A stretch of 64,000 nucleotides of DNA from Lysobacteraceae bacterium NML91-0213 (GTDB lineage: Bacteria > Pseudomonadota > Gammaproteobacteria > Xanthomonadales > Xanthomonadaceae), in assembly GCA_002798175.1 (NCBI GenBank), contig NWQL01000004.1, positions 362,636 through 426,635 on the forward strand, read 5' to 3'. Below, in pieces: positions 1 through 64,000 of this stretch. A model generated the notes under the pieces. The model had not been told where the DNA came from and did no database searches. It saw nothing but the letters and a program-made list of their open reading frames with translations. The translations under genes and the position numbers were made by a program. Each line of letters starts with the position of its first letter. Position 1 is the first letter of the stretch.

Positions 1-36
1 GCCCCCAAGCTTCTCAATCGTCTTGCGGTCCAGCAT
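1..36 (-). CDS. Start of a gene running off the left edge
   Basis: A start codon at 36 on the minus strand opens a frame that reads MLDRKTIEKLGG up to base 1. A purine-rich GGGGTGAGG lies just upstream of the ATG and could serve as ribosome binding site. Only 12 codons are visible, so I do not recognise the protein; the lysine/glutamate-rich start looks like real coding sequence rather than noise. Its 5' leader would contain the small hairpin at 48-70. It could also be a chance ATG. Confidence 0.4.
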   Translation of the reverse strand, partial: MLDRKTIEKLGG

Positions 37-47
37 GACCTCACCCC

Positions 48-70
48 TGAGCCCTGAAAATCAGGCCTCA
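48..70. other. Small hairpin in the leader of the left-edge gene
   Basis: Two 10-base arms (TGAGCCCTGA and TCAGGCCTCA) pair with one mismatch around an AAA loop. No T-tract follows on either strand. It lies about 12 bases upstream of the putative start at 36, so it could be a leader structure; nothing else supports a function. Confidence 0.25.
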
Positions 71-160
71 AGGGTAAGGGCGGTCCTTGAAGGCTCCCCG
101 CTGATCCGCGAAGAACCCTTTTTTATGGTTCTTCTTCTCCGCCGAGGGCAATGTCGAGTG

Positions 161-500
161 GCCCGCCGCGGCCACAGGGGGATGCCCAGCCGGATATCTC
201 CGCGTCCTGCTACCACATCCGGCCGCCGGCCATCCATGGCCGGCTCTGGACATCCCCCTGCGTCCGCGGCGGGCTCCAACCTGTCGTCGCGTCGGGGCGA
301 AGGTCAAGGGCGAGAGCAGTGTTCGTGGCGGGCGGCAGCTGCAACCGCTGTTGATCTCCATGCCGAAGCTGACGACCGGCTGAGTCCATCGCGTGCCCCG
401 GGGGGTGTGCGGACAGCCGGCCATGGATGGCCGGCGGCCGGCCGTGGTAGCTGGACGCGGACGCCGGCCGGGGAAGCACACCCCCCGGGGCGCGCGATGG
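161..500. repeat. Composite inverted repeat element, copy 1
   Basis: This is the shortest of three copies (others at 20597-21011 and 30870-31284). Unit A (161-273) begins GCCCGCCGCGG and ends with the near-complement CCGCGGCGGGC, giving ~23-base terminal inverted repeats. Unit B (386-500) has 25-base terminal repeats with one mismatch (CCATCGCGTGCCCC... against its complement at 476-500). Both units share a palindromic core (GCCGGCCAT/ATGGCCGGC) and stand in opposite orientation, separated here by 112 bases against ~185 in the other copies. Upstream at about 110-145 lies a separate hairpin, AAGAACC ... GGTTCTT, around a T-run. The 37-601 stretch has no gene I can support; frames through the repeat are open only because of base composition. 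Confidence 0.85.
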
Positions 501-601
501 GCAGCGCGCAACGAGGGCGAAGCCACTCACCGGCGTATGAGTGCACGCTTGCCCTCACGCCGGGCACCGAAGACAGTCCTCATCCGTACAGGCCGCCAAC
601 G

Positions 602-1795
602 TCAGCCCGAGACCGCCAGCCGCTCCTGCCCGTAGCGATGCACCGCGGCGAACCAGAGCAGTGCGGCCAGCGCAAGGGCGGCGGCGATGTACATGCCCCA
701 GGTGGCGGCATCGATGGGCTCGGCGCGGATCACCTTGAGGATCATCTGGTTCTGCGCCAGGAACGGCACCGCGAACTGCCAGGCTTCGGTCTTGATCGGA
801 TTCACCATCAGCACGAACGACGGCACCATCGGCAGCAGCATCAGCCAGCTCATGTGGCTCTGGGCTTCCTTGACGCTCTTGGCCGCCGCGGCGAGGAAAG
901 TGAACAGCGCGGTGCCGATCACCACCATCGGCAGCAGGATCAGCAGCAGCTTGCCGATTGCCAGCCAGCGCACGTCGAGCATGCGCGCGGTGTCGCCCAG
1001 CATGCTGCTGCCCTTGAGCGCGAGCAGGGTCAGCAGCAGCGAGGTGATGCCGATGACGCAGCCGGCGGCCATCTTGCCGCTGACGATCGCGCCGCGCGCG
1101 GCCGGGGTGGCCAGCAGCGGCTCGAGCGACTGCCGCTCGCGCTCGCCGGCGGTGGCATCGACGATCAGGTAGATGCCACCCAGGAACCCCGACAGCAGCA
1201 GCAGGTAGGGCAGGAATACCGCCAGCACCATGCTCTGCTTCGCGGCATCGCTGGCGAGATCGCGGGTGCCGACCCCGATGGGCCGCACCACGCCCGGGTC
1301 GATGCCGCGCGCGACCAGGCGCAGCGCGCCGACCTGCTGGCTGTAGGCCTCGAGCGCACCACGCACGCGTGCCACCGGCACCTCGGCGTTGCGCTGGGTG
1401 CTGTCGGTGACCACGTCGACCCCGGCGGCGCGGCCGCCGTGCCAGGCCTCGGCGAAGTCGGGCGCGATCTCCAGCGCCACGTCCACCGACTGGTCGGCGA
1501 TCGCGGCGTCGAGATCGGCAGGCGGTTGGACCGCGCTGATGCCCCGGCTGGCGAGGAAGGCGACCAGGTTGGGTGCGCGTTCGGCGCCGACCACCGGCAC
1601 CTCCAGTGTCTGTTCGGTCTGGGTGCGGATGCGCTTCTCGGCCAGCGACGACATCCCGATCAGCAGCAGCGGCGTCAGCAGCGGGGTGAGCAGCAGCATG
1701 AGCGCCAGCGTGCGGCGGTCGCGGCCGATGTCGAGCAGTTCCTTGCGCATCACCGCCCACAGCGGGGCGAACATGTTCGAGCGTCGGTCGTTCAT
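602..1795 (-). CDS. ABC-2 type exporter permease, NatB-like
   Basis: A 397-residue membrane subunit of an ABC exporter. One membrane segment near residues 30-49 is followed by a soluble extracytoplasmic domain of about 140 residues and then about five C-terminal membrane segments from ~190. The sequence GERERQSLEPLLATP in the first cytoplasmic loop of that block is typical of the NatB/ABC-2 sodium-efflux permease family. The start codon overlaps the stop of the upstream ATPase gene by four bases (ATGA), so the two are translationally coupled. Substrate is not visible from sequence; NatAB of Bacillus exports Na+, but homologues vary. The gene ends just before repeat copy 1. Confidence 0.85.
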   Translation of the reverse strand: MNDRRSNMFAPLWAVMRKELLDIGRDRRTLALMLLLTPLLTPLLLIGMSSLAEKRIRTQTEQTLEVPVVGAERAPNLVAFLASRGISAVQPPADLDAAIADQSVDVALEIAPDFAEAWHGGRAAGVDVVTDSTQRNAEVPVARVRGALEAYSQQVGALRLVARGIDPGVVRPIGVGTRDLASDAAKQSMVLAVFLPYLLLLSGFLGGIYLIVDATAGERERQSLEPLLATPAARGAIVSGKMAAGCVIGITSLLLTLLALKGSSMLGDTARMLDVRWLAIGKLLLILLPMVVIGTALFTFLAAAAKSVKEAQSHMSWLMLLPMVPSFVLMVNPIKTEAWQFAVPFLAQNQMILKVIRAEPIDAATWGMYIAAALALAALLWFAAVHRYGQERLAVSG

Positions 1796-2538
1796 GCGAA
1801 CAGGCCCTCCTGGGAACCGATGGCCTTGACGAAGGCATCCTCGAGATTGGGTTCGTTGAAACGCTCGCGCAGTTCGTCGGCGGTGCCGGCGGCCATGACC
1901 TGGCCCTTGGCGATGATGACGATGCGGTCACACAGTGCGGCGACCTCCTGCATGATGTGGCTGGAGAACACCACGCAGCGGCCCTCGTCGCGCAGGCTGA
2001 AGAGGAACTCGCGCATCGCGCGGGTGGTCATCACGTCGAGTCCGTTGGTGGGTTCGTCGAGGATCACGTTGCGCGGGTCGTGCACCAGCGCGCGTGCGAT
2101 CGCGGTCTTGGTGCGCTGGCCCTGGCTGAAGCCTTCGGTGCGGCGGTCGAGGATGTCGGCCATGTCCAGCCGCGCCGACAGCGACTCGATGCGCTCGTCC
2201 ACCAGCGCCCGCGGCAGGCCGTGCAGCTCGCCGAAGTAGCGGATGTTCTCGCGCGCGGTCAGGCGCTTGTAGATGCCGCGCGCATCCGGCAGCACGCCGA
2301 GGATGCGCCGCACCGCGGCCGGGTCGTCGCTCGCGTCGATGCCGTCCACGCGCACGCTGCCGCTGTCGGGGCGCATCAGCGTGTAGAGCATGCGCAGGGT
2401 GGTGGTCTTGCCGGCGCCGTTGGGACCGAGCAGGCCGGTGATGCGGCCGTCCTCGGCGGTGAAGTCGACGCCATCGACCGCCTTCACCGTGCCGGTGCGG
2501 GTCTTGAACGCCTTGTGCAGGTGCTGGGCTGTGATCAT
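1792..2538 (-). CDS. ABC transporter ATP-binding protein, NatA-like
   Basis: A 248-residue ATPase partner of the NatB-like permease. Walker A is GPNGAGKT at residues 38-45, the signature is FSQGQ at 137-141, and Walker B with catalytic Glu is VILDEP just after residue 157. I chose the ATG at 2538 because the family motif (MITAQHLHKAF) starts there; the frame stays open upstream without family sequence. It lies 124 bases after the hydrolase gene, on the same strand, and may belong to the same operon as the regulator at 4162. Confidence 0.88.
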   Translation of the reverse strand: MITAQHLHKAFKTRTGTVKAVDGVDFTAEDGRITGLLGPNGAGKTTTLRMLYTLMRPDSGSVRVDGIDASDDPAAVRRILGVLPDARGIYKRLTARENIRYFGELHGLPRALVDERIESLSARLDMADILDRRTEGFSQGQRTKTAIARALVHDPRNVILDEPTNGLDVMTTRAMREFLFSLRDEGRCVVFSSHIMQEVAALCDRIVIIAKGQVMAAGTADELRERFNEPNLEDAFVKAIGSQEGLFA

Positions 2539-2662
2539 CGCGAAGCTCGCAGGTCGGGGCCGGGCGTGCATGCCGCGATGCGGGTGCCGCAGGGCAGGCA
2601 AGGGAGGGAAGCGTCCGGTGCCGGACGTCGGGCCAGCGGCACGCGCCGCACGGATGCGGCGG

Positions 2663-4165
2663 TCATGGATCCCACCCGTTGAAGCTGGTGAATGGCGGCA
2701 CGCCCTTGAGGCTGTCGAGGCAGCCGGCATCCAGCGTGGCGGCATCGGCGGTCTCGATGAAGCCGGCCACCAGCTTCGGCGTGCAGCCGAGATGCAGGGT
2801 GCCGTGGCCCTGGCCGCGCAGCACCAGGTGGCGGCCGTTGGAAAGCCCGGCGGCCACGCGCTCGCCATAGGCCGGTGGCGTCACCGGATCGAGCTCGCCC
2901 GACAGCAGCAGGGTGGGGATGTCGCTTTCGAGCGGCCGCGCCTGCGCCGCGTCCGCGGTGCCATGCGGCCAGGCCGGGCAGGCGGCGAAGAACAGCCGGG
3001 CGACGTCGCCGCCGAGGATGGTGCCGTCGGCGCTGTTGGCCCCGGCGTTCCAGCGTGGCGCATCCTCGGCGCACAGCACCGACCACTGCATGCCGCGGTT
3101 CATGCCACCGGCGAACTGCTGGCCGGTCATCCGCGTCAACGCCAGCAGGGCGCCGTAGCGGCCCTGCGCTGCCTCCTCCAGCATCAGCGGCAGCAGCGAT
3201 GCGGTTTCCGGCGCATAGGAGAACAGGAACGCCAGCCCGGTCACCGTGTCGGCGGTGACGGTGTCGCGGGCGATCGCGCCGCTGGTGGCGTCGCGGTATT
3301 CGACCTCCACCGGCTGCGCCTCGAGCTGCGCGATCACCTCGCGCAGGCGGGTGGGTGCATCGACCGGGAAGCGCGCGCGGCAGTCGGCATCGGCATCGCA
3401 CTGCGACGCCTGCAGCGCCAGCGCGTCCTCGAAGGTGCGTGCGAACTCGCCGCCGACCACGAGGTCGTTCGGCGCCACGCCGTCGAGCACCATCGTGCGC
3501 ACCCGGTCGGGATGGCGCATCGCGTACTGCTGGGCGACGCGGGTGCCGTAGGAGCCGCCGACCAGGTTGATGCTGTCGGCGCCCAAAGCCTCGCGCACCG
3601 CGTCGAGGTCGGCCACCGCGTCGGCGGTGGTGTAGAAACGCGGATCGGCGCGGCCGGCCAGGCCCTGCGCGCAGGCGGCGGCATAGCGCGCGATGCCGTC
3701 GGCATCGGTGATCCGCGTTACGTCGATGTCGAGCGGCTTGCCATCGGCATCCAGGCAGTCGAGCGGATTGGACCCACCGGTGCCGCGCTGGTCGACCAGC
3801 ACCACGTCGCGCGAGCGGCGCACGTCGCGCAATGCGTTGCCGATGTGGCCGGCCAGCGTGGTCGCGGCCTGGCCCGGGCCGCCGGCAAGGAAGAACACCG
3901 GCTCCAGCCCGCTGTCGTTGCGAGCCGGCAGCACCGCGATGTTGAGCGCGATCCTGCGGCCATCGGCTGCGTTGCGGTCCTCGGGCACCTCGAAGCTGCC
4001 GCACATCGCCTCGGCCCGCATCGCGCCCTCGCCGGTGGAACAGGCCTCGAGCGCGAGGCTGCCGAAGCGCCCGCCGGTCGACGCGCTGTCGGGTGCGCGG
4101 TCACAGCCGGCGAGCAGGCCGGCGGCGATCGCCAGCGTCGCGGTCCATGGAACTGGAGATCTCAT
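2663..4165 (-). CDS. Alpha/beta-hydrolase lipoprotein (S33 peptidase-like, TAP-like C-terminus)
   Basis: A 500-residue secreted hydrolase. The N-terminus is a lipoprotein signal ending LLAGC with the lipidated Cys at 21. The catalytic Ser sits in GGSYGT (Ser205), the oxyanion segment is AGGPGQ near 94-99, and the likely Asp and His are in ELDPV (Asp426) and GHGT (His454), all consistent with the tripeptidyl-aminopeptidase/proline-iminopeptidase-like family with a TAP C-terminal domain. Its start overlaps the stop of the upstream HTH gene by four bases. Role is probably peptide or ester hydrolysis in the periplasm; substrate unknown. Confidence 0.85.
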   Translation of the reverse strand: MRSPVPWTATLAIAAGLLAGCDRAPDSASTGGRFGSLALEACSTGEGAMRAEAMCGSFEVPEDRNAADGRRIALNIAVLPARNDSGLEPVFFLAGGPGQAATTLAGHIGNALRDVRRSRDVVLVDQRGTGGSNPLDCLDADGKPLDIDVTRITDADGIARYAAACAQGLAGRADPRFYTTADAVADLDAVREALGADSINLVGGSYGTRVAQQYAMRHPDRVRTMVLDGVAPNDLVVGGEFARTFEDALALQASQCDADADCRARFPVDAPTRLREVIAQLEAQPVEVEYRDATSGAIARDTVTADTVTGLAFLFSYAPETASLLPLMLEEAAQGRYGALLALTRMTGQQFAGGMNRGMQWSVLCAEDAPRWNAGANSADGTILGGDVARLFFAACPAWPHGTADAAQARPLESDIPTLLLSGELDPVTPPAYGERVAAGLSNGRHLVLRGQGHGTLHLGCTPKLVAGFIETADAATLDAGCLDSLKGVPPFTSFNGWDP

Positions 4166-4362
4166 GCGTCGTCCTCGTACTGGAAGATGGTTTCGATGCG
4201 TTTGCCGAACAGCCGGGCAATGCGGAAGGCGAGCGGCAGGCTGGGGTCGTACTTGCCGGTTTCGATGGCGTTGACCGTCTGTCGCGACACCTGCAGACGT
4301 TCGCCGAGGTCGGACTGTGACCAGCCGCGGGCCTCGCGCAGTTCGCGGAGGCGGCTTCTCAC
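4162..4362 (-). CDS. Small XRE-family transcriptional regulator
   Basis: A 66-residue protein consisting of a single helix-turn-helix domain (LGERLQVSRQTVNAIETGKY, residues ~19-38) and the C-terminal IFQYED tail common in YgzD/YozG-type regulators. There is no ATG; I place the start at a GTG at 4362 that overlaps the TGA of the upstream membrane gene (GTGA). It sits between that membrane gene and the hydrolase, with both junctions overlapping. These stand-alone HTH proteins often regulate the adjacent membrane gene; the palindrome at 4764-4783 is a good candidate binding site. Confidence 0.8.
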   Translation of the reverse strand: MRSRLRELREARGWSQSDLGERLQVSRQTVNAIETGKYDPSLPLAFRIARLFGKRIETIFQYEDDA

Positions 4363-4757
4363 CGGTAGCGCCGCATGGCCAGGCAGGCGAACAGGCCGTG
4401 CAACAGGCAGAACGCCGGCAGCACCAGCATCAGCACGAGGTCGACGGGCGGCGCGACGACGGCGGCGGCGGCCAACAGGCCGAGCGCGAAGCTGCCCAGG
4501 GTCAATGCCAGCGCGGCGAGCGCGAACGCCTCCAACTGCAGCTTGCGCTGGAACTCGTCCATCGCATGCAGGAAGCGCAGCAGCGCGCGCGCCGCATAGA
4601 CCACCGGCACGAACGGCAGCAGTGCCAGCAACGCGCGCAGCGCGGTGGAGTCGATCGAGCGCAACAGCCACGTCGACGCCAGCAGCAACACGGCATAGGC
4701 GGCCATGGCGGGGAGAAATTCGCGGCTGTAGCGGCGTGCGGCAGGCGTCATCGTCAT
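4359..4757 (-). CDS. Small four-helix membrane protein
   Basis: A 132-residue protein with four predicted membrane segments (roughly residues 17-33, 38-56, 76-97 and 102-124). I do not recognise a named family. It is the first gene of the run membrane protein - XRE regulator - hydrolase. Membrane proteins paired with YozG-like HTH regulators are common, and the regulator probably controls this gene. Function unknown. Confidence 0.75.
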   Translation of the reverse strand: MTMTPAARRYSREFLPAMAAYAVLLLASTWLLRSIDSTALRALLALLPFVPVVYAARALLRFLHAMDEFQRKLQLEAFALAALALTLGSFALGLLAAAAVVAPPVDLVLMLVLPAFCLLHGLFACLAMRRYR

Positions 4758-4763
4758 GGTCGT

Positions 4764-4814
4764 GTGTCAAGTTTGCTTGACACGAAGAATGTGCCCGCAC
4801 ACAGGCCCTGTCAA
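4764..4814 (-). promoter_or_regulatory. Promoter with palindromic operator for the membrane protein/XRE operon
   Basis: A perfect inverted repeat, GTGTCAAG - TTTG - CTTGACAC, covers 4764-4783, only seven bases above the start at 4757. Just upstream on the minus strand is a consensus TTGACA (complement of 4809-4814), a 17-base spacer, and CATTCT (complement of 4786-4791) as a weak -10. The palindrome would cover the transcription start, as expected for autorepression by the XRE protein. The promoter overlaps the 3' end of the protease gene. Confidence 0.5.
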
Positions 4815-6043
4815 GCGTCCTTTACATTGTCGCTGGGGCCGCCGCCGATCCCGCGGTGGACGATGTCGCCGGCGCGCCACGCAGCGCCTGCTCGAGCGTG
4901 TCGAGGTGATCGCCCAACGCCCTGGCGCTGCCGGCATCCGGCAGCCGCCCGAGGGTGGCGCGCGCCGGCAAGTTCGCGCCGGGCGCCGGCGTCATCGCCA
5001 CGGCGACGGGCACGTTCGCCGTCGATCCAGTGCAGCAGCGCGGTGACGTCGAGGATCGCGCCGGTGCACAGCGCTCGCCAGGCATCGAGCAGGCGGTCGT
5101 CGTGGCTGCAGCAGGCCGCCCAGGCGGCCATCGACAGCGCCACCTGGCCACGGAAGGCCACCGGCATGTCCGCCGCGCCGACCGCGAGTGCACGGGCGGC
5201 GTCGGCAGCCGCGGCGGCGTCACCGGCGTCGATGGCCCGCGACAGCCGCAGCTGCCGCACCATGGTGGCGGCCGTGGTGCTGGCCCCGGTGATCGCGGCC
5301 TCGTCGGGCACCACATCCAGCGGCCAGTCGCGCGGGCGTATGCCTGCGGCGGACAGCGCCATCGCCGCCTGCGCACGCTGCAGCAGCCGCGCATCCGGCC
5401 TGCCCAGCAGGAGATCCGCCAGGCCCATGCCATCGCTGCGCCAGCCGTGGGTGCGGAACGGCAGCAGGTTGATCGCGCCGAGCAGCAGGCCGCTCGCGCC
5501 CAGCCCCAGCAGGGCGCCTGCAATCCACGCCGGCAACGTGGTGGCGAAGGCGATGGCGAGCGCAATGGCGGCACCCCCGGTGGCGAGGTTGGCCGCCGGG
5601 CCACCCAGCAGGTACATCGCCTGCGCCGGCGCACCGCCGCCGCGTTCGCGCCCGGGCACCAGTGCGGCGAAGCCGCCGATCCCGGCGAGGCTGCCGCCGC
5701 GCCACGCGCGCCAGCCATCCCCGCCACGCTCGAAGCGCCAGCGCCCGATCCCCAGCGCCACCACCCGCATCCCGGCGGCCCGCCCGGCCAGCGCGTGCCC
5801 GGCCTCGTGCAAGATCACGTGCAGCCACAGGCCCAGGGCAAAGGTGGCCAGCGCGGCGCCCAGGCCGATGCCGCCGAGCCCGTGCAGCGGCCCGGACGCC
5901 GAGAACGCGAGGTGGGCCGCCGCGACACCACCGCCGACGCCGGCCAAGAAGCCGGCCACCGGGGTGAGCACGCGCCGCCAGCGCGGCAGCGGCGGTGGAT
6001 CGACGAAGTGCGGATACGGCGCGTGCGCGGCTGGCGATTCCAT
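4811..6043 (-). CDS. M50-type (site-2 protease-like) membrane metalloprotease, likely frameshifted near its end
   Basis: The zinc motif HEAGH lies at residues 79-83 when the ATG at 6043 is taken as start, inside a membrane segment. A second motif with Asn192, Pro195 and Asp204-Gly205 matches the NxxPxxxxDG element of the family. Around five hydrophobic segments surround these. After about residue 355 the frame turns into Arg/Ala-rich sequence without character, while the neighbouring frame continues as plausible protein (LPDAGSARALGDHLDTLEQA) and stops at 4822. A one-base indel near 4965-4975 is likely, by error or real. The frame is also open to 6163 with further ATGs; I prefer 6043. Confidence 0.7.
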   Translation of the reverse strand: MESPAAHAPYPHFVDPPPLPRWRRVLTPVAGFLAGVGGGVAAAHLAFSASGPLHGLGGIGLGAALATFALGLWLHVILHEAGHALAGRAAGMRVVALGIGRWRFERGGDGWRAWRGGSLAGIGGFAALVPGRERGGGAPAQAMYLLGGPAANLATGGAAIALAIAFATTLPAWIAGALLGLGASGLLLGAINLLPFRTHGWRSDGMGLADLLLGRPDARLLQRAQAAMALSAAGIRPRDWPLDVVPDEAAITGASTTAATMVRQLRLSRAIDAGDAAAAADAARALAVGAADMPVAFRGQVALSMAAWAACCSHDDRLLDAWRALCTGAILDVTALLHWIDGERARRRGDDAGARRELAGARHPRAAAGCRQRQGVGRSPRHARAGAAWRAGDIVHRGIGGGPSDNVKDA

Positions 6044-6206
6044 CGGCCCATCCCCGGTCGAGGCCACCAGTGTCCAGGCAGGTTGGGCGATCACGCACGT
6101 GCGGCTGGTCATGGGCGCAGCGGAGACGACAGGGTCCGGCACGCCTGCGCCGTCGGCGGGCACCGGGCAGGCAACGCGCCCTGGCCGGGCGGGGCGCCGG
6201 ATCCGC

Positions 6207-6971
6207 CTACTTGGAGCTGACGTACTTTTCCCGGCGTACCTGCGACACCGCCAGGCCCTTGCCCTTCAGCGCCTCGAAGCAGGCATCGACCATGTCCGGG
6301 TTGCCGCACAGGTAGGCGATGTCGCCGGCGGGGTCGGGCGCGAATTCGTCGAGGAACTGCTGCACGTACCCGTGGCGCATGTCCGGATGGTCCTGCGGCG
6401 AGCCGGGTGCCGGCATCCGCCGCGAGAAGCACGGCACGAAGCGGAAGCCCGGATGGGCCCCGGCGAAGGCGCGGAATTCGTCGCCGTAGAGGAGCTCGTC
6501 CGGGCTGCGCGCGCCCAGCAGCAGCACCACCTCGATCCCGCGCGTGGCCATCTGTTGCTCGAGCAGCGGCAGCATCGAGCGGTACGGGGTCACGCCGGTG
6601 CCGGTGGCGATCAGCAGGTAGCGGCGGTTGGCGTCGTTGGGCATCAGGCAGAAGCGGCCGAACGGCCCGCTCGCATCGACGGTGTCGCCGATCGCCAGGC
6701 CCTCGAACAGCGCCGTCGCCGCACCGCCCGGCACGTAGCTCACCGCGATCTCCACCGCGGTGCCGGGCGCGGCGCCCGGGGTGGCGATGGTCGCCAGCGA
6801 ATAGCTCCGCTTGGTGGCGGTGCCGTCGGCGTAGCTGAAATGGATCTGGATGAACTGCCCCGGCGCGAACACCACCGGCTGGCCGTCGCTGCGCTCGAAA
6901 TCGAGGTGGGCGACGGTCGGAGCGAGCATGCGGCGGCCGGTGAGGGTGAGCGGGAAATGCGGAATGGCCAA
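6207..6971 (-). CDS. fpr: Ferredoxin/flavodoxin-NADP(+) reductase
   Basis: A 254-residue FAD enzyme moving electrons between NADPH and ferredoxin or flavodoxin. The FAD-binding RSYSLA is at 55-60, the NADP-binding TGTGVTPY at 123-130, and CGNPDMVD begins at 222; the protein ends in a short YVSSK tail. Length fits the bacterial single-domain FNR family. The frame has no ATG before residue 15; TTG at 6971 is the likely start because residues 5-14 are needed for the first strand of the FAD domain. Stands alone, 163 bases before the protease gene. Confidence 0.85.
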   Translation of the reverse strand: MAIPHFPLTLTGRRMLAPTVAHLDFERSDGQPVVFAPGQFIQIHFSYADGTATKRSYSLATIATPGAAPGTAVEIAVSYVPGGAATALFEGLAIGDTVDASGPFGRFCLMPNDANRRYLLIATGTGVTPYRSMLPLLEQQMATRGIEVVLLLGARSPDELLYGDEFRAFAGAHPGFRFVPCFSRRMPAPGSPQDHPDMRHGYVQQFLDEFAPDPAGDIAYLCGNPDMVDACFEALKGKGLAVSQVRREKYVSSK

Positions 6972-7134
6972 GACGACGACACCAGGGCGCGGCCGGGCCG
7001 CGGGAACCGCCTCCCAATGGGGGCGTGGGGCACCCGGCGCAGCGTGCTGGCGTGCAACGGCCTGTTGCAGGGGCGGTCGGGGCAGCCGCCTATACTAGCG
7101 GGGTTCGCCGCCTGTTCGCGGCGTGGACGTTCAC

Positions 7135-8094
7135 ATGCAGCCATCTTCCGCGGCGGCCGGGGCCACGCCTGCGCTGTCGATCCGTGATCTTCGCAAGACC
7201 TACCAGGGCGGAGTGGAGGCGCTGCGCGGCGTCTCGCTGGACGTGCGCCCGGGTGATTTCTACGCCCTGCTGGGCCCCAACGGCGCCGGCAAGAGCACCC
7301 TGATCGGTATCGTCTCCTCGCTGGTCAACAAGACCTCCGGCGAGGTCGAGGTGTTCGGCGTCGACATCGCGCGCCGGCGCAGCGACGCCATGCGCCTGAT
7401 CGGCCTGGTGCCGCAGGAAATCAACTTCAACCTCTTCGAGAAGCCGTTCGACATCCTGGTCAACTACGCCGGCTTCTACGGCGTGCCGCGCGCCGAGGCC
7501 GAGGCGCGCGCGGAGACCGAGCTCCGTAGTGCGCAGTTGTGGAACAAGGCGCAGGTGATGGCGCGCACGCTGTCGGGCGGGATGAAGCGGCGGCTGATGA
7601 TCGCCCGCGCGATGATGACCCGGCCGCGGCTGCTGATCCTCGACGAACCCACCGCCGGCGTCGACATCGAGATCCGCCGCGGCATGTGGCAGGCGCTGCA
7701 GGAGATCAATGCCGCCGGCACCACGATCATCCTCACCACGCACTACCTCGAGGAAGCCGAGGCGCTGTGCCGCAACCTCGCGATCATCGACCACGGCCGC
7801 ATCGTCGAGCAGGGCTCGATGCGCGCGCTGCTGTCCAAGCTCGACGTCGAGGGCTTCGTGCTCGACATCGACGGCGGCATCCCCGCGGTACTGCCGGCGA
7901 TCGAGGGCGTGGCGCTGTCGCCGCGCGACGACCACACCCTCGACGTCGACATGCCGCGCTCGATGGACTTGAACCGGGTGTTTGCCGCGCTCGATGCCGC
8001 CGGCATCCGCGTGCGTTCGATGCGCACGAAATCCAACCGCCTCGAGGAACTGTTCGTACGCATGACCGCCCACCACGCCGAGCGCGCGGCATGA
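7135..8094 (+). CDS. ABC transporter ATP-binding protein, YadG-like
   Basis: A 319-residue ATPase with Walker A GPNGAGKS (47-54), signature LSGGM and Walker B LLILDEPTAGVD, followed by a C-terminal extension of about 90 residues typical of the YadG/CcmA group. It is coupled to a YadH-like permease by an ATGA overlap. A TATACT at 7091-7096 could be the -10 of its promoter, but I see no well-spaced -35. An in-frame GTG at 7123 is an alternative start. Substrate unknown. Confidence 0.85.
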   Translation: MQPSSAAAGATPALSIRDLRKTYQGGVEALRGVSLDVRPGDFYALLGPNGAGKSTLIGIVSSLVNKTSGEVEVFGVDIARRRSDAMRLIGLVPQEINFNLFEKPFDILVNYAGFYGVPRAEAEARAETELRSAQLWNKAQVMARTLSGGMKRRLMIARAMMTRPRLLILDEPTAGVDIEIRRGMWQALQEINAAGTTIILTTHYLEEAEALCRNLAIIDHGRIVEQGSMRALLSKLDVEGFVLDIDGGIPAVLPAIEGVALSPRDDHTLDVDMPRSMDLNRVFAALDAAGIRVRSMRTKSNRLEELFVRMTAHHAERAA

Positions 8095-8879
8095 GCGCGC
8101 AACCCTCGCCGATGCAGGCCAACCTGGTCGCCCTGCGCACGATCGTGCGCCGCGAGATCGCGCGCATCCTGCGCATCTGGGGCCAGACCCTGGTCCCGCC
8201 CGCGATCACGATGACGCTCTATTTCCTGATCTTCGGCGGCCTGATCGGCTCGCGGATCGGCGAGATGGGCGGCGTGTCCTACATGGACTTCATCGTCCCC
8301 GGGCTGGTGATGATGAGCATCATCCAGAACAGCTACGGCAACATCTCCTCGAGCTTCTTCGGCGCCAAGTTCGGGCGCCACGTCGAGGAACTGCTGGTCA
8401 GCCCGATGCCGAACTGGGTGGTGCTGTGGGGCTACGTCGCAGGCGCGGTGGCGCGCGGGCTGGCGGTGGGGGTGATCGTGCTGGCGGTGGCGATGCTGTT
8501 CACCACCGTGCGCATCCCGCACCCGCTGGTGACGCTTTCGACGGTCCTGCTCGGCGCGACGATCTTCGCCCTGGCCGGCTTCGTCAACGCGGTGTACGCG
8601 AAGAAGTTCGACGACGTCGCCATCGTGCCGACCTTCATCCTCACCCCGCTGACCTACCTCGGCGGCGTGTTCTATTCGGTCACCCTGCTGCCGGACTGGG
8701 CGCAGGCGATCACCCACGCCAACCCGATCTTCTACATGGTCAACGCGTTCCGCTATGGCCTGCTGGGCCAGTCCGACGTGCCGTTGTGGATCGCCTATGC
8801 GCTGATGATCGGCTTCGTGCTGGTGCTGTCGGTGCTGGCGCTGACCCTGCTGCGGCGCGGCGTCGGCCTGCGCAGCTGA
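8091..8879 (+). CDS. ABC-2 type permease, YadH-like
   Basis: A 262-residue membrane protein with about six transmembrane segments, beginning with a cytoplasmic LRTIVRREIARILRIW segment. The loop GRHVEELLVSPMP and the segment GGVFYSVTLLP are characteristic of the YadH/NodJ ABC-2 family. The ATG overlaps the stop of the ATPase gene. Together the pair forms a simple exporter. No terminator is obvious in the 73 bases before the next gene. Confidence 0.85.
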   Translation: MSAQPSPMQANLVALRTIVRREIARILRIWGQTLVPPAITMTLYFLIFGGLIGSRIGEMGGVSYMDFIVPGLVMMSIIQNSYGNISSSFFGAKFGRHVEELLVSPMPNWVVLWGYVAGAVARGLAVGVIVLAVAMLFTTVRIPHPLVTLSTVLLGATIFALAGFVNAVYAKKFDDVAIVPTFILTPLTYLGGVFYSVTLLPDWAQAITHANPIFYMVNAFRYGLLGQSDVPLWIAYALMIGFVLVLSVLALTLLRRGVGLRS

Positions 8880-8952
8880 GACCCACGCCCCGCCACGCGG
8901 TGGCGGGCTGCGTTACCCTCTGCGCCCTGAATGGACCCGGGGAGGGGACGGA

Positions 8953-10512
8953 ATGCGGAAGGACATCGCATGCGCGATCGCGCTTGCACTGGTGCTGGGT
9001 GCCTGCGGCGGGGAGCAGGCGGAGACCACGACGACGACGCAACAGGCGCCGATCGATGCCGGCACTGCGTCGACAGGCGACGCTCCGCCCGGCGGTGTCG
9101 ACGGTACCGCGACGACGACAGCTGACGGCACGGCCGACGCGGCGGTTGGCGACGCTCTTGTCGACGACGAGGGCAACCCGGTCGCTCTGGTGCCGTTCGA
9201 CATCGACAGCGTGCCGCTGTCGTCGGCCACGCTCGGCGAGCTGCCGTTCGTGTCGATGCCGGCCGGCTACGGCCCGGTCAACCGGCCGCGGCAGCGTGCG
9301 TTCGCGCGCTTCCCGTTCCGGCTCGGCGACGGCCTGCACTGGGTCGAGGGTGCGAGCTGGAACAGCCTGCTCGGCGTCGACCGCGACGCGCGCCGGGACA
9401 AGCAGTTCTCCGCGCGCGAGCTGCGCCGCAACCTCGAGGCGGTGTTCGAACAGGCCGGTGGGCACAAGGTGTTCGACGGCCCGCTCCGGCGCGGGCTGTA
9501 CTACGGTCCGCAGCTCGAGGAAGAGATCGGCGGTGGCTTCATCGAAGGCGTGAACCTCGATGCCGACGCGCCGACCACCGTCCACGTCATCCGCCAGGCC
9601 GACCGCACCATCTGGCTGCAGCTGTCCACGCATTCGCATGGCGCCGCCCTGGTGGTGGTCGAGCAGCGCCCGTTCGAGGCCACCGCGCGCTGGACGGACG
9701 CGTTCCCGTACCTGCAGCCGCCGGCAGGCTACGACGACGGCAATCGCCCCAGGGGGCGTGACTTCGACATGTACCCGTTCTGGACCGGCGACGGTTTCGA
9801 GGAGGTCGAGGGCCGCACCCACGTGGCGCATGTGAAAGCTGCCGAACAGGCGCAATCGATGCACGAGGTGCGCCGCAACCTCGAGGCGGTGATGGCCGGG
9901 GTGGGTGGCACCAAGGTCTTCGAGGGCCGGATTCCCGAAGAAGCTTCGGAGCGCTATGGCCGCGACCTCAAGGGCTTCTACAGCGATGGCACCGGGTTCT
10001 CGTGGGACGATTACGACTCCATGGTCTACCGGGTCAACCGCCCCGACGGACGCGAGGTGTGGGTGCATGCGCGGCTGGAATACGGCAGTGCCGGCTGGGT
10101 GATCGCCGAGCGCGAGGGCTTCGTGCAGACCGCGGCGCTGCTGCCGGCCTCGGAACTGAAGAAGCAGCTCGCTGCCGATGGCCGGGTCGCGATCCAGGTC
10201 AACTTCGCCGTCGACAGGGCGGAGATCCTTGCCGACTCGCAGCCGCAGATCGACCAGGTGCTCGCGCTGCTGCGCGAGGACCCCACGCTGCGGCTGTCCA
10301 TCGACGGCCATACCGATGCCACCGGCGAGGCGGACCACAACCAGCGCCTGTCGGAGGCGCGCGCGAAGAGCGTGGTCGCGGCGCTGACCGGCCAAGGCAT
10401 CGATGCCGCGCGACTCGAGGCCAGGGGCCATGGCCAGTCACAGCCGGTCGCCGACAACGCGACCGACGAAGGCCGGGCACGCAACCGCCGCGTGGAACTG
10501 GTGCGGAGGTGA
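8953..10512 (+). CDS. OmpA-family lipoprotein with a duplicated N-terminal domain
   Basis: A 519-residue outer-membrane lipoprotein: signal ending LVLGAC (Cys18), a Thr/Ala/Gly-rich linker to about residue 70, two tandem copies of a ~145-residue domain (about 97-242 and 251-390), and a C-terminal OmpA peptidoglycan-binding domain (about 405-519, with DGHTDATG and ARNRRVEL). The repeat is seen from matching segments such as PAGYGPVNRPRQR / PAGYDDGNRPRGR and LRRNLEAV...GG.KVF.G in both halves. A strong GGAGGGG binding site precedes the ATG. The duplicated domain is not one I can name. Likely anchors outer membrane to cell wall. Confidence 0.82.
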   Translation: MRKDIACAIALALVLGACGGEQAETTTTTQQAPIDAGTASTGDAPPGGVDGTATTTADGTADAAVGDALVDDEGNPVALVPFDIDSVPLSSATLGELPFVSMPAGYGPVNRPRQRAFARFPFRLGDGLHWVEGASWNSLLGVDRDARRDKQFSARELRRNLEAVFEQAGGHKVFDGPLRRGLYYGPQLEEEIGGGFIEGVNLDADAPTTVHVIRQADRTIWLQLSTHSHGAALVVVEQRPFEATARWTDAFPYLQPPAGYDDGNRPRGRDFDMYPFWTGDGFEEVEGRTHVAHVKAAEQAQSMHEVRRNLEAVMAGVGGTKVFEGRIPEEASERYGRDLKGFYSDGTGFSWDDYDSMVYRVNRPDGREVWVHARLEYGSAGWVIAEREGFVQTAALLPASELKKQLAADGRVAIQVNFAVDRAEILADSQPQIDQVLALLREDPTLRLSIDGHTDATGEADHNQRLSEARAKSVVAALTGQGIDAARLEARGHGQSQPVADNATDEGRARNRRVELVRR

Positions 10513-11108
10513 TCGGCAGCCGTCGCATTGGCGGCGCGGCCCTGGCCGCGTTGCTGCTGGCGGCGTGCGCCGGCAGCGACCCGGGCCGGCACGATCAATC
10601 GGCGGCAATGTCTGTGGCGGTTCCACAACCGTCCACCCTGCATCCGGCGCAACACCCGGCAGAAACCGCTGGCGTGCCGGCCGGCGCGATGCAGTCACCT
10701 TGCGCGGACGGCGAGCCGCTGTTGTTCCACTGCGAGATGCAGGCGGATTCGCTTGCCCTGTGCGCGCTGCCCGACCCGGGCGCCATCCGGATGCGCACCC
10801 GGATGGCCGGCACCCTGCGAGACGCCGTCATCGCCGCCCGGACGGTGCGTCTGGGGACCACTGGCTACGCGGGAGGCGGCGAGGCATACATCCGGTTCGT
10901 CGACCGGGATGTGGCGTACCGCGTATTCGATCGCACGATCCGCACGGGTTTCGGTCCTGACGGCCACCACGAACCGGCCTTCAGCGCCGGCATGGTGGAA
11001 ACCCGCGCCAGCGGCGAGTCGATCACCCGCGGATGCGACAACGACGCATCCGTCACCGCGCACGCCTACACGCACCTCGAGCGCGAACCGTTCGTCGACC
11101 TGCCCTGA
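10509..11108 (+). CDS. Unknown lipoprotein coupled to the OmpA-like gene
   Basis: A 199-residue protein with a lipobox LLLAAC (Cys20), then a Ser/Pro/His-rich linker and a globular part with four or more Cys residues. It starts at a GTG that overlaps the stop of the OmpA-like gene (GTGA), so the two are probably translated together. No family recognised. The context suggests an envelope function with its neighbour. Confidence 0.65.
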   Translation: MIGSRRIGGAALAALLLAACAGSDPGRHDQSAAMSVAVPQPSTLHPAQHPAETAGVPAGAMQSPCADGEPLLFHCEMQADSLALCALPDPGAIRMRTRMAGTLRDAVIAARTVRLGTTGYAGGGEAYIRFVDRDVAYRVFDRTIRTGFGPDGHHEPAFSAGMVETRASGESITRGCDNDASVTAHAYTHLEREPFVDLP

Positions 11109-11115
11109 CCAACGC

Positions 11116-11133
11116 CCGGCGCGTATACGCCGG
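11116..11133. terminator. Short hairpin between convergent genes
   Basis: CCGGCG and CGCCGG pair around CGTATA in the 31-base gap between the lipoprotein (+) and tatD (-). There is no T-run, so it is at best a weak bidirectional terminator. Confidence 0.3.
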
Positions 11134-11139
11134 TGCTGC

Positions 11140-11952
11140 TCAGGGGGCCGGTGGCAGCCGGAAGAACGCCCGCGTGGTGGCGGTGGCGTTCGCCGCGGTC
11201 ACCGCGACGTCCTCGCCACGGTCGCGCGCGAGTTCCTCGACGATATGCGGCAGGAACGCCGGCTCGTTGCGACGGTCCTTGGGGCTGGGCTTCAGCGTGC
11301 GCGGCAGCAGGTACGGCGCGTCGGTCTCGACCATCAGCCGGTTCGCGGGAATGTTCTTCACGATCTCGCGCAGGTGCTGGCCGCGGCGTTCGTCGCACAG
11401 CCAGCCGGTGATGCCGATGTACCAGTCCTGGTCGAGGTAATCGAACAGTTCCTCGCGGGTGCCGGTGAAGCAGTGCACGACCGCCGGGCCGAGCTGGCCG
11501 TCGAACTGCTTCATCACCGCCATGAAGTCGGCATGCGCGTCGCGCTGGTGCAGGAACAGCGGCTTGCCGATGCCATTCACCGCGTGGTCCACGGCGATCT
11601 GCAGCTGCATTTCGAACGCACGGCGCTGCGCCGGGCGCGGCGAGAAGTCGCGGAAATAGTCGAGCCCGCATTCGCCCACCGCGACCACTTCCGGATGCGC
11701 ATGCAGCGCCCGCATCTCGGCGTCGCATTCGGCGCTGTATTCGCTGGCGTGGTGCGGATGCACGCCGGCGGTGGCGAACCATTCGCCCGGGCGCGTGCGG
11801 GCCAGGGCCAGCGCCTTCGGTGAATGCCCGCGGCTGGCACCGGTGAGCACCGCCTGCACCACGCCCGCGTCGCGGGCACGTTGCCAGACGGCGTCGCGGT
11901 CGCGGTCGAAGCTGTCGTGGGTGAGGTTGAGGCCGATATCGATGAGCTGCAT
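11140..11952 (-). CDS. tatD: TatD-family metal-dependent hydrolase (3'-5' exonuclease)
   Basis: A 270-residue TIM-barrel hydrolase. Metal ligands expected for the family are visible: an N-terminal DIGLNL in place of the usual DxHxH, GVHPHH, GECGLDYFRD, HCFTGT and ETDAPYL. The DIGLNLTH start is the TatD (rather than YcfH/YjjV) version. The ATG at 11952 matches the start of family sequence; the open frame extends 17 codons further without it. The family acts as a Mg2+-dependent 3'-5' DNA/RNA exonuclease in repair. Confidence 0.9.
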   Translation of the reverse strand: MQLIDIGLNLTHDSFDRDRDAVWQRARDAGVVQAVLTGASRGHSPKALALARTRPGEWFATAGVHPHHASEYSAECDAEMRALHAHPEVVAVGECGLDYFRDFSPRPAQRRAFEMQLQIAVDHAVNGIGKPLFLHQRDAHADFMAVMKQFDGQLGPAVVHCFTGTREELFDYLDQDWYIGITGWLCDERRGQHLREIVKNIPANRLMVETDAPYLLPRTLKPSPKDRRNEPAFLPHIVEELARDRGEDVAVTAANATATTRAFFRLPPAP

Positions 11953-12034
11953 GGCGCACATTGTAGGTGCGCGTGCGCCGCGGCACGCGCGCGCCCGGGT
12001 CATCGGGCACGCGTCGAGGCCCTATCCTTTGCGG

Positions 12035-14542
12035 GTGACGGATCCGACATTTCCCATCGACAGCCTGCTGCCGGCCATCGGCGCAACGCTGGCCACGCAG
12101 ACGCGCCTGGTGCTGGAAGCCCCGCCCGGTGCGGGCAAGACCACCCGCGTGCCGATGGCCCTGCTGGACGCGCCGTGGCTTGCCGGCCGCCGCATCGTGA
12201 TGCTGGAGCCACGCCGGGTGGCCGCGCGCAGCGCCGCGCAGTTCATGGCCGCGCAGCTGGGCGAGGACGTGGGCGGAACCGTCGGTTACCGCATCCGCTT
12301 CGACAACAGGGTGTCGGCGCGCACCCGCATCGAGGTGGTCACCGAAGGCATCCTCACCCGGATGCTGCAGGACGATCCGCTGCTTGATGGCGTCGGCGCA
12401 CTGCTGTTCGACGAATTCCACGAGCGCCACCTGTCCGCCGATCTCGGCCTGGCGCTGGCACTCGACGTGCAGTCGCAGCTGCGCGAGGACCTGCGCATCG
12501 TGGTGATGTCGGCCACGCTGGATGGCGAGCGCCTGGCGCGCTTCCTCGATGCACCGCGGCTGTCGAGCGAAGGCCGCAACCATGCGGTGGAGGTCGCCCA
12601 CCTGCCGGCGCGACGCGAGGAATCGCCCGAGGTACAGGTACGCCGCGCGGTGGAACTGGCGCTGGCCCGGCATCCCGGCGACGTGCTGGTGTTCCTGCCG
12701 GGGCAGCGCGAGATCACACGCGTCGCCGCCGGCCTTGCCACGTGCACGTTGCCGGCCGGCACCGAGGTGCTGGCACTGCACGGCGAGCTGCCGGTGGAAC
12801 AGCAGGCGCGCGTGCTGCGGCCTGCGCCCGACGGCGGCCGCCGCGTGGTGCTGGCCACCAACGTCGCCGAATCGTCGGTGACCCTGCCCGGCGTACGCGT
12901 GGTGATCGACAGCGGGTTGGCGCGCGAGCCACGCTTCGATCCCAACAGCGGTTTCCCGCGGCTCGACGTGGTCGCCATCGCCCAGGCCTCCGCCGACCAG
13001 CGTGCCGGGCGTGCAGGCCGCGTGGCATCCGGCTGGGCCTACCGGCTGTGGCCCGAATCACAGCGGCTGGAGCCGCAGCGGCGGCCGGAGATCGGCATGG
13101 TCGAGCTGGCCGGACTGGCGCTGGAGCTCGCGGCCTGGGGCAGTGACCAGCTGCGTTTCCCGGATCCACCGCCCCCCGGTGCTTTGGCCGCGGCGCGCGA
13201 GCTGCTGCGGCGCCTGGGCGCGCTGGGTGACAGTGGCGGCCTCACCGCGACAGGGCGGCGGATGCTGGCGCTTGGCACGCATCCGCGGCTGGCAGCGATG
13301 CTGGTTTCCGCGCGCACCCCGCGCGAGCAGGCGCTGGCCGCCGACCTCGCGGCACTGCTGGAAGCACGCGACCCGCTGCGCAGCCGCAGCGATGCGCTCG
13401 CCGAGCGCTGGCGCGCGCTGGCGGCATCGCGCAGCGGGCGGATGCCGGCCGATGCCAGCCGTTCGGCGCTCGCGACAATCGACGCCGCGAGCCGGCAGTG
13501 GCGCCGGCGCCTGCGTTGTGACACCGCGCCACCCGACCGCATCGAGGCGCACGAGCTCGGTGACCTGCTGGCTCACGCGTTCCCCGACCGCATCGCTGCC
13601 CGCCACCCGGCCGACGCGCGGCGCTACCAGCTCGCCAACGGCCGCACCGCGGTGCTGTTCGACGACAGCGCGCTGCGCGGCGAGCCGTGGCTGGTGATCA
13701 GCGAACTGCGCCATGAACCGCGCGGCGATGCCTGGCTGCTGCGCGCTGCGCCGGTGGACGAGGCATACCTGCGCCGCGAGTTCGCGGACCGCTTTGTCGA
13801 ACACGAAGGCGCGGTGTGGGACGCCGGGCGGCGGGCATTGCTGGCGCGGCGCGAATCGCGCTTCGACCACATCGTGCTCGACAGCCGGTCGGCCGGCCGC
13901 GTGGATCCGGCGCAGGCCGCGCAGGCCCTGACCGACGCGGTACGCACGCTCGGCCTCGGGGTGCTGCCGTGGACGCCCGGCCTGCGGCAATGGCAGGCGC
14001 GGGTGGTCTCCCTGCGCAGCTGGGTGCCTTCGCTGGACCTGCCGGACGCGACCGACGCCGCGCTGCTTGCCGCGCTCGATGGCTGGCTGCGGCCCGCGTT
14101 CGCCGGAAAGACCCGGCTGGATGCGTTGTCGGAAGCCGACCTCGGCGAAGCGCTGCGCGGGCAACTGGACTGGAACCAGCGGCAACAGCTCGACCGCCTC
14201 GCGCCACCACGCATCGAGGTGCCGTCCGGCATGCAGCGCGCGATCGAATACGCGCTGGATCACGAAGGCGTGCCGCAGGTGCCGGTGCTCGCGGTCAAGC
14301 TGCAGGAACTGTTCGGGCTGGCCGACACACCACGCATCGCCGATGGCCGGGTGCCACTGCTGCTGCACCTGCTGTCGCCCGGCGGCAAGCCGCTGCAGGT
14401 CACCGCCGATCTGCGCAGCTTCTGGGACCGGACCTATCCGGAGGTGCGCCGGGAGATGAAAGGCAGGTATCCCCGCCATCCGTGGCCGGACGATCCCTGG
14501 AGCGCGCAAGCGACCCACCGGGCAAAACCGCGCGGAACCTAG
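12035..14542 (+). CDS. hrpB: ATP-dependent RNA helicase HrpB
   Basis: An 835-residue DEAH-type helicase. Motif I is GAGKT at 32-36, motif II is DEFH at 126-129 (the variant typical of HrpB), SAT is motif III and QRAGRAGR motif VI. The C-terminal half matches the HrpB-specific region ending in FWDRTYPEVRREMKGRYP and HPWPDDPW, so the length is complete. The start is a GTG at 12035; no ATG lies near the family start. It is divergent from tatD with 82 bases between. Confidence 0.92.
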   Translation: MTDPTFPIDSLLPAIGATLATQTRLVLEAPPGAGKTTRVPMALLDAPWLAGRRIVMLEPRRVAARSAAQFMAAQLGEDVGGTVGYRIRFDNRVSARTRIEVVTEGILTRMLQDDPLLDGVGALLFDEFHERHLSADLGLALALDVQSQLREDLRIVVMSATLDGERLARFLDAPRLSSEGRNHAVEVAHLPARREESPEVQVRRAVELALARHPGDVLVFLPGQREITRVAAGLATCTLPAGTEVLALHGELPVEQQARVLRPAPDGGRRVVLATNVAESSVTLPGVRVVIDSGLAREPRFDPNSGFPRLDVVAIAQASADQRAGRAGRVASGWAYRLWPESQRLEPQRRPEIGMVELAGLALELAAWGSDQLRFPDPPPPGALAAARELLRRLGALGDSGGLTATGRRMLALGTHPRLAAMLVSARTPREQALAADLAALLEARDPLRSRSDALAERWRALAASRSGRMPADASRSALATIDAASRQWRRRLRCDTAPPDRIEAHELGDLLAHAFPDRIAARHPADARRYQLANGRTAVLFDDSALRGEPWLVISELRHEPRGDAWLLRAAPVDEAYLRREFADRFVEHEGAVWDAGRRALLARRESRFDHIVLDSRSAGRVDPAQAAQALTDAVRTLGLGVLPWTPGLRQWQARVVSLRSWVPSLDLPDATDAALLAALDGWLRPAFAGKTRLDALSEADLGEALRGQLDWNQRQQLDRLAPPRIEVPSGMQRAIEYALDHEGVPQVPVLAVKLQELFGLADTPRIADGRVPLLLHLLSPGGKPLQVTADLRSFWDRTYPEVRREMKGRYPRHPWPDDPWSAQATHRAKPRGT

Positions 14543-14738
14543 CTTCGACGGTGCGCGGCTTCGCGCCAGCGGCTTCCGGCTGCGCACCCCCGGCAGCCGG
14601 CCACATGGCCGACCCATCCTGAACGGTCACGCACGTCGAACGGTCGGGCCGGCCACCCGATCACGTCGTGGCGACGGCACCCACGCAACAGTTGCCGCGT
14701 ACGTTCGCCCCGCTTCACTCCACATGCGAGGACCCCCA

Positions 14739-15137
14739 ATGAGCAAGTTCGATCTGATCCAGCATCGGGCGATGGAACTGGCAGGCCACGTCAGCGACAG
14801 CCTGCGCCACGCCCTTCCCCAGCAGCGCAAGGCCGCTTCCACGTGGCTGCAGACCGGTGCCGCGCTCGGCGCCGCCCGCATGGCCACGCGGACCGCGGGC
14901 CGTTCGATCCGGCGCCATCCGGCGATTTCCGGTTCGGTGGTGGTCGCCGTCGTCGCGGGCGCCGGCCTGCTTTGGTACGCCAACAAGCGTCGCAAGGAGC
15001 AGGAGGAAGCCCGCCGCCGTGCGCAGCGCTCGATCCAGGGCTCTTCGGCGCGCATCAGCGCGGAACAGGCTGGCGGCGACCAGGCGCGCAAGGACCACAA
15101 GGCCTCCTCCTCGTCCTCCAGCGCGTCGGCACGCTGA
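14739..15137 (+). CDS. Single-pass membrane protein of unknown function
   Basis: A 132-residue protein with one membrane segment near residues 66-84 (SVVVAVVAGAGLLWY), a basic cytoplasmic stretch after it (NKRRKEQEEARRRAQR), and a Ser-rich tail. A GAGGA ribosome binding site is eight bases before the ATG; an in-frame ATG at 14724 is less likely. A strong terminator follows. I do not recognise a family. The 196 bases before it contain only small GC hairpins. Confidence 0.65.
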   Translation: MSKFDLIQHRAMELAGHVSDSLRHALPQQRKAASTWLQTGAALGAARMATRTAGRSIRRHPAISGSVVVAVVAGAGLLWYANKRRKEQEEARRRAQRSIQGSSARISAEQAGGDQARKDHKASSSSSSASAR

Positions 15138-15155
15138 AACTCCAGGCAGGATGAA

Positions 15156-15181
15156 AAACGCCGGCCAACAGGCCGGCGTTT
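15156..15181. terminator. Bidirectional rho-independent terminator
   Basis: An 11-bp perfect stem (AAACGCCGGCC / GGCCGGCGTTT) with an AACA loop, A-rich on one side and T-rich on the other. It separates the membrane protein (+) from the histidine kinase gene (-), which converge here. Confidence 0.85.
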
Positions 15182-15202
15182 CCATGTGGGGCCGCTGCCG
15201 GA

Positions 15203-16306
15203 TCAGCGCTTGCGTTCGGGCAGTTCCAGCACGAAGCGGCTGCCGCCGCCCTCGCGATCCTCGTACCAGAGCTGGCCACCGGCATTGGCGATGATCTGCT
15301 TGGCCAGTGACAGGCCCAGCCCCGTCGAGTTGCTGTCGACCTCGGGGTTGCCGCCCTCGTGCATGCGCACGAACGGCTTGAACAGCTCGCGCTGCCGCGA
15401 CGGCGGAATTCCTGGCCCACGGTCCTCGAGCACCAGCTGCCAGTACCCGGGCGCGCCGGGGCGGCAGGTGATGTCGAGGTCGCTTTCGCGCGCGTACTTC
15501 ATCGCGTTGGTGACCAGGTTTTCCGCCACCTGCCGCAGCACCAGCGGGTCGATCGCCACCGTCGCCTCCTCCACCGCGCCCAGGCTGCTGATGCGCATGC
15601 AGCGCGAGCGGGCCTCGAACTGCAGGCCATAGCGGTTCTGCAGCCAGTCGATGGTCTCGTTGAGCGCGGCGCTGGCGTTGCGCTCGGTATCCTCGCGGCG
15701 GCTGCGCTGGGTTTCCAGGTAGCGCTTGATGTAGCCGAGCGCGTCGTTGGCGCTTTCGTAGATCGTCTCGAGGTAGCGCGGCACGCGTTCCGGACCCACG
15801 CCGTTGTTGCGCAGGATGTCGCTGGCGAACAGCACCGAGCTCAGCGGGTTCTTCAGGTCATGGGCGACCAGGTTCACCAGTTCCTGGCGTTCGCGCGCCA
15901 CCCGTTCGAGGCGGTCGCGGGTGAGTTTGAGGCCCACGTGCGCGCTGACCCGGGCCAGCAGCTCCTCGGGCAGGAACGGTTTGGTCACGTAGTCCACCGC
16001 GCCGGCATCGAAGGCGCGCAGCAGCTGCTCGCGGTCGCGCGCGGCGGTCAGGCAGACCACCGGCAGGCGCATCAGCGGCTCGCGCAGCTTGATTTCCGCC
16101 AGCACCGCGAAGCCATCCATGCCGGGCATCAGCACGTCGAGCAGGATGAGGTCGGGCAGGGTATCGCTGGCGATCGCCAGCGCCTGCTCGCCATCGGCCG
16201 CGCTCAGCACCTCGTAGCCGTTGCGCGACAGCAGCGTGCCGACAACCCGCAGGTTGGCAGGCTGGTCATCGACCACGAGGATGCGCCCGGCAACGACCTT
16301 CTTCAC
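15203..16306 (-). CDS. Response regulator-histidine kinase fusion (REC domain first)
   Basis: A soluble 367-residue signalling protein with an N-terminal receiver domain (acidic pair Asp13-Asp14, phosphoacceptor Asp57 in LLDVLMPG, Lys109) followed directly by a histidine kinase core: H-box LVAHDLKNPLSS with His149 and an ATPase domain with EDRGPGIP and GLGLSLAKQI. There are no membrane segments or sensory domain, so it likely receives a signal by phosphotransfer from another kinase. The likely start is a GTG at 16306 directly before the REC domain. No cognate regulator gene is adjacent. Confidence 0.82.
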   Translation of the reverse strand: MKKVVAGRILVVDDQPANLRVVGTLLSRNGYEVLSAADGEQALAIASDTLPDLILLDVLMPGMDGFAVLAEIKLREPLMRLPVVCLTAARDREQLLRAFDAGAVDYVTKPFLPEELLARVSAHVGLKLTRDRLERVARERQELVNLVAHDLKNPLSSVLFASDILRNNGVGPERVPRYLETIYESANDALGYIKRYLETQRSRREDTERNASAALNETIDWLQNRYGLQFEARSRCMRISSLGAVEEATVAIDPLVLRQVAENLVTNAMKYARESDLDITCRPGAPGYWQLVLEDRGPGIPPSRQRELFKPFVRMHEGGNPEVDSNSTGLGLSLAKQIIANAGGQLWYEDREGGGSRFVLELPERKR

Positions 16307-16361
16307 GTCCAAACGAGCCTGAATAGGAAGCCGTGAAGGTAGCAGAAGCCGCTGGAGCGGA

Positions 16362-16976
16362 CTACGTCGTCCGGCGCTGGCGGCAGCTCCGGCGTGGCGT
16401 CTGGCTGAAGCGTTCATCGAGCGGCGTGCCGGAGGCCCCGGACAATTCACGCCACTGCCCGGGGGCAAGGTCGTCGAGCGTCCACGGCCCGATCGCCACC
16501 CGCACCAGCCGCAGGGTGGGCAGGCCCACCGCGGCGGTCATTCGCCGCACCTGGCGGTTGCGGCCCTCGCGCAGGACGACCTCGATCCAGCTGTCGGGCA
16601 CCGACCTGCGGAACCGCACCGGCGGATCACGCGGCCACAGGGCCGGGGAATCCGGCAGGCGGCGCACCTGCGGCGGACGGGTCGGGCCATCGTTGAGCAC
16701 CGGGCCGGCGCGCAACGCATCGAGCCGGCCCTCGTCGGCGTCGCCCTCGACCTGCACCCAGTACACCTTGGGCAGCTTGTGGCGCGGGTCGCTGATGCGA
16801 TGCACGAGCGTGCCGTCATCGGTGAGCAGCAGCAGCCCTTCGCTGTCGTGGTCGAGGCGGCCGGCGGGATACACCCCCGCCGGCAGCCCGAAGCCGGCCA
16901 GCGTCGGCCGCGGCGGCGTGCTGCGGTCGGTGAACTGGCACAGTACGCCGTGGGGTTTGTTGAATGCGACGAGCAT
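16362..16976 (-). CDS. 23S rRNA pseudouridine synthase, RluE-like
   Basis: A 204-residue RsuA/RluB/E/F-family enzyme. The catalytic motif GRLDHDSEGLLLLT has the nucleophile Asp at residue 42; LREGRNRQVRRM is the second family motif. The short N-terminus without an S4 domain, and the start MLVAFNKPHGVL, fit RluE (position 2457 of 23S rRNA in E. coli). The last ~20 residues are basic and variable. It is 55 bases upstream of the kinase gene on the same strand. Confidence 0.85.
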   Translation of the reverse strand: MLVAFNKPHGVLCQFTDRSTPPRPTLAGFGLPAGVYPAGRLDHDSEGLLLLTDDGTLVHRISDPRHKLPKVYWVQVEGDADEGRLDALRAGPVLNDGPTRPPQVRRLPDSPALWPRDPPVRFRRSVPDSWIEVVLREGRNRQVRRMTAAVGLPTLRLVRVAIGPWTLDDLAPGQWRELSGASGTPLDERFSQTPRRSCRQRRTT

Positions 16977-17024
16977 GCGCAGGGTGGCAGCCGGGCGCGC
17001 ACTGCACGCCCGCCGGCCGGAACG

Positions 17025-17873
17025 TCAGTCCTTCACGAAGCGCAGGGTCATGCGGTCGCTCTCGCCGATGGCGCGGTACTTCGCCGCGTCGCCATCGTCG
17101 TGGCGGTTGGTGGGCGGCAGTGTCCACACGCCGTTCGGGTGATCCTTCGTGTCGGCGGGGTTGGCATTGATCTCGCTGCGCGCGTCGAGGCGGAAGCCCG
17201 CGGCCTCGGCCAGCGCGATCACGGCTTCCTCGGCGACGTATCCGGAACGGTCGTCGGCCGGCAGCGCGCGCCCGGCGCGGTGTTCGACCACGCCCAGCAC
17301 CCCGCCGGGCTTGAGCACCCGGTGGAAGCCCTCGAACATCGCCGGGGCGTTGCCTGCCGACAGCCAGTTGTGCACGTTGCGGAAGGTCAGCACCGCATCC
17401 GCCGATGCGTCCGGCCCGAAGCGCGGCGCCTTCGGGTCGTAGCCGTGGATGGTCGCGCGGTCGAAGGCGCTGGCCGGCTGCCGCTCGGCCAGTGCGCGGC
17501 GGCTGCGTTCCGCGGCCTCGCGGCGCTCCGGTGCCACGGTGGCCGGGTCCACGATCGCGCCGACGTAACGGCCCTGGTCGCGCAGGTACGGCGCCAGGAT
17601 CTCCATGTACCAGCCACCGCCGGGGGCGATCTCCACCACGGTCATGTCCGGGCGGATGCCGAAGAACGACAGTGTCTGCTCCGGATGCCGCCAGCTGTCG
17701 CGGGCGACGAATTCCGGTGTACGCCAGTTGCCGGCGATCACCCGGTCGAGCGCGGCTGCACTGTCGGCACGCGGTGCGGCGGCGGGCGTGGCCGGATCGG
17801 CGGTGACGGCGGCGCCCGTGCCACAGGCGGCGAGCAGGGCGGGCAGCAGCGCGGCGAACAGCTTCGGCTTCAT
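17025..17873 (-). CDS. Exported methyltransferase-like lipoprotein
   Basis: A 282-residue protein combining a lipoprotein signal (LLPALLAAC, Cys17) with a class I SAM-methyltransferase fold: glycine motif VVEIAPGGGWY, and a later FRNVHNW and LKPGGVLGVVEH typical of these enzymes. This odd secreted family is known (COG4798-type) but its substrate is not; SAM is normally cytoplasmic. I chose the ATG at 17873 because the signal peptide begins there. Stands between the RluE-like gene and a divergent oxidoreductase. Confidence 0.75.
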   Translation of the reverse strand: MKPKLFAALLPALLAACGTGAAVTADPATPAAAPRADSAAALDRVIAGNWRTPEFVARDSWRHPEQTLSFFGIRPDMTVVEIAPGGGWYMEILAPYLRDQGRYVGAIVDPATVAPERREAAERSRRALAERQPASAFDRATIHGYDPKAPRFGPDASADAVLTFRNVHNWLSAGNAPAMFEGFHRVLKPGGVLGVVEHRAGRALPADDRSGYVAEEAVIALAEAAGFRLDARSEINANPADTKDHPNGVWTLPPTNRHDDGDAAKYRAIGESDRMTLRFVKD

Positions 17874-18008
17874 CGTCGGTTTCCGGATCGGGGACAGGCG
17901 CAGAGGGTACCGCGTGCGCGCCGCCGACACGCTGCGGCCGCGCGCCTTCGCGAACCGGCAACCGGTTCCGCGCTAGGGTCCGGGTTTCCGACCGCAAGGA
18001 GCCTGCGC

Positions 18009-18974
18009 ATGACCGCCCCCCGTGACCTGCGCCCGCTGGGCCGCTCCGGCCTGCACATCCGCCCGTTCGCCTTCGGCGGCAACGTGTTCGGCTGGAGCGC
18101 GGACGAAGCCGCCACGTTCGCCCTGCTCGACGCGTTCACCGCAGGCGGCTTCGGCTTTATCGACACCGCCGATGTCTACCCGGCGTGGGTGCCGGGCAAC
18201 CGCGGTGGCGAATCCGAGACCCTGATCGGGCGCTGGCTGGCGCGCCGCGGCCGCCGCGACGACGTGGTCATCGCCACCAAGGTCGCCAAGTGGAGCGAGC
18301 GCCCGGGGCTGTCGCCCGACAACATCGCGCGCGCCGCCGACGATTCGCTGCGTCGGCTGGGCATCGACACGATCGATGTCTACTTCGCCCACGAGGACGA
18401 TCCCGGCGTGCCGATCGAGGACGTGCTGGGCGCGTTCTCGCGGCTCATCGAACAGGGCAAGGTGCGCACCATCGGTGCCTCCAACTTCAGCGCCGTGCGG
18501 CTGGGCGAGGCGCTCGACATCGCCGAGCGCCACGGGCTGCCGCGCTACGAGGTTCTGCAGCCGGAGTACAACCTCTACGACCGCATGGGTTACGAGGCGG
18601 AACTCGAACCGATGGCGCGCGAGCGCGGGCTGGGCGTGGTGAGCTACTACTCGCTGGCCAGCGGCTTCCTGAGCGGCAAGTACCGCGATCCCGGCGACGC
18701 GGTGCGCAGCAGTGCGCGCGGTGGCACGGTGGTCGGGAAATACCTCAACCCGCGCGGCGAACGCATCCTCGCCGCGCTCGACGGCATCGCCGCCCGCCAT
18801 CGCGCCACCGCCGCGCAGGTGGCGCTGGCCTGGCTGATCGCGCGACCGTCGATCACCGCACCGATCGCCAGCGCCACCAGCACCGCACAGCTCGACGAGC
18901 TGCTTGCTGCTGCGGCGCTGACGCTGTCAGCCGACGACATCGCCGCGCTCGATGCGGCCAGCGCGAGCGAGTGA
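18009..18974 (+). CDS. Aldo/keto reductase
   Basis: A 321-residue NADPH-dependent oxidoreductase with the AKR barrel. Catalytic residues are visible: Asp52 and Tyr57 in FIDTADVY, Lys in VIATKVAK and His in YFAHEDD. GASNFSA and the C-terminal Ser/Arg NADP site (PIASATSTAQLDELL) are present. AGGAG-like purines precede the ATG. Followed six bases later by a second reductase gene. Substrate unknown. Confidence 0.87.
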   Translation: MTAPRDLRPLGRSGLHIRPFAFGGNVFGWSADEAATFALLDAFTAGGFGFIDTADVYPAWVPGNRGGESETLIGRWLARRGRRDDVVIATKVAKWSERPGLSPDNIARAADDSLRRLGIDTIDVYFAHEDDPGVPIEDVLGAFSRLIEQGKVRTIGASNFSAVRLGEALDIAERHGLPRYEVLQPEYNLYDRMGYEAELEPMARERGLGVVSYYSLASGFLSGKYRDPGDAVRSSARGGTVVGKYLNPRGERILAALDGIAARHRATAAQVALAWLIARPSITAPIASATSTAQLDELLAAAALTLSADDIAALDAASASE

Positions 18975-18979
18975 CGGTG

Positions 18980-20008
18980 ATGAGCCAGGCCGTCCGCAAC
19001 CGACGCATCGTGCTCGCCGCGCGTCCGAAGGGTGAGCCCGTCGACAGTGACTTCCGCCTCGAGGACGAGGTGTTGCCGCTGCCGCGCAAGGGCCAGGTGC
19101 TGCTGCGCAACCACTGGCTGTCGCTGGATCCGTACATGCGCGGGCGCATGAATGCGGGACGCTCCTATGCCCGCGCAACCGGAATCGGGGAAACCATGGG
19201 CGGCGCCACCGTGGCGCAGGTGGTCGAATCGATGCACCCGGAGTGGACCCAGGGCGACTGGGTCCTGGCCTATGGCGGCTGGCAGGACTACACCGTGGCC
19301 GATGGCGGCAGCCTGACCCGCAGGCTCGACCCGACGGCCCTGCCCGTGACCACCGCGCTGGGCGTCTACGGCATGCCCGGCTTCACCGCCTGGGCGGGGT
19401 TGCAGGAGATCGGCCGGCCGAAACCCGGTGAAACACTGGTGGTGGCCGCTGCCAGCGGCCCGGTCGGCGCCACCGTGGGCCAGATCGCGAAGCTGCGCGG
19501 TGCGCGCGTGGTCGGCATCGCCGGCGGCGCGCGCAAGGTCGCGCACGTGCGCGACGAACTCGGCTTCGACGTCGCCCTCGACCATCGCGCGCCCGACTTC
19601 GCCGCACAGCTGGCCGCGGCCGCGCCCGATGGCATCGATGTGTATTTCGAGAACGTCGGCGGGCGGGTGCTCGACGCGGTCCTGCCGCTGCTCAACGACT
19701 TCGCCCGCGTACCGGTGTGCGGGCTGGTCGCGCACTACAACGACACCGCGCCACCGCCCGGACCGGACCGGCTGCCGCAGGCGATGGCGCTGATCCTCAG
19801 TCGACACCTCACCGTGCGCGGCTTCATCCAGAGCGATTTCGCGGCGCTGTACCCGGAATTCCTGCGCGAGATGGGTGCGTGGTTGCGCGAGGACCGCATC
19901 GTCTATCGGGAGGACGTGGTCGACGGGCTGGAACATGCGCCGCAGGGCCTGATCGGGCTGTTGCGCGGCGACAACTTCGGCAAGCGTCTGGTGCGGATCG
20001 TGCCGTGA
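18980..20008 (+). CDS. Zinc-free NADP-dependent oxidoreductase (CurA/leukotriene B4 dehydrogenase-like)
   Basis: A 342-residue medium-chain reductase without zinc ligands. The N-terminal segment HWLSLDPYMRGRMN, the nucleotide-binding AAASGPVGATVGQIAKLRGA and FENVGGRVLDAVLPLL identify the MDR group that reduces double bonds of enones and similar compounds. Co-directional with and five bases after the aldo/keto reductase, so probably co-transcribed. A GTG at 18971, overlapping the previous stop, is an alternative start. Confidence 0.87.
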   Translation: MSQAVRNRRIVLAARPKGEPVDSDFRLEDEVLPLPRKGQVLLRNHWLSLDPYMRGRMNAGRSYARATGIGETMGGATVAQVVESMHPEWTQGDWVLAYGGWQDYTVADGGSLTRRLDPTALPVTTALGVYGMPGFTAWAGLQEIGRPKPGETLVVAAASGPVGATVGQIAKLRGARVVGIAGGARKVAHVRDELGFDVALDHRAPDFAAQLAAAAPDGIDVYFENVGGRVLDAVLPLLNDFARVPVCGLVAHYNDTAPPPGPDRLPQAMALILSRHLTVRGFIQSDFAALYPEFLREMGAWLREDRIVYREDVVDGLEHAPQGLIGLLRGDNFGKRLVRIVP

Positions 20009-20111
20009 TCACGACCGGCAGGGCTGCGGTCGTGACACCGGTTCTTGCCCGCCGGCCACGCTCGACGTAGCGTTTCGCCGACCGCACCGCCCCCGTGCAG
20101 CCGCCACCCCG

Positions 20112-20465
20112 ATGAGCACGACCGCCGACCTCGATGCGTGCACCCGCGTCGCCGTGGAGTTCGCCACCAGGCTGATCCACGGCAAGTACGCCGGTGCCCA
20201 CCTCCTGCTGTCTGCCAACGCCCGCGACGACTGGCCCCCATCGGCCCTGCGCGAGGCCTACCAGGAGCTGGTCGACTGGGTCGGCCCGGCGCCCGACCGC
20301 ATCGAGGTGGCGCGCACCCTGCGCGACTGGGAACTCCGCGAAGACGGTGATCTCGCAGCCGTCTACCTGCTGCTGCATGGCGGCGAGACCGAGGGCATGA
20401 CGGTCACCGTGGCGCGTGAGGCCGACCGCCAGGTGGTGCGCGAGATCGACTGGGGCCGGGCGTAG
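20112..20465 (+). CDS. Hypothetical 117-residue soluble protein
   Basis: A small acidic protein without signal peptide or membrane segment, with Trp-rich stretches (DDWPPSALREAYQELVDW) and alternating alpha/beta character. No family recognised. It lies 103 bases after the oxidoreductase and immediately upstream of repeat copy 2. Confidence 0.6.
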   Translation: MSTTADLDACTRVAVEFATRLIHGKYAGAHLLLSANARDDWPPSALREAYQELVDWVGPAPDRIEVARTLRDWELREDGDLAAVYLLLHGGETEGMTVTVAREADRQVVREIDWGRA

Positions 20466-20596
20466 GCCAGAGGGGGTTCTTCTCCCGATTGGGGGTTGAA
20501 TCCAGGCGGGGAGGCTTGCCTGAGGCCCGCAGGACCGGAAGAAGGAAGACCGGAGCCAAGCCGGAGCCGGAGCACGGGTCGGGTAGGGCGTCGGCG

Positions 20597-21011
20597 GCCC
20601 GCCGCGGCCACAGGGGGATGCCCAGCCGGATATCTCCGCGTCCTGCTCCCACATCCGGCCGCCGGCCATCCATGGCCGGCTCTGGACATCCCCCTGCATC
20701 CGCGGCGGGCCCCGAACCGTCGTGGCGCCCGGAGGAAATCAACGGCGAGTAACGGCAGGCCGTGGTGGCGGTCGACGACTTGCGGTTGCCACCGCCGTTG
20801 ACCTCCATGCCGGAACCATGAACGCACGAGCGTGTCAGCTGCAGGCGCCGGCACACCTTCGTTGATTTTCGTACCGGAGCCGGCGAATGCCCGGGCCCAT
20901 CGCGTGCACCGGGGGGTGTGCGGAAAGCCGGCCATGGATGGCCGGCGGCCGGCCGTGGTAGCCGGACGCGGACTCCGGCCGGGGGAGCACACCCCCGGTG
21001 TGCGCGACGGG
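20597..21011. repeat. Composite inverted repeat element, copy 2
   Basis: Unit A (20597-20710) and unit B (20896-21011) face each other across a 185-base spacer; total 415 bases, exactly the length of copy 3. Unit A is nearly identical to 161-273. The spacer matches the reverse complement of the copy 3 spacer in blocks (TAACGGCAGGCCGT, GGTCGACGACTT, CGAATGCCCGGG). Similarity to copy 3 extends outwards: upstream to about 20489 (TGGGGGTT and GAGCCGGAGCACGGG) and downstream to about 21117 (GGAGAAG ... CCCCGTGTG). The element fills the gap between the convergent hypothetical gene and icd (20466-21232); I see no gene there. Confidence 0.9.
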
Positions 21012-21184
21012 CGGCGCGATGCCAGGCGAAGCCCCCAACCGGCGCCCGGGGCACTCCGATTCTTGCTTCACAGCCGCCGCATGGAGAAGAGCGAGACAAG
21101 GCCCCGTGTGCACGATGGCTGCGCGCCGCCGCACGAAGGCATGTCAGCCGCCCGACACCCCCCGGATCCGGTCGCGGAACCAGA

Positions 21185-21208
21185 AGAACCCCGCCGTGGC
21201 GGGGTTCT
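21185..21208 (-). terminator. Terminator after icd
   Basis: A perfect 11-bp stem AGAACCCCGCC / GGCGGGGTTCT with a tiny loop, 25 bases beyond the icd stop. The T-tract after it is poor (TCTGG). It directly adjoins the outer end of repeat copy 2. Confidence 0.75.
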
Positions 21209-21232
21209 GTGGAGAGATCCGCGAGCGGGAGG

Positions 21233-24103
<2,871 letters not shown>

Positions 24104-25039
24104 TCAGCTCGCGCGCTCGCGCTCGTAGGCCTGCAGATGGCAGTACGCGGCCGCAAGCATCGGTGCCGGCACGCCGGCTGCACGGACACGGTCACGCATG
24201 TCGCCGACGATATGCGCGGCTTCCACCCGGTGGCCGGCCTCCAGGTCATGCAGCATGGAGGCCTTCAGCGGCGATCCCGCGCGGGTGAGCTGTGCGAGCG
24301 CGGTGGCGCGCGCGCCGTCGGTCACGGGATGGCCGGCGTCCGCGGCTGCCACCAGTGTTTCAGCGTACAGCGCGGTGACGAGCCCCCGGCCGTCCTCGGT
24401 GGCGACGATGTCGCCGACCGTGGCGCGCGTCAGGCAGGTCGCGCCGGCCAGCGTGGCCAGGAAGGTGAACTTGACCCACTGCTCGCGGGCGATGTCGTCG
24501 GTATGCAGGTGGTCGATGCCGGCCCGTGTGCAGGCCTCCGCGAATGCCGTGCAACGCGCGCTGCGGCTGCCGTCGCGTTCGCCGAAGGTGATCGATGCCG
24601 ACTGGCTGTGGTGGACGATGCCGCCGTCCTCGCCCTTGCTGACGCTGATGAAGCAGAGGCCGCCGATCACACGTCCGGCGCCGAAGCGCTGGTCCAGCAG
24701 CGGGTAGTGGCGCAGCCCGTTGAGGATCGGCAACACCGCGGTGCCAGCGTCCACGGCCGGTGCGATCGCATCGATGGCACTGTCGAGGTCGTAGGCCTTG
24801 CAGCTCAGTACGACCAGGTCGTAGGGCGTCTGCGCCGCATCCGCGGCCAGCGCGTCGGCGGTCAGGCAGCGCACCTGCAGCCTGGCGTCGCCGAGCGGGC
24901 TGCGCAGGCACAGGCCGTCGGCGGCAAGCCCGGCCGCGCGTGCCGGGCGCACCAGGAAGGTCACGTCGAGCCCGGCCTGGGCGAGCCGCCCGCCGAAATA
25001 TCCGCCGGTGCCGCCGGCACCGAGTACCAGGATGCGCAT
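24104..25039 (-). CDS. 2-dehydropantoate 2-reductase family protein
   Basis: A 311-residue ApbA/PanE-family reductase, expected to reduce ketopantoate to pantoate with NADPH in pantothenate synthesis. The Rossmann motif GAGGTGGYFGG is at residues 7-17; LSCKAYDLDSAI, ILNGL and the C-terminal domain Lys in REQWVKF and the PLKASMLHDLEAGHR segment match the family. A strong AAGGAGGA site precedes the ATG at 25039. Genomes often carry several paralogues, so the physiological substrate is uncertain. Confidence 0.82.
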   Translation of the reverse strand: MRILVLGAGGTGGYFGGRLAQAGLDVTFLVRPARAAGLAADGLCLRSPLGDARLQVRCLTADALAADAAQTPYDLVVLSCKAYDLDSAIDAIAPAVDAGTAVLPILNGLRHYPLLDQRFGAGRVIGGLCFISVSKGEDGGIVHHSQSASITFGERDGSRSARCTAFAEACTRAGIDHLHTDDIAREQWVKFTFLATLAGATCLTRATVGDIVATEDGRGLVTALYAETLVAAADAGHPVTDGARATALAQLTRAGSPLKASMLHDLEAGHRVEAAHIVGDMRDRVRAAGVPAPMLAAAYCHLQAYERERAS

Positions 25040-25094
25040 GCGAATCCTCCTTCCGGGGATGTGCATGTTAGCCGCGCGCTGCCGCTGAAAAAGA

Positions 25095-25120
25095 ACGGGC
25101 GTGGCCATGGCCACGCCCGT
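25095..25120 (-). terminator. Rho-independent terminator
   Basis: A perfect 26-base palindrome (ACGGGCGTGGCC and its complement) is followed on the minus strand by TTCTTTTTC. It ends transcription of the lipoprotein gene at 25145 before the panE-like gene. Confidence 0.9.
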
Positions 25121-25144
25121 CGGGGACCGCGGGGGGAGGCGTTG

Positions 25145-25657
25145 TTACTGCACGGTGAACTGCTGGCTCTGCACCACGTTGCCGTCCAGCGAGATCTCGA
25201 CGGTGTAGGTGCCCGCCGGCCAGTCTTCCTGGTTGTTGACGCGGAAATTGGTCACGCCCGGGCCGCTCAGGTTGAGCCGCTGGCTGGTCTCGTCGACCAG
25301 CTGGCCATCCTGGAACGTCCAGCGCGCACGCACCTCGGTTTCGGTCGGAGTATCGGCACGGGTCACCACCGAGGCGACGATGGTGCGGTCGCTGCGGGCG
25401 AACGTCGTCTTCGGATCGGCCACGCGTTCGTTGCCGTTGGCACCGGTGCCAAGCACCACCTCGCTGACGCTGGCCGATGCGGTGGCGGCCGGCTGCGTGG
25501 TGGCGGGATTGGCCGGCTGGGCGACCGGATCGGCCGGCATCGGCGCAGTGGCCGGAGGCGTGTCGGCCGCAGGCTGGTCACGGTTGCAGGCAGCGAGCGC
25601 GAAGGCGCAGGTGATGGCGGCAGTCAGTGCCAGCAGGCGGTGTGAGCGGGTCTGCAT
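25145..25657 (-). CDS. Lipoprotein of unknown function
   Basis: A 170-residue protein with signal peptide and lipobox ALAAC (Cys24), a 40-residue Pro/Ala/Thr linker and a C-terminal beta-rich domain of about 100 residues (ending GTYTVEISLDGNVVQSQQFTVQ, similar in style to immunoglobulin-like folds). AGAGGA precedes the ATG. No named family. Flanked by a LysM gene upstream on the same strand and a strong terminator downstream. Confidence 0.72.
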   Translation of the reverse strand: MQTRSHRLLALTAAITCAFALAACNRDQPAADTPPATAPMPADPVAQPANPATTQPAATASASVSEVVLGTGANGNERVADPKTTFARSDRTIVASVVTRADTPTETEVRARWTFQDGQLVDETSQRLNLSGPGVTNFRVNNQEDWPAGTYTVEISLDGNVVQSQQFTVQ

Positions 25658-25700
25658 ATCGAAGTGTCCTCTATGGGTGGGTCCGGAGCAGGGTTGCGCG

Positions 25701-26090
25701 TCAGCCGTCGCTGGGCGGGCGCGCGGGAATGCGCAGCACCTGCCCGGGCTGGATCAGGTCGGGGTCGTCGAGCAGGTCGCGATTCGCCTCGAAAATGTCC
25801 TTCCAGTGATTGGCCGACCCGTAGTACTGGTTCGAGATGCGCGACAGGTTGTCGCCGCGGGCGACGGTGTGGGAGCGCTCGTCGAGCACGTCCTCGGTGG
25901 ATTCGACCGACGAACCGACCTGGCCGAAGTCGGCGCCGCGCAGGGATTGCTCGGTGCTGTCGACGCTGCCACGCACGCTGGAGAAATCAGCCTTGCCGGC
26001 CGCGCCGGGTGCAGCCCCGGTACCGGCGGCGCTGCCAGTGCCTTTCAATGACAGCGATGCCGGATCCGGCGTCTTGCGGGTGTCACTCAT
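25701..26090 (-). CDS. LysM-domain protein without signal peptide
   Basis: A 129-residue protein with a flexible Gly/Ser/Ala-rich first half and a C-terminal LysM domain (about 75-124: [30 protein letters not shown]...[10 protein letters not shown], quoted in part). LysM binds peptidoglycan or chitin, yet no signal peptide or membrane segment is visible. The pattern resembles YgaU/BON-LysM-type proteins of the cytoplasm or periplasm. Starts at the ATG at 26090. Confidence 0.75.
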
Positions 26091-26170
26091 GCCAATGCTC
26101 CAGCGCAGGGGACGGCAGCCTCCCACGACGCTGGTTAAGACCGCATCGCGCCGATGTGAATGGCTTGGCG

Positions 26171-26989
26171 CTACTGGCGCAGCTCGCGGTGCACCGGCGG
26201 TTGCGCCAGCCCGGGAGTCGCCCGCCACGGGTTGATGTCCAGGCCGCCGCGGCGCGTGTAGCGCGCCTCCACCGACAGCGCCAGCGGCCCCAGCCGCTGC
26301 AGGTCGAGGAAGATCGCTTCCACGCACTGCTCATGGAAGCCCGCGTGCTCGCGGTAGGACACGAGGTAGCGCAGCAACCCGGCGGGGTCGAGCCGCGGAC
26401 CATGCCAGTCGATGCGCACGCTTGCCCAGTCGGGCTGGCCGGTGACCGGGCAATTGGATTTGAGCAGCGCCGAGACCAGCGCCTCGCGCACGTGCCCGGC
26501 ATCGGCAATCGCCAGATGCGCCGGGTTGGGCGGGCCGTAGTCGTCGATGTCGACCTCGAGCCGGTCGAGATCGGTCACCGGCCCGGGCTCGTGGTTGAAC
26601 GCGGGCAGCCCGAAGGCCACGTCGACGGTGGTGCCTGCCACCGCGCCGAGGTCGGAGGCGATGCGCTCACGCACGGCCCCGGCGCTGTCGTGGCGGGTGT
26701 TGTTGAGCGAGTTGAGATAGAGCTTGAGCGACTTCGACTCCACCAGGTTCGGCGAATCCGCCGGCACCGACAGCGTCGCGGTCGCCACCACCGGCTTGCC
26801 CCGTGCATCCAGCCAGCCCAGTTCGTAGGCGTGCCAGCGGTCGATGCCGGTGAACGGCAGGGCTGCGTCGGTGGCCACGCCCAGGCTGGCGCGTGCCGGT
26901 GCGCGCGGGATCGCGAACAGCAGCGAGGGGTCGTATCGCGCCGGATAGGCAACGCTGCGCCCGAGGCTGGAATCGTGCGGGGAAGTCAT
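26171..26989 (-). CDS. queF: NADPH-dependent 7-cyano-7-deazaguanine reductase
   Basis: A 272-residue enzyme reducing preQ0 to preQ1 in queuosine biosynthesis. This is the long, two-domain (E. coli-type) form. The QueF motif [11 protein letters not shown] is at 84-94, the catalytic Cys180 is in [14 protein letters not shown] and the catalytic Asp187 follows. Start ATG at 26989. Stands alone; no other queuosine gene is in the window. Confidence 0.95.
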
Positions 26990-27043
26990 GTGCGCATTCT
27001 AGGCGCGGCCGGCCGCAACACCCGCGAACGGCGCGCGCAGAGT

Positions 27044-28363
27044 TCAGCTGCCGGCGTCGCCGTCGAGATAGTCGAGCGTGGCCTGCAGCATCGCGCGCAG
27101 GCCGAGGTCGAGCGCGGACTCGTCGACGTCGAATTTCGGCGAATGGTTGCTGGGCGCGGTCGCGGCATCGACCCCGACCGGTGTCGCGCCGACGAAGAAG
27201 AACAGCCCGGGCACCTCGCGCGCGTACAGCGAGAAGTCCTCGGCACCCATCACCAGCGGCATGTCCACCACCTTGCCGGTGCCGGCGGCCGCTTCCAGGC
27301 TGGGGCGCATGCGGGCGGTCAGCGCCTCGTTGTTGAAGGTCACCGGGTTGCCTTCCTCGGCGGGGATCCGGGCCTCGACAGTGGCGCCGTTGGCCGCCGC
27401 CACGTGTTCGGCCACCGCGCCGAGGCGGCGGAACACGTCGGCACGCATGTCCTCGTCGAAGGTGCGGATGGTGCCGACCAGTTCCACCGCGTCGGGAATG
27501 ATGTTGTAGCGGATGCCGCCGTTGATCGCGCCGAAGCTCAGCACCACCGGCTGCGCGCTGATGTCCATCTGCCGGCTGACGATCGCCTGCGACTGGTTGA
27601 CGATCTGCGCCGCGGCGATGATCGGGTCCACGCCGCCCCACGGCCGCGAACCGTGCGTCTGGCGCCCGATGACGCGGATGCCGAAACGGTCGGATGCGGC
27701 CATCGTCGGGCCGGCGCGCACGCCGATGGTGTCGGCGTTGAGGGTGCTGAAGACGTGCAGGCCGAAGACCGCGTCGGGCCTGAAGTCGGCGAACACGCCC
27801 TCTTCGAGCATCAGCCGTGCGCCGCCCTGCTCGCCTTCCGGCGCGCCTTCCTCGGCCGGCTGGAAGACGAACAGCACCTCACCGGCCAGCTGCTCGCGCA
27901 TGCCGACCAGCGCCTCGGCCACGCCCATCAGGATCGCGGTATGGGCGTCATGGCCACAGGCATGCATCACCCCGGTGCGTTGGCCGCGATAGGTGTCGGT
28001 GGCGGTGGACGCGAATGGCAGGCCGGTCTCCTCGGTCACCGGCAGCGCGTCCATGTCGGCGCGCAGCGCCAGCCGCGGACCGGGGCGACCGCCCCTGAGC
28101 ACCGCGGTCACGCCGTGATGGGCGATGCCGGTGCGCGGCTGCAGGCCGAGGCCGCGCAGGTGATCGGCCACCTTTGCCGCGGTGCGCGTCTCGCGGTTGG
28201 ACAGTTCCGGGTGCTGGTGGATATCGCGCCGCCAGGCGACCACGCGTTCCTGCAGTGCGGCCGCGGCCACGCCGACTTCCGGGCGCTGGGTATCGGCGGC
28301 GAGGACACCGGGAGGAAGAGCGGCACAGCAGGCGAGCAACAGCGCGGCGGCATGGCGTGGCAT
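27044..28363 (-). CDS. Secreted M20 family amidohydrolase
   Basis: A 439-residue metal-dependent amidohydrolase with a signal peptide (cleaved after about residue 22, GVLA-AD). Metal-binding motifs of the IAA-Leu hydrolase/hippurate hydrolase group are visible: DIHQHPELS, RADMDALPV, HACGHDAHT and FQPAEEG, with a late MGAEDFS. Likely cleaves N-acyl amino acids or similar amides in the periplasm; substrate unknown. Confidence 0.85.
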   Translation of the reverse strand: MPRHAAALLLACCAALPPGVLAADTQRPEVGVAAAALQERVVAWRRDIHQHPELSNRETRTAAKVADHLRGLGLQPRTGIAHHGVTAVLRGGRPGPRLALRADMDALPVTEETGLPFASTATDTYRGQRTGVMHACGHDAHTAILMGVAEALVGMREQLAGEVLFVFQPAEEGAPEGEQGGARLMLEEGVFADFRPDAVFGLHVFSTLNADTIGVRAGPTMAASDRFGIRVIGRQTHGSRPWGGVDPIIAAAQIVNQSQAIVSRQMDISAQPVVLSFGAINGGIRYNIIPDAVELVGTIRTFDEDMRADVFRRLGAVAEHVAAANGATVEARIPAEEGNPVTFNNEALTARMRPSLEAAAGTGKVVDMPLVMGAEDFSLYAREVPGLFFFVGATPVGVDAATAPSNHSPKFDVDESALDLGLRAMLQATLDYLDGDAGS

Positions 28364-28462
28364 GGCGGTTTTCCCCGGGATGGTGTCAGGGCCGGATCCT
28401 AGCCTGCGCCGGCGATGCCGGGCGCGCTGCCCCGGCCGGGATGCCGACGCCGGGGGGCACGC

Positions 28463-28555
28463 TCAGGGCGGGTTCCTGCGCCCGAGCAGGACACGCACGA
28501 TCCCGTACAGCACGCCGATGCCGAGGCCGAGTCCGATCCATTGCAGCAGGGTCAT
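28463..28555 (-). CDS. 30-residue single-pass membrane peptide
   Basis: A 30-codon gene encoding one hydrophobic helix (LLQWIGLGLGIGVLYGIVRV) with a positively charged end (GRRNPP). A good GGAGAG ribosome binding site sits nine bases before the ATG at 28555, which supports translation. It is smaller than most annotation cut-offs. It lies between the amidohydrolase gene and the divergent DUF2231 gene. Function unknown. Confidence 0.6.
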   Translation of the reverse strand: MTLLQWIGLGLGIGVLYGIVRVLLGRRNPP

Positions 28556-28794
28556 GGCGTCTCTCCACGGAACTTGAACAGGATGCGCCAGCATAGGCCG
28601 GGGCCCGTCTCCCGCCTGCCTGCTCACGTCACGCGCACCGCGGCTGCTCCTAGAGTGGATAGTCGATGCCCCGGTTCGCCAAGGCCGGCGTCGGCACACA
28701 CCGTCCCAGGCCATGCTCGGAATGTGACGGCTAACATGGTTCCACTGCGTTTTCCCCCGATTCTGCTGAATTCCGCCCGTTCCGGAGACCTGTC

Positions 28795-29220
28795 ATGACC
28801 CCTTCCCGAGCACGCCTGTACGCGTATGCGATCCATCCATTGCATGCGGTGATGCTGGCCGGTTCGCTCGCGCTGTTCCTCGGCGCCGCACTGAGCGACA
28901 TCGCCTATTTCCGCACCTACGAGATCCAGTGGCAGAACTTCGCCTCGTGGCTGATCGTCGGCGGCCTGGTGTTTTCCGCGGTCGCGGTGCTGTTTTCGCT
29001 GTTCGACCTGCGCGGTGCGGTGCGCACGCGCGGCAGCGCCGTCTACGCGCTGGTGGTGGTGGCGATGTGGGTGGTCGGCTTCTTCAACGCGCTGATGCAC
29101 GCGCGCGACGCCTGGGCCAGCATGCCGGGCGGCCTGGTCATGTCGTTGATCGTTGTCGTACTGGGGCTGGTGGCGACCTTCATGGGGTTTCGCACCGTCC
29201 GCACGGGAGAACTGAAATGA
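28795..29220 (+). CDS. DUF2231 membrane protein
   Basis: A 141-residue integral membrane protein with four membrane segments; the start AIHPLHAVMLAGSLALFLGAA is characteristic of DUF2231. The gene overlaps the downstream PQQ-type dehydrogenase gene (ATGA). Such pairs suggest a role in electron transfer or haem/quinone interaction, but this is inference. The 239 bases upstream hold its promoter; no clear hexamers stand out. Confidence 0.85.
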   Translation: MTPSRARLYAYAIHPLHAVMLAGSLALFLGAALSDIAYFRTYEIQWQNFASWLIVGGLVFSAVAVLFSLFDLRGAVRTRGSAVYALVVVAMWVVGFFNALMHARDAWASMPGGLVMSLIVVVLGLVATFMGFRTVRTGELK

Positions 29221-30617
29221 GCCGCACTTCACTGACCCTCGCCGCGGCGCTGGCCGTGTCACTCGCCGCCTGCAATCCGGCGCCCGAGCCCGAGCTGCAG
29301 TACGGCCCCGAAGTCAACCTGCCCGAACCCAAGCGCGGCCTGCTGCCGCAGATGGTCATCGCCGACCCGTCGCCCTGGGGTGACCAGGTGCCGGCGGTTC
29401 CGGCCGGCTTCGAAGTCCGCGCGATCGCCACCGGGCTGGGCATTCCGCGCCAGACCCTGGTGCTGCCCAACGGCGACATCCTCGTGGCCGAGGGCCGCGG
29501 CGGCAATGCGCCCAAGCTCAAGCCGAAGGACATCATCGCCGGGCCGATCAAGGCCAGGGGCACCACGCAGGTCAAGAGCGGCAACCGCCTGACCCTGCTG
29601 CGCGACGCCGATGGCGACGGCGAATACGAGCTGCAGACGGTGTTCGCCGAGAACCTCAACGCGCCGTACGGCCTGGCACTGGTCGGCAACAACCTGTACG
29701 TGGCCAACCAGGACGCGGTGGTGCGCTTCGACTACCAGCCCGGCCAGACCCAGGCCAGTGGCGAGCCGGAGCTGCTGACCCCGCTGCCGTCCGACATCAA
29801 CCACCACTGGACCAAGGCGATGACCGCCAGCGCCGACGGTCGCTTCCTGTATGTCGGCATCGGCTCGAATTCGAACATCACCGAGCGCGGCATGACCGCC
29901 GAGCAGGATCGCGCGATGGTGTGGGAGATCGACGCGGAAACCGGCATGCACAGGCAGTACGCCACCGGCCTGCGCAATCCGACCGCGCTGGCGATCGAGC
30001 CGACCACCCGCCAGCTGTGGGCGGTGGTCAACGAGCGCGACGAGATCGGCCCCGACCTCGTGCCCGACTACCTGACCTCGGTGCAGGAAGGCGGCTTCTA
30101 CGGCTGGCCGTGGGCGTACTGGGATGGCCACGTGGACGACCGCGTGCGTCCGCAGAACCCCGAGAAGGTGGCCGCCACCATCACCCCCGACTACAGCCTC
30201 GGCGCGCACGTCGCCTCGCTGGGCGTGGACTTCTCCTCGCCGGTGATAGGGCCGGAGTTCGCCGAGGGTGCCTTCGTGGGCATGCACGGCAGCTGGAACC
30301 GCTCGGAGCCGGTCGGCTACAAGGTGGTGTTCGTGCGCTTCGAGAACGGGCGCCCGGTGGGCCAGCCGGTGGACTTCGCGACCAACTTCCGCGACGACGA
30401 CGGCACCACGCGCGGCCGCCCGGTGGGCGTCACGGTGGACCCGCGTGGCGCGGTGATCATCGCCGACGACCTGGCCAACATCATCTGGCGGGTGTCGCGC
30501 GTGGGTGGTCCGGCAGTGGCGCCGCAGCCGGCGGCACCGGCACCGGCCGATGTCGCGACGGGAGGCGACACCGCACCTCCCGCCGACGTGGCGGCAGCGG
30601 AGACCGTCTCGCAGTAA
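29217..30617 (+). CDS. PQQ-dependent sugar (glucose/sorbosone-type) dehydrogenase lipoprotein
   Basis: A 466-residue exported beta-propeller with lipobox SLAAC (Cys19). The propeller begins near residue 62 (VPAGFEVRAIATGLGIPRQ); FVGMHGSWNR and RPVGVTVDPRGAVIIADD are typical of the GDH-B/L-sorbosone dehydrogenase family. It would oxidise sugars in the periplasm with PQQ. The Pro/Ala-rich last 45 residues are a disordered tail. Coupled to the DUF2231 gene; a terminator follows. Confidence 0.85.
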   Translation: MSRTSLTLAAALAVSLAACNPAPEPELQYGPEVNLPEPKRGLLPQMVIADPSPWGDQVPAVPAGFEVRAIATGLGIPRQTLVLPNGDILVAEGRGGNAPKLKPKDIIAGPIKARGTTQVKSGNRLTLLRDADGDGEYELQTVFAENLNAPYGLALVGNNLYVANQDAVVRFDYQPGQTQASGEPELLTPLPSDINHHWTKAMTASADGRFLYVGIGSNSNITERGMTAEQDRAMVWEIDAETGMHRQYATGLRNPTALAIEPTTRQLWAVVNERDEIGPDLVPDYLTSVQEGGFYGWPWAYWDGHVDDRVRPQNPEKVAATITPDYSLGAHVASLGVDFSSPVIGPEFAEGAFVGMHGSWNRSEPVGYKVVFVRFENGRPVGQPVDFATNFRDDDGTTRGRPVGVTVDPRGAVIIADDLANIIWRVSRVGGPAVAPQPAAPAPADVATGGDTAPPADVAAAETVSQ

Positions 30618-30644
30618 CCATCGGCGGATGGCGGCAAAAATCGC

Positions 30645-30677
30645 AGCGCGGAAGGCATGGCCTCCCGCGCTGTTTTT
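30645..30677 (+). terminator. Rho-independent terminator
   Basis: AGCGCGG and CCGCGCT form the base of an extended hairpin, with an inner AGGC/GCCT pair, followed by GTTTTTC. It ends the DUF2231-dehydrogenase operon and borders the outer end of repeat copy 3. Confidence 0.88.
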
Positions 30678-30869
30678 CTGGTTCTTCTTCCAACTCCACG
30701 GAGATGTCGTACGGCTGAAATGGCCCGGTGCGCGCGTGCTTCATTGCGTGCTGGACCGTCCGTCATGCGCACACGGGGCGTGTTGTCCTTCCGTCTTCTC
30801 CACGCAGCGGTGGTGGCGCAAAGCACGGATGTCGGGTGTCGGTGAGGTGCCTCGTTTGGCGTCGCGCCG

Positions 30870-31284
30870 CCCGTCGCGCGCACCGGGGGGGGTGCTCCCC
30901 CGGCCTGAGTCCGCGTCCAGCTACCACGGCCGGCCGCCGGCCATCCATGGCCGGCTGGGAGCACACCCCCCGGTGCACGCGACGGGCCCGGGCATTCGTC
31001 GGCTTCGGCACGCAAAGCAATAGCGGTTGCTGCCCGCGTCGCCTGCCACCGACCACGGCCCGGCGTTCGCAGTTCCTGTGGACGTCAGCGGTGGCGCAGC
31101 CGAAGTCGTCGACCCCACGACGGCCTGCCGTTATTCGCCTTTGAGTCTTTCCGCCCAGACGACGTCCGGGGCCCGTCGTGGACGCAGGGGGATGTCCAGA
31201 GCCGGCCATGGACGGCCGGCGGCCGGATGTGGGAGCAGGACGCGGAGATATCCGGCTGGGCATTCCCCTGTGGCCGCGGCGGGC
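30870..31284. repeat. Composite inverted repeat element, copy 3 (reverse orientation)
   Basis: Unit B (30870-30986) and unit A (31171-31284) in the opposite order and orientation to copies 1 and 2; total 415 bases with a 184-base spacer. Terminal repeats of unit B are CCCGTCGCGCGCACC... and its complement ending CGCGACGGG. Extended similarity to copy 2 runs from about 30765 to about 31380. The rest of the 30618-31502 gap holds the dehydrogenase terminator and, at 31400-31502, GC-rich sequence without a recognisable gene. The flanking genes are convergent. Confidence 0.9.
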
Positions 31285-31502
31285 CGCCCGCGCCCCACCC
31301 GGCCCGTGCTCCGGCTCTGGCTTTGCTCCAGGCTTCCGGCCTTCGGGCCGCGAGGCTCCGCGCTCGGATGGAACCCCCAAGACCCGGTTGTGTCTTGCGA
31401 CGTCTGCGCCGGGGCGCACCGCGCCGGGTTGCACCACGCGTCGACTCACACGCGCGCAGAAGATTGATCGGCGCGCGTGGGGCCGGGTCGTGCGTGCGCG
31501 AC

Positions 31503-32159
31503 CTACCTGCGCTTCGCCCGAGACGCGCGCGCGCGTTTCTTCGCCGGGGTGGTGCCCGCGCCGCTTGCCTGGGCGCCGGCGTCCGGCATCCATTCCAGGC
31601 TCGACAGCACGTCGAGATAGGCCATCAGGTGGTGCAGGCACTCCGGCGACTCGTCGCGCATCAGCCGCAGCGCGCGCTGCACCAGGTTGGCGGAGTTCAA
31701 CGGACCGGCATCGGTGGCCGCCGGGGCCAGCGCCTCGCGGGTCTGTCCTTCGATGCGCAAGCGCGACCACAGCGCGCGCAGCGGCTGCAGCGCCGGCAGC
31801 GCCGGATACGCGGCGCGCGCGGGCAGGCCGTCGACGGCATGCGCGTCGCGCCAGCGGGCTTCCTGTTCGAGCGTGGCCAGCAACGGAGCGAACAACGACG
31901 TTCGCACAGCTGACGCTGGTGGATGTCCGGCGGCTGGCTGGGCGATCACGCGGTCGACGTCGATCGCGGCCCGTGGCGCGCGATGCTCCGGGTCCCCGGC
32001 AAGCGATGCTTCGAGCGCGGCGATCCGCTGCTCGAGTGCCGCGCGCAGTGCACCGTCCGCGCCATCCATGCGCCGGCGCAGTGCGTCGATGCGTCGACGT
32101 CGCAGTGCCTGCACGACGGAGGGCGTCGGTGCCATGCCGTCGGGTGCGTCAGCCGCCAT
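31503..32159 (-). CDS. DUF2894-family protein
   Basis: A 218-residue soluble protein, last gene of the four-gene DUF3348-DUF802-OmpA-DUF2894 cluster. Features: an N-terminal basic helix (VVQALRRRRIDALRRRMDGA), an Arg/Ala-rich helical centre, the segment GPLNSANLVQRALRLMRDES and a highly basic Lys/Arg tail (KKRARASRAKRR). Overlaps the OmpA-like gene by 11 bases when started at 32159; ATG at 32135 is an alternative. As I recall, DUF2894 proteins accompany the Zorya type III core, but I cannot verify this here. Confidence 0.75.
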   Translation of the reverse strand: MAADAPDGMAPTPSVVQALRRRRIDALRRRMDGADGALRAALEQRIAALEASLAGDPEHRAPRAAIDVDRVIAQPAAGHPPASAVRTSLFAPLLATLEQEARWRDAHAVDGLPARAAYPALPALQPLRALWSRLRIEGQTREALAPAATDAGPLNSANLVQRALRLMRDESPECLHHLMAYLDVLSSLEWMPDAGAQASGAGTTPAKKRARASRAKRR

Positions 32160-32790
32160 TGGCAGCCGGCTGCGGGCGCGGCACCGGCGCCATCTCGACG
32201 CGGCGGTTGCGCGCACGCCCGGCTTCGTCGCTGTTGGACGCCACCGGCTGTTCGGCACCGAATGCGGCGGCGAACACCGACGACGCGGGCACGCCGTGTT
32301 CGACCAGCGCGCGGGTCACGGTGAGCGCGCGCTGTGCCGACAGTTCCAGGTTGTCGGCGAAGCGGCGGTTGTCGCCGCGGATCGGACGGTCGTCGGTGAA
32401 ACCGCTCACCATCAGGATCTCGTCGCGCGTGCCAAGGTAGCCGGCCAGCGGCCCGGCCAGCGTTTCTAGAAGCTCCACGCCCTCCGGCTGCAGGCGGTCG
32501 GAATTCAACGCGAACAGCACGCTGCCACGGATGCCGATGCGACCATCGACCAGGGTGATGCGGCCCGCGGCCAGCGGCGCGGCCAGCGCATCCTCCAGCG
32601 CCTGGCGACGCTGTTCCTCGGCCCGGCGCTGGGCGATCTCCTCCTGCAGCTGTACCTCCAGGTGCAGCTGCACACCGATCACGCCGACCAGGATCAGCAC
32701 GAACACGCCCAGCAGCACCGACATCAGGTCGCCGAACGCGGCCCACACCGGCGTGCCGGCATCGGTGTCGTGGTCGATCTCCAGGCTCAT
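32149..32790 (-). CDS. MotB/ZorB-like OmpA-domain protein
   Basis: A 213-residue inner-membrane protein: a short cytoplasmic start, one membrane helix (about 22-40) with Asp21 at its cytoplasmic edge in AAFGDLMSVLLGVF, as in proton-conducting MotB/ExbD/ZorB proteins, a coiled coil (about 42-68) and a C-terminal OmpA peptidoglycan-binding domain (about 85-203, with SGFTDDRPI, LSAQRA and ARNRRVEM). Translationally coupled by ATGA to the upstream long-tailed channel gene. Likely the stator partner of that protein. Confidence 0.85.
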   Translation of the reverse strand: MSLEIDHDTDAGTPVWAAFGDLMSVLLGVFVLILVGVIGVQLHLEVQLQEEIAQRRAEEQRRQALEDALAAPLAAGRITLVDGRIGIRGSVLFALNSDRLQPEGVELLETLAGPLAGYLGTRDEILMVSGFTDDRPIRGDNRRFADNLELSAQRALTVTRALVEHGVPASSVFAAAFGAEQPVASNSDEAGRARNRRVEMAPVPRPQPAANGG

Positions 32791-34874
32791 GCGCCGGCCC
32801 TGTCCTGCACGCCGGGCAACTGCCGCAGCTCCTCGATGATCTGCTTCTGCGCCAGCACGCTGAGATCGACCACTTCGCGTGCCTGCGCCACGTAGTAGGC
32901 GAGCTGTTCGTCACTGCGGGAGGCGGTGGCCTCGAGCATGGTGCCGATGCCCTCGAGGCGTTCCAGCAGGCGTTCGCTGCCGGCACCGAACAGCTCCACT
33001 GCGCTGCCGAAGGCCTCGCCGAGGCTGGCGATGTCGGCGGCGCCCGCGCCGATGCGGGTGGCGGCGGCGTCGAGCCGGCCGGTCTCGTGCCCGACATGTT
33101 CGAGGAAGCGGTCGCCGACGCGTTCCAGCAGGCCGGCACTGGTCGACACCAGTGCGTCGATGGCCTCGCGCTGCTGCACCGAGGCGTGGTTCACCGCATC
33201 GAGCAGCGTCGCCAGCGTTTCCATCAGCTGGGTGCGTTCGGCCAGCATCGCCGTGTCGCGCACCATGCTGTCGGAGAGCTTCTGGCGCAGTTCCGCCACC
33301 ACCTCGGCGGCCACGCGCGGGGCTTCCGATGCCGCCTGCACCAGCGTGGCGATCTCGGCGATGGTGGCGCTGGCATGCGCCTGCGATTGTTCGCCGATCT
33401 GCTGCGCGGTGCGCGACAACGCTTCGCAGATCGCCTGCTGGCGCTGCGTGGCGTCGTCGCCGATGCGCGTCCAGTCATCGCGCAGGGCAGTGGCCATCGC
33501 CGCGAGTTCGCGGTTCCATGCCGCGAGGCGTTCGCCATCGCCCCGGGCCAGCGTGTCCTGCAGCCGTGCATGCGAGACGGCGACGTCGTCGAGCAACGCC
33601 TGCGCCCTGGTGGCGAGCTGGTCGGCCGCGGCCACCAGCACTGCCTGCTGCCGTTCGACGAGCTGCGTGTGCTGCGCCTGCTGGCGATCCAGCGCAGCAT
33701 CCCAGGCGCTTCCGATGCGCGTGGCATTGCCGTCGAGTTGCGCCGTCACCGTATCCACCAGCGTCGCCGCGTGCCCGGTGAAATGCGTGCCGAGGGCGTC
33801 GAGGCGCTGGGTGGTGCTGTCGGCCAGGGCCATCTGCGCGTCGTGCTGCCGGTCCAGTGCCTGCTGCCACAACGTGGCCATCGCGCTGTTGTGGATTTCG
33901 GCACCGGCAGCCAGGGCCCGCAGCTGGCGTTCGACGGCATCGCCCAACGCTTCGTGCAGACGTGCGGTCTCGCGGGTGACCGCGTCCATGGTGGTTGCAA
34001 CGACCGGCTGCAGCGCATCGCCGAAGGCGCGTGCACTGTCGGCCGCACTGCGCTGCAGCGACTGCTGCACCGACGCGGCGAGGCGTTCATAGGCGGCCGC
34101 GGTACCGGCATGGAACTGTTCCTGCCGTGCAGCCTGCTGCGCCTGCGCGTCCTGCGCCTGGCGTTCCAGCGCGGCCATCATGTCCTGCAGGCGCTCGACC
34201 AGCACCGGCATGGTGGCCGATTGCGCGCGCATCAGCTGCAGCGCCTCGTCGCGCTGCTGCGCGCGCGAATGCGGGCGCAGGGTGGTCGCGATCGCGGCGT
34301 CGAGGCGGCGGACAATCGCGCTGCGTTCGCTGCGACACAGCGCCGCCAGCAGGCCAAGCATCGCCGAGGCGGCGACACCGGCGATGGAGGTGCCGAACGC
34401 AACGCCGAGGCCTTCGACCGGTGCCGCCAGCGAGTCGCGCACCGCCTGCAGGTCGCTGGCGGTCTGCAGCGCCATGCCGGTGCCGCGCAGCGTCAGCAGC
34501 ATGCCCAGCAGGGTGCCGAGCATGCCCAGCAGCACCAGCATGCCGACCAGGTAGGGCGTGAGCGAGGGCACCGGCAGGGGCGCGCGCCCCTCCTCCACGC
34601 GCAGGCGCACCGCGCCGCGCAGCGAGGGATCGAGCGGAGCCAGCCAGTCCGCAAGCGTCGCCGGGGGATCGGCCAGCCCGTCGAGCGCGCGTTCGAGGCC
34701 GGCGGTGGCCTGGCGGTAGCGGTGCAGTTCCAGCGCACCGACCAGGTACAGGACGCCGATCAGCAGGGTGACGGCCAGCGCCAGCGCGTGGCTGCCGAAA
34801 TAGCCGGCGCCGATCCAGCCGATGGCCAGCAGGCCGGTCGCGAATACCGGCCAATGGAGGAAGTGTCTGTTCAT
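32787..34874 (-). CDS. DUF802 protein: MotA/TolQ/ExbB/ZorA-like channel with a ~500-residue helical tail
   Basis: A 695-residue membrane protein. Membrane segments lie near 10-26, 31-49, 107-128 and 155-180; the last two carry the small-residue pattern of MotA/TolQ/ExbB channels (LGMLGTLLGMLLTLRGTG and GLGVAFGTSIAGVAAS). From about 190 to the end is an Ala/Gln/Glu/Arg-rich helical tail with repeating heptad-like segments, as in ZorA. It overlaps both neighbours by four bases. Proposed role: ion-driven motor with the MotB-like protein, the tail reaching into the cytoplasm. DUF802 itself has no assigned function that I know. Confidence 0.82.
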   Translation of the reverse strand: MNRHFLHWPVFATGLLAIGWIGAGYFGSHALALAVTLLIGVLYLVGALELHRYRQATAGLERALDGLADPPATLADWLAPLDPSLRGAVRLRVEEGRAPLPVPSLTPYLVGMLVLLGMLGTLLGMLLTLRGTGMALQTASDLQAVRDSLAAPVEGLGVAFGTSIAGVAASAMLGLLAALCRSERSAIVRRLDAAIATTLRPHSRAQQRDEALQLMRAQSATMPVLVERLQDMMAALERQAQDAQAQQAARQEQFHAGTAAAYERLAASVQQSLQRSAADSARAFGDALQPVVATTMDAVTRETARLHEALGDAVERQLRALAAGAEIHNSAMATLWQQALDRQHDAQMALADSTTQRLDALGTHFTGHAATLVDTVTAQLDGNATRIGSAWDAALDRQQAQHTQLVERQQAVLVAAADQLATRAQALLDDVAVSHARLQDTLARGDGERLAAWNRELAAMATALRDDWTRIGDDATQRQQAICEALSRTAQQIGEQSQAHASATIAEIATLVQAASEAPRVAAEVVAELRQKLSDSMVRDTAMLAERTQLMETLATLLDAVNHASVQQREAIDALVSTSAGLLERVGDRFLEHVGHETGRLDAAATRIGAGAADIASLGEAFGSAVELFGAGSERLLERLEGIGTMLEATASRSDEQLAYYVAQAREVVDLSVLAQKQIIEELRQLPGVQDRAGA

Positions 34875-35536
34875 GCGTCCACGGAAGAAGGCCGAAGCGC
34901 GGCAAGCAGTGCTTCGACGGGTTGGAAACGGAAGTCGAGTTCGGCCAGCAGCACCTGCCGGGCGTCCTCGCGGAACGGAACATGCCAGCGGTCACCGTTG
35001 CCATCGGCCGCGTGATGCAGGCGTTCGCAATGCGCGGCCAGCAGGGCGGGCACCGGGCCCAGCAGCGCGTGCTCGCGCGGGCTCAGCACGCCTTCGAGCA
35101 CCGCATCGACTGCCGCCAGGCGTGCATGGCCGGGCGATTGCCGGGACAGCCGATCGCGCACCTGCCCGCGCAGCCGCCCGGTGGCCGCCTGCATCGCGCG
35201 TTGCAGCGACTGGCAGTGGCGCAGCACCGCGGCCGCGGCTGCATCCCGGCCGGCGTCCGCGGCCGGCCAGCCACGGTCGGCCGCGATGGCGTCGGCAAGG
35301 TCCGCACGCGCGCGTGCGCATTCCCCGGTATCGATGCCCGTGCCGGCGTCCTCGTCCATCGCGACGGGACCATCGAGTGCGCGCGACAGTGCCACCGCGC
35401 GCGGCCAGTCCAGCCAGTCACCCAGCCGCGCCGTCGGCGCCGGCACGGCCGGCATCGGCGGCGCCCCCGCGATCCGCGCCAGCAGGCGGGGCAGGGTCGA
35501 GGCTGGAACCGTTGCCCGGAGCGGGGCGTCCTGCAT
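34871..35536 (-). CDS. DUF3348-family protein
   Basis: A 221-residue soluble protein, first gene of the cluster. The Ala/Arg-rich helical sequence contains ARIAGAP, a central LRHCQSLQRAMQAATGRLRGQ and a C-terminal FREDARQVLLAELDFRFQPVEALLAAL segment that I associate with DUF3348. The start is the ATG at 35536; a TTG four codons upstream is possible. Coupled by ATGA to the DUF802 gene. Divergent from the aldolase gene, so the promoter lies in 35537-35668. Confidence 0.78.
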   Translation of the reverse strand: MQDAPLRATVPASTLPRLLARIAGAPPMPAVPAPTARLGDWLDWPRAVALSRALDGPVAMDEDAGTGIDTGECARARADLADAIAADRGWPAADAGRDAAAAAVLRHCQSLQRAMQAATGRLRGQVRDRLSRQSPGHARLAAVDAVLEGVLSPREHALLGPVPALLAAHCERLHHAADGNGDRWHVPFREDARQVLLAELDFRFQPVEALLAALRPSSVDA

Positions 35537-35668
35537 GCGACTGGCCAAAAGACGGCCATTTTACAGTGCCGGGCACATGCACCGGCCTGCGCGCGCCTGA
35601 AGCGTCGGCACCCGCGGGGTATCATTGTCGGCCGCAGGACCCCCTTCACGACAGGACAGGACATCGAC

Positions 35669-36562
35669 GTGGCAGTGAATCAGCAGCAACTCGACCGGAT
35701 CGCCTCGGGCAAGGGCTTCATCGCCGCACTCGACCAGAGCGGCGGCAGCACGCCGAAGGCGCTGAAGCTCTACGGCATCGATGAATCGGCGTGGTCCGAC
35801 GAGGCCGGGATGTACGACCTGGTGCACCAGATGCGCACCCGCATCGTCACCAGCCCCGCCTTCACCGGCGAGCGCATCCTCGGCGCGATCCTCTTCGAGC
35901 GTACCCTCGACGCCAGCTTTGCCGGCCAGGACGCCGCCAGCTTCCTCTGGAACGAGAAGCAGGTGGTGCCGTTCCTGAAGATCGACAAGGGCCTGGAGGA
36001 CGAGGCCAACGGGGTGCAGCTGATGAAGCCGATCCCGGGGCTTGCCGAATTGCTGGCCAAGGCGAAGTCCAAGGGCGTGTTCGGCACCAAGGAGCGTTCG
36101 GTCATCAAGTCCAATAACGCCGCCGGTATCGCCGCGGTGCTCGACCAGCAGTTCGAGCTCGGCCAGCAGGTGCTCGACGCCGGGCTGGTGCCGATCATCG
36201 AGCCGGAAGTCGACATCAAGGCCGCCGACAAGGAAGCCATCGAGGTCGAGCTGAAGAAGGGCCTGATCGAGCGGCTGGACCGCATCGACGCGAAGACCCC
36301 GGTGATCCTCAAGCTCACCCTGCCCAGCGTGGACGGCTATTTCCAGGAGCTGGTGGACCATCCGTCGGTGCTGAAGGTGGTGGCGCTGTCGGGCGGCTAC
36401 AGCCGCGACGATGCCAACGCGAAGCTGGCGAAGAACCCGGGCGTGGTGGCGAGCTTCAGCCGCGCGCTGACCGAGGGGCTGAGCGCGCAGCAGACCGACG
36501 AGGCGTTCAACCAGTCGCTGGACACCGCGATCGAGTCGATCTACCGGGCTTCTATCGCCTGA
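35669..36562 (+). CDS. fda: Fructose-bisphosphate aldolase, class I
   Basis: A 297-residue glycolytic/gluconeogenic aldolase of the bacterial class I type (as in Staphylococcus Fda). It starts near the characteristic GKGFIAALDQSGGSTPKAL; the Schiff-base Lys is expected in VILKLTLPS, and GGYSRDDANAKL is near the phosphate site. I chose the GTG at 35669 (AGGACA upstream); a GTG at 35675 is possible. A TATCAT at 35620-35625 could be a -10 element. A bidirectional terminator follows. Confidence 0.92.
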   Translation: MAVNQQQLDRIASGKGFIAALDQSGGSTPKALKLYGIDESAWSDEAGMYDLVHQMRTRIVTSPAFTGERILGAILFERTLDASFAGQDAASFLWNEKQVVPFLKIDKGLEDEANGVQLMKPIPGLAELLAKAKSKGVFGTKERSVIKSNNAAGIAAVLDQQFELGQQVLDAGLVPIIEPEVDIKAADKEAIEVELKKGLIERLDRIDAKTPVILKLTLPSVDGYFQELVDHPSVLKVVALSGGYSRDDANAKLAKNPGVVASFSRALTEGLSAQQTDEAFNQSLDTAIESIYRASIA

Positions 36563-36584
36563 CTCCTGACGACAGGTGGTGACG

Positions 36585-36610
36585 AAAGGCCGGCAGCGAT
36601 GCCGGCCTTT
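36585..36610. terminator. Bidirectional rho-independent terminator
   Basis: AAAGGCCGGCA and TGCCGGCCTTT form an 11-bp stem around GCGA, between the convergent aldolase and thioesterase genes. Confidence 0.88.
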
Positions 36611-36611
36611 C

Positions 36612-37004
36612 TCATGCCAGCGGCGGCACCTGCACCGGCCGCCCGCGCGCATCGAGCGCGATCATCACGAAGTGCCCGCGCGTACACAGCTCGCGCTCGC
36701 CGCTGAGGAGGTCCTCGGCCACCAGCTCGACCTCCACCTTCATCGACGTCCGTCCCACCTCCACCACGCGCGCGATCGTTTCCACCAGCTGGCCCTGGCG
36801 GATGGGCAGCTTGAAGTCGACCTGTTCCGAACGCGCGGTGACCACCGTGCGGCGGGCATAGCGCGACGCCGCGATGAAGGCCGCCTTGTCCATCCATGCC
36901 AGCGCGGTGCCGCCGAACAGCGTGCCCATGTGGTTGGTGTGGTCCGGAAACACGATCTCGAGCATGCGCGCCTCGGTGGTGGGTGCGTCGTCGATCGGTG
37001 CCAT
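36612..37004 (-). CDS. Acyl-CoA thioesterase, YciA-like hotdog fold
   Basis: A 130-residue single hotdog domain. The family motif NHMGTLFGGTALAWMDKAA (about 24-42) carries the catalytic Asp, followed by VDFKLPIRQGQLVE. It hydrolyses acyl-CoA esters. It is the last gene of the nrdB-flavodoxin-thioredoxin run; only one base separates it from the thioredoxin stop. The functional link to nucleotide reduction is unclear and may be only positional. Confidence 0.87.
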   Translation of the reverse strand: MAPIDDAPTTEARMLEIVFPDHTNHMGTLFGGTALAWMDKAAFIAASRYARRTVVTARSEQVDFKLPIRQGQLVETIARVVEVGRTSMKVEVELVAEDLLSGERELCTRGHFVMIALDARGRPVQVPPLA

Positions 37005-37005
37005 G

Positions 37006-37347
37006 TCATGCCTCCAGCGTGTGGATGTGCGCGGCGACCGCGGTGGCGATCTGCGCGGGAGTGCGGAAGCCTGCCATGCGGGCGACCTCCGCACCGTCGA
37101 CGAACAGTGACAGCGTCGGCGTCTGCCGCAGCCCGAGCGCGCGGAAGAACTCCGCGCCCACGGTTTCCATCCGCACCTTCAGCAGCACCACCTCGGGTGC
37201 GTGGGGAGTGGCGGCGAACCTCTGCAGCGACAGCTCGAGCATACGGCAGCCGGGGCAATTGTCCTTGTAGTAGTCCACCAGCAGGTATGGATGGGTACGG
37301 ATGGCCAGTGCATGGTCATCGGGCGAGGTGGCGTTGATCGTCTTCAT
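37006..37347 (-). CDS. Thioredoxin-like protein in the ribonucleotide reductase operon
   Basis: A 113-residue thioredoxin fold with active site CPGC (Cys31-Cys34) instead of the usual CGPC, and the cis-Pro in QTPTLSLF. Its gene overlaps the 3' end of the flavodoxin gene by 32 bases. Position suggests it reduces the NrdA C-terminal cysteines or the flavodoxin, in the manner of NrdH/thioredoxin; this is inference. Confidence 0.8.
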   Translation of the reverse strand: MKTINATSPDDHALAIRTHPYLLVDYYKDNCPGCRMLELSLQRFAATPHAPEVVLLKVRMETVGAEFFRALGLRQTPTLSLFVDGAEVARMAGFRTPAQIATAVAAHIHTLEA

Positions 37348-37798
37348 GGAGGGTTCCAACGGAAGTGAGGATGTGGTCGGTCCAGGCGCGGATGCGCGCG
37401 GCATCGCGGTGACCGTGCGGCATCTGTTCGATCTCAAGCCGCGGGTACGGCGAATCGAAGAAGCGGGCGATGCGCCGCACAGCGCCGCAGTAGTGCTCCT
37501 CGCCCCACTGCGTCTCGCCGGTGCCGAACACCGCGACGTGTTCCGGTTTGCCGACCGCGTCCACGAGATCGGCGATGAAGCGCTTCATCTCCGGCGGCGT
37601 GCGCCCGGCATTGATGCTCCAGCTGCCGAGCACGTAGAGATGGTGTCCGGCAACGTGCGGGCAGTCCTGTGCAAGAGTCCGGGTGTCGACATCGACCCAG
37701 GTCACCGCGTGTGCCGACGCTTCGCAGTGCGCGCGGATCGCATGCGCCACGTCGCGGGTGTTGCCGCTGAGCGAGGTGTGGGCGAGGAGGATGCGCAT
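37316..37798 (-). CDS. Flavodoxin in the ribonucleotide reductase operon
   Basis: A 160-residue FMN flavodoxin: phosphate loop HTSLSGNTRDVA, then LGSWSINAGRTPPEM and GTGETQWGEEHYCGAV around the isoalloxazine. A GTG one codon upstream (37801) is possible. It follows nrdB by eight bases. In class Ib systems NrdI, a flavodoxin-like protein, activates the Mn cofactor; this protein is more like classical YkuN-type flavodoxin, so activation or repair of NrdB is a hypothesis. Confidence 0.85.
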   Translation of the reverse strand: MRILLAHTSLSGNTRDVAHAIRAHCEASAHAVTWVDVDTRTLAQDCPHVAGHHLYVLGSWSINAGRTPPEMKRFIADLVDAVGKPEHVAVFGTGETQWGEEHYCGAVRRIARFFDSPYPRLEIEQMPHGHRDAARIRAWTDHILTSVGTLHEDDQRHLAR

Positions 37799-37806
37799 CA
37801 CGCGGA

Positions 37807-38856
37807 TCAGAGATCGTCGAAGCCGTTATCCGAATTCGTTTTCCTGTACGAGGCATTGCGCATCTCGAAGAAGTCGGTCTTGGTCTCGGTGAAGTTGTCC
37901 GCATAGGCCCTGATCCAGGGCATGACGTTGTCGTTCGACTCGCCGTAGAGCGTTTCGATGCCGAGCATTCCGGCCATCTTGTTGGCGCGGTACTTCACGT
38001 AGCGGACCATCTCGTCGACGTCGATGCCGTCGATGCCGTCGAGCACCTCGGCGGTCCAGCGGGTTTCCAGTTCGATCGCGTGTTCGAAGGCGTCGTGCAC
38101 GTACCGGGTGAGCTGGTCGCCCTGCAACGACGGATTCTCGCCGACGATGGCGCGGATCAGTTCGCTGATGAACTTCGAATGCGCCAGTTCGTCGCGGTTG
38201 ATGAAGCTGATGATCTTGCCGGTGCCGGTCATCCGGTTCTGGCGGACCAGGTTGTAGAAGTACGCGAAGCCGGAATAGAAGTTGATGCCTTCCAGGATCG
38301 ACGACTGCACCAGGGCGCGGACCAGCGTTTCGGCCGAGCGTTCGCGCATGAAGTCGTCGTAGGCGTCCATGATCGGCTGGTTGCGCGCGATGATCGTGGG
38401 ATGCGTGCGTGCCAGTTCGAATACCCGGTTCTGGTCGGCCAGGCCGGTGATCGAGGCCAGCACGTAGCTGTAGCTCTCGTTGTGGATCACTTCCTGCTGG
38501 CCGATGATCGCGGCATTGGCATGCGCGGCCGGGTCGGTGATGTATTCGGCGACGTTGTAGATGAAGCGCGTCTGCGGCGAATCCAGCGTCGCCAGCAGGC
38601 CGATGATCGAGTCGAAGGCGTTCTTCTCGCGCGCCGAGAGCTCGCCGTACTGCCTGGCGTCGCCCTTCATGTCGACCTCGTCGGGGATCCAGAAGTTGGT
38701 CGAGAGTTCCTTGTAGGCGCGGTAGAACGACGGATACGGGATGTCGTTCCAGTTGAGGATGCCCGATGTCGTGCCGTTGATGATGCCGGTCGAACGGTTC
38801 GGATGACGCGGCTCGAGGATCTTGATGCGGTCGAGCGGGGTGGACGTAACGGCCAT
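37807..38856 (-). CDS. nrdB: Ribonucleoside-diphosphate reductase, beta subunit
   Basis: A 349-residue R2 subunit generating the radical for ribonucleotide reduction. All metal ligands of a normal class I diiron centre are visible: Asp92, Glu122, His125, Glu189, Glu223 and His226, and the radical Tyr129 sits four residues after His125 as in E. coli. So this is a standard tyrosyl-radical enzyme. The ATG at 38856 matches family sequence; the frame is open 13 codons further. Upstream lies a hairpin-rich leader and only the last 3' codons of nrdA. Confidence 0.93.
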   Translation of the reverse strand: MAVTSTPLDRIKILEPRHPNRSTGIINGTTSGILNWNDIPYPSFYRAYKELSTNFWIPDEVDMKGDARQYGELSAREKNAFDSIIGLLATLDSPQTRFIYNVAEYITDPAAHANAAIIGQQEVIHNESYSYVLASITGLADQNRVFELARTHPTIIARNQPIMDAYDDFMRERSAETLVRALVQSSILEGINFYSGFAYFYNLVRQNRMTGTGKIISFINRDELAHSKFISELIRAIVGENPSLQGDQLTRYVHDAFEHAIELETRWTAEVLDGIDGIDVDEMVRYVKYRANKMAGMLGIETLYGESNDNVMPWIRAYADNFTETKTDFFEMRNASYRKTNSDNGFDDL

Positions 38857-38932
38857 GAGCAAAGTCTCGTGTTTCGAGCCGTCGCATATCACCACACTCG
38901 GACGGCGACGCGACGATTCAATCTTGAGGAAA

Positions 38933-39046
38933 GCCCCCCTGAGTCAGGGGGGCGCGCCGAAGGCGCGGGGGTGTGGATGCTGGTGAGCCAGGGTCCGCGG
39001 TTTGCGAAGCGAACCGTGGAAGCTGAAGCGCGAAAGCGATTCAGCT
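38933..39046. repeat. Array of four stem-loops between nrdA and nrdB
   Basis: Four hairpins follow each other: 38933-38953 (GCCCCCCT/AGGGGGGC), 38953-38967 (CGCGCC-GAA-GGCGCG), 38995-39019 (11-bp stem with a GAA loop and wobble pairs) and 39021-39046 (7-bp outer stem, one mismatch, then CGC-GAAA-GCG). Loops are GAA or GAAA when read on the plus strand. The last one covers the nrdA stop. It may be a processing or attenuation region inside nrdAB, or an inserted palindromic repeat. Confidence 0.7.
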
Positions 39047-39139
39047 GCTACACCACTCGCACTCGGCGATATCGATGTCGTTGGAACGCACGTAGTAGGT
39101 GGTCTTGATGCCGGACCGCCATGCGCTCATGTGCAGCTC
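39041..39139 (-). pseudogene. nrdA: 3' end of nrdA (ribonucleotide reductase alpha subunit), 5' part missing
   Basis: The last ~32 codons of NrdA: LHMSAWRSGIKTTYY, then a tail ending ECEWCSS with the redox-active CxxC cysteine pair. Upstream of about 39139 the frame no longer reads as NrdA; instead the opposite strand is priA. A complete NrdA is about 750 or more residues, so over 95% is absent. The gene order nrdA-nrdB is the normal one. Either a real rearrangement or a chimeric assembly join. Confidence 0.85.
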
Positions 39140-40744
39140 GAGCAGCAGGCCGCCATCGATGCGATCCGTGATGCCCGGGGGTTCCAGGCCTTCCTGCTCG
39201 ACGGGGTGACCGGCAGCGGCAAGACCGAGGTCTACCTGCAGGCGATCGCGCATGTGCTGGCGCAGGGACGCCAGGCGCTGGCGCTGGTGCCGGAGATCGG
39301 GCTGACCCCGCAGACGCTGGCGCGCTTCCGCGAACGCCTCGGCGTTCCGGTGCACGCGCTGCATTCGGGCCTCAACGATACCGAGCGCGCCCGGGTGTGG
39401 GCCGCGGCGGCGCGCGGCGAGGCGCGGGTGATCGTCGGCACCCGGTCGTCGGTGTTCGTGCCCTTGCCGGAGCCGGGGCTGATCGTCGTCGACGAGGAAC
39501 ACGACGGCAGCTACAAGCAGCAGGACGGCATCCGCTACCACGCCCGCGATTTCGCCCTGGTGCGCGCGCAGGCACTGGGCGTGCCGGTGGTGCTGGGCAG
39601 CGCGACCCCGTCGCTGGAAACCCTGCACAACACCCGCAGCGGCCGCTACACCGCCCTGCGTCTGCCGCAGCGCGCCGGCGCCGCACGCCCGCCGGTGGTG
39701 CGCGTGCTCGACGTGCGCAAGCGACCGCTGCAGGCGGGGCTGTCGGGCGAGGTGCTGGAGGCGATCGGCACCACGCTGGCCGCCGGTGGCCAGGTGCTGG
39801 TGTTCCGCAACCGTCGCGGCTATGCGCCGGTGCTGCTGTGCCACGACTGCGGCTGGAGCGCGCAGTGCACGCGCTGCAGCACGCCCGAACACGGCCGGCC
39901 GATGACCGTGCACGCCGGCGGGCGCCGGCTGCAGTGCCACCACTGCGGCCACCGGCAACCGTCGCCGATGGCCTGTCCCGCCTGCGCCAGCCTCGCCCTG
40001 CAGCCACAGGGGGTCGGCACCGAGCGGCTGGAGGAACACCTGGTGCAGGCGTTCCCGGACGTTCCGGTGGTGCGCATCGACCGCGGCAGCACGCGCAGGC
40101 GCGATGGCATCGAACGCGCACTGGCCGGCTTCGGCGACCGCGCCGGGATCCTGATCGGCACGCAGATGCTGGCCAAGGGCCACGACCTTGCCGGGCTGGC
40201 GCTGGTGGCGGTGGTCGGCATCGACGAGGGGCTGTTCTCCGCCGATTTCCGCGCCCCGGAGAAGCTCGCCCAGCTGCTGATCCAGGTCGCGGGGCGCGCC
40301 GGCCGCGGCGCGCGCAGCGGCGAGGTGCTGCTGCAGACCCACCATCCCGGCCATCCGCTGCTGGGCACCCTGCTGCAGGGCGGCTATGCGGCGTTTGCCG
40401 AGGCCGAACTCGGGCAGCGCGAAGTCGCCGGTTTCCCGCCCTACGCGCACCTGGCGCTGCTGCGCGCCGAGGCGGCGCATGTCGAACTGCCACGCGACTT
40501 CCTGCGCGAGGCGGCGGCGCTGATGGCGCGCATCGATGCGCAGCGCACCGTGGAGCTGCAGGGACCGCTGCCGGCCCCGATGCCACGGCGCGCCGGCTTC
40601 CACCGTGCCCAGCTGGTGCTCTCATGCCCGGGCCGCCGCCCACTACACGCGCTGCTCGACCGCGCGATGGCGGAGCTGCATGCGCTGCCGGCCGCGCGCC
40701 GGGTGCGCTGGTCGCTGGATGTCGACCCGGTGGACCTGTACTGA
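39131..40744 (+). pseudogene. priA: priA (replication restart helicase), lacking its N-terminal DNA-binding part
   Basis: About 537 residues of PriA: EQQAAIDAI, Walker A DGVTGSGKTEV, DEEHDGSYKQQ (motif II), the zinc-binding Cys pairs CHDCGW, CTRC, CHHCG and CPAC, GTQMLAKGHD and QVAGRAGRG, to a normal C-terminus. The roughly 190 N-terminal residues (3'-DNA-binding and winged-helix domains) are missing; sequence homology stops where nrdA begins on the other strand. A GTG at 39131 could start a helicase-only protein, but no ribosome binding site is evident. Confidence 0.85.
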
Positions 40745-40756
40745 GGCGACGCCGCG

Positions 40757-41515
40757 CTAGCCGGCGTTGCTACCGCCCCTGCGCGGGCGCCGCGCCGGCG
40801 CGTTCGGCAGTTCGCGCAGTTCCACCGCCTGCCCGCTGCGCCGCACCTCGAACAACCCGGTCGCCTCGATCAGGTCGCTGAGCTTGCGATAGCCGTAGTT
40901 GCGCGAGTCGAACGAACCCTGGTTGGCGACATGGCTGCCGACCGCACCGAGGTGGGTCCAGCCGGATTCATCGGCGCTGGCCTGCACCGCGCTGCGCAGC
41001 AGCTGCACCAGCGCGGCATCGCCACGCAGCTGCGCCGCGGTCTTCGGCTTTGCGGCGGGCGTGTCGCCGTTGTCGAGCACGCCGAGCTTCTCGAGGTAGA
41101 GGAAGGTCGAGCAGGCCTTGACGAACGGTTCCGGTGTCTTCTCCTCGCCGAAGCCGAACACCCGCAGGTTGTCGTGGCGCAGGCGCATCACCAATGGAGT
41201 GAAGTCGGCATCGCTGGAGACGATCGCCACGCCATCGAGCGTGCGCCCGTACAGCAGGTCCATGGCGTCGATCACCATCGCCATATCGGAGGCGTTCTTG
41301 CCGCTGGTGTAGGCGAACTGCTGGATCGGGCGGATGGCATGCGCGTGCAGCGCCGCTTCCCAGCCCTTGAGGTGCGGGTTCTTCCAGTTGCCGTAGGCGC
41401 GGCGCACGTTGGCCACGCCGTGGCGCGCGAGTTCGGTGAGGATCGGCTCGATCTTCGAGGCCGGCGCGTTGTCGGCGTCGATCAGCAGTGCCAGCCGCAG
41501 TTCGGCGTCGGCCAT
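40757..41515 (-). CDS. NYN-domain protein with C-terminal OST-HTH/LOTUS domain
   Basis: A 252-residue protein with a PIN-like NYN nuclease domain (LLIDADNAPASKIEPIL, then KNASDMAMVIDAMDLLY and VSSDADFTPLVMRLR; acidic residues Asp13, Asp15 and the SDADF Asp are the expected metal site) and a LOTUS domain near 165-235. These proteins are predicted RNases or RNA-binding proteins. The C-terminus is basic. Convergent with priA. Confidence 0.85.
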   Translation of the reverse strand: MADAELRLALLIDADNAPASKIEPILTELARHGVANVRRAYGNWKNPHLKGWEAALHAHAIRPIQQFAYTSGKNASDMAMVIDAMDLLYGRTLDGVAIVSSDADFTPLVMRLRHDNLRVFGFGEEKTPEPFVKACSTFLYLEKLGVLDNGDTPAAKPKTAAQLRGDAALVQLLRSAVQASADESGWTHLGAVGSHVANQGSFDSRNYGYRKLSDLIEATGLFEVRRSGQAVELRELPNAPARRPRRGGSNAG

Positions 41516-41714
41516 CGGAATGCTCCAGGCGGGATTGGCTGCAGTCTACTTGCGTGGTGCCCGCCGGCCATCGATACGGCGCGGAAGCGGCGTCACGACG
41601 CGTGCTTGCCGCGTGACCGTCCGCACTGCGGGCTGCGGCCCGCTCACGTAGAGTGCAGCGTCCGCACACCTGCACCGCCTTGGCGGCGCGCGTCGCGCGC
41701 CGTCCAGTGAACCC

Positions 41715-42653
41715 ATGCGCATCGGAATCGTCGTCGACGCCGCCTGCGACCTGCCGCCGCAATGGCTGGACCGCGCAGGCATCGTACTGCTGCCGGTCAC
41801 GGTCCGCATCGGCGATGCCGAGCTCGTGTACATGCGCGACCCGCAGGCCACCCTGGCGTTCATCCGCGACCATGGGCTTCGCGGCCACAGGGCCAGGACC
41901 GCCGCGTTTCCCGCCGACCGCATCCGCTCGCTGTTCCTCGACCGGCTGGTGATCGACTACGACCACGTGTTCTGCCTGACCGTCGCGCGCAGCCGCAGCC
42001 GGATCCACGACAACGCCACCCACGCGGGCTACGCAGTGCTCAACGAGTATCGCCAGCGGCGCACCGCGGCCGGCCACCCCACGCCGTTCGTGCTGCGGGT
42101 GCTGGACACGCAGCAGCTGTTCGCGGGCCAGGGCATCCTGCCGGTGGAAGCGGTGCGCCTGCGCGATGCGGGGGCGAGCGCGCCGGAGATCGCCTCGCGG
42201 CTGGAATTCCTGGCCGGCCGCAGCTACAGCTACATGGTGCCGGGCGATCCCGGTTACCTGCGCGCACGCACGCGCCATCGCGGCGACCGCAGCGTGGGCA
42301 TCCTCGCCGCCACCCTCGGCCGCGCGTTCGACATCCGACCGGTCCTGCACTGCCACCGGGGCGGGATCCGGCCGGTCGGCCGGGTGCGTGGCTTCGACGC
42401 GGCGGCGCACCGGCTGTTCGACTTCGCCTGCGAGCGGGTTCGCGACGGCCTGCTGACCCCGACGCTCTGCCTGAGCTATGGCGGCGAGCTCGATGCGATG
42501 CATGCATTGCCGCACTACGACCGCCTGATCGCCACCTGCCGCGACCACGGCATCGAGGTGTTCGAGACCGTGATGAGCCTGACCGGTCTGGTAAACGTCG
42601 GCCCCGGCGCGCTCACGATCGGCTTCGCCGCGCCGCCACACGCGTTCGCGTGA
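41715..42653 (+). CDS. DegV family protein
   Basis: A 312-residue fatty-acid-binding DegV-type protein: IGIVVDAACDLPP at the start (phosphate loop side), then TAAFPADRIRSLF, DTQQLFAGQG and RPVLHCHRGGIRPVGRVRG typical of the second lobe. Bacterial DegV/FakB proteins present fatty acids to a kinase; no FakA is in this window. Preceded by 199 bases without a gene. Confidence 0.82.
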   Translation: MRIGIVVDAACDLPPQWLDRAGIVLLPVTVRIGDAELVYMRDPQATLAFIRDHGLRGHRARTAAFPADRIRSLFLDRLVIDYDHVFCLTVARSRSRIHDNATHAGYAVLNEYRQRRTAAGHPTPFVLRVLDTQQLFAGQGILPVEAVRLRDAGASAPEIASRLEFLAGRSYSYMVPGDPGYLRARTRHRGDRSVGILAATLGRAFDIRPVLHCHRGGIRPVGRVRGFDAAAHRLFDFACERVRDGLLTPTLCLSYGGELDAMHALPHYDRLIATCRDHGIEVFETVMSLTGLVNVGPGALTIGFAAPPHAFA

Positions 42654-42721
42654 GGCGCGGACGGCGCCCTCACGTGGCCTGCTGCTAGGCTCCCCCGCAT
42701 CTTCCGCAACACGTCGCATCC

Positions 42722-43054
42722 ATGGCCACCTACTACATCCGCATTCCCGACCCCGACCTCGCCCGGGCCAGCGGCACGTTCGCATTCCGCTCGCAGAGTG
42801 CGCCCGGCATGGCCGAAGAGCTGCAGGAGGCACTGGCCGGACCCGGGTTGTTCGAACGCTGGCGCGACAGCCAGGACGATCCGGACCTGGTGGATCCCGA
42901 ACTCGGCCAGGTGGACCCCGCGGCGCAGGTGACCGGCGAAGGCGATCTCGCCTTCGACCTGGTGGCGCACACCAGCCTGCCCGGCGACATCCTGCGCCAT
43001 CGCATGCGGCTGCTGGCCGGCAAGGGCTGGGAACTGCGCAACGTCCGCTACTGA
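42722..43054 (+). CDS. Hypothetical 110-residue protein
   Basis: A soluble acidic protein with a distinctive start (TYYIRIPDPDLARA) and end (RHRMRLLAGKGWELRNVRY). No family recognised. It is one base upstream of the Dph6-like gene's GTG start, so the two are likely co-transcribed. Confidence 0.65.
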   Translation: MATYYIRIPDPDLARASGTFAFRSQSAPGMAEELQEALAGPGLFERWRDSQDDPDLVDPELGQVDPAAQVTGEGDLAFDLVAHTSLPGDILRHRMRLLAGKGWELRNVRY

Positions 43055-43055
43055 G

Positions 43056-43733
43056 GTGGCCACCCCGGCGCTGCTGGCGTGGAGCGGCGGCAAGGACGCC
43101 GCGTGGGCACTGCACACGCTGCGCGCGGCCGGCGAGGTCGACGTCGTCGGCCTGCTGACCACCGTCGACGCCGATGACGGCCACGCATCGATGCAGGGCG
43201 TCACCCGGGAGGTGTTGCGCGCACAGGCGGCCGCGGCGCGCCTGCCGCTGATCGAGGCGGCGGTGCCGGCGGGCGCGGACAACGGAACCTACGAGGCCGT
43301 GTTCGCGCAGGCGCTGGACGCGGCGCGCCTGCGCTGGCCCGGGATCGGGCATATCGCCTTCGGAGACCTTGCCCTGCAGGACCTCCGCGCATGGCGCGAG
43401 GCGCTGTGTGCGCGGCTCGGTTGGCAGGCCCTGTTTCCGTTGTTCGGCGCCGACACCCGCCTGCTGGCCGGCGCGATGCTGGACGGCGGGCTGCGCGCGA
43501 CGGTGTGCTGTGTCGATACCCGGCAGCTGGAGGCCGGCTTTGCCGGGCGTGATTACGACCGGGCGCTGCTCGACGCGTTGCCCGAAGGGATCGACCGGTG
43601 TGGCGAGAACGGCGAGTTCCACACCGTGGTCCATGCGGGGCCGATGTTCACCGCTCCACTCACGCTGCGGCGTGGCCACGGCACGCTCGACGGGGATCGC
43701 TTCCAGCGCACGGCATTCACCCTGATCGATTGA
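43056..43733 (+). CDS. Dph6-related ATP pyrophosphatase
   Basis: A 225-residue adenine-nucleotide alpha hydrolase of the diphthine-ammonia ligase-like family. The PP-loop SGGKD is at 10-14; GIGHIAFGDLALQDLRAWRE, LFPLFG and CGENGEFHTVV are family motifs. Bacteria have no diphthamide, so the amidation substrate is unknown. GTG start at 43056 with GAG upstream. Convergent, with three bases between, to the next gene. Confidence 0.82.
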   Translation: MATPALLAWSGGKDAAWALHTLRAAGEVDVVGLLTTVDADDGHASMQGVTREVLRAQAAAARLPLIEAAVPAGADNGTYEAVFAQALDAARLRWPGIGHIAFGDLALQDLRAWREALCARLGWQALFPLFGADTRLLAGAMLDGGLRATVCCVDTRQLEAGFAGRDYDRALLDALPEGIDRCGENGEFHTVVHAGPMFTAPLTLRRGHGTLDGDRFQRTAFTLID

Positions 43734-43736
43734 CGC

Positions 43737-44171
43737 TCAGCGCAGCACGCCACGTGCGGCCATGCGCCGTGCGAACAGGTACAGCGCCACTGCGATGGCC
43801 AGCAGCAGCGCCGGGAACACCAGACCCGGAGCGCCATTGAGCGACCAGGCCGGCGTCACCGCATAGCTGGCCGCCACCTGCAGCAGCAGCGCCGCCAGCG
43901 CGACCAGCAGGACCGCGGCCGCCCAACGGCGCCCCAGCAGCAGGCCGAGCGAGCCGAGTGCGCCGCCGATCGTGGCGGTGCCGTAGAACAGGTAGATCCA
44001 CGACGGCGTGGCCTCGTAGACGGCGCGCTGCTCCGGCGGCATCGCCGCCAGTGCCTCGGCCGGCATCGACAGCTGCATCACGAAGGCCGCCACGCCGACG
44101 AGGTTCCACAGCAGGGCCAGGGCGCCGACCACCCGGACGCGTGCGGGCACGTGACGCGCAGCGGTTTCCAT
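43737..44171 (-). CDS. Four-helix membrane protein at the end of the frm operon
   Basis: A 144-residue protein with four membrane segments, a PEQRAVYEATPSWIY loop between the first two, and an Arg-rich end. GGAGAAAG lies just before the ATG at 44171. Same strand as and 104 bases after fghA, so it may belong to the formaldehyde operon. I do not recognise a named family with confidence. Confidence 0.7.
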   Translation of the reverse strand: METAARHVPARVRVVGALALLWNLVGVAAFVMQLSMPAEALAAMPPEQRAVYEATPSWIYLFYGTATIGGALGSLGLLLGRRWAAAVLLVALAALLLQVAASYAVTPAWSLNGAPGLVFPALLLAIAVALYLFARRMAARGVLR

Positions 44172-44275
44172 CGCACTTTCTCCGGGCGGGCCTGGCGGCA
44201 TCCTGCGCGCGCGCCGGCGCGCCGGCAAGGCGTGCGATCGGCGCGGCGTGCCGTCCATGGCGACGCCCCAGCGCA

Positions 44276-45106
44276 TCAGCCGCCAAGTGCGCGGGCGTGG
44301 TGGGCGATGTGGTCGCCGATGAAACTGGCGATGAAGTAGTAGCTGTGGTCATAGCCCGGCTGCATCCGCAGCTCGAGCGGATGCCCGGCAGCGTCGCAGG
44401 CGGCCCGGAGCAGCTGCGGCCTGAGCTGGCCGTCGAGGAACTCGTCGGCATCGCCCTGGTCGACCAGCAGCGGCAGCCGTTCCTTCGCGGTCTTCAACAG
44501 TTCCACCGTGTCGTACTGCGCCCATGCCGCGCGGTCGTCGCCCAGGTACGCCGTGAACGCCTTTTCGCCCCACGGCACCTGCGACGGCGCCACGATCGGC
44601 GAGAACGCGGACACGCTGCGATAGCGCCCCGGATTCTTCAGCGCGATGGTGAGCGCGCCGTGGCCACCCATCGAATGGCCGCTGATCGCGCGTGCATCGC
44701 TGGCGGCAGGGTCGGCTTCGACCCATGCCGGCAGTTCGTCGACGATGTAGTCGTACATCCGGTAATGCTTCGACCACGGATCCTGCGTCGCGTTGACGTA
44801 GAAGCCGGCGCCCTTGCCGAGGTCGTAGCCGTCGGCGTCGGCGACGTCGTCACCACGGGGGCTGGTATCCGGCGCGACCAGGATGATGCCGTGCTCGGCG
44901 GCATAGCGCTGCGCGCCGGCCTTGGTGATGAAGTTCTGCTCGTTGCAGGTCAGCCCGGAGAGCCAGTACAGCACCGGGCACGGACCATGTTCGGCCTGCG
45001 GCGGGAAGTACACGCCGACCGTCATCTCGCAGCGCAGCACCTTCGACTCGTGCCGGTAGACGTCCTGCCAGCCACCGAAGCTGGCGCGGTGTTCGATGCG
45101 TTGCAT
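44276..45106 (-). CDS. fghA: S-formylglutathione hydrolase
   Basis: A 276-residue esterase D-type hydrolase releasing formate and glutathione from S-formylglutathione, the second step of glutathione-dependent formaldehyde oxidation. The nucleophile is in [20 protein letters not shown] and APDTSPRG are family motifs; the catalytic Asp (DQGDADEFL) and His (GYDHSYYF) are present. It directly follows adhC on the same strand. Confidence 0.93.
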
Positions 45107-45163
45107 GGATGGAACCTCCTCAAGGGATTCGGACCCGCGCAAGCGGGGAAAGGGCGCGTGGCG

Positions 45164-46613
<1,450 letters not shown>

Positions 46614-46630
46614 TTCCGCAGACTGTTCGG

Positions 46631-46647
46631 TAGTGGGGGGGAGTATA
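46631..46647 (-). promoter_or_regulatory. FrmR operator overlapping the frm promoter
   Basis: TAGT-GGGGGGG-AGTATA: a G-tract flanked by TA-rich arms, the architecture of RcnR/FrmR operators. On the minus strand the arm gives TATACT, a good -10 hexamer, so binding would block the promoter. It lies 18 bases before frmR. The -35 is weak. Confidence 0.7.
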
Positions 46648-46708
46648 GCAGCCGCGATCGTGCGTGGCCTGCATCCGGCGCTGATATCGGCACGGCCATG
46701 CTGGTCCC

Positions 46709-47044
46709 ATGGCAACGTCCACGCCCCCACGCACGCCCGATGGCCGTTACCTGGTGGTACGCGGCCGCCTGTGGCGGGCGAGCAATCCGCACCTGCCAAC
46801 GCAGGTGCGCGACGCGCAGGTGCAGCGCCTGATGGCCGCGCGACGCGCGGTCGCCACGGCGAAGCGCAATGGCGACGACACCGCACTGGCCGCAGCGCGA
46901 ATCGCCGTACACGCGGCCAAGCTGGCGCTGGGCGAGCGCGGGCCGGTGTGGTGGAACGACGGCGCGCCGGACTACAACCGCCACCTGGTCCGCAACACGC
47001 CCTACCGCGACTGGTACGAGGCCTTGCCGGACGCCGCCCGCTGA
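46709..47044 (+). CDS. Conserved hypothetical 111-residue protein
   Basis: A small soluble protein with a start (PDGRYLVVRGRLWRASNPHL) and a Trp-rich end (GPVWWNDGAPDYNRHLVRNTPY) that look well structured, and a helical Ala/Arg-rich middle. Function unknown. Divergent from frmR, 95 bases away, so it could share the regulatory region, though the operator lies nearer frmR. Confidence 0.72.
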   Translation: MATSTPPRTPDGRYLVVRGRLWRASNPHLPTQVRDAQVQRLMAARRAVATAKRNGDDTALAAARIAVHAAKLALGERGPVWWNDGAPDYNRHLVRNTPYRDWYEALPDAAR

Positions 47045-47095
47045 TTCCGATGCTCAGCGATTGACGGTTTCATCAGCACGTCGGCAGGCATGCGC

Positions 47096-47728
47096 TCAGC
47101 CGGCGGCGGGCATGGCGGCATCGTCGGCGGCCCTGGCACGCCGGTAGCCCTCGCGTTCGCGCAGGCGTTCGGCCCAGGCGGTGAACGCGGGCCGCTCCGG
47201 GATCGACTTGAATGCAAGGCCGAAGTCGACCTGGCTGCCGACATAGACATCCGCGGCACTGAAGCGCTCGCCGAGCAGCCATGGCGACGCCGAAGCCGCC
47301 GCCTGTTCGAGCACGTCGATGGCCTGGTCGAAGCTGCCGTAGCCGACGAAGCCTGCCTTCTCCGGTGGCGGCAGGCTGCCGAGCGCGCGCGCGGTGACCG
47401 CCGCCTCCACGGGGCCGGCGGCGAAGAACAGCCAGCGCAGGTACGGGCCACGCCGCGGATCATCGATGGCCGGTGCCAGCCCCGCCTGCGGAAACGCATC
47501 GGCAAGGTAGGCGCAGATCGCCGCGGCCTCGGTCACCACGATGCCGCGATGCTCGATCGCCGGCACCTTGCCCATCGGGTTGATCGCCAGGTACTCCGGC
47601 GACTTCATCGCCGCGCCGTACTCGTGCACCACGGTGCGGTAGGGCGCACCCGTTTCCTCCAGCATCCATCGCACGATGCGTCCGCGCGACATCGGGTTGG
47701 TGTGGAAAACCAGTTCGTGATCGGCCAT
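47096..47728 (-). CDS. Glutathione S-transferase
   Basis: A 210-residue GST: thioredoxin-fold N-domain (HTNPMSRGRIVRWMLEET, with NPMGKVPAIEH and TEAAAICAYLAD as glutathione-binding segments) and a helical C-domain (GERFSAADVYVGSQ). Ser14 in the first motif is the probable catalytic residue. Starts at the ATG at 47728. Substrate unknown. Confidence 0.88.
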   Translation of the reverse strand: MADHELVFHTNPMSRGRIVRWMLEETGAPYRTVVHEYGAAMKSPEYLAINPMGKVPAIEHRGIVVTEAAAICAYLADAFPQAGLAPAIDDPRRGPYLRWLFFAAGPVEAAVTARALGSLPPPEKAGFVGYGSFDQAIDVLEQAAASASPWLLGERFSAADVYVGSQVDFGLAFKSIPERPAFTAWAERLREREGYRRARAADDAAMPAAG

Positions 47729-47827
47729 GGCAGCGGTCCAGTCGGGGGAATCGCCTGCACCTTACTCCCGGGCCCGGCCGACCGCGACACCGGCCGCCGC
47801 CCGCGTCCGGCGTCCCACCACACCCCA

Positions 47828-50572
47828 TCAACCGGTGTTCTGGATGCCGGCGGCGATGCCGTTGACGGTGGCGATCAGTGCACGCAGCGTGTCGTCGTCG
47901 GCGCTGCCGTCGGCACGCCAGCGCTGCAGCAGCTCGACCTGCAGCAGGCTGATCGGATCCACGTAGGGATTGCGCAGGCGGATCGACAGGCCCAGGCGAT
48001 AGTCGTCGCCGAGCAGCTCGTCGCGCTGCTTGATCGCGAGGATCGCATCGCGGGTGCGCTGGAACTCGCCTGCAATGTCGTCGAACATCGGTGCGTGCAG
48101 GTCGCCGGCCAGGCGGGAGTAGCGCTCGAAGATATCGAGGTCGGACTTCGCCAGCAGCATCTCGATGTCGTCGAGGGTGGCGGCGAAGAACGGCCAGTCG
48201 CGCGCCATCTCCTGCAGCGGCACGACGCCCCACTGCGCGATGCCCTGCGCCAGCGCGGTGCCCACGCCGTACCAGCCGGTCAGGCCGGAACGGTTCTGCG
48301 ACCACGCGAACACCCACGGGATCGCCCGCAGGTTGCCGACTCCGCCCTCGCGGCGCCGCGAGGGCCGCGAGCCGATCTGCAGCCGCTCGATCACGTCGAT
48401 CGGGGTGGCGGCGCGGAAGTACGCCACGAAGTCCGGATGCTCGTGCACCAGCCTGCGGTAGCGCGTACGCGAGCTCTGCGCGAGCTCCGCCATCCGCGCG
48501 CGCCACTGCTCCTCGCGTGCATCGGCCGCCCGCGGCCGCAGCGTCGCGCGCAGTACCGCGGCGGTGGTCTGTTCAAGATTGCGCAACGCCAGTGCGCGGA
48601 TGCCGTACTTGCGGTGGATCACCTCGCCCTGCTCGGTCACCCGCAGGTGGCCGTCGATCGAGCCGCGGGGCGCGGCGATGATCGCGCGCCCGGTCTTGCC
48701 GCCGCCGCGGCTCACCGAGCCGCCGCGGCCATGGAAGAACACGATGGCGATGCCGGCCTCGCGGGCCAGCGCCACCAGTTCGGCCTGGGTGCGCTGCAGC
48801 GCCCAGCGCGAGGCCAGTACGCCACCATCCTTGGTGCTGTCCGAATAGCCCAGCATCACCGTCTGCCGCTGGGCGCGCGCGGCGAGATGGGCGCGGTACA
48901 CAGGATCGGCGAACAGCGCGCGCATCACCGCCGGGGCCGCCTGCAGGTCGTCGACGGTCTCGAACAGCGGGGCGACGTCGAGCGGCACCGCGCCGTCCTC
49001 GACGCAGCCGGCCAGCCGCGCCAGCGCCAGCACCGCCAGCGCATCGGCCGCACTGCGGCTCATGCTGACGATGTACGGGCCGAATGCATGTTCGCCGTAG
49101 CGCGCACGCGCTTCGCGCACCGCGCCAAACACCGCGAGACTGCGCGCGGTGGTGTCATCCGGCGGGGTGTCGGGCACGGCCCCGCCGAGCCAGCGGTGCA
49201 GGGCGGCAATGCGCCGTTCCAGCGGGCGGGCGGCCCAGTCGGCATCGCCCAGCAGTTGCGCGAGGGCGGCGTCGTGCACCGCGGAATCCTGGCGCAGGTC
49301 CAGCCGCGCAAGATGGAAGCCGAAGCTGCGCACGCGCAGGCGCACCCGCTCGAGCGCATGCAGTCCGGCATGGTCGCCGCGGTGGGCGCGCAGGCTGCCG
49401 GCGATGAGGTCGAGGTCCGCCAGCAGTTCGCCGGCGGTGTCATAGCCGTTGGGCGCGCCCTGCGCGGTGGCCTCCAGGCGCGCGCGCATCAGGTCGAGCA
49501 GCTGGCGATACACCATGTCCACCTGGCGGGGCTTCAGCCGTCGCGCGGCGTCGGGCAGCAGCTCGCGGTACGCCTCGCGCCGCTGCACAACGGCGGCATC
49601 GATGCCGGCGCGCTCGCCGGTCTGGGTGAGGATGCGCATCAGCTTGCCGAGGTCGTTGGCGTAGTTGCCGATGACCTGCGCACGCTGCGCTTCCAGCGTG
49701 GCGAGGATGGTGTCGGCGCCGACGTTCGGATTGCCATCCATGTCGCCGCCGACCCAGGTGCCGAACTGCAGCACCACCGGCAACGGCAGCCGCTCGCCGT
49801 AAACCGCCTCGAGCGCCTCGCCGAACTCGCGGTAGTAGGTCGGCAGCACCCGGTACAGCACGTCGCCGAGGTAGTAGCCCACGTGCTCCATCTCGTCGAG
49901 CACGGTGGGCCGCGTCGGCGGCGCTTCCGAGGTCTGCCAGGCGGCGGTCAGCGCCTGGCGGATGCGCTCGACATCCACCGCGCGCTCGCCCGGCGTGCGG
50001 CCACGGTCGATGTCGGCGACCAGCCGGGCGACGATCTCGCGTTCCTTCTCCAGCAGCGCGCGGCGCATCGCCTCGGTGGGATGGGCGGTGAACACCGGCT
50101 CGATGCGCAGCCGCGGCAGCAGTGCGGCCACGTCATCCAGGCGGGTGCCTTCGTCGCGCAGCGCCGCGAGCACCGCATGCAGGCCACCGGGTTGCGGGGC
50201 GGCCGCTTCGCGCTGGTAGTCACGGCGGCGGCGGATCCGGTGCACCCGTTCGGCCAGGTTGATCGCGCCGAAGTACGCCGCGAACGCGCGCACCACGGCT
50301 TCGGCGTCCTGGAGCGGAATGCGCGCGAGGCGTTCGGCCAGGTCGGCAACGGGCAGCGAGGCCTCGCGCCGTGCGATCGCCGCGCGCCGTACGCCTTCCA
50401 CCTGTTCCAGCAGCGCCGGCGAGCCCTGCTCGGCAAGCATGTCTCCCACCAGCGCGCCGAGTCGGCGCACGTCGTCGCGCAGCAGGGTGTCGGTGTCGGC
50501 GAACCCGATCGGTTCGCGGATGTCGTCGTCGTCGGGGGCGCGCTGCGGCGCGATCGTCGTGGAGGCGTGCAT
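47828..50572 (-). CDS. ppc: Phosphoenolpyruvate carboxylase
   Basis: A 914-residue enzyme carboxylating PEP to oxaloacetate, refilling the TCA cycle. Catalytic motifs FTAHPTEA, GYSDSTKDGG and FHGRGGSVSRGGGK are intact, and the protein ends QNTG, the conserved C-terminus. Full length for the family. Preceded on the minus strand by the gshA-ferritin-like pair. Confidence 0.96.
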   Translation of the reverse strand: MHASTTIAPQRAPDDDDIREPIGFADTDTLLRDDVRRLGALVGDMLAEQGSPALLEQVEGVRRAAIARREASLPVADLAERLARIPLQDAEAVVRAFAAYFGAINLAERVHRIRRRRDYQREAAAPQPGGLHAVLAALRDEGTRLDDVAALLPRLRIEPVFTAHPTEAMRRALLEKEREIVARLVADIDRGRTPGERAVDVERIRQALTAAWQTSEAPPTRPTVLDEMEHVGYYLGDVLYRVLPTYYREFGEALEAVYGERLPLPVVLQFGTWVGGDMDGNPNVGADTILATLEAQRAQVIGNYANDLGKLMRILTQTGERAGIDAAVVQRREAYRELLPDAARRLKPRQVDMVYRQLLDLMRARLEATAQGAPNGYDTAGELLADLDLIAGSLRAHRGDHAGLHALERVRLRVRSFGFHLARLDLRQDSAVHDAALAQLLGDADWAARPLERRIAALHRWLGGAVPDTPPDDTTARSLAVFGAVREARARYGEHAFGPYIVSMSRSAADALAVLALARLAGCVEDGAVPLDVAPLFETVDDLQAAPAVMRALFADPVYRAHLAARAQRQTVMLGYSDSTKDGGVLASRWALQRTQAELVALAREAGIAIVFFHGRGGSVSRGGGKTGRAIIAAPRGSIDGHLRVTEQGEVIHRKYGIRALALRNLEQTTAAVLRATLRPRAADAREEQWRARMAELAQSSRTRYRRLVHEHPDFVAYFRAATPIDVIERLQIGSRPSRRREGGVGNLRAIPWVFAWSQNRSGLTGWYGVGTALAQGIAQWGVVPLQEMARDWPFFAATLDDIEMLLAKSDLDIFERYSRLAGDLHAPMFDDIAGEFQRTRDAILAIKQRDELLGDDYRLGLSIRLRNPYVDPISLLQVELLQRWRADGSADDDTLRALIATVNGIAAGIQNTG

Positions 50573-50622
50573 GCCCGAAGGCTACACGCTCGGCCCGCCC
50601 CCACGACGTGCAGGGATGAGGA

Positions 50623-51261
50623 TCAGACCCCCGATTCCTCGGCCAGTGCGGTGGCCATCCACTGGCGCACGGTGGCCTCATGCCGTTGCTCGGCGGCCAG
50701 CGCCCCGGTGAGCTGCGCGGCCAGTTCGTCCTGGCCGAACCGGTTCGCCAGATCGATCAGCAGTTCCCATGAGGCGTTGTCGATGACCTCGGCGGCCAGC
50801 AGCGTGGACAGCGCCTGGGCAATGGTCAGCCTTGGCTCGCCCATGGCCTGCACCAGGCCCGTGCCCTGCACCCCGGTGACGTCGGCACACGGCGTCATCG
50901 CGGTGGGATCGCCCCCCGGGGTTTCGATGGCCGCGGCCAGCATCAGGTAGTGCGAGTGCTCCTCGTCGCGGATCTCGCGCACGCCCTCGATGGTCATGCC
51001 CGCCGGCAGTGCCGGGGCCACTGCCACTTTCTGCAGCATCATGTCGTAGAGGCGGACGCCGGTCCGTTCGAACGCGGCGCGCTCGGCGATCCTGTCCAGC
51101 AGCACATGCATCTTCTTGCCGGCCAGCGCCTTCATCGCGGTGCCGGCCATTCCGCGCAATGTCGGCGGGGGCGGCATCGAGCCGACCGGCCCGGCCTCGA
51201 GCAGGTACGAGGCACGCAGCGCCACCGCGTCGACCCCCGGTGCCGGCAGTGCCGCGGCCAC
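50623..51261 (-). CDS. Ferritin-like domain protein
   Basis: A 212-residue helical protein with carboxylate/His pairs of a ferritin-like di-metal site: ERTGVRLYDMM, IRDEEHSHYLML and AEQRHEATVRQW. The start is a GTG at 51261. It lies 17 bases after gshA on the same strand and may be co-transcribed, which suggests an oxidative-stress or iron-handling role; this is inference. Confidence 0.75.
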   Translation of the reverse strand: MAAALPAPGVDAVALRASYLLEAGPVGSMPPPPTLRGMAGTAMKALAGKKMHVLLDRIAERAAFERTGVRLYDMMLQKVAVAPALPAGMTIEGVREIRDEEHSHYLMLAAAIETPGGDPTAMTPCADVTGVQGTGLVQAMGEPRLTIAQALSTLLAAEVIDNASWELLIDLANRFGQDELAAQLTGALAAEQRHEATVRQWMATALAEESGV

Positions 51262-51278
51262 GCGGCGGGGAACCCGGA

Positions 51279-52643
51279 TCAGTAGGCGAACTCGCGGAAC
51301 ACGCGGTCGATATCACCGCCCCATTCGCCGTGGAACAGTTCCAGCTTGCGCTCGGCCGGAGTCTGCCCGGCCTCGGCCAGTTCGATCAGCGGCTCGAGGA
51401 AGCGCACCTCGTCGATATCCTGGGCGTTGCGGCGGTCGCGCCGGCGCAGGCCCCCGGCAGTGATCCTGAGCGCCTCGATGGCGAGTTCGCGCACGCTGTG
51501 GCCACGGAACGGCGTCGCCAGCGCGGTGCGTGGCACGCTGTCGCGCAGCGCATGCCGCTCGGCGCGGGTGAAGTCACGCACCAGGTCCCAGGCGGCGTCG
51601 AGCGCGGCATCGTCGTAGAGCAGCCCCACCCAGAACGCGGGCAGCGCGCACAGGCGGTTCCACGGGCCGCCATCGGCGCCACGCATCTCGAGGTACTTCT
51701 TCAGCCGCACCTCGGGAAACGCGGTGGTCATGTGGTCGGCCCAGTCGCGCATCGTGGGCAGCTCGCCTTCAAGGCCCGGCAGCTCGCCACGCAGGAAGGC
51801 GCGGAAGCTCTGCCCGCTGGCATCGTGGTAGACGCCGTCGCGGTAGGCGAAGTACATCGGCACGTCGAGGATGTAGTCGACATAGCGCTCGTAGCCGAAG
51901 CCGTCCTCGAACACGAAATCGAGCATGCCGGTGCGGTCGGGATCGGTGTCGGTCCAGATATGCGACCGGTAGCTCAGGTACCCGTTGGGCCTGCCCTCGG
52001 TGAACGGGGAATCGGCGAACAGCGCGGTGGCGATCGGCTGCAGCGCCAGCGCCACGCGGAACTTCTTCACCATGTCCGCTTCGGTGATGTAGTCCAGGTT
52101 GACCTGCACGGTGCAGGTGCGGGTCATCATGTCGAGGCCGAGGCCGCCGACCTTCGGCATGTATTCGCGCATGATCCGGTAGCGGCCCTTGGGCATCCAG
52201 GGCATCTCGTCGCGGCGCCACTTCGGCTGGAAGCCCATGCCGAGGAAGCCCAGCCGCAACTCGTCGGCGACGGCCTTGACCTCGAACAGGTGGTTGCCGA
52301 CCTCGCGGCAGGTCTCGTGGATGTCGAGCACCGGTGCACCGGACAGCTCCAGCTGCCCGGCCGGCTCCAGCGTCACCGATGCACCATCGCGCAGCAGTGC
52401 GACCGTGCGCCCGTTCTCGCGCACGGGTTCCCAGCCAAAACGGGTCAGGCCCTCCAGCAGGGCCTCGATGCCACGCTCGCCGTCGAAGGTGGGCGGGCGC
52501 AGGTCGTCGAGGCGGAAGCCGAACTTCTCGTGCTCGGTACCGATGCGCCAGTCCGACCGCGGCTTCTCGCCGGAGGCGATCTCCGCGGTCAGGTCGCGCG
52601 GGTCGAGGATCGGGGCATCGGGGGAAGGACGGGAAGTGGGCAC
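51279..52643 (-). CDS. gshA: Glutamate-cysteine ligase, plant/proteobacterial type
   Basis: A 454-residue enzyme for the first step of glutathione synthesis, of the plant-like class used in alphaproteobacteria and Xanthomonas. Typical segments: [42 protein letters not shown] and [15 protein letters not shown] place the start at a GTG (52643) close to family sequence; an ATG at 52688 is possible. TATAGT upstream near 52705-52710 on the minus strand may be its -10. Confidence 0.93.
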
Positions 52644-52812
52644 GTGGCGGAGGCTCGTCGACGCTTGCAGGACGCGCACTGCCGGCACGTCGCGGGGGCG
52701 CCACTATATCCCGCGGCGCCGCACCCACCGCGTACGCGCGTGGCCCGCTGCGTCACCGGCAACGCCACAATCGCCCGCGCGCAATCGATGGCATCGCCCG
52801 CCGGTGCGCCGC

Positions 52813-53430
52813 TCAGGCGGCCGGCGGCAATCCCAGCCAGCCGTTGACCGCGCCGCAGGCCTCATCGATGCCGAGCTTGTGCAGCGCCGAGAACGTCTGC
52901 ACCGAGACCGAGTCGCCATAGGCCTGCTTGAGGTCGCGACGCACCTGCAGCAGCACGTTGCCGGAGCCGCCACGACCGAGCTTGTCGGCCTTGGTCAGCA
53001 GCACGTGCGCGGGCAGGCCGCGTTCGACCGCGTAGCCGAGCATCTGGCGGTCGTAGTCACGCAGCGGATGGCGGATGTCCATCACCACCACCAGTCCGCG
53101 CAACGCCTGGCGGTGCGCGAAATAGCCGGCGATGAACGCCTGCCAGTGCGCCTGCAGGTCCTTGGGCACCTTGGCGTAGCCGTAACCCGGCAGGTCGACC
53201 AGGTGGCGGTCCTCGTGGGGCTCGACCTGGAAGAACACGAGCTGCTGGGTGCGACCCGGAGTCTTGGACACCCGCGCCAGCGCATTCTGCTGGCACATCG
53301 CGTTGAGGGCGCTGGACTTGCCCGCGTTGGAGCGACCGGCGAAGGCGACCTCGTAACCGATGTCGGGCGGAAGCTGGGCGGGGGTGTGCGCCGCCAGCCG
53401 GTAACGGGAGCGGGCAAGAAAGTTGGTCAT
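52813..53430 (-). CDS. engB: Ribosome biogenesis GTPase EngB/YihA
   Basis: A 205-residue GTPase: G1 GRSNAGKSS, G2 TPGRTQ, G3 DLPGYGYA and G4 TKADK, all intact. Needed for large-subunit ribosome assembly in other bacteria. Divergent from cytochrome c4, a typical Xanthomonadaceae arrangement. Start ATG at 53430. Confidence 0.95.
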   Translation of the reverse strand: MTNFLARSRYRLAAHTPAQLPPDIGYEVAFAGRSNAGKSSALNAMCQQNALARVSKTPGRTQQLVFFQVEPHEDRHLVDLPGYGYAKVPKDLQAHWQAFIAGYFAHRQALRGLVVVMDIRHPLRDYDRQMLGYAVERGLPAHVLLTKADKLGRGGSGNVLLQVRRDLKQAYGDSVSVQTFSALHKLGIDEACGAVNGWLGLPPAA

Positions 53431-53508
53431 GGGCGATAGGATCGCACGGGCGTTGCCGGGCCGCCTGTTTTTCCCGCCTGCGCGTCCCGCTTGCACCGCA
53501 GGCGACGT

Positions 53509-53538
53509 TTGACCCCGGTCGCGGCACGCGTCGATAAT
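53509..53538 (+). promoter_or_regulatory. Sigma-70 promoter for cytochrome c4
   Basis: TTGACC (53509-53514), an 18-base spacer and GATAAT (53533-53538), 52 bases before the cytochrome c4 start. Confidence 0.6.
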
Positions 53539-53590
53539 TCGGCGATCCCGGGCGCGTTCGCGTTCGATTCATGTTTGTCGGAGCCCAGCA

Positions 53591-54550
53591 ATGCGCCAAG
53601 CCCGCGTTTACGGAGTCGCCGGCCTCGCCGCCCTCGTCATGGGTGCCGTGGCCTTCGCACAGTCGACCGCGGTGCCGTTGCCGGAGGAAGCGCCCGTACA
53701 GGCCGCGCCGCTGGAGGACAACGCGGTTGCCGAGCTGGCCGAAACCCGGTGGGGCGATCCCCAGCGTGGCGCCACCCTGGCCGGCACCTGCGCCGCGTGC
53801 CATGGCCTCGACGGCAACAGCGTGGTGCGCGAGATCTACCCGAGCATCGCCGGACAGAACGAGCCCTACATGGCCCGCCAGCTGGCGCTGTTCAAGAGCG
53901 GCGAGCGGCCCAGCCCGATCATGCAGCCGTTCGCGCAGATGCTTTCGGCGCAGGACATGCGCGACGTCGGCGCGTACTACTCGATGCAGTCGGCAGGCGC
54001 CGGCATTGCCGACGATGGCGTGGTCACCGCCGGTGACTATGAAGGCATGAAGTTCTACGAGGTCGGCCAGCAGATCTATCGCGGTGGCGATACCGCGCGC
54101 CAGATCCCGGCCTGCATGGCCTGCCACGGCCCCACCGGCGCCGGCATGCCGGGCCCGTCGTACCCCCACGTGGCGGGCCAGCCGGCGTGGTACACCGCTC
54201 GCCGCCTGCAGGAATTCCGCGACGGCACCACCGGCGAGCGCGACACCCGCATGTTCCAGATCATGCACACCATCGCCCAGCCGCTGAGCGACGAGGAGAT
54301 CCAGGCGCTGGCCAGCTACCTGGAAGGCCTGCACCCGCGTCCGGATGCGGCGACGCGCGCGCAGATGGCACAGCTCCAGGGCGCGGCGCCGCAGGCGGCG
54401 ACGCCGCCGGAAACGCCCGGCACGATGGGCGTCGACGGGCGCACCCTCGACCCCGCCGAGGCCGGCAACCCGCCCGCGGGCGCGCCGGGTTCGCCGGAAG
54501 CCAGCGGCATCGATCCGCAGCAGTCGGCGGAGCCCGTCCAGCAGCAGTGA
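53591..54550 (+). CDS. Dihaem cytochrome c4
   Basis: A 319-residue periplasmic electron carrier with signal peptide (cleaved near AFA-Q, residue 23) and two c-type haem sites, CAACH (Cys67, Cys70, His71) and CMACH (Cys175, Cys178, His179), with Met ligands in the following helices. The Pro/Ala/Glu-rich last ~60 residues exceed the usual length and look disordered. Donates electrons to terminal oxidases. Followed by a terminator and two DsbA genes. Confidence 0.92.
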   Translation: MRQARVYGVAGLAALVMGAVAFAQSTAVPLPEEAPVQAAPLEDNAVAELAETRWGDPQRGATLAGTCAACHGLDGNSVVREIYPSIAGQNEPYMARQLALFKSGERPSPIMQPFAQMLSAQDMRDVGAYYSMQSAGAGIADDGVVTAGDYEGMKFYEVGQQIYRGGDTARQIPACMACHGPTGAGMPGPSYPHVAGQPAWYTARRLQEFRDGTTGERDTRMFQIMHTIAQPLSDEEIQALASYLEGLHPRPDAATRAQMAQLQGAAPQAATPPETPGTMGVDGRTLDPAEAGNPPAGAPGSPEASGIDPQQSAEPVQQQ

Positions 54551-54601
54551 GCGATGTCACCGCCCGGCGCCCGGGCGCGGTCGACGATCCGCAAACCGAA
54601 G

Positions 54602-54632
54602 CGCCGGCCGTGGCCCCACGCGCCGGCGTTTT
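54602..54632 (+). terminator. Terminator after cytochrome c4
   Basis: CGCCGGCCGTGG and CCACGCGCCGGCG pair with one bulge, followed by TTTTC. Confidence 0.75.
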
Positions 54633-54683
54633 CATTCCGCGTCCATCGACGCGCACCGCGCCCCCTCGTTCCGGAGTGCCCAG

Positions 54684-55331
54684 ATGCATCGTTCCCGCCG
54701 GCTGCTGAACTGTCTCGTCGCGCTCTGCCTGCTGCTCGCCGCGTCGTTCGCATCCGCCCATGAAGGCCATGCGCCGGTGGAAGGCGTCGACTACGTGCGC
54801 ATCCCCGACGGGCGCCCGCTGGCGCCGGCCGACGGCAGGATCGAAGTGGTGGAGATCTTCTCGTATGCCTGTGGCCACTGCGCGGACCTGCATCCACTGA
54901 TCGAGCCCTGGCAGCGTGCACTGCCGGCCGACGTGCGTTTTCACTACCTGCCGGTGGCGTACCAGCCGGACGACGCCTTCGCCACCGCCTATTTCGCCGC
55001 CGAGGCCATCGGTGCGCTGGAGCAGACCCACGCCGCGACCTTCGAGGCGATGCACCGCGCGCGCCGCCTGCCGCGCAACGCCACCACCGCCGAACTCGCC
55101 TGGTTCTACCAGCAGCTGGGGGTGGACCGGACGCGCCTGGACGCGGCGATGGCCAGCCCGCAGACCCGGCAGAAACTGAACGATGCGCGCGATTTCCTGC
55201 TGCGCAGTGGCGCGCAGGGCACCCCCACCCTCATCATCAACGGCCGTTACCGGGTGCAGGCGCGCAGCCTGCGCGGGCTGCTGCACACGGCCGAGCAGTT
55301 GATCGCCGCCGAGCGCCAGGCCGGCGGCTGA
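54684..55331 (+). CDS. Thiol:disulfide interchange protein DsbA
   Basis: A 215-residue periplasmic oxidase with signal peptide (cleavage near residue 25, ASA-H), thioredoxin fold with active site CGHC (Cys63-Cys66) and cis-Pro in GTPTLII. Introduces disulfides into exported proteins. First of two adjacent paralogues; 133 bases after cytochrome c4. Confidence 0.9.
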   Translation: MHRSRRLLNCLVALCLLLAASFASAHEGHAPVEGVDYVRIPDGRPLAPADGRIEVVEIFSYACGHCADLHPLIEPWQRALPADVRFHYLPVAYQPDDAFATAYFAAEAIGALEQTHAATFEAMHRARRLPRNATTAELAWFYQQLGVDRTRLDAAMASPQTRQKLNDARDFLLRSGAQGTPTLIINGRYRVQARSLRGLLHTAEQLIAAERQAGG

Positions 55332-55374
55332 GCCGCTCCATCCCCTCCTTCTCGAGCCGAGGTCCTTCACGCTT

Positions 55375-56211
55375 ATGAGCACGTCACGCATCCTTGTTTC
55401 CCTGCTGCTGGCCACCGCCCTGGCCGCCTGTGGCGACCGCGACCCGGCCGGCGCCAGCACCGATACCGGCACCGGCTCCACCGCCGGGACCAGCACAGAC
55501 GCGAGCCCCGCCCCCACCCAGGACACCGCGGCCGACACCGGCGCGCCGGTCTCCACGGACGCCGCTGCCGCTGACGCTGCCGATCCCGCCGCCGACGCCC
55601 AGGCCACGGGCCCGGCGCCCGTCGCCACGCCGCCGCAGGGCCCGGCCCCGGTCGAGGGCACCGACTTCGCCACCATCGCCAACGGCCAGCCGTTCCAGCC
55701 GCTCAACGGCCAGATCGAGGTGGTGGAGGTGTTCGGTTACACGTGCCCCGCCTGCGCCTCCTTCGAGCCGCTGTTCTCGGCATGGAAGAAGCGCCAGCCG
55801 GCCGACGTGCGGGTGACCCCGCTGGCCGCACCGTTCGGCGGCTTCTGGATGCCGTATGCGCGTGCGTTCTACACCGCCGAATCGATGGGCCTGGTCGATC
55901 GCACCCACGTGCCGATGTTCGAGGCCATCCACGTGCAGCGCAGCCTGCCGGTGCAGAACGTCAGCGACCAGCAGATCGCCGGCTTCTATGCCAATCACGG
56001 CGCCGATGCCGCACAGTTCGCCAGCACCATGCAGAGCTTCACCGTCAACGCCAAGCTCAAGCGTGCCGAGCAGTTCATCGGCCGCGCCGGCGTGGAAGCC
56101 ACCCCGACCCTGGTGGTCAACGGCAAGTACCGCGTGATCGGCGGCCGCTCGTTCGAGGAGCAGCTCAACACCGTCGATCACCTGGTCGCGCGGGAACGCG
56201 CCGCGCGCTGA
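55375..56211 (+). CDS. DsbA-like lipoprotein with CPAC active site
   Basis: A 278-residue paralogue of the previous gene: lipobox ALAAC (Cys19), a ~70-residue Asp/Ala/Thr/Pro-rich linker that would tether it, then a DsbA domain with CPAC (Cys124-Cys127) and TPTLVV. The changed dipeptide (Pro-Ala rather than Gly-His) should alter redox potential. Pairing of a soluble and an anchored DsbA is usual in Xanthomonadaceae. 43 bases after the first dsbA. Confidence 0.87.
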   Translation: MSTSRILVSLLLATALAACGDRDPAGASTDTGTGSTAGTSTDASPAPTQDTAADTGAPVSTDAAAADAADPAADAQATGPAPVATPPQGPAPVEGTDFATIANGQPFQPLNGQIEVVEVFGYTCPACASFEPLFSAWKKRQPADVRVTPLAAPFGGFWMPYARAFYTAESMGLVDRTHVPMFEAIHVQRSLPVQNVSDQQIAGFYANHGADAAQFASTMQSFTVNAKLKRAEQFIGRAGVEATPTLVVNGKYRVIGGRSFEEQLNTVDHLVARERAAR

Positions 56212-56343
56212 GGTGGCTCCGCGGTGATGTCGCCACTGGCCGTGCACCGCACCACGCCCCGCGGGGCGGGTGCGGCCGTGCACGCTGCGCCGTCGTCACC
56301 CGACGCTGGCTACGGTGCGGGCGTCTCTCCAGACGCCCCGGTG

Positions 56344-57132
56344 ATGGCGATCGATCCTTCCACCCGCCGCCTGCGCCTGCTCAGTGCCAACATCCAGGCC
56401 GGTTCCAGCACGCGCCGCTACAGCGACTACGCCACCCGCAGCTGGTCGCACGTGCTGCCGGCCGGCAACAAGCGCTGGGCGCTCGACCAGATCGCCCAGC
56501 TGGCCGGCACCCATGACATCGTCGGCCTGCAGGAGGCCGACCCCGGCAGCTGGCGTTCCGGCTTCACCAACCAGACCCATTACCTCGCCGAGCGCGGCGG
56601 CTTCGACTGGTGGACCCACCAGCCCAACCGCAACGTCGCCAACCTCGCGTCCAGCGCCAACGGGCTGCTGGCGCGCATCGAGCCGGTGGAGGTGCAGTCG
56701 CATCCGCTGCCGGGGCGCATTTCCGGCCGCGGCATGCTGCTGGCGCGGTTCGGCGAGGGTGCCGAGGGCCTGAGCATCGCGGTGGCGCACCTGTCGCTGG
56801 GGGCGCAGTCGCGGCGTTCGCAGCTTTCGTTCATCGCCGAGCTGCTGCACGACCATCCCAACGCGGTGCTGATGGGCGACTTCAACTGCACCGCCGACAC
56901 CCCGGAAATGGACATCCTGTACCGCAACACCCGGCTGCAGCCGCCGTCGTGCGCGATCCACACCTTTCCCAGCTGGCGACCGGCCAAGGCCATCGACCAC
57001 GTGCTGGCGACCGGCTCGCTGGTCTGCAACGACATGCAGGCGATGCCGGCGGCGCTGTCGGACCACCTTGCGGTGTCGGTGGCGATGGACGTGCCGGTGG
57101 CCGCGCTGCAGTCGTCGCGCGACGCGGCGTAG
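56344..57132 (+). CDS. Endonuclease/exonuclease/phosphatase family protein
   Basis: A 262-residue protein of the exonuclease III/DNase I-like fold. Motifs: LLSANIQAGSS, VGLQEADPGS (catalytic Glu), MGDFNCTAD (Asp/Asn) and SDHLAVSVAM (Asp-His). Such proteins can be phosphodiesterases rather than nucleases. The frame is open from a GTG at 56224, but family sequence begins after the ATG at 56344. Followed by an inverted repeat element. Confidence 0.82.
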   Translation: MAIDPSTRRLRLLSANIQAGSSTRRYSDYATRSWSHVLPAGNKRWALDQIAQLAGTHDIVGLQEADPGSWRSGFTNQTHYLAERGGFDWWTHQPNRNVANLASSANGLLARIEPVEVQSHPLPGRISGRGMLLARFGEGAEGLSIAVAHLSLGAQSRRSQLSFIAELLHDHPNAVLMGDFNCTADTPEMDILYRNTRLQPPSCAIHTFPSWRPAKAIDHVLATGSLVCNDMQAMPAALSDHLAVSVAMDVPVAALQSSRDAA

Positions 57133-57135
57133 CGC

Positions 57136-57375
57136 GCCCTCATCCGCCCCTGCGGGGCACCTTCTCCCGCACGCGGGAGAACGGTGCAAGGCACGGCCCT
57201 TTCCAGCAATCGACGATGCAACGCCCACCCCTGCCCCGCACGTGCGAGGCGTCGAATCAGGGGCCGGCCCCGGGTCCGGATTGGGCCAGGCCCTTTTCCG
57301 CGGACGCGGTGAAGGATCCGGGCAGGCCCTTCTCCGGCCCGCGGGAGAAGGTGGCGCGGAGCGCCGGATGAGGGC
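57136..57375. repeat. Inverted-terminus intergenic repeat
   Basis: Both ends carry GCCCTCATCCG and its complement, continuing into imperfect ~35-base inverted termini (...CACCTTCTCCCGC / GCGGGAGAAGGTG...). Inner sequence has further small hairpins around TTCTCC/GGAGAA. It fills the gap between the convergent exonuclease and receptor genes and could terminate both. Sequences with this CTCATCCG...CTTCTCCC pattern are, as I recall, common intergenic repeats in Xanthomonadaceae and other proteobacteria. Confidence 0.75.
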
Positions 57376-57408
57376 AGCTCCGCGCGCACACTTCGTGCCT
57401 TGAATGCC

Positions 57409-60286
57409 TCAGAACCGCAGGTCCGCGCGCAGGTACCAGAAGCGGCTGCCGGGCATGTCGTAGGTGGAGGCGTCATAGCCGTTGAGCGAGCACGACAGGC
57501 AGATCGGCGGATCCTTGGCGAACACGTTGTTGAGGCCGGCGGTCAGGGTCAGGCCCTGCTGCCAGTCGAAGCGGTAGCCCGCCTGCAGGTCGTGGAAGGT
57601 CGTCGAGCCCAGCCTGTTGGTGCCGGTGGCCGCATCGCTGCACACCGGGAAGGTCACCGCATTGCCGCAGTCCTCGACCAGGTCGGACACATGGCGCAGC
57701 GTCCACGACGCGTTCCAGCCCGCGCGGCTCCAGTCCAGCGACGCGGTCGAGGCCCATTCCGGGATCGCGCTGTCCTCGACCTCGATGCCCGGCCGCCGCG
57801 GCTGCAGCTGGCCGGCGCCGCCCACCGCCTCGTAGCGGCCCACGAAGGTGTTCTGCCAGCTGAAGCCGAAACGCCCGGCGGCGGTTTCCGGCGACGTCCA
57901 GTAGAAGTCCGCGTCCCAGCCATCGGTCTTGATCGAGCCGAGGTTGGTCAACCGGTTGTTGAACGCGTTGATGCCGCCGGTGGCGGCGCGGCCGATGCCG
58001 TCGCAGTAGGCCGGGTCGAGGGTGCGCACGCAGAGGTCGAGCTGGGTCTGCGCCGACAGCGCCTGGATCGGGCCCTGGATGTCGTGGCGGTAGAAGGTCA
58101 CCTCGATATCGAAGCGGTCGGCCCATGACGAATCGGCGGCGAACCACGGACTCCAGACGAAGCCGGTGGTGAAGCTGCGCGCACGTTCGGGCTCGAGCTC
58201 GCGGTTGCCGCCGGTGGTGATCGAGATCTGCGGGTTGACCTGCGCGAAGCCGGCCGGGACACCCAGCGTGCGGCAGTTCGCGGCCACCGACGGATCGAGG
58301 AACGGTTCCGAACACGGGTCGATCAGCTGCGCATCGAAGCGGCTGTCGGAGCCGAACAGTTCGCCGATCGACGGCGCGCGGAATCCTTCCGCGTAGGTCG
58401 CACGCAGCAGGAAGTCGTCGGCCACCTGCCAGCGCAGGCCGTACTTCGGGGTGAACTCGCCACCGAAGGTCGAGTAGTCCGAATAGCGGCCGGCCAGGTT
58501 GAGGTTGAGGCTCTTGCCGAGCACGCCCTCGCCGAAGATCGGCACGTCGAGTTCGACGAACACCTCGTTGACGTCGTAGCTGCCGGCGGTGGGCAGCGAC
58601 GGCACGCCGTTGTAGTGCCCGCGCACGGTGATCGGATCCGGCTGGTACCAGCCCTTGTACTCGCGGAACTCGTAGCCGGCGGCCATGCCGATGCGTCCGG
58701 CCGGAAGCTCGAACAGCTCACCGGAGATGTTGGCCGAGGCCAGGCGCAGTTCATTGCGGCTCTGGTCGCGCACCACGGGCTGGATCCAGCCCAGCATCTG
58801 CGGGGTGATGGTGCCGGCGCCGAAGATGTCGAGCGGCACGCAGCCGGCCACCGCCGCACAGGCGTCGGGATCGCCCAGCGCCAGCGCGATGTTGAAGATG
58901 TTGTAGCTGCCGCGGTTGGTCTGTTCGGCCTCGTTGCGCGACCAGGCGGCGTTGACGTCCCAGAACCACAGCGAGCTGCCGGCCTCGAAACTGCCGACCA
59001 GGCCGGTGCCCACGTACTGGGTGTCGACCTTCTGTTCGAACACCCGCGCGCCGCCTTCCAGCGGCCGGCGCCCGATCAGGATCAGGCTGTCACCCGACAC
59101 CAGGTCGAAGCCGAACGGGTTGTAGGGGTTGCGCGCCGAGATGGTGATGTTGTCGGCCAGCGGGTTGCCGGTGGCGCCCTCCGGCCCGAGGAAGATCGGC
59201 TCCGGCGCGGCCTGGTTGGTCGACTCGCGGCGGTTGACCAGGGCTTTCGCATACCACTGCAGGCCGGGGTTGATGTCGAAGCGGAACTGGCCGAACGCAC
59301 CGCTGCGCCTGGAGGGCGTCAACAGCAGGTTGTACTCGGCGAAGTTGAAGCGGTCGGCGGCAGTGAAGCAGTGGAAGCCGTCACTGCGCGCGCAGCCGGT
59401 CTGCGCCGGGTCGTAGAGCGGGTCGGTGACGCCGGCATTGGGCACCAGGTCCAGCGTCCCCGGTATTGGGGTCCGCCACGATGAACCGGCCCGCGGGAAT
59501 GCCGGAGCTGCCCAGCGCCACGCCGGTGCCTGGCACCGGGAAGCGCGACTGCTCGCGGTCGCGCGCGAACACCACGTCCTGGTCGGTATGGCTCAGCGAC
59601 AGGAACAGGCTGCTGCGTTCGGTGGTACGACCCCAGGCCAGGTCCACGCCCTTGCTGGCACCGTCACCTTCGTCGAATTCACCGTAGTTGAGCGTGACCT
59701 GCGCGCCGTCGAAGTCCCGCCGGGTGATGATGTTGACCACGCCGGCGATCGCGTCGGAGCCGTACAGCGACGAGGCACCGTCCTCCAGCACCTCGATGCG
59801 GTCGACGATGGCCAGCGGGATGGTGTTGAGGTCGGTGGCCGCGCCCACGCCCGAGGCCGAGGATTCGTTGACCCAGCGGATGCCGTCGACCAGCACCAGC
59901 ACGCGCTTGGAACCGAGATGCCGCAGGTCCACCTGCGCGGAACCTGCGCCGACGCCGCTGCCATCGGGCGGGAAGCCGAAGTTGCCCGACGAGTTGAACT
60001 TGGTGTTGAGCGCCGAGCCGGACCCGGTGAGCTGCTGCACCACGTCGCCGATGGAGGTCAGCCCGCTGCGTTCGATATCGGCGCGGCTGACGGTGTGCAC
60101 GGGCACCTGCCCCTCGAGTTCGGCGCGGCGGATGCGGGTGCCGGTGACCTGCACCGCGTCGAGGGTGCGGGTGTCGGGGGTGGCGGCGGCCGGGCGCGCA
60201 TCCTGCGCGGTGGCGGCGGCAGGCAGGGCGAGCAGCAGGCTGAGCTGGACCGCGCGGGCCAGCCGTGAGGGGGTCGGCGACATCAT
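57409..60286 (-). pseudogene. TonB-dependent receptor, interrupted by a frameshift
   Basis: An outer-membrane receptor of about 950 residues read in two frames. The 5' part (from ATG 60286) has a signal peptide (ALPAAATAQ), TonB-box-like [11 protein letters not shown], and a full plug domain ([28 protein letters not shown]). The 3' part carries the barrel ending in an aromatic strand (GSRFWYLRADLRF). They join if one base is removed from a four-C run at about 59459-59462, giving ...[12 protein letters not shown]... The type resembles Xanthomonas carbohydrate or peptide receptors. GGAGAG precedes the ATG. A real mutation or a homopolymer error. Confidence 0.85.
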
Positions 60287-60356
60287 CGTTCTCTCCATGG
60301 ACGAGGGTTGCCGCCGATGCCCCTGTCCACCCGCGGCCACGCCGTTGTAACCATTC

Positions 60357-60385
60357 CGTTAAAACTGAACTGTGACCGCTGTCAA
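60357..60385 (-). promoter_or_regulatory. Promoter of the TonB-dependent receptor
   Basis: On the minus strand, TTGACA (complement of 60380-60385), 17-base spacer, and TTAACG (complement of 60357-60362). Perfect -35, weak -10. It lies 70 bases before the start in a locally AT-rich stretch. Confidence 0.5.
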
Positions 60386-60434
60386 TCTATGCTTGCCGGA
60401 TGCGGCGTAGGACGGCTTCTTCCGCCATTTCGCG

Positions 60435-61007
60435 TCAATCGCGTGGCGCCCCGGGGCAGGTTCGCGCGGTCGCGAACTGCGCCTGCAGCCTTGCCAACCC
60501 GGCCGCGCCGACCGCGGACGTCGCCAGCTCCCAGGACTGCCGATGACGTGGCGCCCAGCGCGCCCGGGGCAGTTCGTCGGCGTAATGGAAGTAGTCCCAC
60601 AGAATCGCCGCCCAGCTGTTGCATCGCACCCGCCGCCCGGCCAGCACGCCTTCGGGTGCGTCGGGACAGGAACCGGGCGGCGTGCCCTCCACCTCGTACG
60701 CGCTGCCATTCCATTGCGCAGGCTCGCAGTCAAGCAATACCCCTGCGCAGTCGGCAAGGAAGCCGTAGCCGGTGACTTCGGTGACGGTTGCGCCGAGACT
60801 GGCGAGCAGCTCGAGGAACGCTTCGTGCCGCTCGGCCGGAAAGGTCAGGTCGAGATCGCCGTGCTCGCGGGTGATGCGACCAAGCCGCGCGTCGATTGCC
60901 CAGCCGCCGCCCAGCCATACCGGCATACCACGCTGCTGCGCCCCATCCAGCAGCCGCGCCAGCAGGTCGAGCTGGACCGCGTTGCCGGAGTGCGCGCCGA
61001 CCTGCAT
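60435..61007 (-). CDS. Nucleotidyltransferase (aminoglycoside adenylyltransferase-like)
   Basis: A 190-residue protein of the ANT(2'')/LnuA-like nucleotidyltransferase group: WLGGGWAIDA (residues 31-40) and EHGDLDLTFP with Asp51 and Asp53 as the metal pair. Similar genes annotated as resistance determinants exist, but chromosomal homologues often have other roles, and I would not infer resistance. The frame is open far upstream; family sequence starts at 61007. Eight bases after the TauE/SafE gene. Confidence 0.75.
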   Translation of the reverse strand: MQVGAHSGNAVQLDLLARLLDGAQQRGMPVWLGGGWAIDARLGRITREHGDLDLTFPAERHEAFLELLASLGATVTEVTGYGFLADCAGVLLDCEPAQWNGSAYEVEGTPPGSCPDAPEGVLAGRRVRCNSWAAILWDYFHYADELPRARWAPRHRQSWELATSAVGAAGLARLQAQFATARTCPGAPRD

Positions 61008-61015
61008 CGCCGCGG

Positions 61016-61813
61016 CTACCAGAGCACCAGGCTCAGGCCGACCATGAACAGGAAGCCCGCGAACACCCGCTTCAGCGCGGCCCCGCTGATCGCATGGGCG
61101 AGCCGCGTGCCCCAGGGGGCGGCCAGCACCGAGGCCACCGCGACCCCGATCGCCGCGGGCAGGTAGACATAGCCCAGCGCGTGTCCGGGCAGGGCACCGG
61201 CGGGCGCCTGCAATGCGTAGCCGGCCGCGGCCGACAGCCCGATGAACACGCCGCAGGCCGATGACGTGCCCACCGCGCGCACCGGCGCCACCCCGAGCCA
61301 CACCAGCAGGGGCACGGTCATGCTGCCGCCGCCGATGCCGACCAGCGCCGACACCGCGCCGATGCCGCCGCCGGCCACCACCATCGGCGCACCGCGGGGT
61401 GCGATGTCGCGGTTGCCGTCGCCACGGCGCGCGCCCGACAGCGCCATCTGCGTGCCGACCAGGAAGCAGTAGCCGGCCACGCACCACTTCAGCACGTTGC
61501 CGTCGAGGCCGATCGCGAAGCGGCTGCCGAACCACGCGCCCACCAGGATGCCCGGGACCAGCCAGGCGACCGTCGGCCACAGCACGCCGCCACGGCGGTG
61601 ATGCGACCACGCCGACGAGCTCGCGGTGAGGATGATGCTGGCCATCGAGCTGGCAAGTGCCGAATGCATCGCCGCGTCCCTGGGTACGCCGTGCAGCGGC
61701 AGGAACCACGCCAGTGCCGCCACCAGTACCAGCCCGCCGCCGATGCCGAGCAATCCGGCAAGCACGCCAGCCACCGCACCCAGCGCAAGGAAGAACAGCA
61801 GCATCGTCAGCAT
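61016..61813 (-). CDS. TauE/SafE family membrane permease
   Basis: A 265-residue permease with seven or eight membrane segments in two repeats. The glycine-rich repeat motifs AGLLGIGGGLVLV (first half) and VGIGGGSMTVPLLV (second half) are diagnostic. Family members export sulfoacetate, sulfite or other organosulfur anions; substrate here unknown. Probably co-transcribed with the nucleotidyltransferase. Confidence 0.88.
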   Translation of the reverse strand: MLTMLLFFLALGAVAGVLAGLLGIGGGLVLVAALAWFLPLHGVPRDAAMHSALASSMASIILTASSSAWSHHRRGGVLWPTVAWLVPGILVGAWFGSRFAIGLDGNVLKWCVAGYCFLVGTQMALSGARRGDGNRDIAPRGAPMVVAGGGIGAVSALVGIGGGSMTVPLLVWLGVAPVRAVGTSSACGVFIGLSAAAGYALQAPAGALPGHALGYVYLPAAIGVAVASVLAAPWGTRLAHAISGAALKRVFAGFLFMVGLSLVLW

Positions 61814-61910
61814 GTGGGAATCGTGGCAACGGCGGTGCGCGCGAGGTTAGCCCAGTGCACCCGATGCTGCGTGCCCGGGCATGCGTCGACGTGCTTCATC
61901 CACGCTTGGC

Positions 61911-61924
61911 TATAGTCCGGCGCA
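61911..61924 (+). promoter_or_regulatory. -10 element placed for a leaderless slt transcript
   Basis: TATAGT at 61911-61916 lies seven bases before the ATG at 61924, so transcription would begin at or next to the A of the start codon. TCGACG at 61886-61891 is the best -35, with a long 19-base spacer. No ribosome binding site is present. Confidence 0.45.
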
Positions 61925-63870
61925 TGCCGCGCACTCCCCGTTTCCGCCTTCCGACCCGCCTGCTCGCCACGTTCGCGTTGCTGGCATTCCCGTTCACCGC
62001 AGCCCAGGCACAGGCGGCCACCGATGCCGATCTGCGCCGTGCATTCGATGCCGCCCAGCGTGGCGAACCCGTGCCCGCGCACATGCAGCGCCATCCGGCG
62101 TATGGCTGGGTCGAATTCACCGTGCTGCGCCGCAATCTCGCCACCCTGCCGGTCGCCCAGGCCGAAGCCTTCCTGCAGCGCTACCGGGGGCAGCCGGTCG
62201 CCACGGTGTTCCGCGAGGACTGGCTGCGTGCGCTGCACCGGCGCCAGGAATGGGCCGCGATCCGCGCGGCCTGGGCGCCGGGCATCAGTGATACAGCCCT
62301 GCGTTGCATCGAGCTCGATGCACGCCAGCGCCTCGGCGCCACCGACGCGCGCTGGGACCAGGAAGTCGCTTCGATCTGGACCAGCAGCGGCGCATCGCTC
62401 CCCGATACCTGCGATGCGCCGTTCGCCGCCGCCACCGCGCGCGGCAGCCTGACCGCGGCGCTGCGCTGGCAGCGGCTGGAGCTTGCCGCGGCGGAAGGCA
62501 ACCCGGCGGTGATGCGCAGCGCGGCCACCGGCCTGCCGGCGGCCGAGCGCGCGCTGGCCGAGGACTACGCCGCCTTCGTGCAGGCGCCGCATGCACGTGC
62601 ACTGCAGTGGCCCAGGACCGCGCGCAGCCGGCTGGTGGCCTCGCACGGGCTGGCGAAACTCGGCCGTGAGAATCCCGATGCCGCCGAGGCGCAGCTGCCG
62701 CAACTCGCCTCCGCGCTCGGTTTCGACGAGGCCGAACGCGGGCGGGTGCAGCACCAGATCGCGCTGTGGACGGTGGCCTCCTACCTGCCGCGCTCGGCCG
62801 AGCGGCTGGCCGCGGTGCCGCTGGCGGCCTACGACGAGCGCCTGCACGAGTGGCAGGTGCGCGAGGCGATCACCCGCGGCGACTGGCGGGCCGCGCTGGC
62901 CGCGATCCAGCGCATGCCGCCCACGCAACGCGATGACTCGCGCTGGAGCTATTTCGCCGGGCGCATGCACGGGCTGCTGGGCGACGCCCAGGCCGCACGC
63001 ACGCAGTTCGCGCGTGCCGCGCGCGAGGCCACCTTCCACGGTTTCCTCGCCGCCGACAGGCTTGGCCAGGCCTACGCACTGTGCCCGATCGAACTGCCGG
63101 CCGACGCCGCCGCGCGCGCGCGGGTCGCCAACCGCCCGGAGATGGTGCGGGCGATGGCGCTGTTCGGCGCCGACCGCCCCGGCTGGGCGACGCGCGAATG
63201 GAACGCCGCGCTGGAGACCTTCAGCGATGCCGAGCGCCGGCTTGCGGTGGCGGTGGCGCAGGACCACGGCTGGTTCGACCGTGCGGTGTTCGCGCTCGGC
63301 CGCCAGCCCGAGGAAACCCGCTACTACACGCTGCGGTTTCCGCTGCACCACGACGAACTGATCCGCGCCGAGGCACGTCGCCACAATCTGGACCCGGCCT
63401 GGATCGCGGCCGAGATCCGCGCCGAGAGCACCTTCAACCCGCGCGCGCGTTCGCCCGCCGATGCCCGCGGGCTGATGCAGGTGATCCCCGCCACCGGCCA
63501 GGCCGTCGCACGGCGGCTGGGCGCGCCCTGGGGCGGCGCCGAAAGCCTGTACGACCCCGCGGTCTCGATCCGCCTGGGCACCGCCTACCTGCGCGAGATG
63601 AAGGAGCGTTACGGGCTGCCCTACGTCGCCATCGCCGCGTACAACGCGGGCCCGGCGCCGACGCGGCGCTGGATGGAGCAGCGCCCGGGCATGGATGCCG
63701 ACCTGTGGATCGAGACCATCAGCTACCGCGAAACCCGCGAGTACGTGGCCCGCGTACTGGCCTTCAGCGTGATCTACGACTGGCGGCTGCACGGCGGGGC
63801 GGTGCCGGTCACCGACCGCATGCAGGGCCGCGTGGACGCGCCGCGCAAGCCGTTCGCCTGCCCGACCTGA
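61924..63870 (+). CDS. slt: Soluble lytic murein transglycosylase
   Basis: A 648-residue periplasmic enzyme cleaving peptidoglycan to 1,6-anhydromuropeptides. Signal peptide (cleaved near AQA-QA, about residue 29), a long superhelical U/L domain, and the C-terminal lysozyme-like domain with catalytic Glu501 in EIRAESTFNP, then GLMQVIPATG, AYNAGPAPTRRW and TISYRETREYVARVL. Length matches Slt70. The ATG is at 61924; upstream frame lacks family sequence. Confidence 0.92.
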   Translation: MPRTPRFRLPTRLLATFALLAFPFTAAQAQAATDADLRRAFDAAQRGEPVPAHMQRHPAYGWVEFTVLRRNLATLPVAQAEAFLQRYRGQPVATVFREDWLRALHRRQEWAAIRAAWAPGISDTALRCIELDARQRLGATDARWDQEVASIWTSSGASLPDTCDAPFAAATARGSLTAALRWQRLELAAAEGNPAVMRSAATGLPAAERALAEDYAAFVQAPHARALQWPRTARSRLVASHGLAKLGRENPDAAEAQLPQLASALGFDEAERGRVQHQIALWTVASYLPRSAERLAAVPLAAYDERLHEWQVREAITRGDWRAALAAIQRMPPTQRDDSRWSYFAGRMHGLLGDAQAARTQFARAAREATFHGFLAADRLGQAYALCPIELPADAAARARVANRPEMVRAMALFGADRPGWATREWNAALETFSDAERRLAVAVAQDHGWFDRAVFALGRQPEETRYYTLRFPLHHDELIRAEARRHNLDPAWIAAEIRAESTFNPRARSPADARGLMQVIPATGQAVARRLGAPWGGAESLYDPAVSIRLGTAYLREMKERYGLPYVAIAAYNAGPAPTRRWMEQRPGMDADLWIETISYRETREYVARVLAFSVIYDWRLHGGAVPVTDRMQGRVDAPRKPFACPT

Positions 63871-64000
63871 GCCGGCGGCCGGCATTCCGCCCCGGCGGAG
63901 TCTCCGGCGGGTATCACCGCCGCGGCCGCGGTGTCAGGCAGCCGCGGCCCGCGGTCGGCCATGACCTAAGCTGTGCGGCCTGTTGGACGATCGGCTCGAG
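63871..64000. other. Right-edge intergenic sequence
   Basis: After slt there is GC-rich sequence with a small CCGCC/GGCGG hairpin near 63896-63910 but no convincing terminator and no recognisable gene start before the window ends. Confidence 0.4.

Follow-up and report, generated by a model that had tools for sequence, protein, structure and literature searches.

A dispersed repeat of back-to-back, candidate CsrA/RsmA-binding RNA modules in Luteimonas-group genomes

Three times in the 64,000-nucleotide stretch of Lysobacteraceae bacterium NML91-0213 analyzed here (the window), two large hairpin-forming units stand in opposite orientation around a spacer. What kind of element is this composite? 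An earlier note had seen in it the plan of a REPIN, an inverted REP doublet mobilized by a RAYT transposase, and had missed what looks like, on one strand of each unit, a CsrA/RsmA-binding RNA related to TwoAYGGAY. By the tests made, the element is not a REPIN; judged by its sequence, it is related to TwoAYGGAY but scores too low for Rfam membership. We put at roughly 0.6 the probability that it represents a family of twin RNA modules, divergently arranged, that bind CsrA/RsmA, probably as decoys, and spread as a dispersed repeat. The proposition that these are mobile, multicopy, back-to-back decoy RNAs, of which each new locus adds regulator-sequestering sites, is more tentative and falls just short of an even chance.

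The pair would consist of divergent RNA modules, A read leftwards and B rightwards, with a common spacer. Each module would fold into a long, varying but paired closing stem, a GGA hairpin of the AUGGAU type and another hairpin with a long loop that would offer two or more further GGA sites. Such a module would be the Lysobacteraceae variant of a TwoAYGGAY-kind RNA; its likely job would be CsrA/RsmA binding, and its dozens of copies would form a dispersed decoy, or sponge. The pair would spread as a repeat, with new copies settling between genes, behind coding regions; no RAYT in the same genome would be needed for this. What the sequences themselves show is the copy number, the A-B arrangement, the covariation, the strand asymmetry, the conservation of GGA, relatives at the Rfam level and one presence/absence difference that is most simply taken as a gain. 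Transcription, CsrA/RsmA binding, the sponge function and a mobilizing enzyme are the parts of this scheme that we infer.

Copies in the window and in related genomes

The three composite copies lie at 161-502, 20597-21013 and 30868-31284, within two bases of where they had originally been placed. In copy 2, unit A (20597-20712, minus strand) is a three-way junction with a CANGGANG loop at 20667-20674 on the minus strand. A spacer (20713-20895), poorly conserved except at the ends adjoining A and B, separates it from unit B (20896-21013, plus strand), which has a long closing stem, a CATGGATG hairpin at 20933-20940 and a long loop containing GGACGCGGA, and is followed by a semiconserved tail of about 34 nt (21014-21047, plus strand). 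Copy 1 comprises unit A at 161-276, whose RNA-like (GGA) strand is the minus strand (CANGGANG hairpin loop at 231-238), and unit B at 386-502, whose RNA-like strand is the plus strand (CATGGATG loop at 422-429); it measures only about 342 bp, owing to a shorter spacer. Copy 3 has unit B at 30868-30986 (minus strand, with a CANGGANG loop at 30942-30949 on that strand), a spacer at 30987-31168 and unit A at 31169-31284 (RNA-like strand plus, CATGGACG loop at 31207-31214). A short B-like match at 35245-35284 is a possible remnant.

In copy 2, unit A matches its counterparts in copies 1 and 3 at 97% and 96% identity, for unit B the identity is 92% in both comparisons, and copies 2 and 3, which are oppositely oriented, align over 612 positions with 80% identity. 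The unit ends are conserved, as GCCCGCCGCGG/CCGCGGCGGGC in A and CCCGTCGCG/CGCGACGGGC in B. Since unit A and the reverse complement of unit B share about 76% identity, the composite is a single unit type present twice, back to back, and A and B are not two unrelated units.

The host genome (G000, 3.24 Mb in 15 contigs, Luteimonas group) gave 120 BLAST matches, and the matches of a covariance model trained on 30 units number 64 there, 77 in G021 and 56 in G051; in a few cases, the two strands of one unit were both counted. Mapped per locus, with one duplicate entry removed, the elements number 37, 39 and 28 in these genomes, 104 in total, which bears out the high copy number predicted from the window; modules exceed 60 each in two of the three mapped genomes. 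Doublets predominate over singlets: 85 of the 104 elements are complete A-B pairs (27 in G000, 34 in G021 and 24 in G051), the partial copies numbering 10, 5 and 4, respectively. The possibility raised by the earlier note that only the three window copies exist is contradicted by the host genome itself. In every complete pair, A is followed by B on the same strand, which is the sole arrangement accepted by the script behind the pair counts, and the locus maps show no other.

Additional units adjoin some pairs (A-B-B at L119, B-B-A at L140), truncated A units occur in L102, L127 and L133, and L025 holds two lone A units about 1 kb apart, around an AT-rich 1-kb stretch. By eye, a truncated unit A at L025:1-500 adjoins an IS3-like orfA frame, apparently belonging to an insertion sequence that lies within the unit or next to it. 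In L035, L037 and L160, copies are deleted between the shared hairpins; these are short hybrids that fuse the A hairpin with the B hairpin and look like recombinants at the common GCCGGCCAT core.

Strong window-like pairs were found in 8 of 52 genus genomes (G000, G004, G008, G015, G021, G022, G040 and G051) in a survey that scored 12 candidates in each genome. The plasmid and phage collections gave no match to the element, nor did an exact scan for the B loop in the named genomes, a set from which records close to the window may be missing. Contigs C1, C3, C5 and C12 of G008 have an end inside the repeat, which may thus be a point where draft assemblies are interrupted.

In keeping with the earlier note, which saw no transposase encoded inside the element, 104 of 105 entries are overlapped by no gene called with a simple composition-based caller; four long spacers were judged by eye. 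By flanking genes, the 105 entries divide into 41 convergent, 60 co-directional, 2 divergent and 2 undetermined, against 16 convergent, 96 co-directional and 71 divergent among the other gaps of more than 100 bp in the same stretches, counts in which overlapping stretches recur and one element is entered twice. Terminator-like hairpins within 250 nt are aimed at the element on 55 of 170 sides (7 in one shuffle per side) and outward on 10 of 170 (0 in the shuffles). Since they point at the elements, read-through may be limited, which counts against the decoy reading. The spacer ends, considered as a possible promoter site, show weak conservation.

Folding, GGA loops and strand asymmetry

Each unit of about 115 nt has a long closing stem and two hairpins, with folding z scores of -8.3 for unit A and -5.9 for unit B; equally good folds appeared in 0 of 200 dinucleotide shuffles in both cases. 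The CANGGANG hairpin is present in 80 of 81 B units and in 75 of 76 A units. On the GGA strand its loop reads CAUGGAUG, in which the GGA letters are changed in 1 of 471 cells, against 18 of 314 for the two N positions. The second hairpin loop contains GGA-Y-GCGGA or a near variant in 80 of the 81 B units and in 71 of the 76 A units. Counted over 45 distinct units from other genomes, GGA occurs 72 times in the unpaired junctions against a single TCC (24:0 in the 5' junction, 48:1 in the 3' junction), and the linker shows no bias (GGA 12 versus TCC 14). C-ANGGAN-G hairpins of at least 5 bp occur 120 times inside A/B units and 3 times outside them in 424 kb of G021 and G051, made up of stretches picked around elements; a hairpin at L329 holds ACAAGGATGT.

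RUACARGGAUGU is the CsrA SELEX consensus, and the ANGGAN hexaloop is the form found in the RsmE complex (PMC7652899). In sequence and predicted fold, the units combine GGA in ANGGAN loops with several GGAs per RNA, as would suit a decoy, and csrA (PF02599) is present in all eight genomes with A/B pairs. Against the decoy reading, the unit stems exceed the stability of most CsrA SELEX hairpins (PMC7652899), and a transcript spanning the whole pair would carry the other unit in antisense.

The closing stem was analyzed for covariation in 64 of 82 distinct B units, with the structure taken from one of the sequences. Over its 26 bp, 98.0% of cells are paired, and 12 of the 26 pairs show two-sided changes. 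For the whole B structure, 0 of 500 shuffles, which ignore relatedness, matched any of five measures; when the structure was slid by 2 or 3 columns, 6 to 7 pairs with two-sided changes remained. On the GGA strand, mismatches in the B closing stem are G.T in 123 cells versus A.C in 12 (56 versus 12 without one mostly-G.T pair), and by pair position 15 lean toward G.T versus 2. The A closing stem, on the A-to-B strand, gives the mirror image, with A.C in 76 cells versus G.T in 7. In the A units, 65 of the 76 cells sit in three pair positions, without which the count is 11 to 7, and in the two A hairpins the bias is reversed (9 to 22); this concentration on three positions slightly lowers the odds for the decoy-RNA reading.

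In 47 distinct helices from other genomes the counts are 59 versus 8, with the bias in the direction seen for B; taken per helix, they are 32 versus 1 with 14 ties (P = 1e-10 by cells and 8e-9 by helices, relatedness ignored). These helices were found with a pattern that imposes the hairpins and not the stem, and the stem search scored both mismatch types equally. For the strand and junction counts, identical helices were counted once, and matches with a closing-stem score below 12 (65 of 113, from Methylomicrobium, Desulfosporosinus, L. cucumeris and some other Luteimonas and Lysobacter) were left out.

The mismatch bias, with G.U kept and A.C avoided, points to selection acting on a single strand. 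A two-stranded cruciform would not give such a bias; RNA would, and single-stranded DNA might. Against the decoy reading, an excess of G.T over A.C could also arise from single-stranded DNA or from strand-biased deamination. Strand-biased wobble pairs may offer a general means of telling RNA elements apart from DNA palindromes in bacterial repeats.

Comparison with TwoAYGGAY and with regulator-binding RNAs

TwoAYGGAY (RF01731, clan CL00106) was named as a probable RNA in 2010 (PMC2864571) and proposed to be a CsrA-binding RNA in 2014 (PMC4333381). Like the units described here, it has a poorly conserved closing stem and two adjacent same-strand hairpins, and a closing stem that varies but remains paired is found in the B units. 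Both TwoAYGGAY hairpins have A-Y-GGA-Y loops, whereas the window units have one AUGGAU hairpin and a second, long loop with GGACGCGGA; both AYGGAY loops occur in the units of relatives. Unlike TwoAYGGAY, the window-type units stand in pairs, back to back, and each genome has tens of such sites. The window units gave no RF01731 match at the Rfam threshold of 43 bits, and neither did the genomes G000, G021, G051 and G015 under stricter filters.

Sequences that do exceed the threshold come from Marinobacter (52.8 bits, full length), Pseudomonas BGr12 (49.0 bits, two-hairpin core only, without the closing stem), Lysobacter lactosilyticus (50.1 and 49.2 bits) and L. padinae (47.3 bits), the positive sources being 2 of 11 in one set (Marinobacter and Pseudomonas) and 3 of 18 in another. 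Five of the 52 genus genomes pass the cut-off, and four of those are among the eight with strong A/B pairs. At locus L301 of L. granuli, a window-B-type unit (85%) lies beside a two-AUGGAU unit; by the look of its two units, this locus is a bridge between the window-type and TwoAYGGAY forms.

A scan of genome contigs for two such hairpins 14-24 nt apart returned at least 119 stretches, at least 6 of them without a usable match. Among the 113 usable matches, 48 have a closing-stem score of at least 12, against 1 of 113 with shuffled flanks (20 shuffles each); those with stems belong to Luteimonas, Lysobacter, Pseudoxanthomonas, a Lysobacteraceae, Marinobacter and three proteobacterial metagenome-assembled genomes. 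Two or more units were detected at 24 of the 149 loci examined: 15 have the window polarity at 57-305 bp (several of these being the same genome fetched twice), 1 has the opposite polarity, 7 are same-direction and 1 has its units about 4 kb apart. The wide pair L312 is a methanotroph locus, whose genes are unreadable by the GC-based caller. Three Lysobacteraceae loci (L181, L189 and L196) show a second repeat class with CATGGATG hairpins and GGA-containing linkers, arranged in L181 and L196 in tandem arrays with a period of about 117-120 nt.

The sponge RNAs CsrB, RsmX, RsmY and RsmZ are the products of a few dedicated genes, in contrast to the tens of dispersed pairs found here; like the units, each of these RNAs carries several GGAs, both in hairpins and single-stranded. 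The CsrB repeats are described in PMC7652899. Among 40 genus genomes, RsmZ and RsmY were each over the Rfam cut-off in none, and below it in 2 and 19, respectively, the latter including G000 at 25 bits. By its description, RsmU of Xanthomonas campestris resembles the modules in coming from the same bacterial family and in being an RsmA-binding RNA from downstream of a gene; it differs in being a single locus, processed from the comEA 3'-UTR, for which no Rfam homologue is reported (PMC7694677). Replacement of its GGAs left RsmA binding and effect unabolished (PMC7694677). Since RsmU binds RsmA without them, GGA is no proof of binding.

If the decoy reading is true, more than 60 modules per genome would be enough to make RsmA titration a trait of genome architecture, and a repeat element would have been shaped as a dispersed regulator sink, in bacteria without an RsmY/RsmZ-type sponge at the Rfam cut-off. 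In the literature surveyed, TwoAYGGAY RNAs are predicted CsrA binders with no demonstrated role reported, and RsmU is the sole RsmA-sequestering RNA that we met for Xanthomonas-family bacteria; a family with tens of such pairs in each chromosome would be relevant to both matters. Within a limited library judged on titles and abstract openings, we found no description of dispersed paired TwoAYGGAY modules.

Mobility and competing explanations

REPINs, BIMEs and the TIR dimers of TIRtrons resemble the element in being inverted palindrome pairs that are intergenic, noncoding and multicopy (PMC3733652), and the element differs from them in its ~115-nt unit with a GGA-loop RNA signature and in that no matching tyrosine transposase was found. 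As a REPIN mobilized by a RAYT of its own genome, it is contradicted on several counts and we consider this very improbable, even though the inverted intergenic doublets sit mostly in convergent and co-directional gaps, like REPs (PMC3733652), and G000 itself has three Y1_Tnp matches. The units measure about 115 nt instead of 20-40 nt with a tag, and by eye no GTAG or CGTC tag was seen at their ends. Y1_Tnp has no match in G021, G015 (89% complete by estimate) or G004, all of which carry pairs, and 20 Y1 regions (covering 23 of 56 Y1_Tnp matches) contain no A/B match, no exact CCATCCATGG hairpin and no autonomous relative of the element. The transposase gene flanked by A or B that the earlier note had thought worth seeking did not appear in these regions. 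A RAYT that works from outside the genome, or one that has disappeared in the meantime, may still have been involved.

A nonautonomous DNA transposon, MITE-like or akin to the TIR dimers of TIRtrons, is unlikely, if far from negligible. Here A and B would be the left and right ends, recognized as single-stranded DNA hairpins by an HUH/Y1 or other transposase, and the RNA-like features would be by-products. Such a transposon would account for the A-B heterodimer arrangement, for the absence of copy 3 from five relatives and for the inversion of 11 of 45 orthologous pairs (see below), and TIRtrons with self-complementary TIRs, as well as TIR dimers, are known, including in S. maltophilia (PMC3733652). 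It also finds an echo in L341, L342, L343 and L346 (G008, G022, G040 and G046), where Y1 genes of RAYT/TIRYT-like type are flanked by long inverted repeats, of which those inspected self-fold and those of G008 and G022 contain CTGTAGGAGCAGCTA; these repeats are TIRtron-like, but have no A/B match. Three pair-carrying genomes without Y1_Tnp, the lack of any target duplication or secure ends seen, and the conservation of GGA in loops and junctions together with the Rfam TwoAYGGAY matches, which a transposon does not predict, all speak against it. A bidirectional transcription insulator or stabilizer of mRNA 3' ends, with no specific protein partner, is improbable: it would fit the placement of entries in 41 convergent and 2 divergent gaps, but gene terminators already precede many copies, and it would have no need for near-invariant GGA loops, junction GGAs or a strand bias.

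No target-site duplication was seen at the elements, and the candidate terminal repeats are doubtful. GGTTCTTC, at 7 of 8 letters, lies within 150 nt left of A in 24 of 85 copies, in 11 of them 40-43 nt outside and in 13 elsewhere, and GAAGAACC lies within 150 nt right of B in 20 of 85 copies; the distances scatter for both. In the window, GGTTCTTC occurs 8 times against 0.46 expected, partly in terminators, and three of the eight occurrences (15847, 36430 and 41377) are far from any element, so that its copy at 20475-20482 (plus strand) is a doubtful left end of copy 2. The motif right of copy 2 was discarded as a right end; it is also present in the pair-free G021 site, within a terminator. 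GGTTCTTC is possibly a terminator-associated motif of the genus.

Empty sites in relatives, one of the checks suggested at the outset, were found for copy 3, which is present in G021 and absent from all five other relatives in which both flanks lie together. In G051, 28 bp separate the matched blocks, against about 826 in the window. In G008, G022, G040 and G048, both flanking genes are present with matched blocks 602-665 bp apart, no CATCCATG or CATGGATG was found at the site, and the unit matches are weak and chance-like (best E value, 9e-4); G015 and G004 yielded one flank each. By parsimony without a tree, the likeliest account of copy 3 is a gain on the lineage leading to G000 and G021; two gains are the alternative, because the G021 copy is inverted relative to that of the window. 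The site of copy 2 is less clean, since G021 and G051, in which the pair is missing, differ there in other sequence too; by eye, a gene resembling a LysR regulator lies at the G051 site.

Across the three mapped genomes, after removal of one duplicate locus and of pairs whose flank hits were discordant in strand, 45 orthologous pairs were compared, of which 34 have the same orientation and 11 are flipped with respect to the genes on either side. Arm similarity is about equal in orthologues and nonorthologues (for A, 0.957 and 0.942 versus 0.948), and the spacers are hardly informative for orthology, so that locus history is nearly nil. At three element loci (L169/L113, L015/L099 and L025/L100), the flanks are 97-99% identical between G000 and G021, other flanks being about 78-95% identical, which suggests recent exchange between these two genomes.
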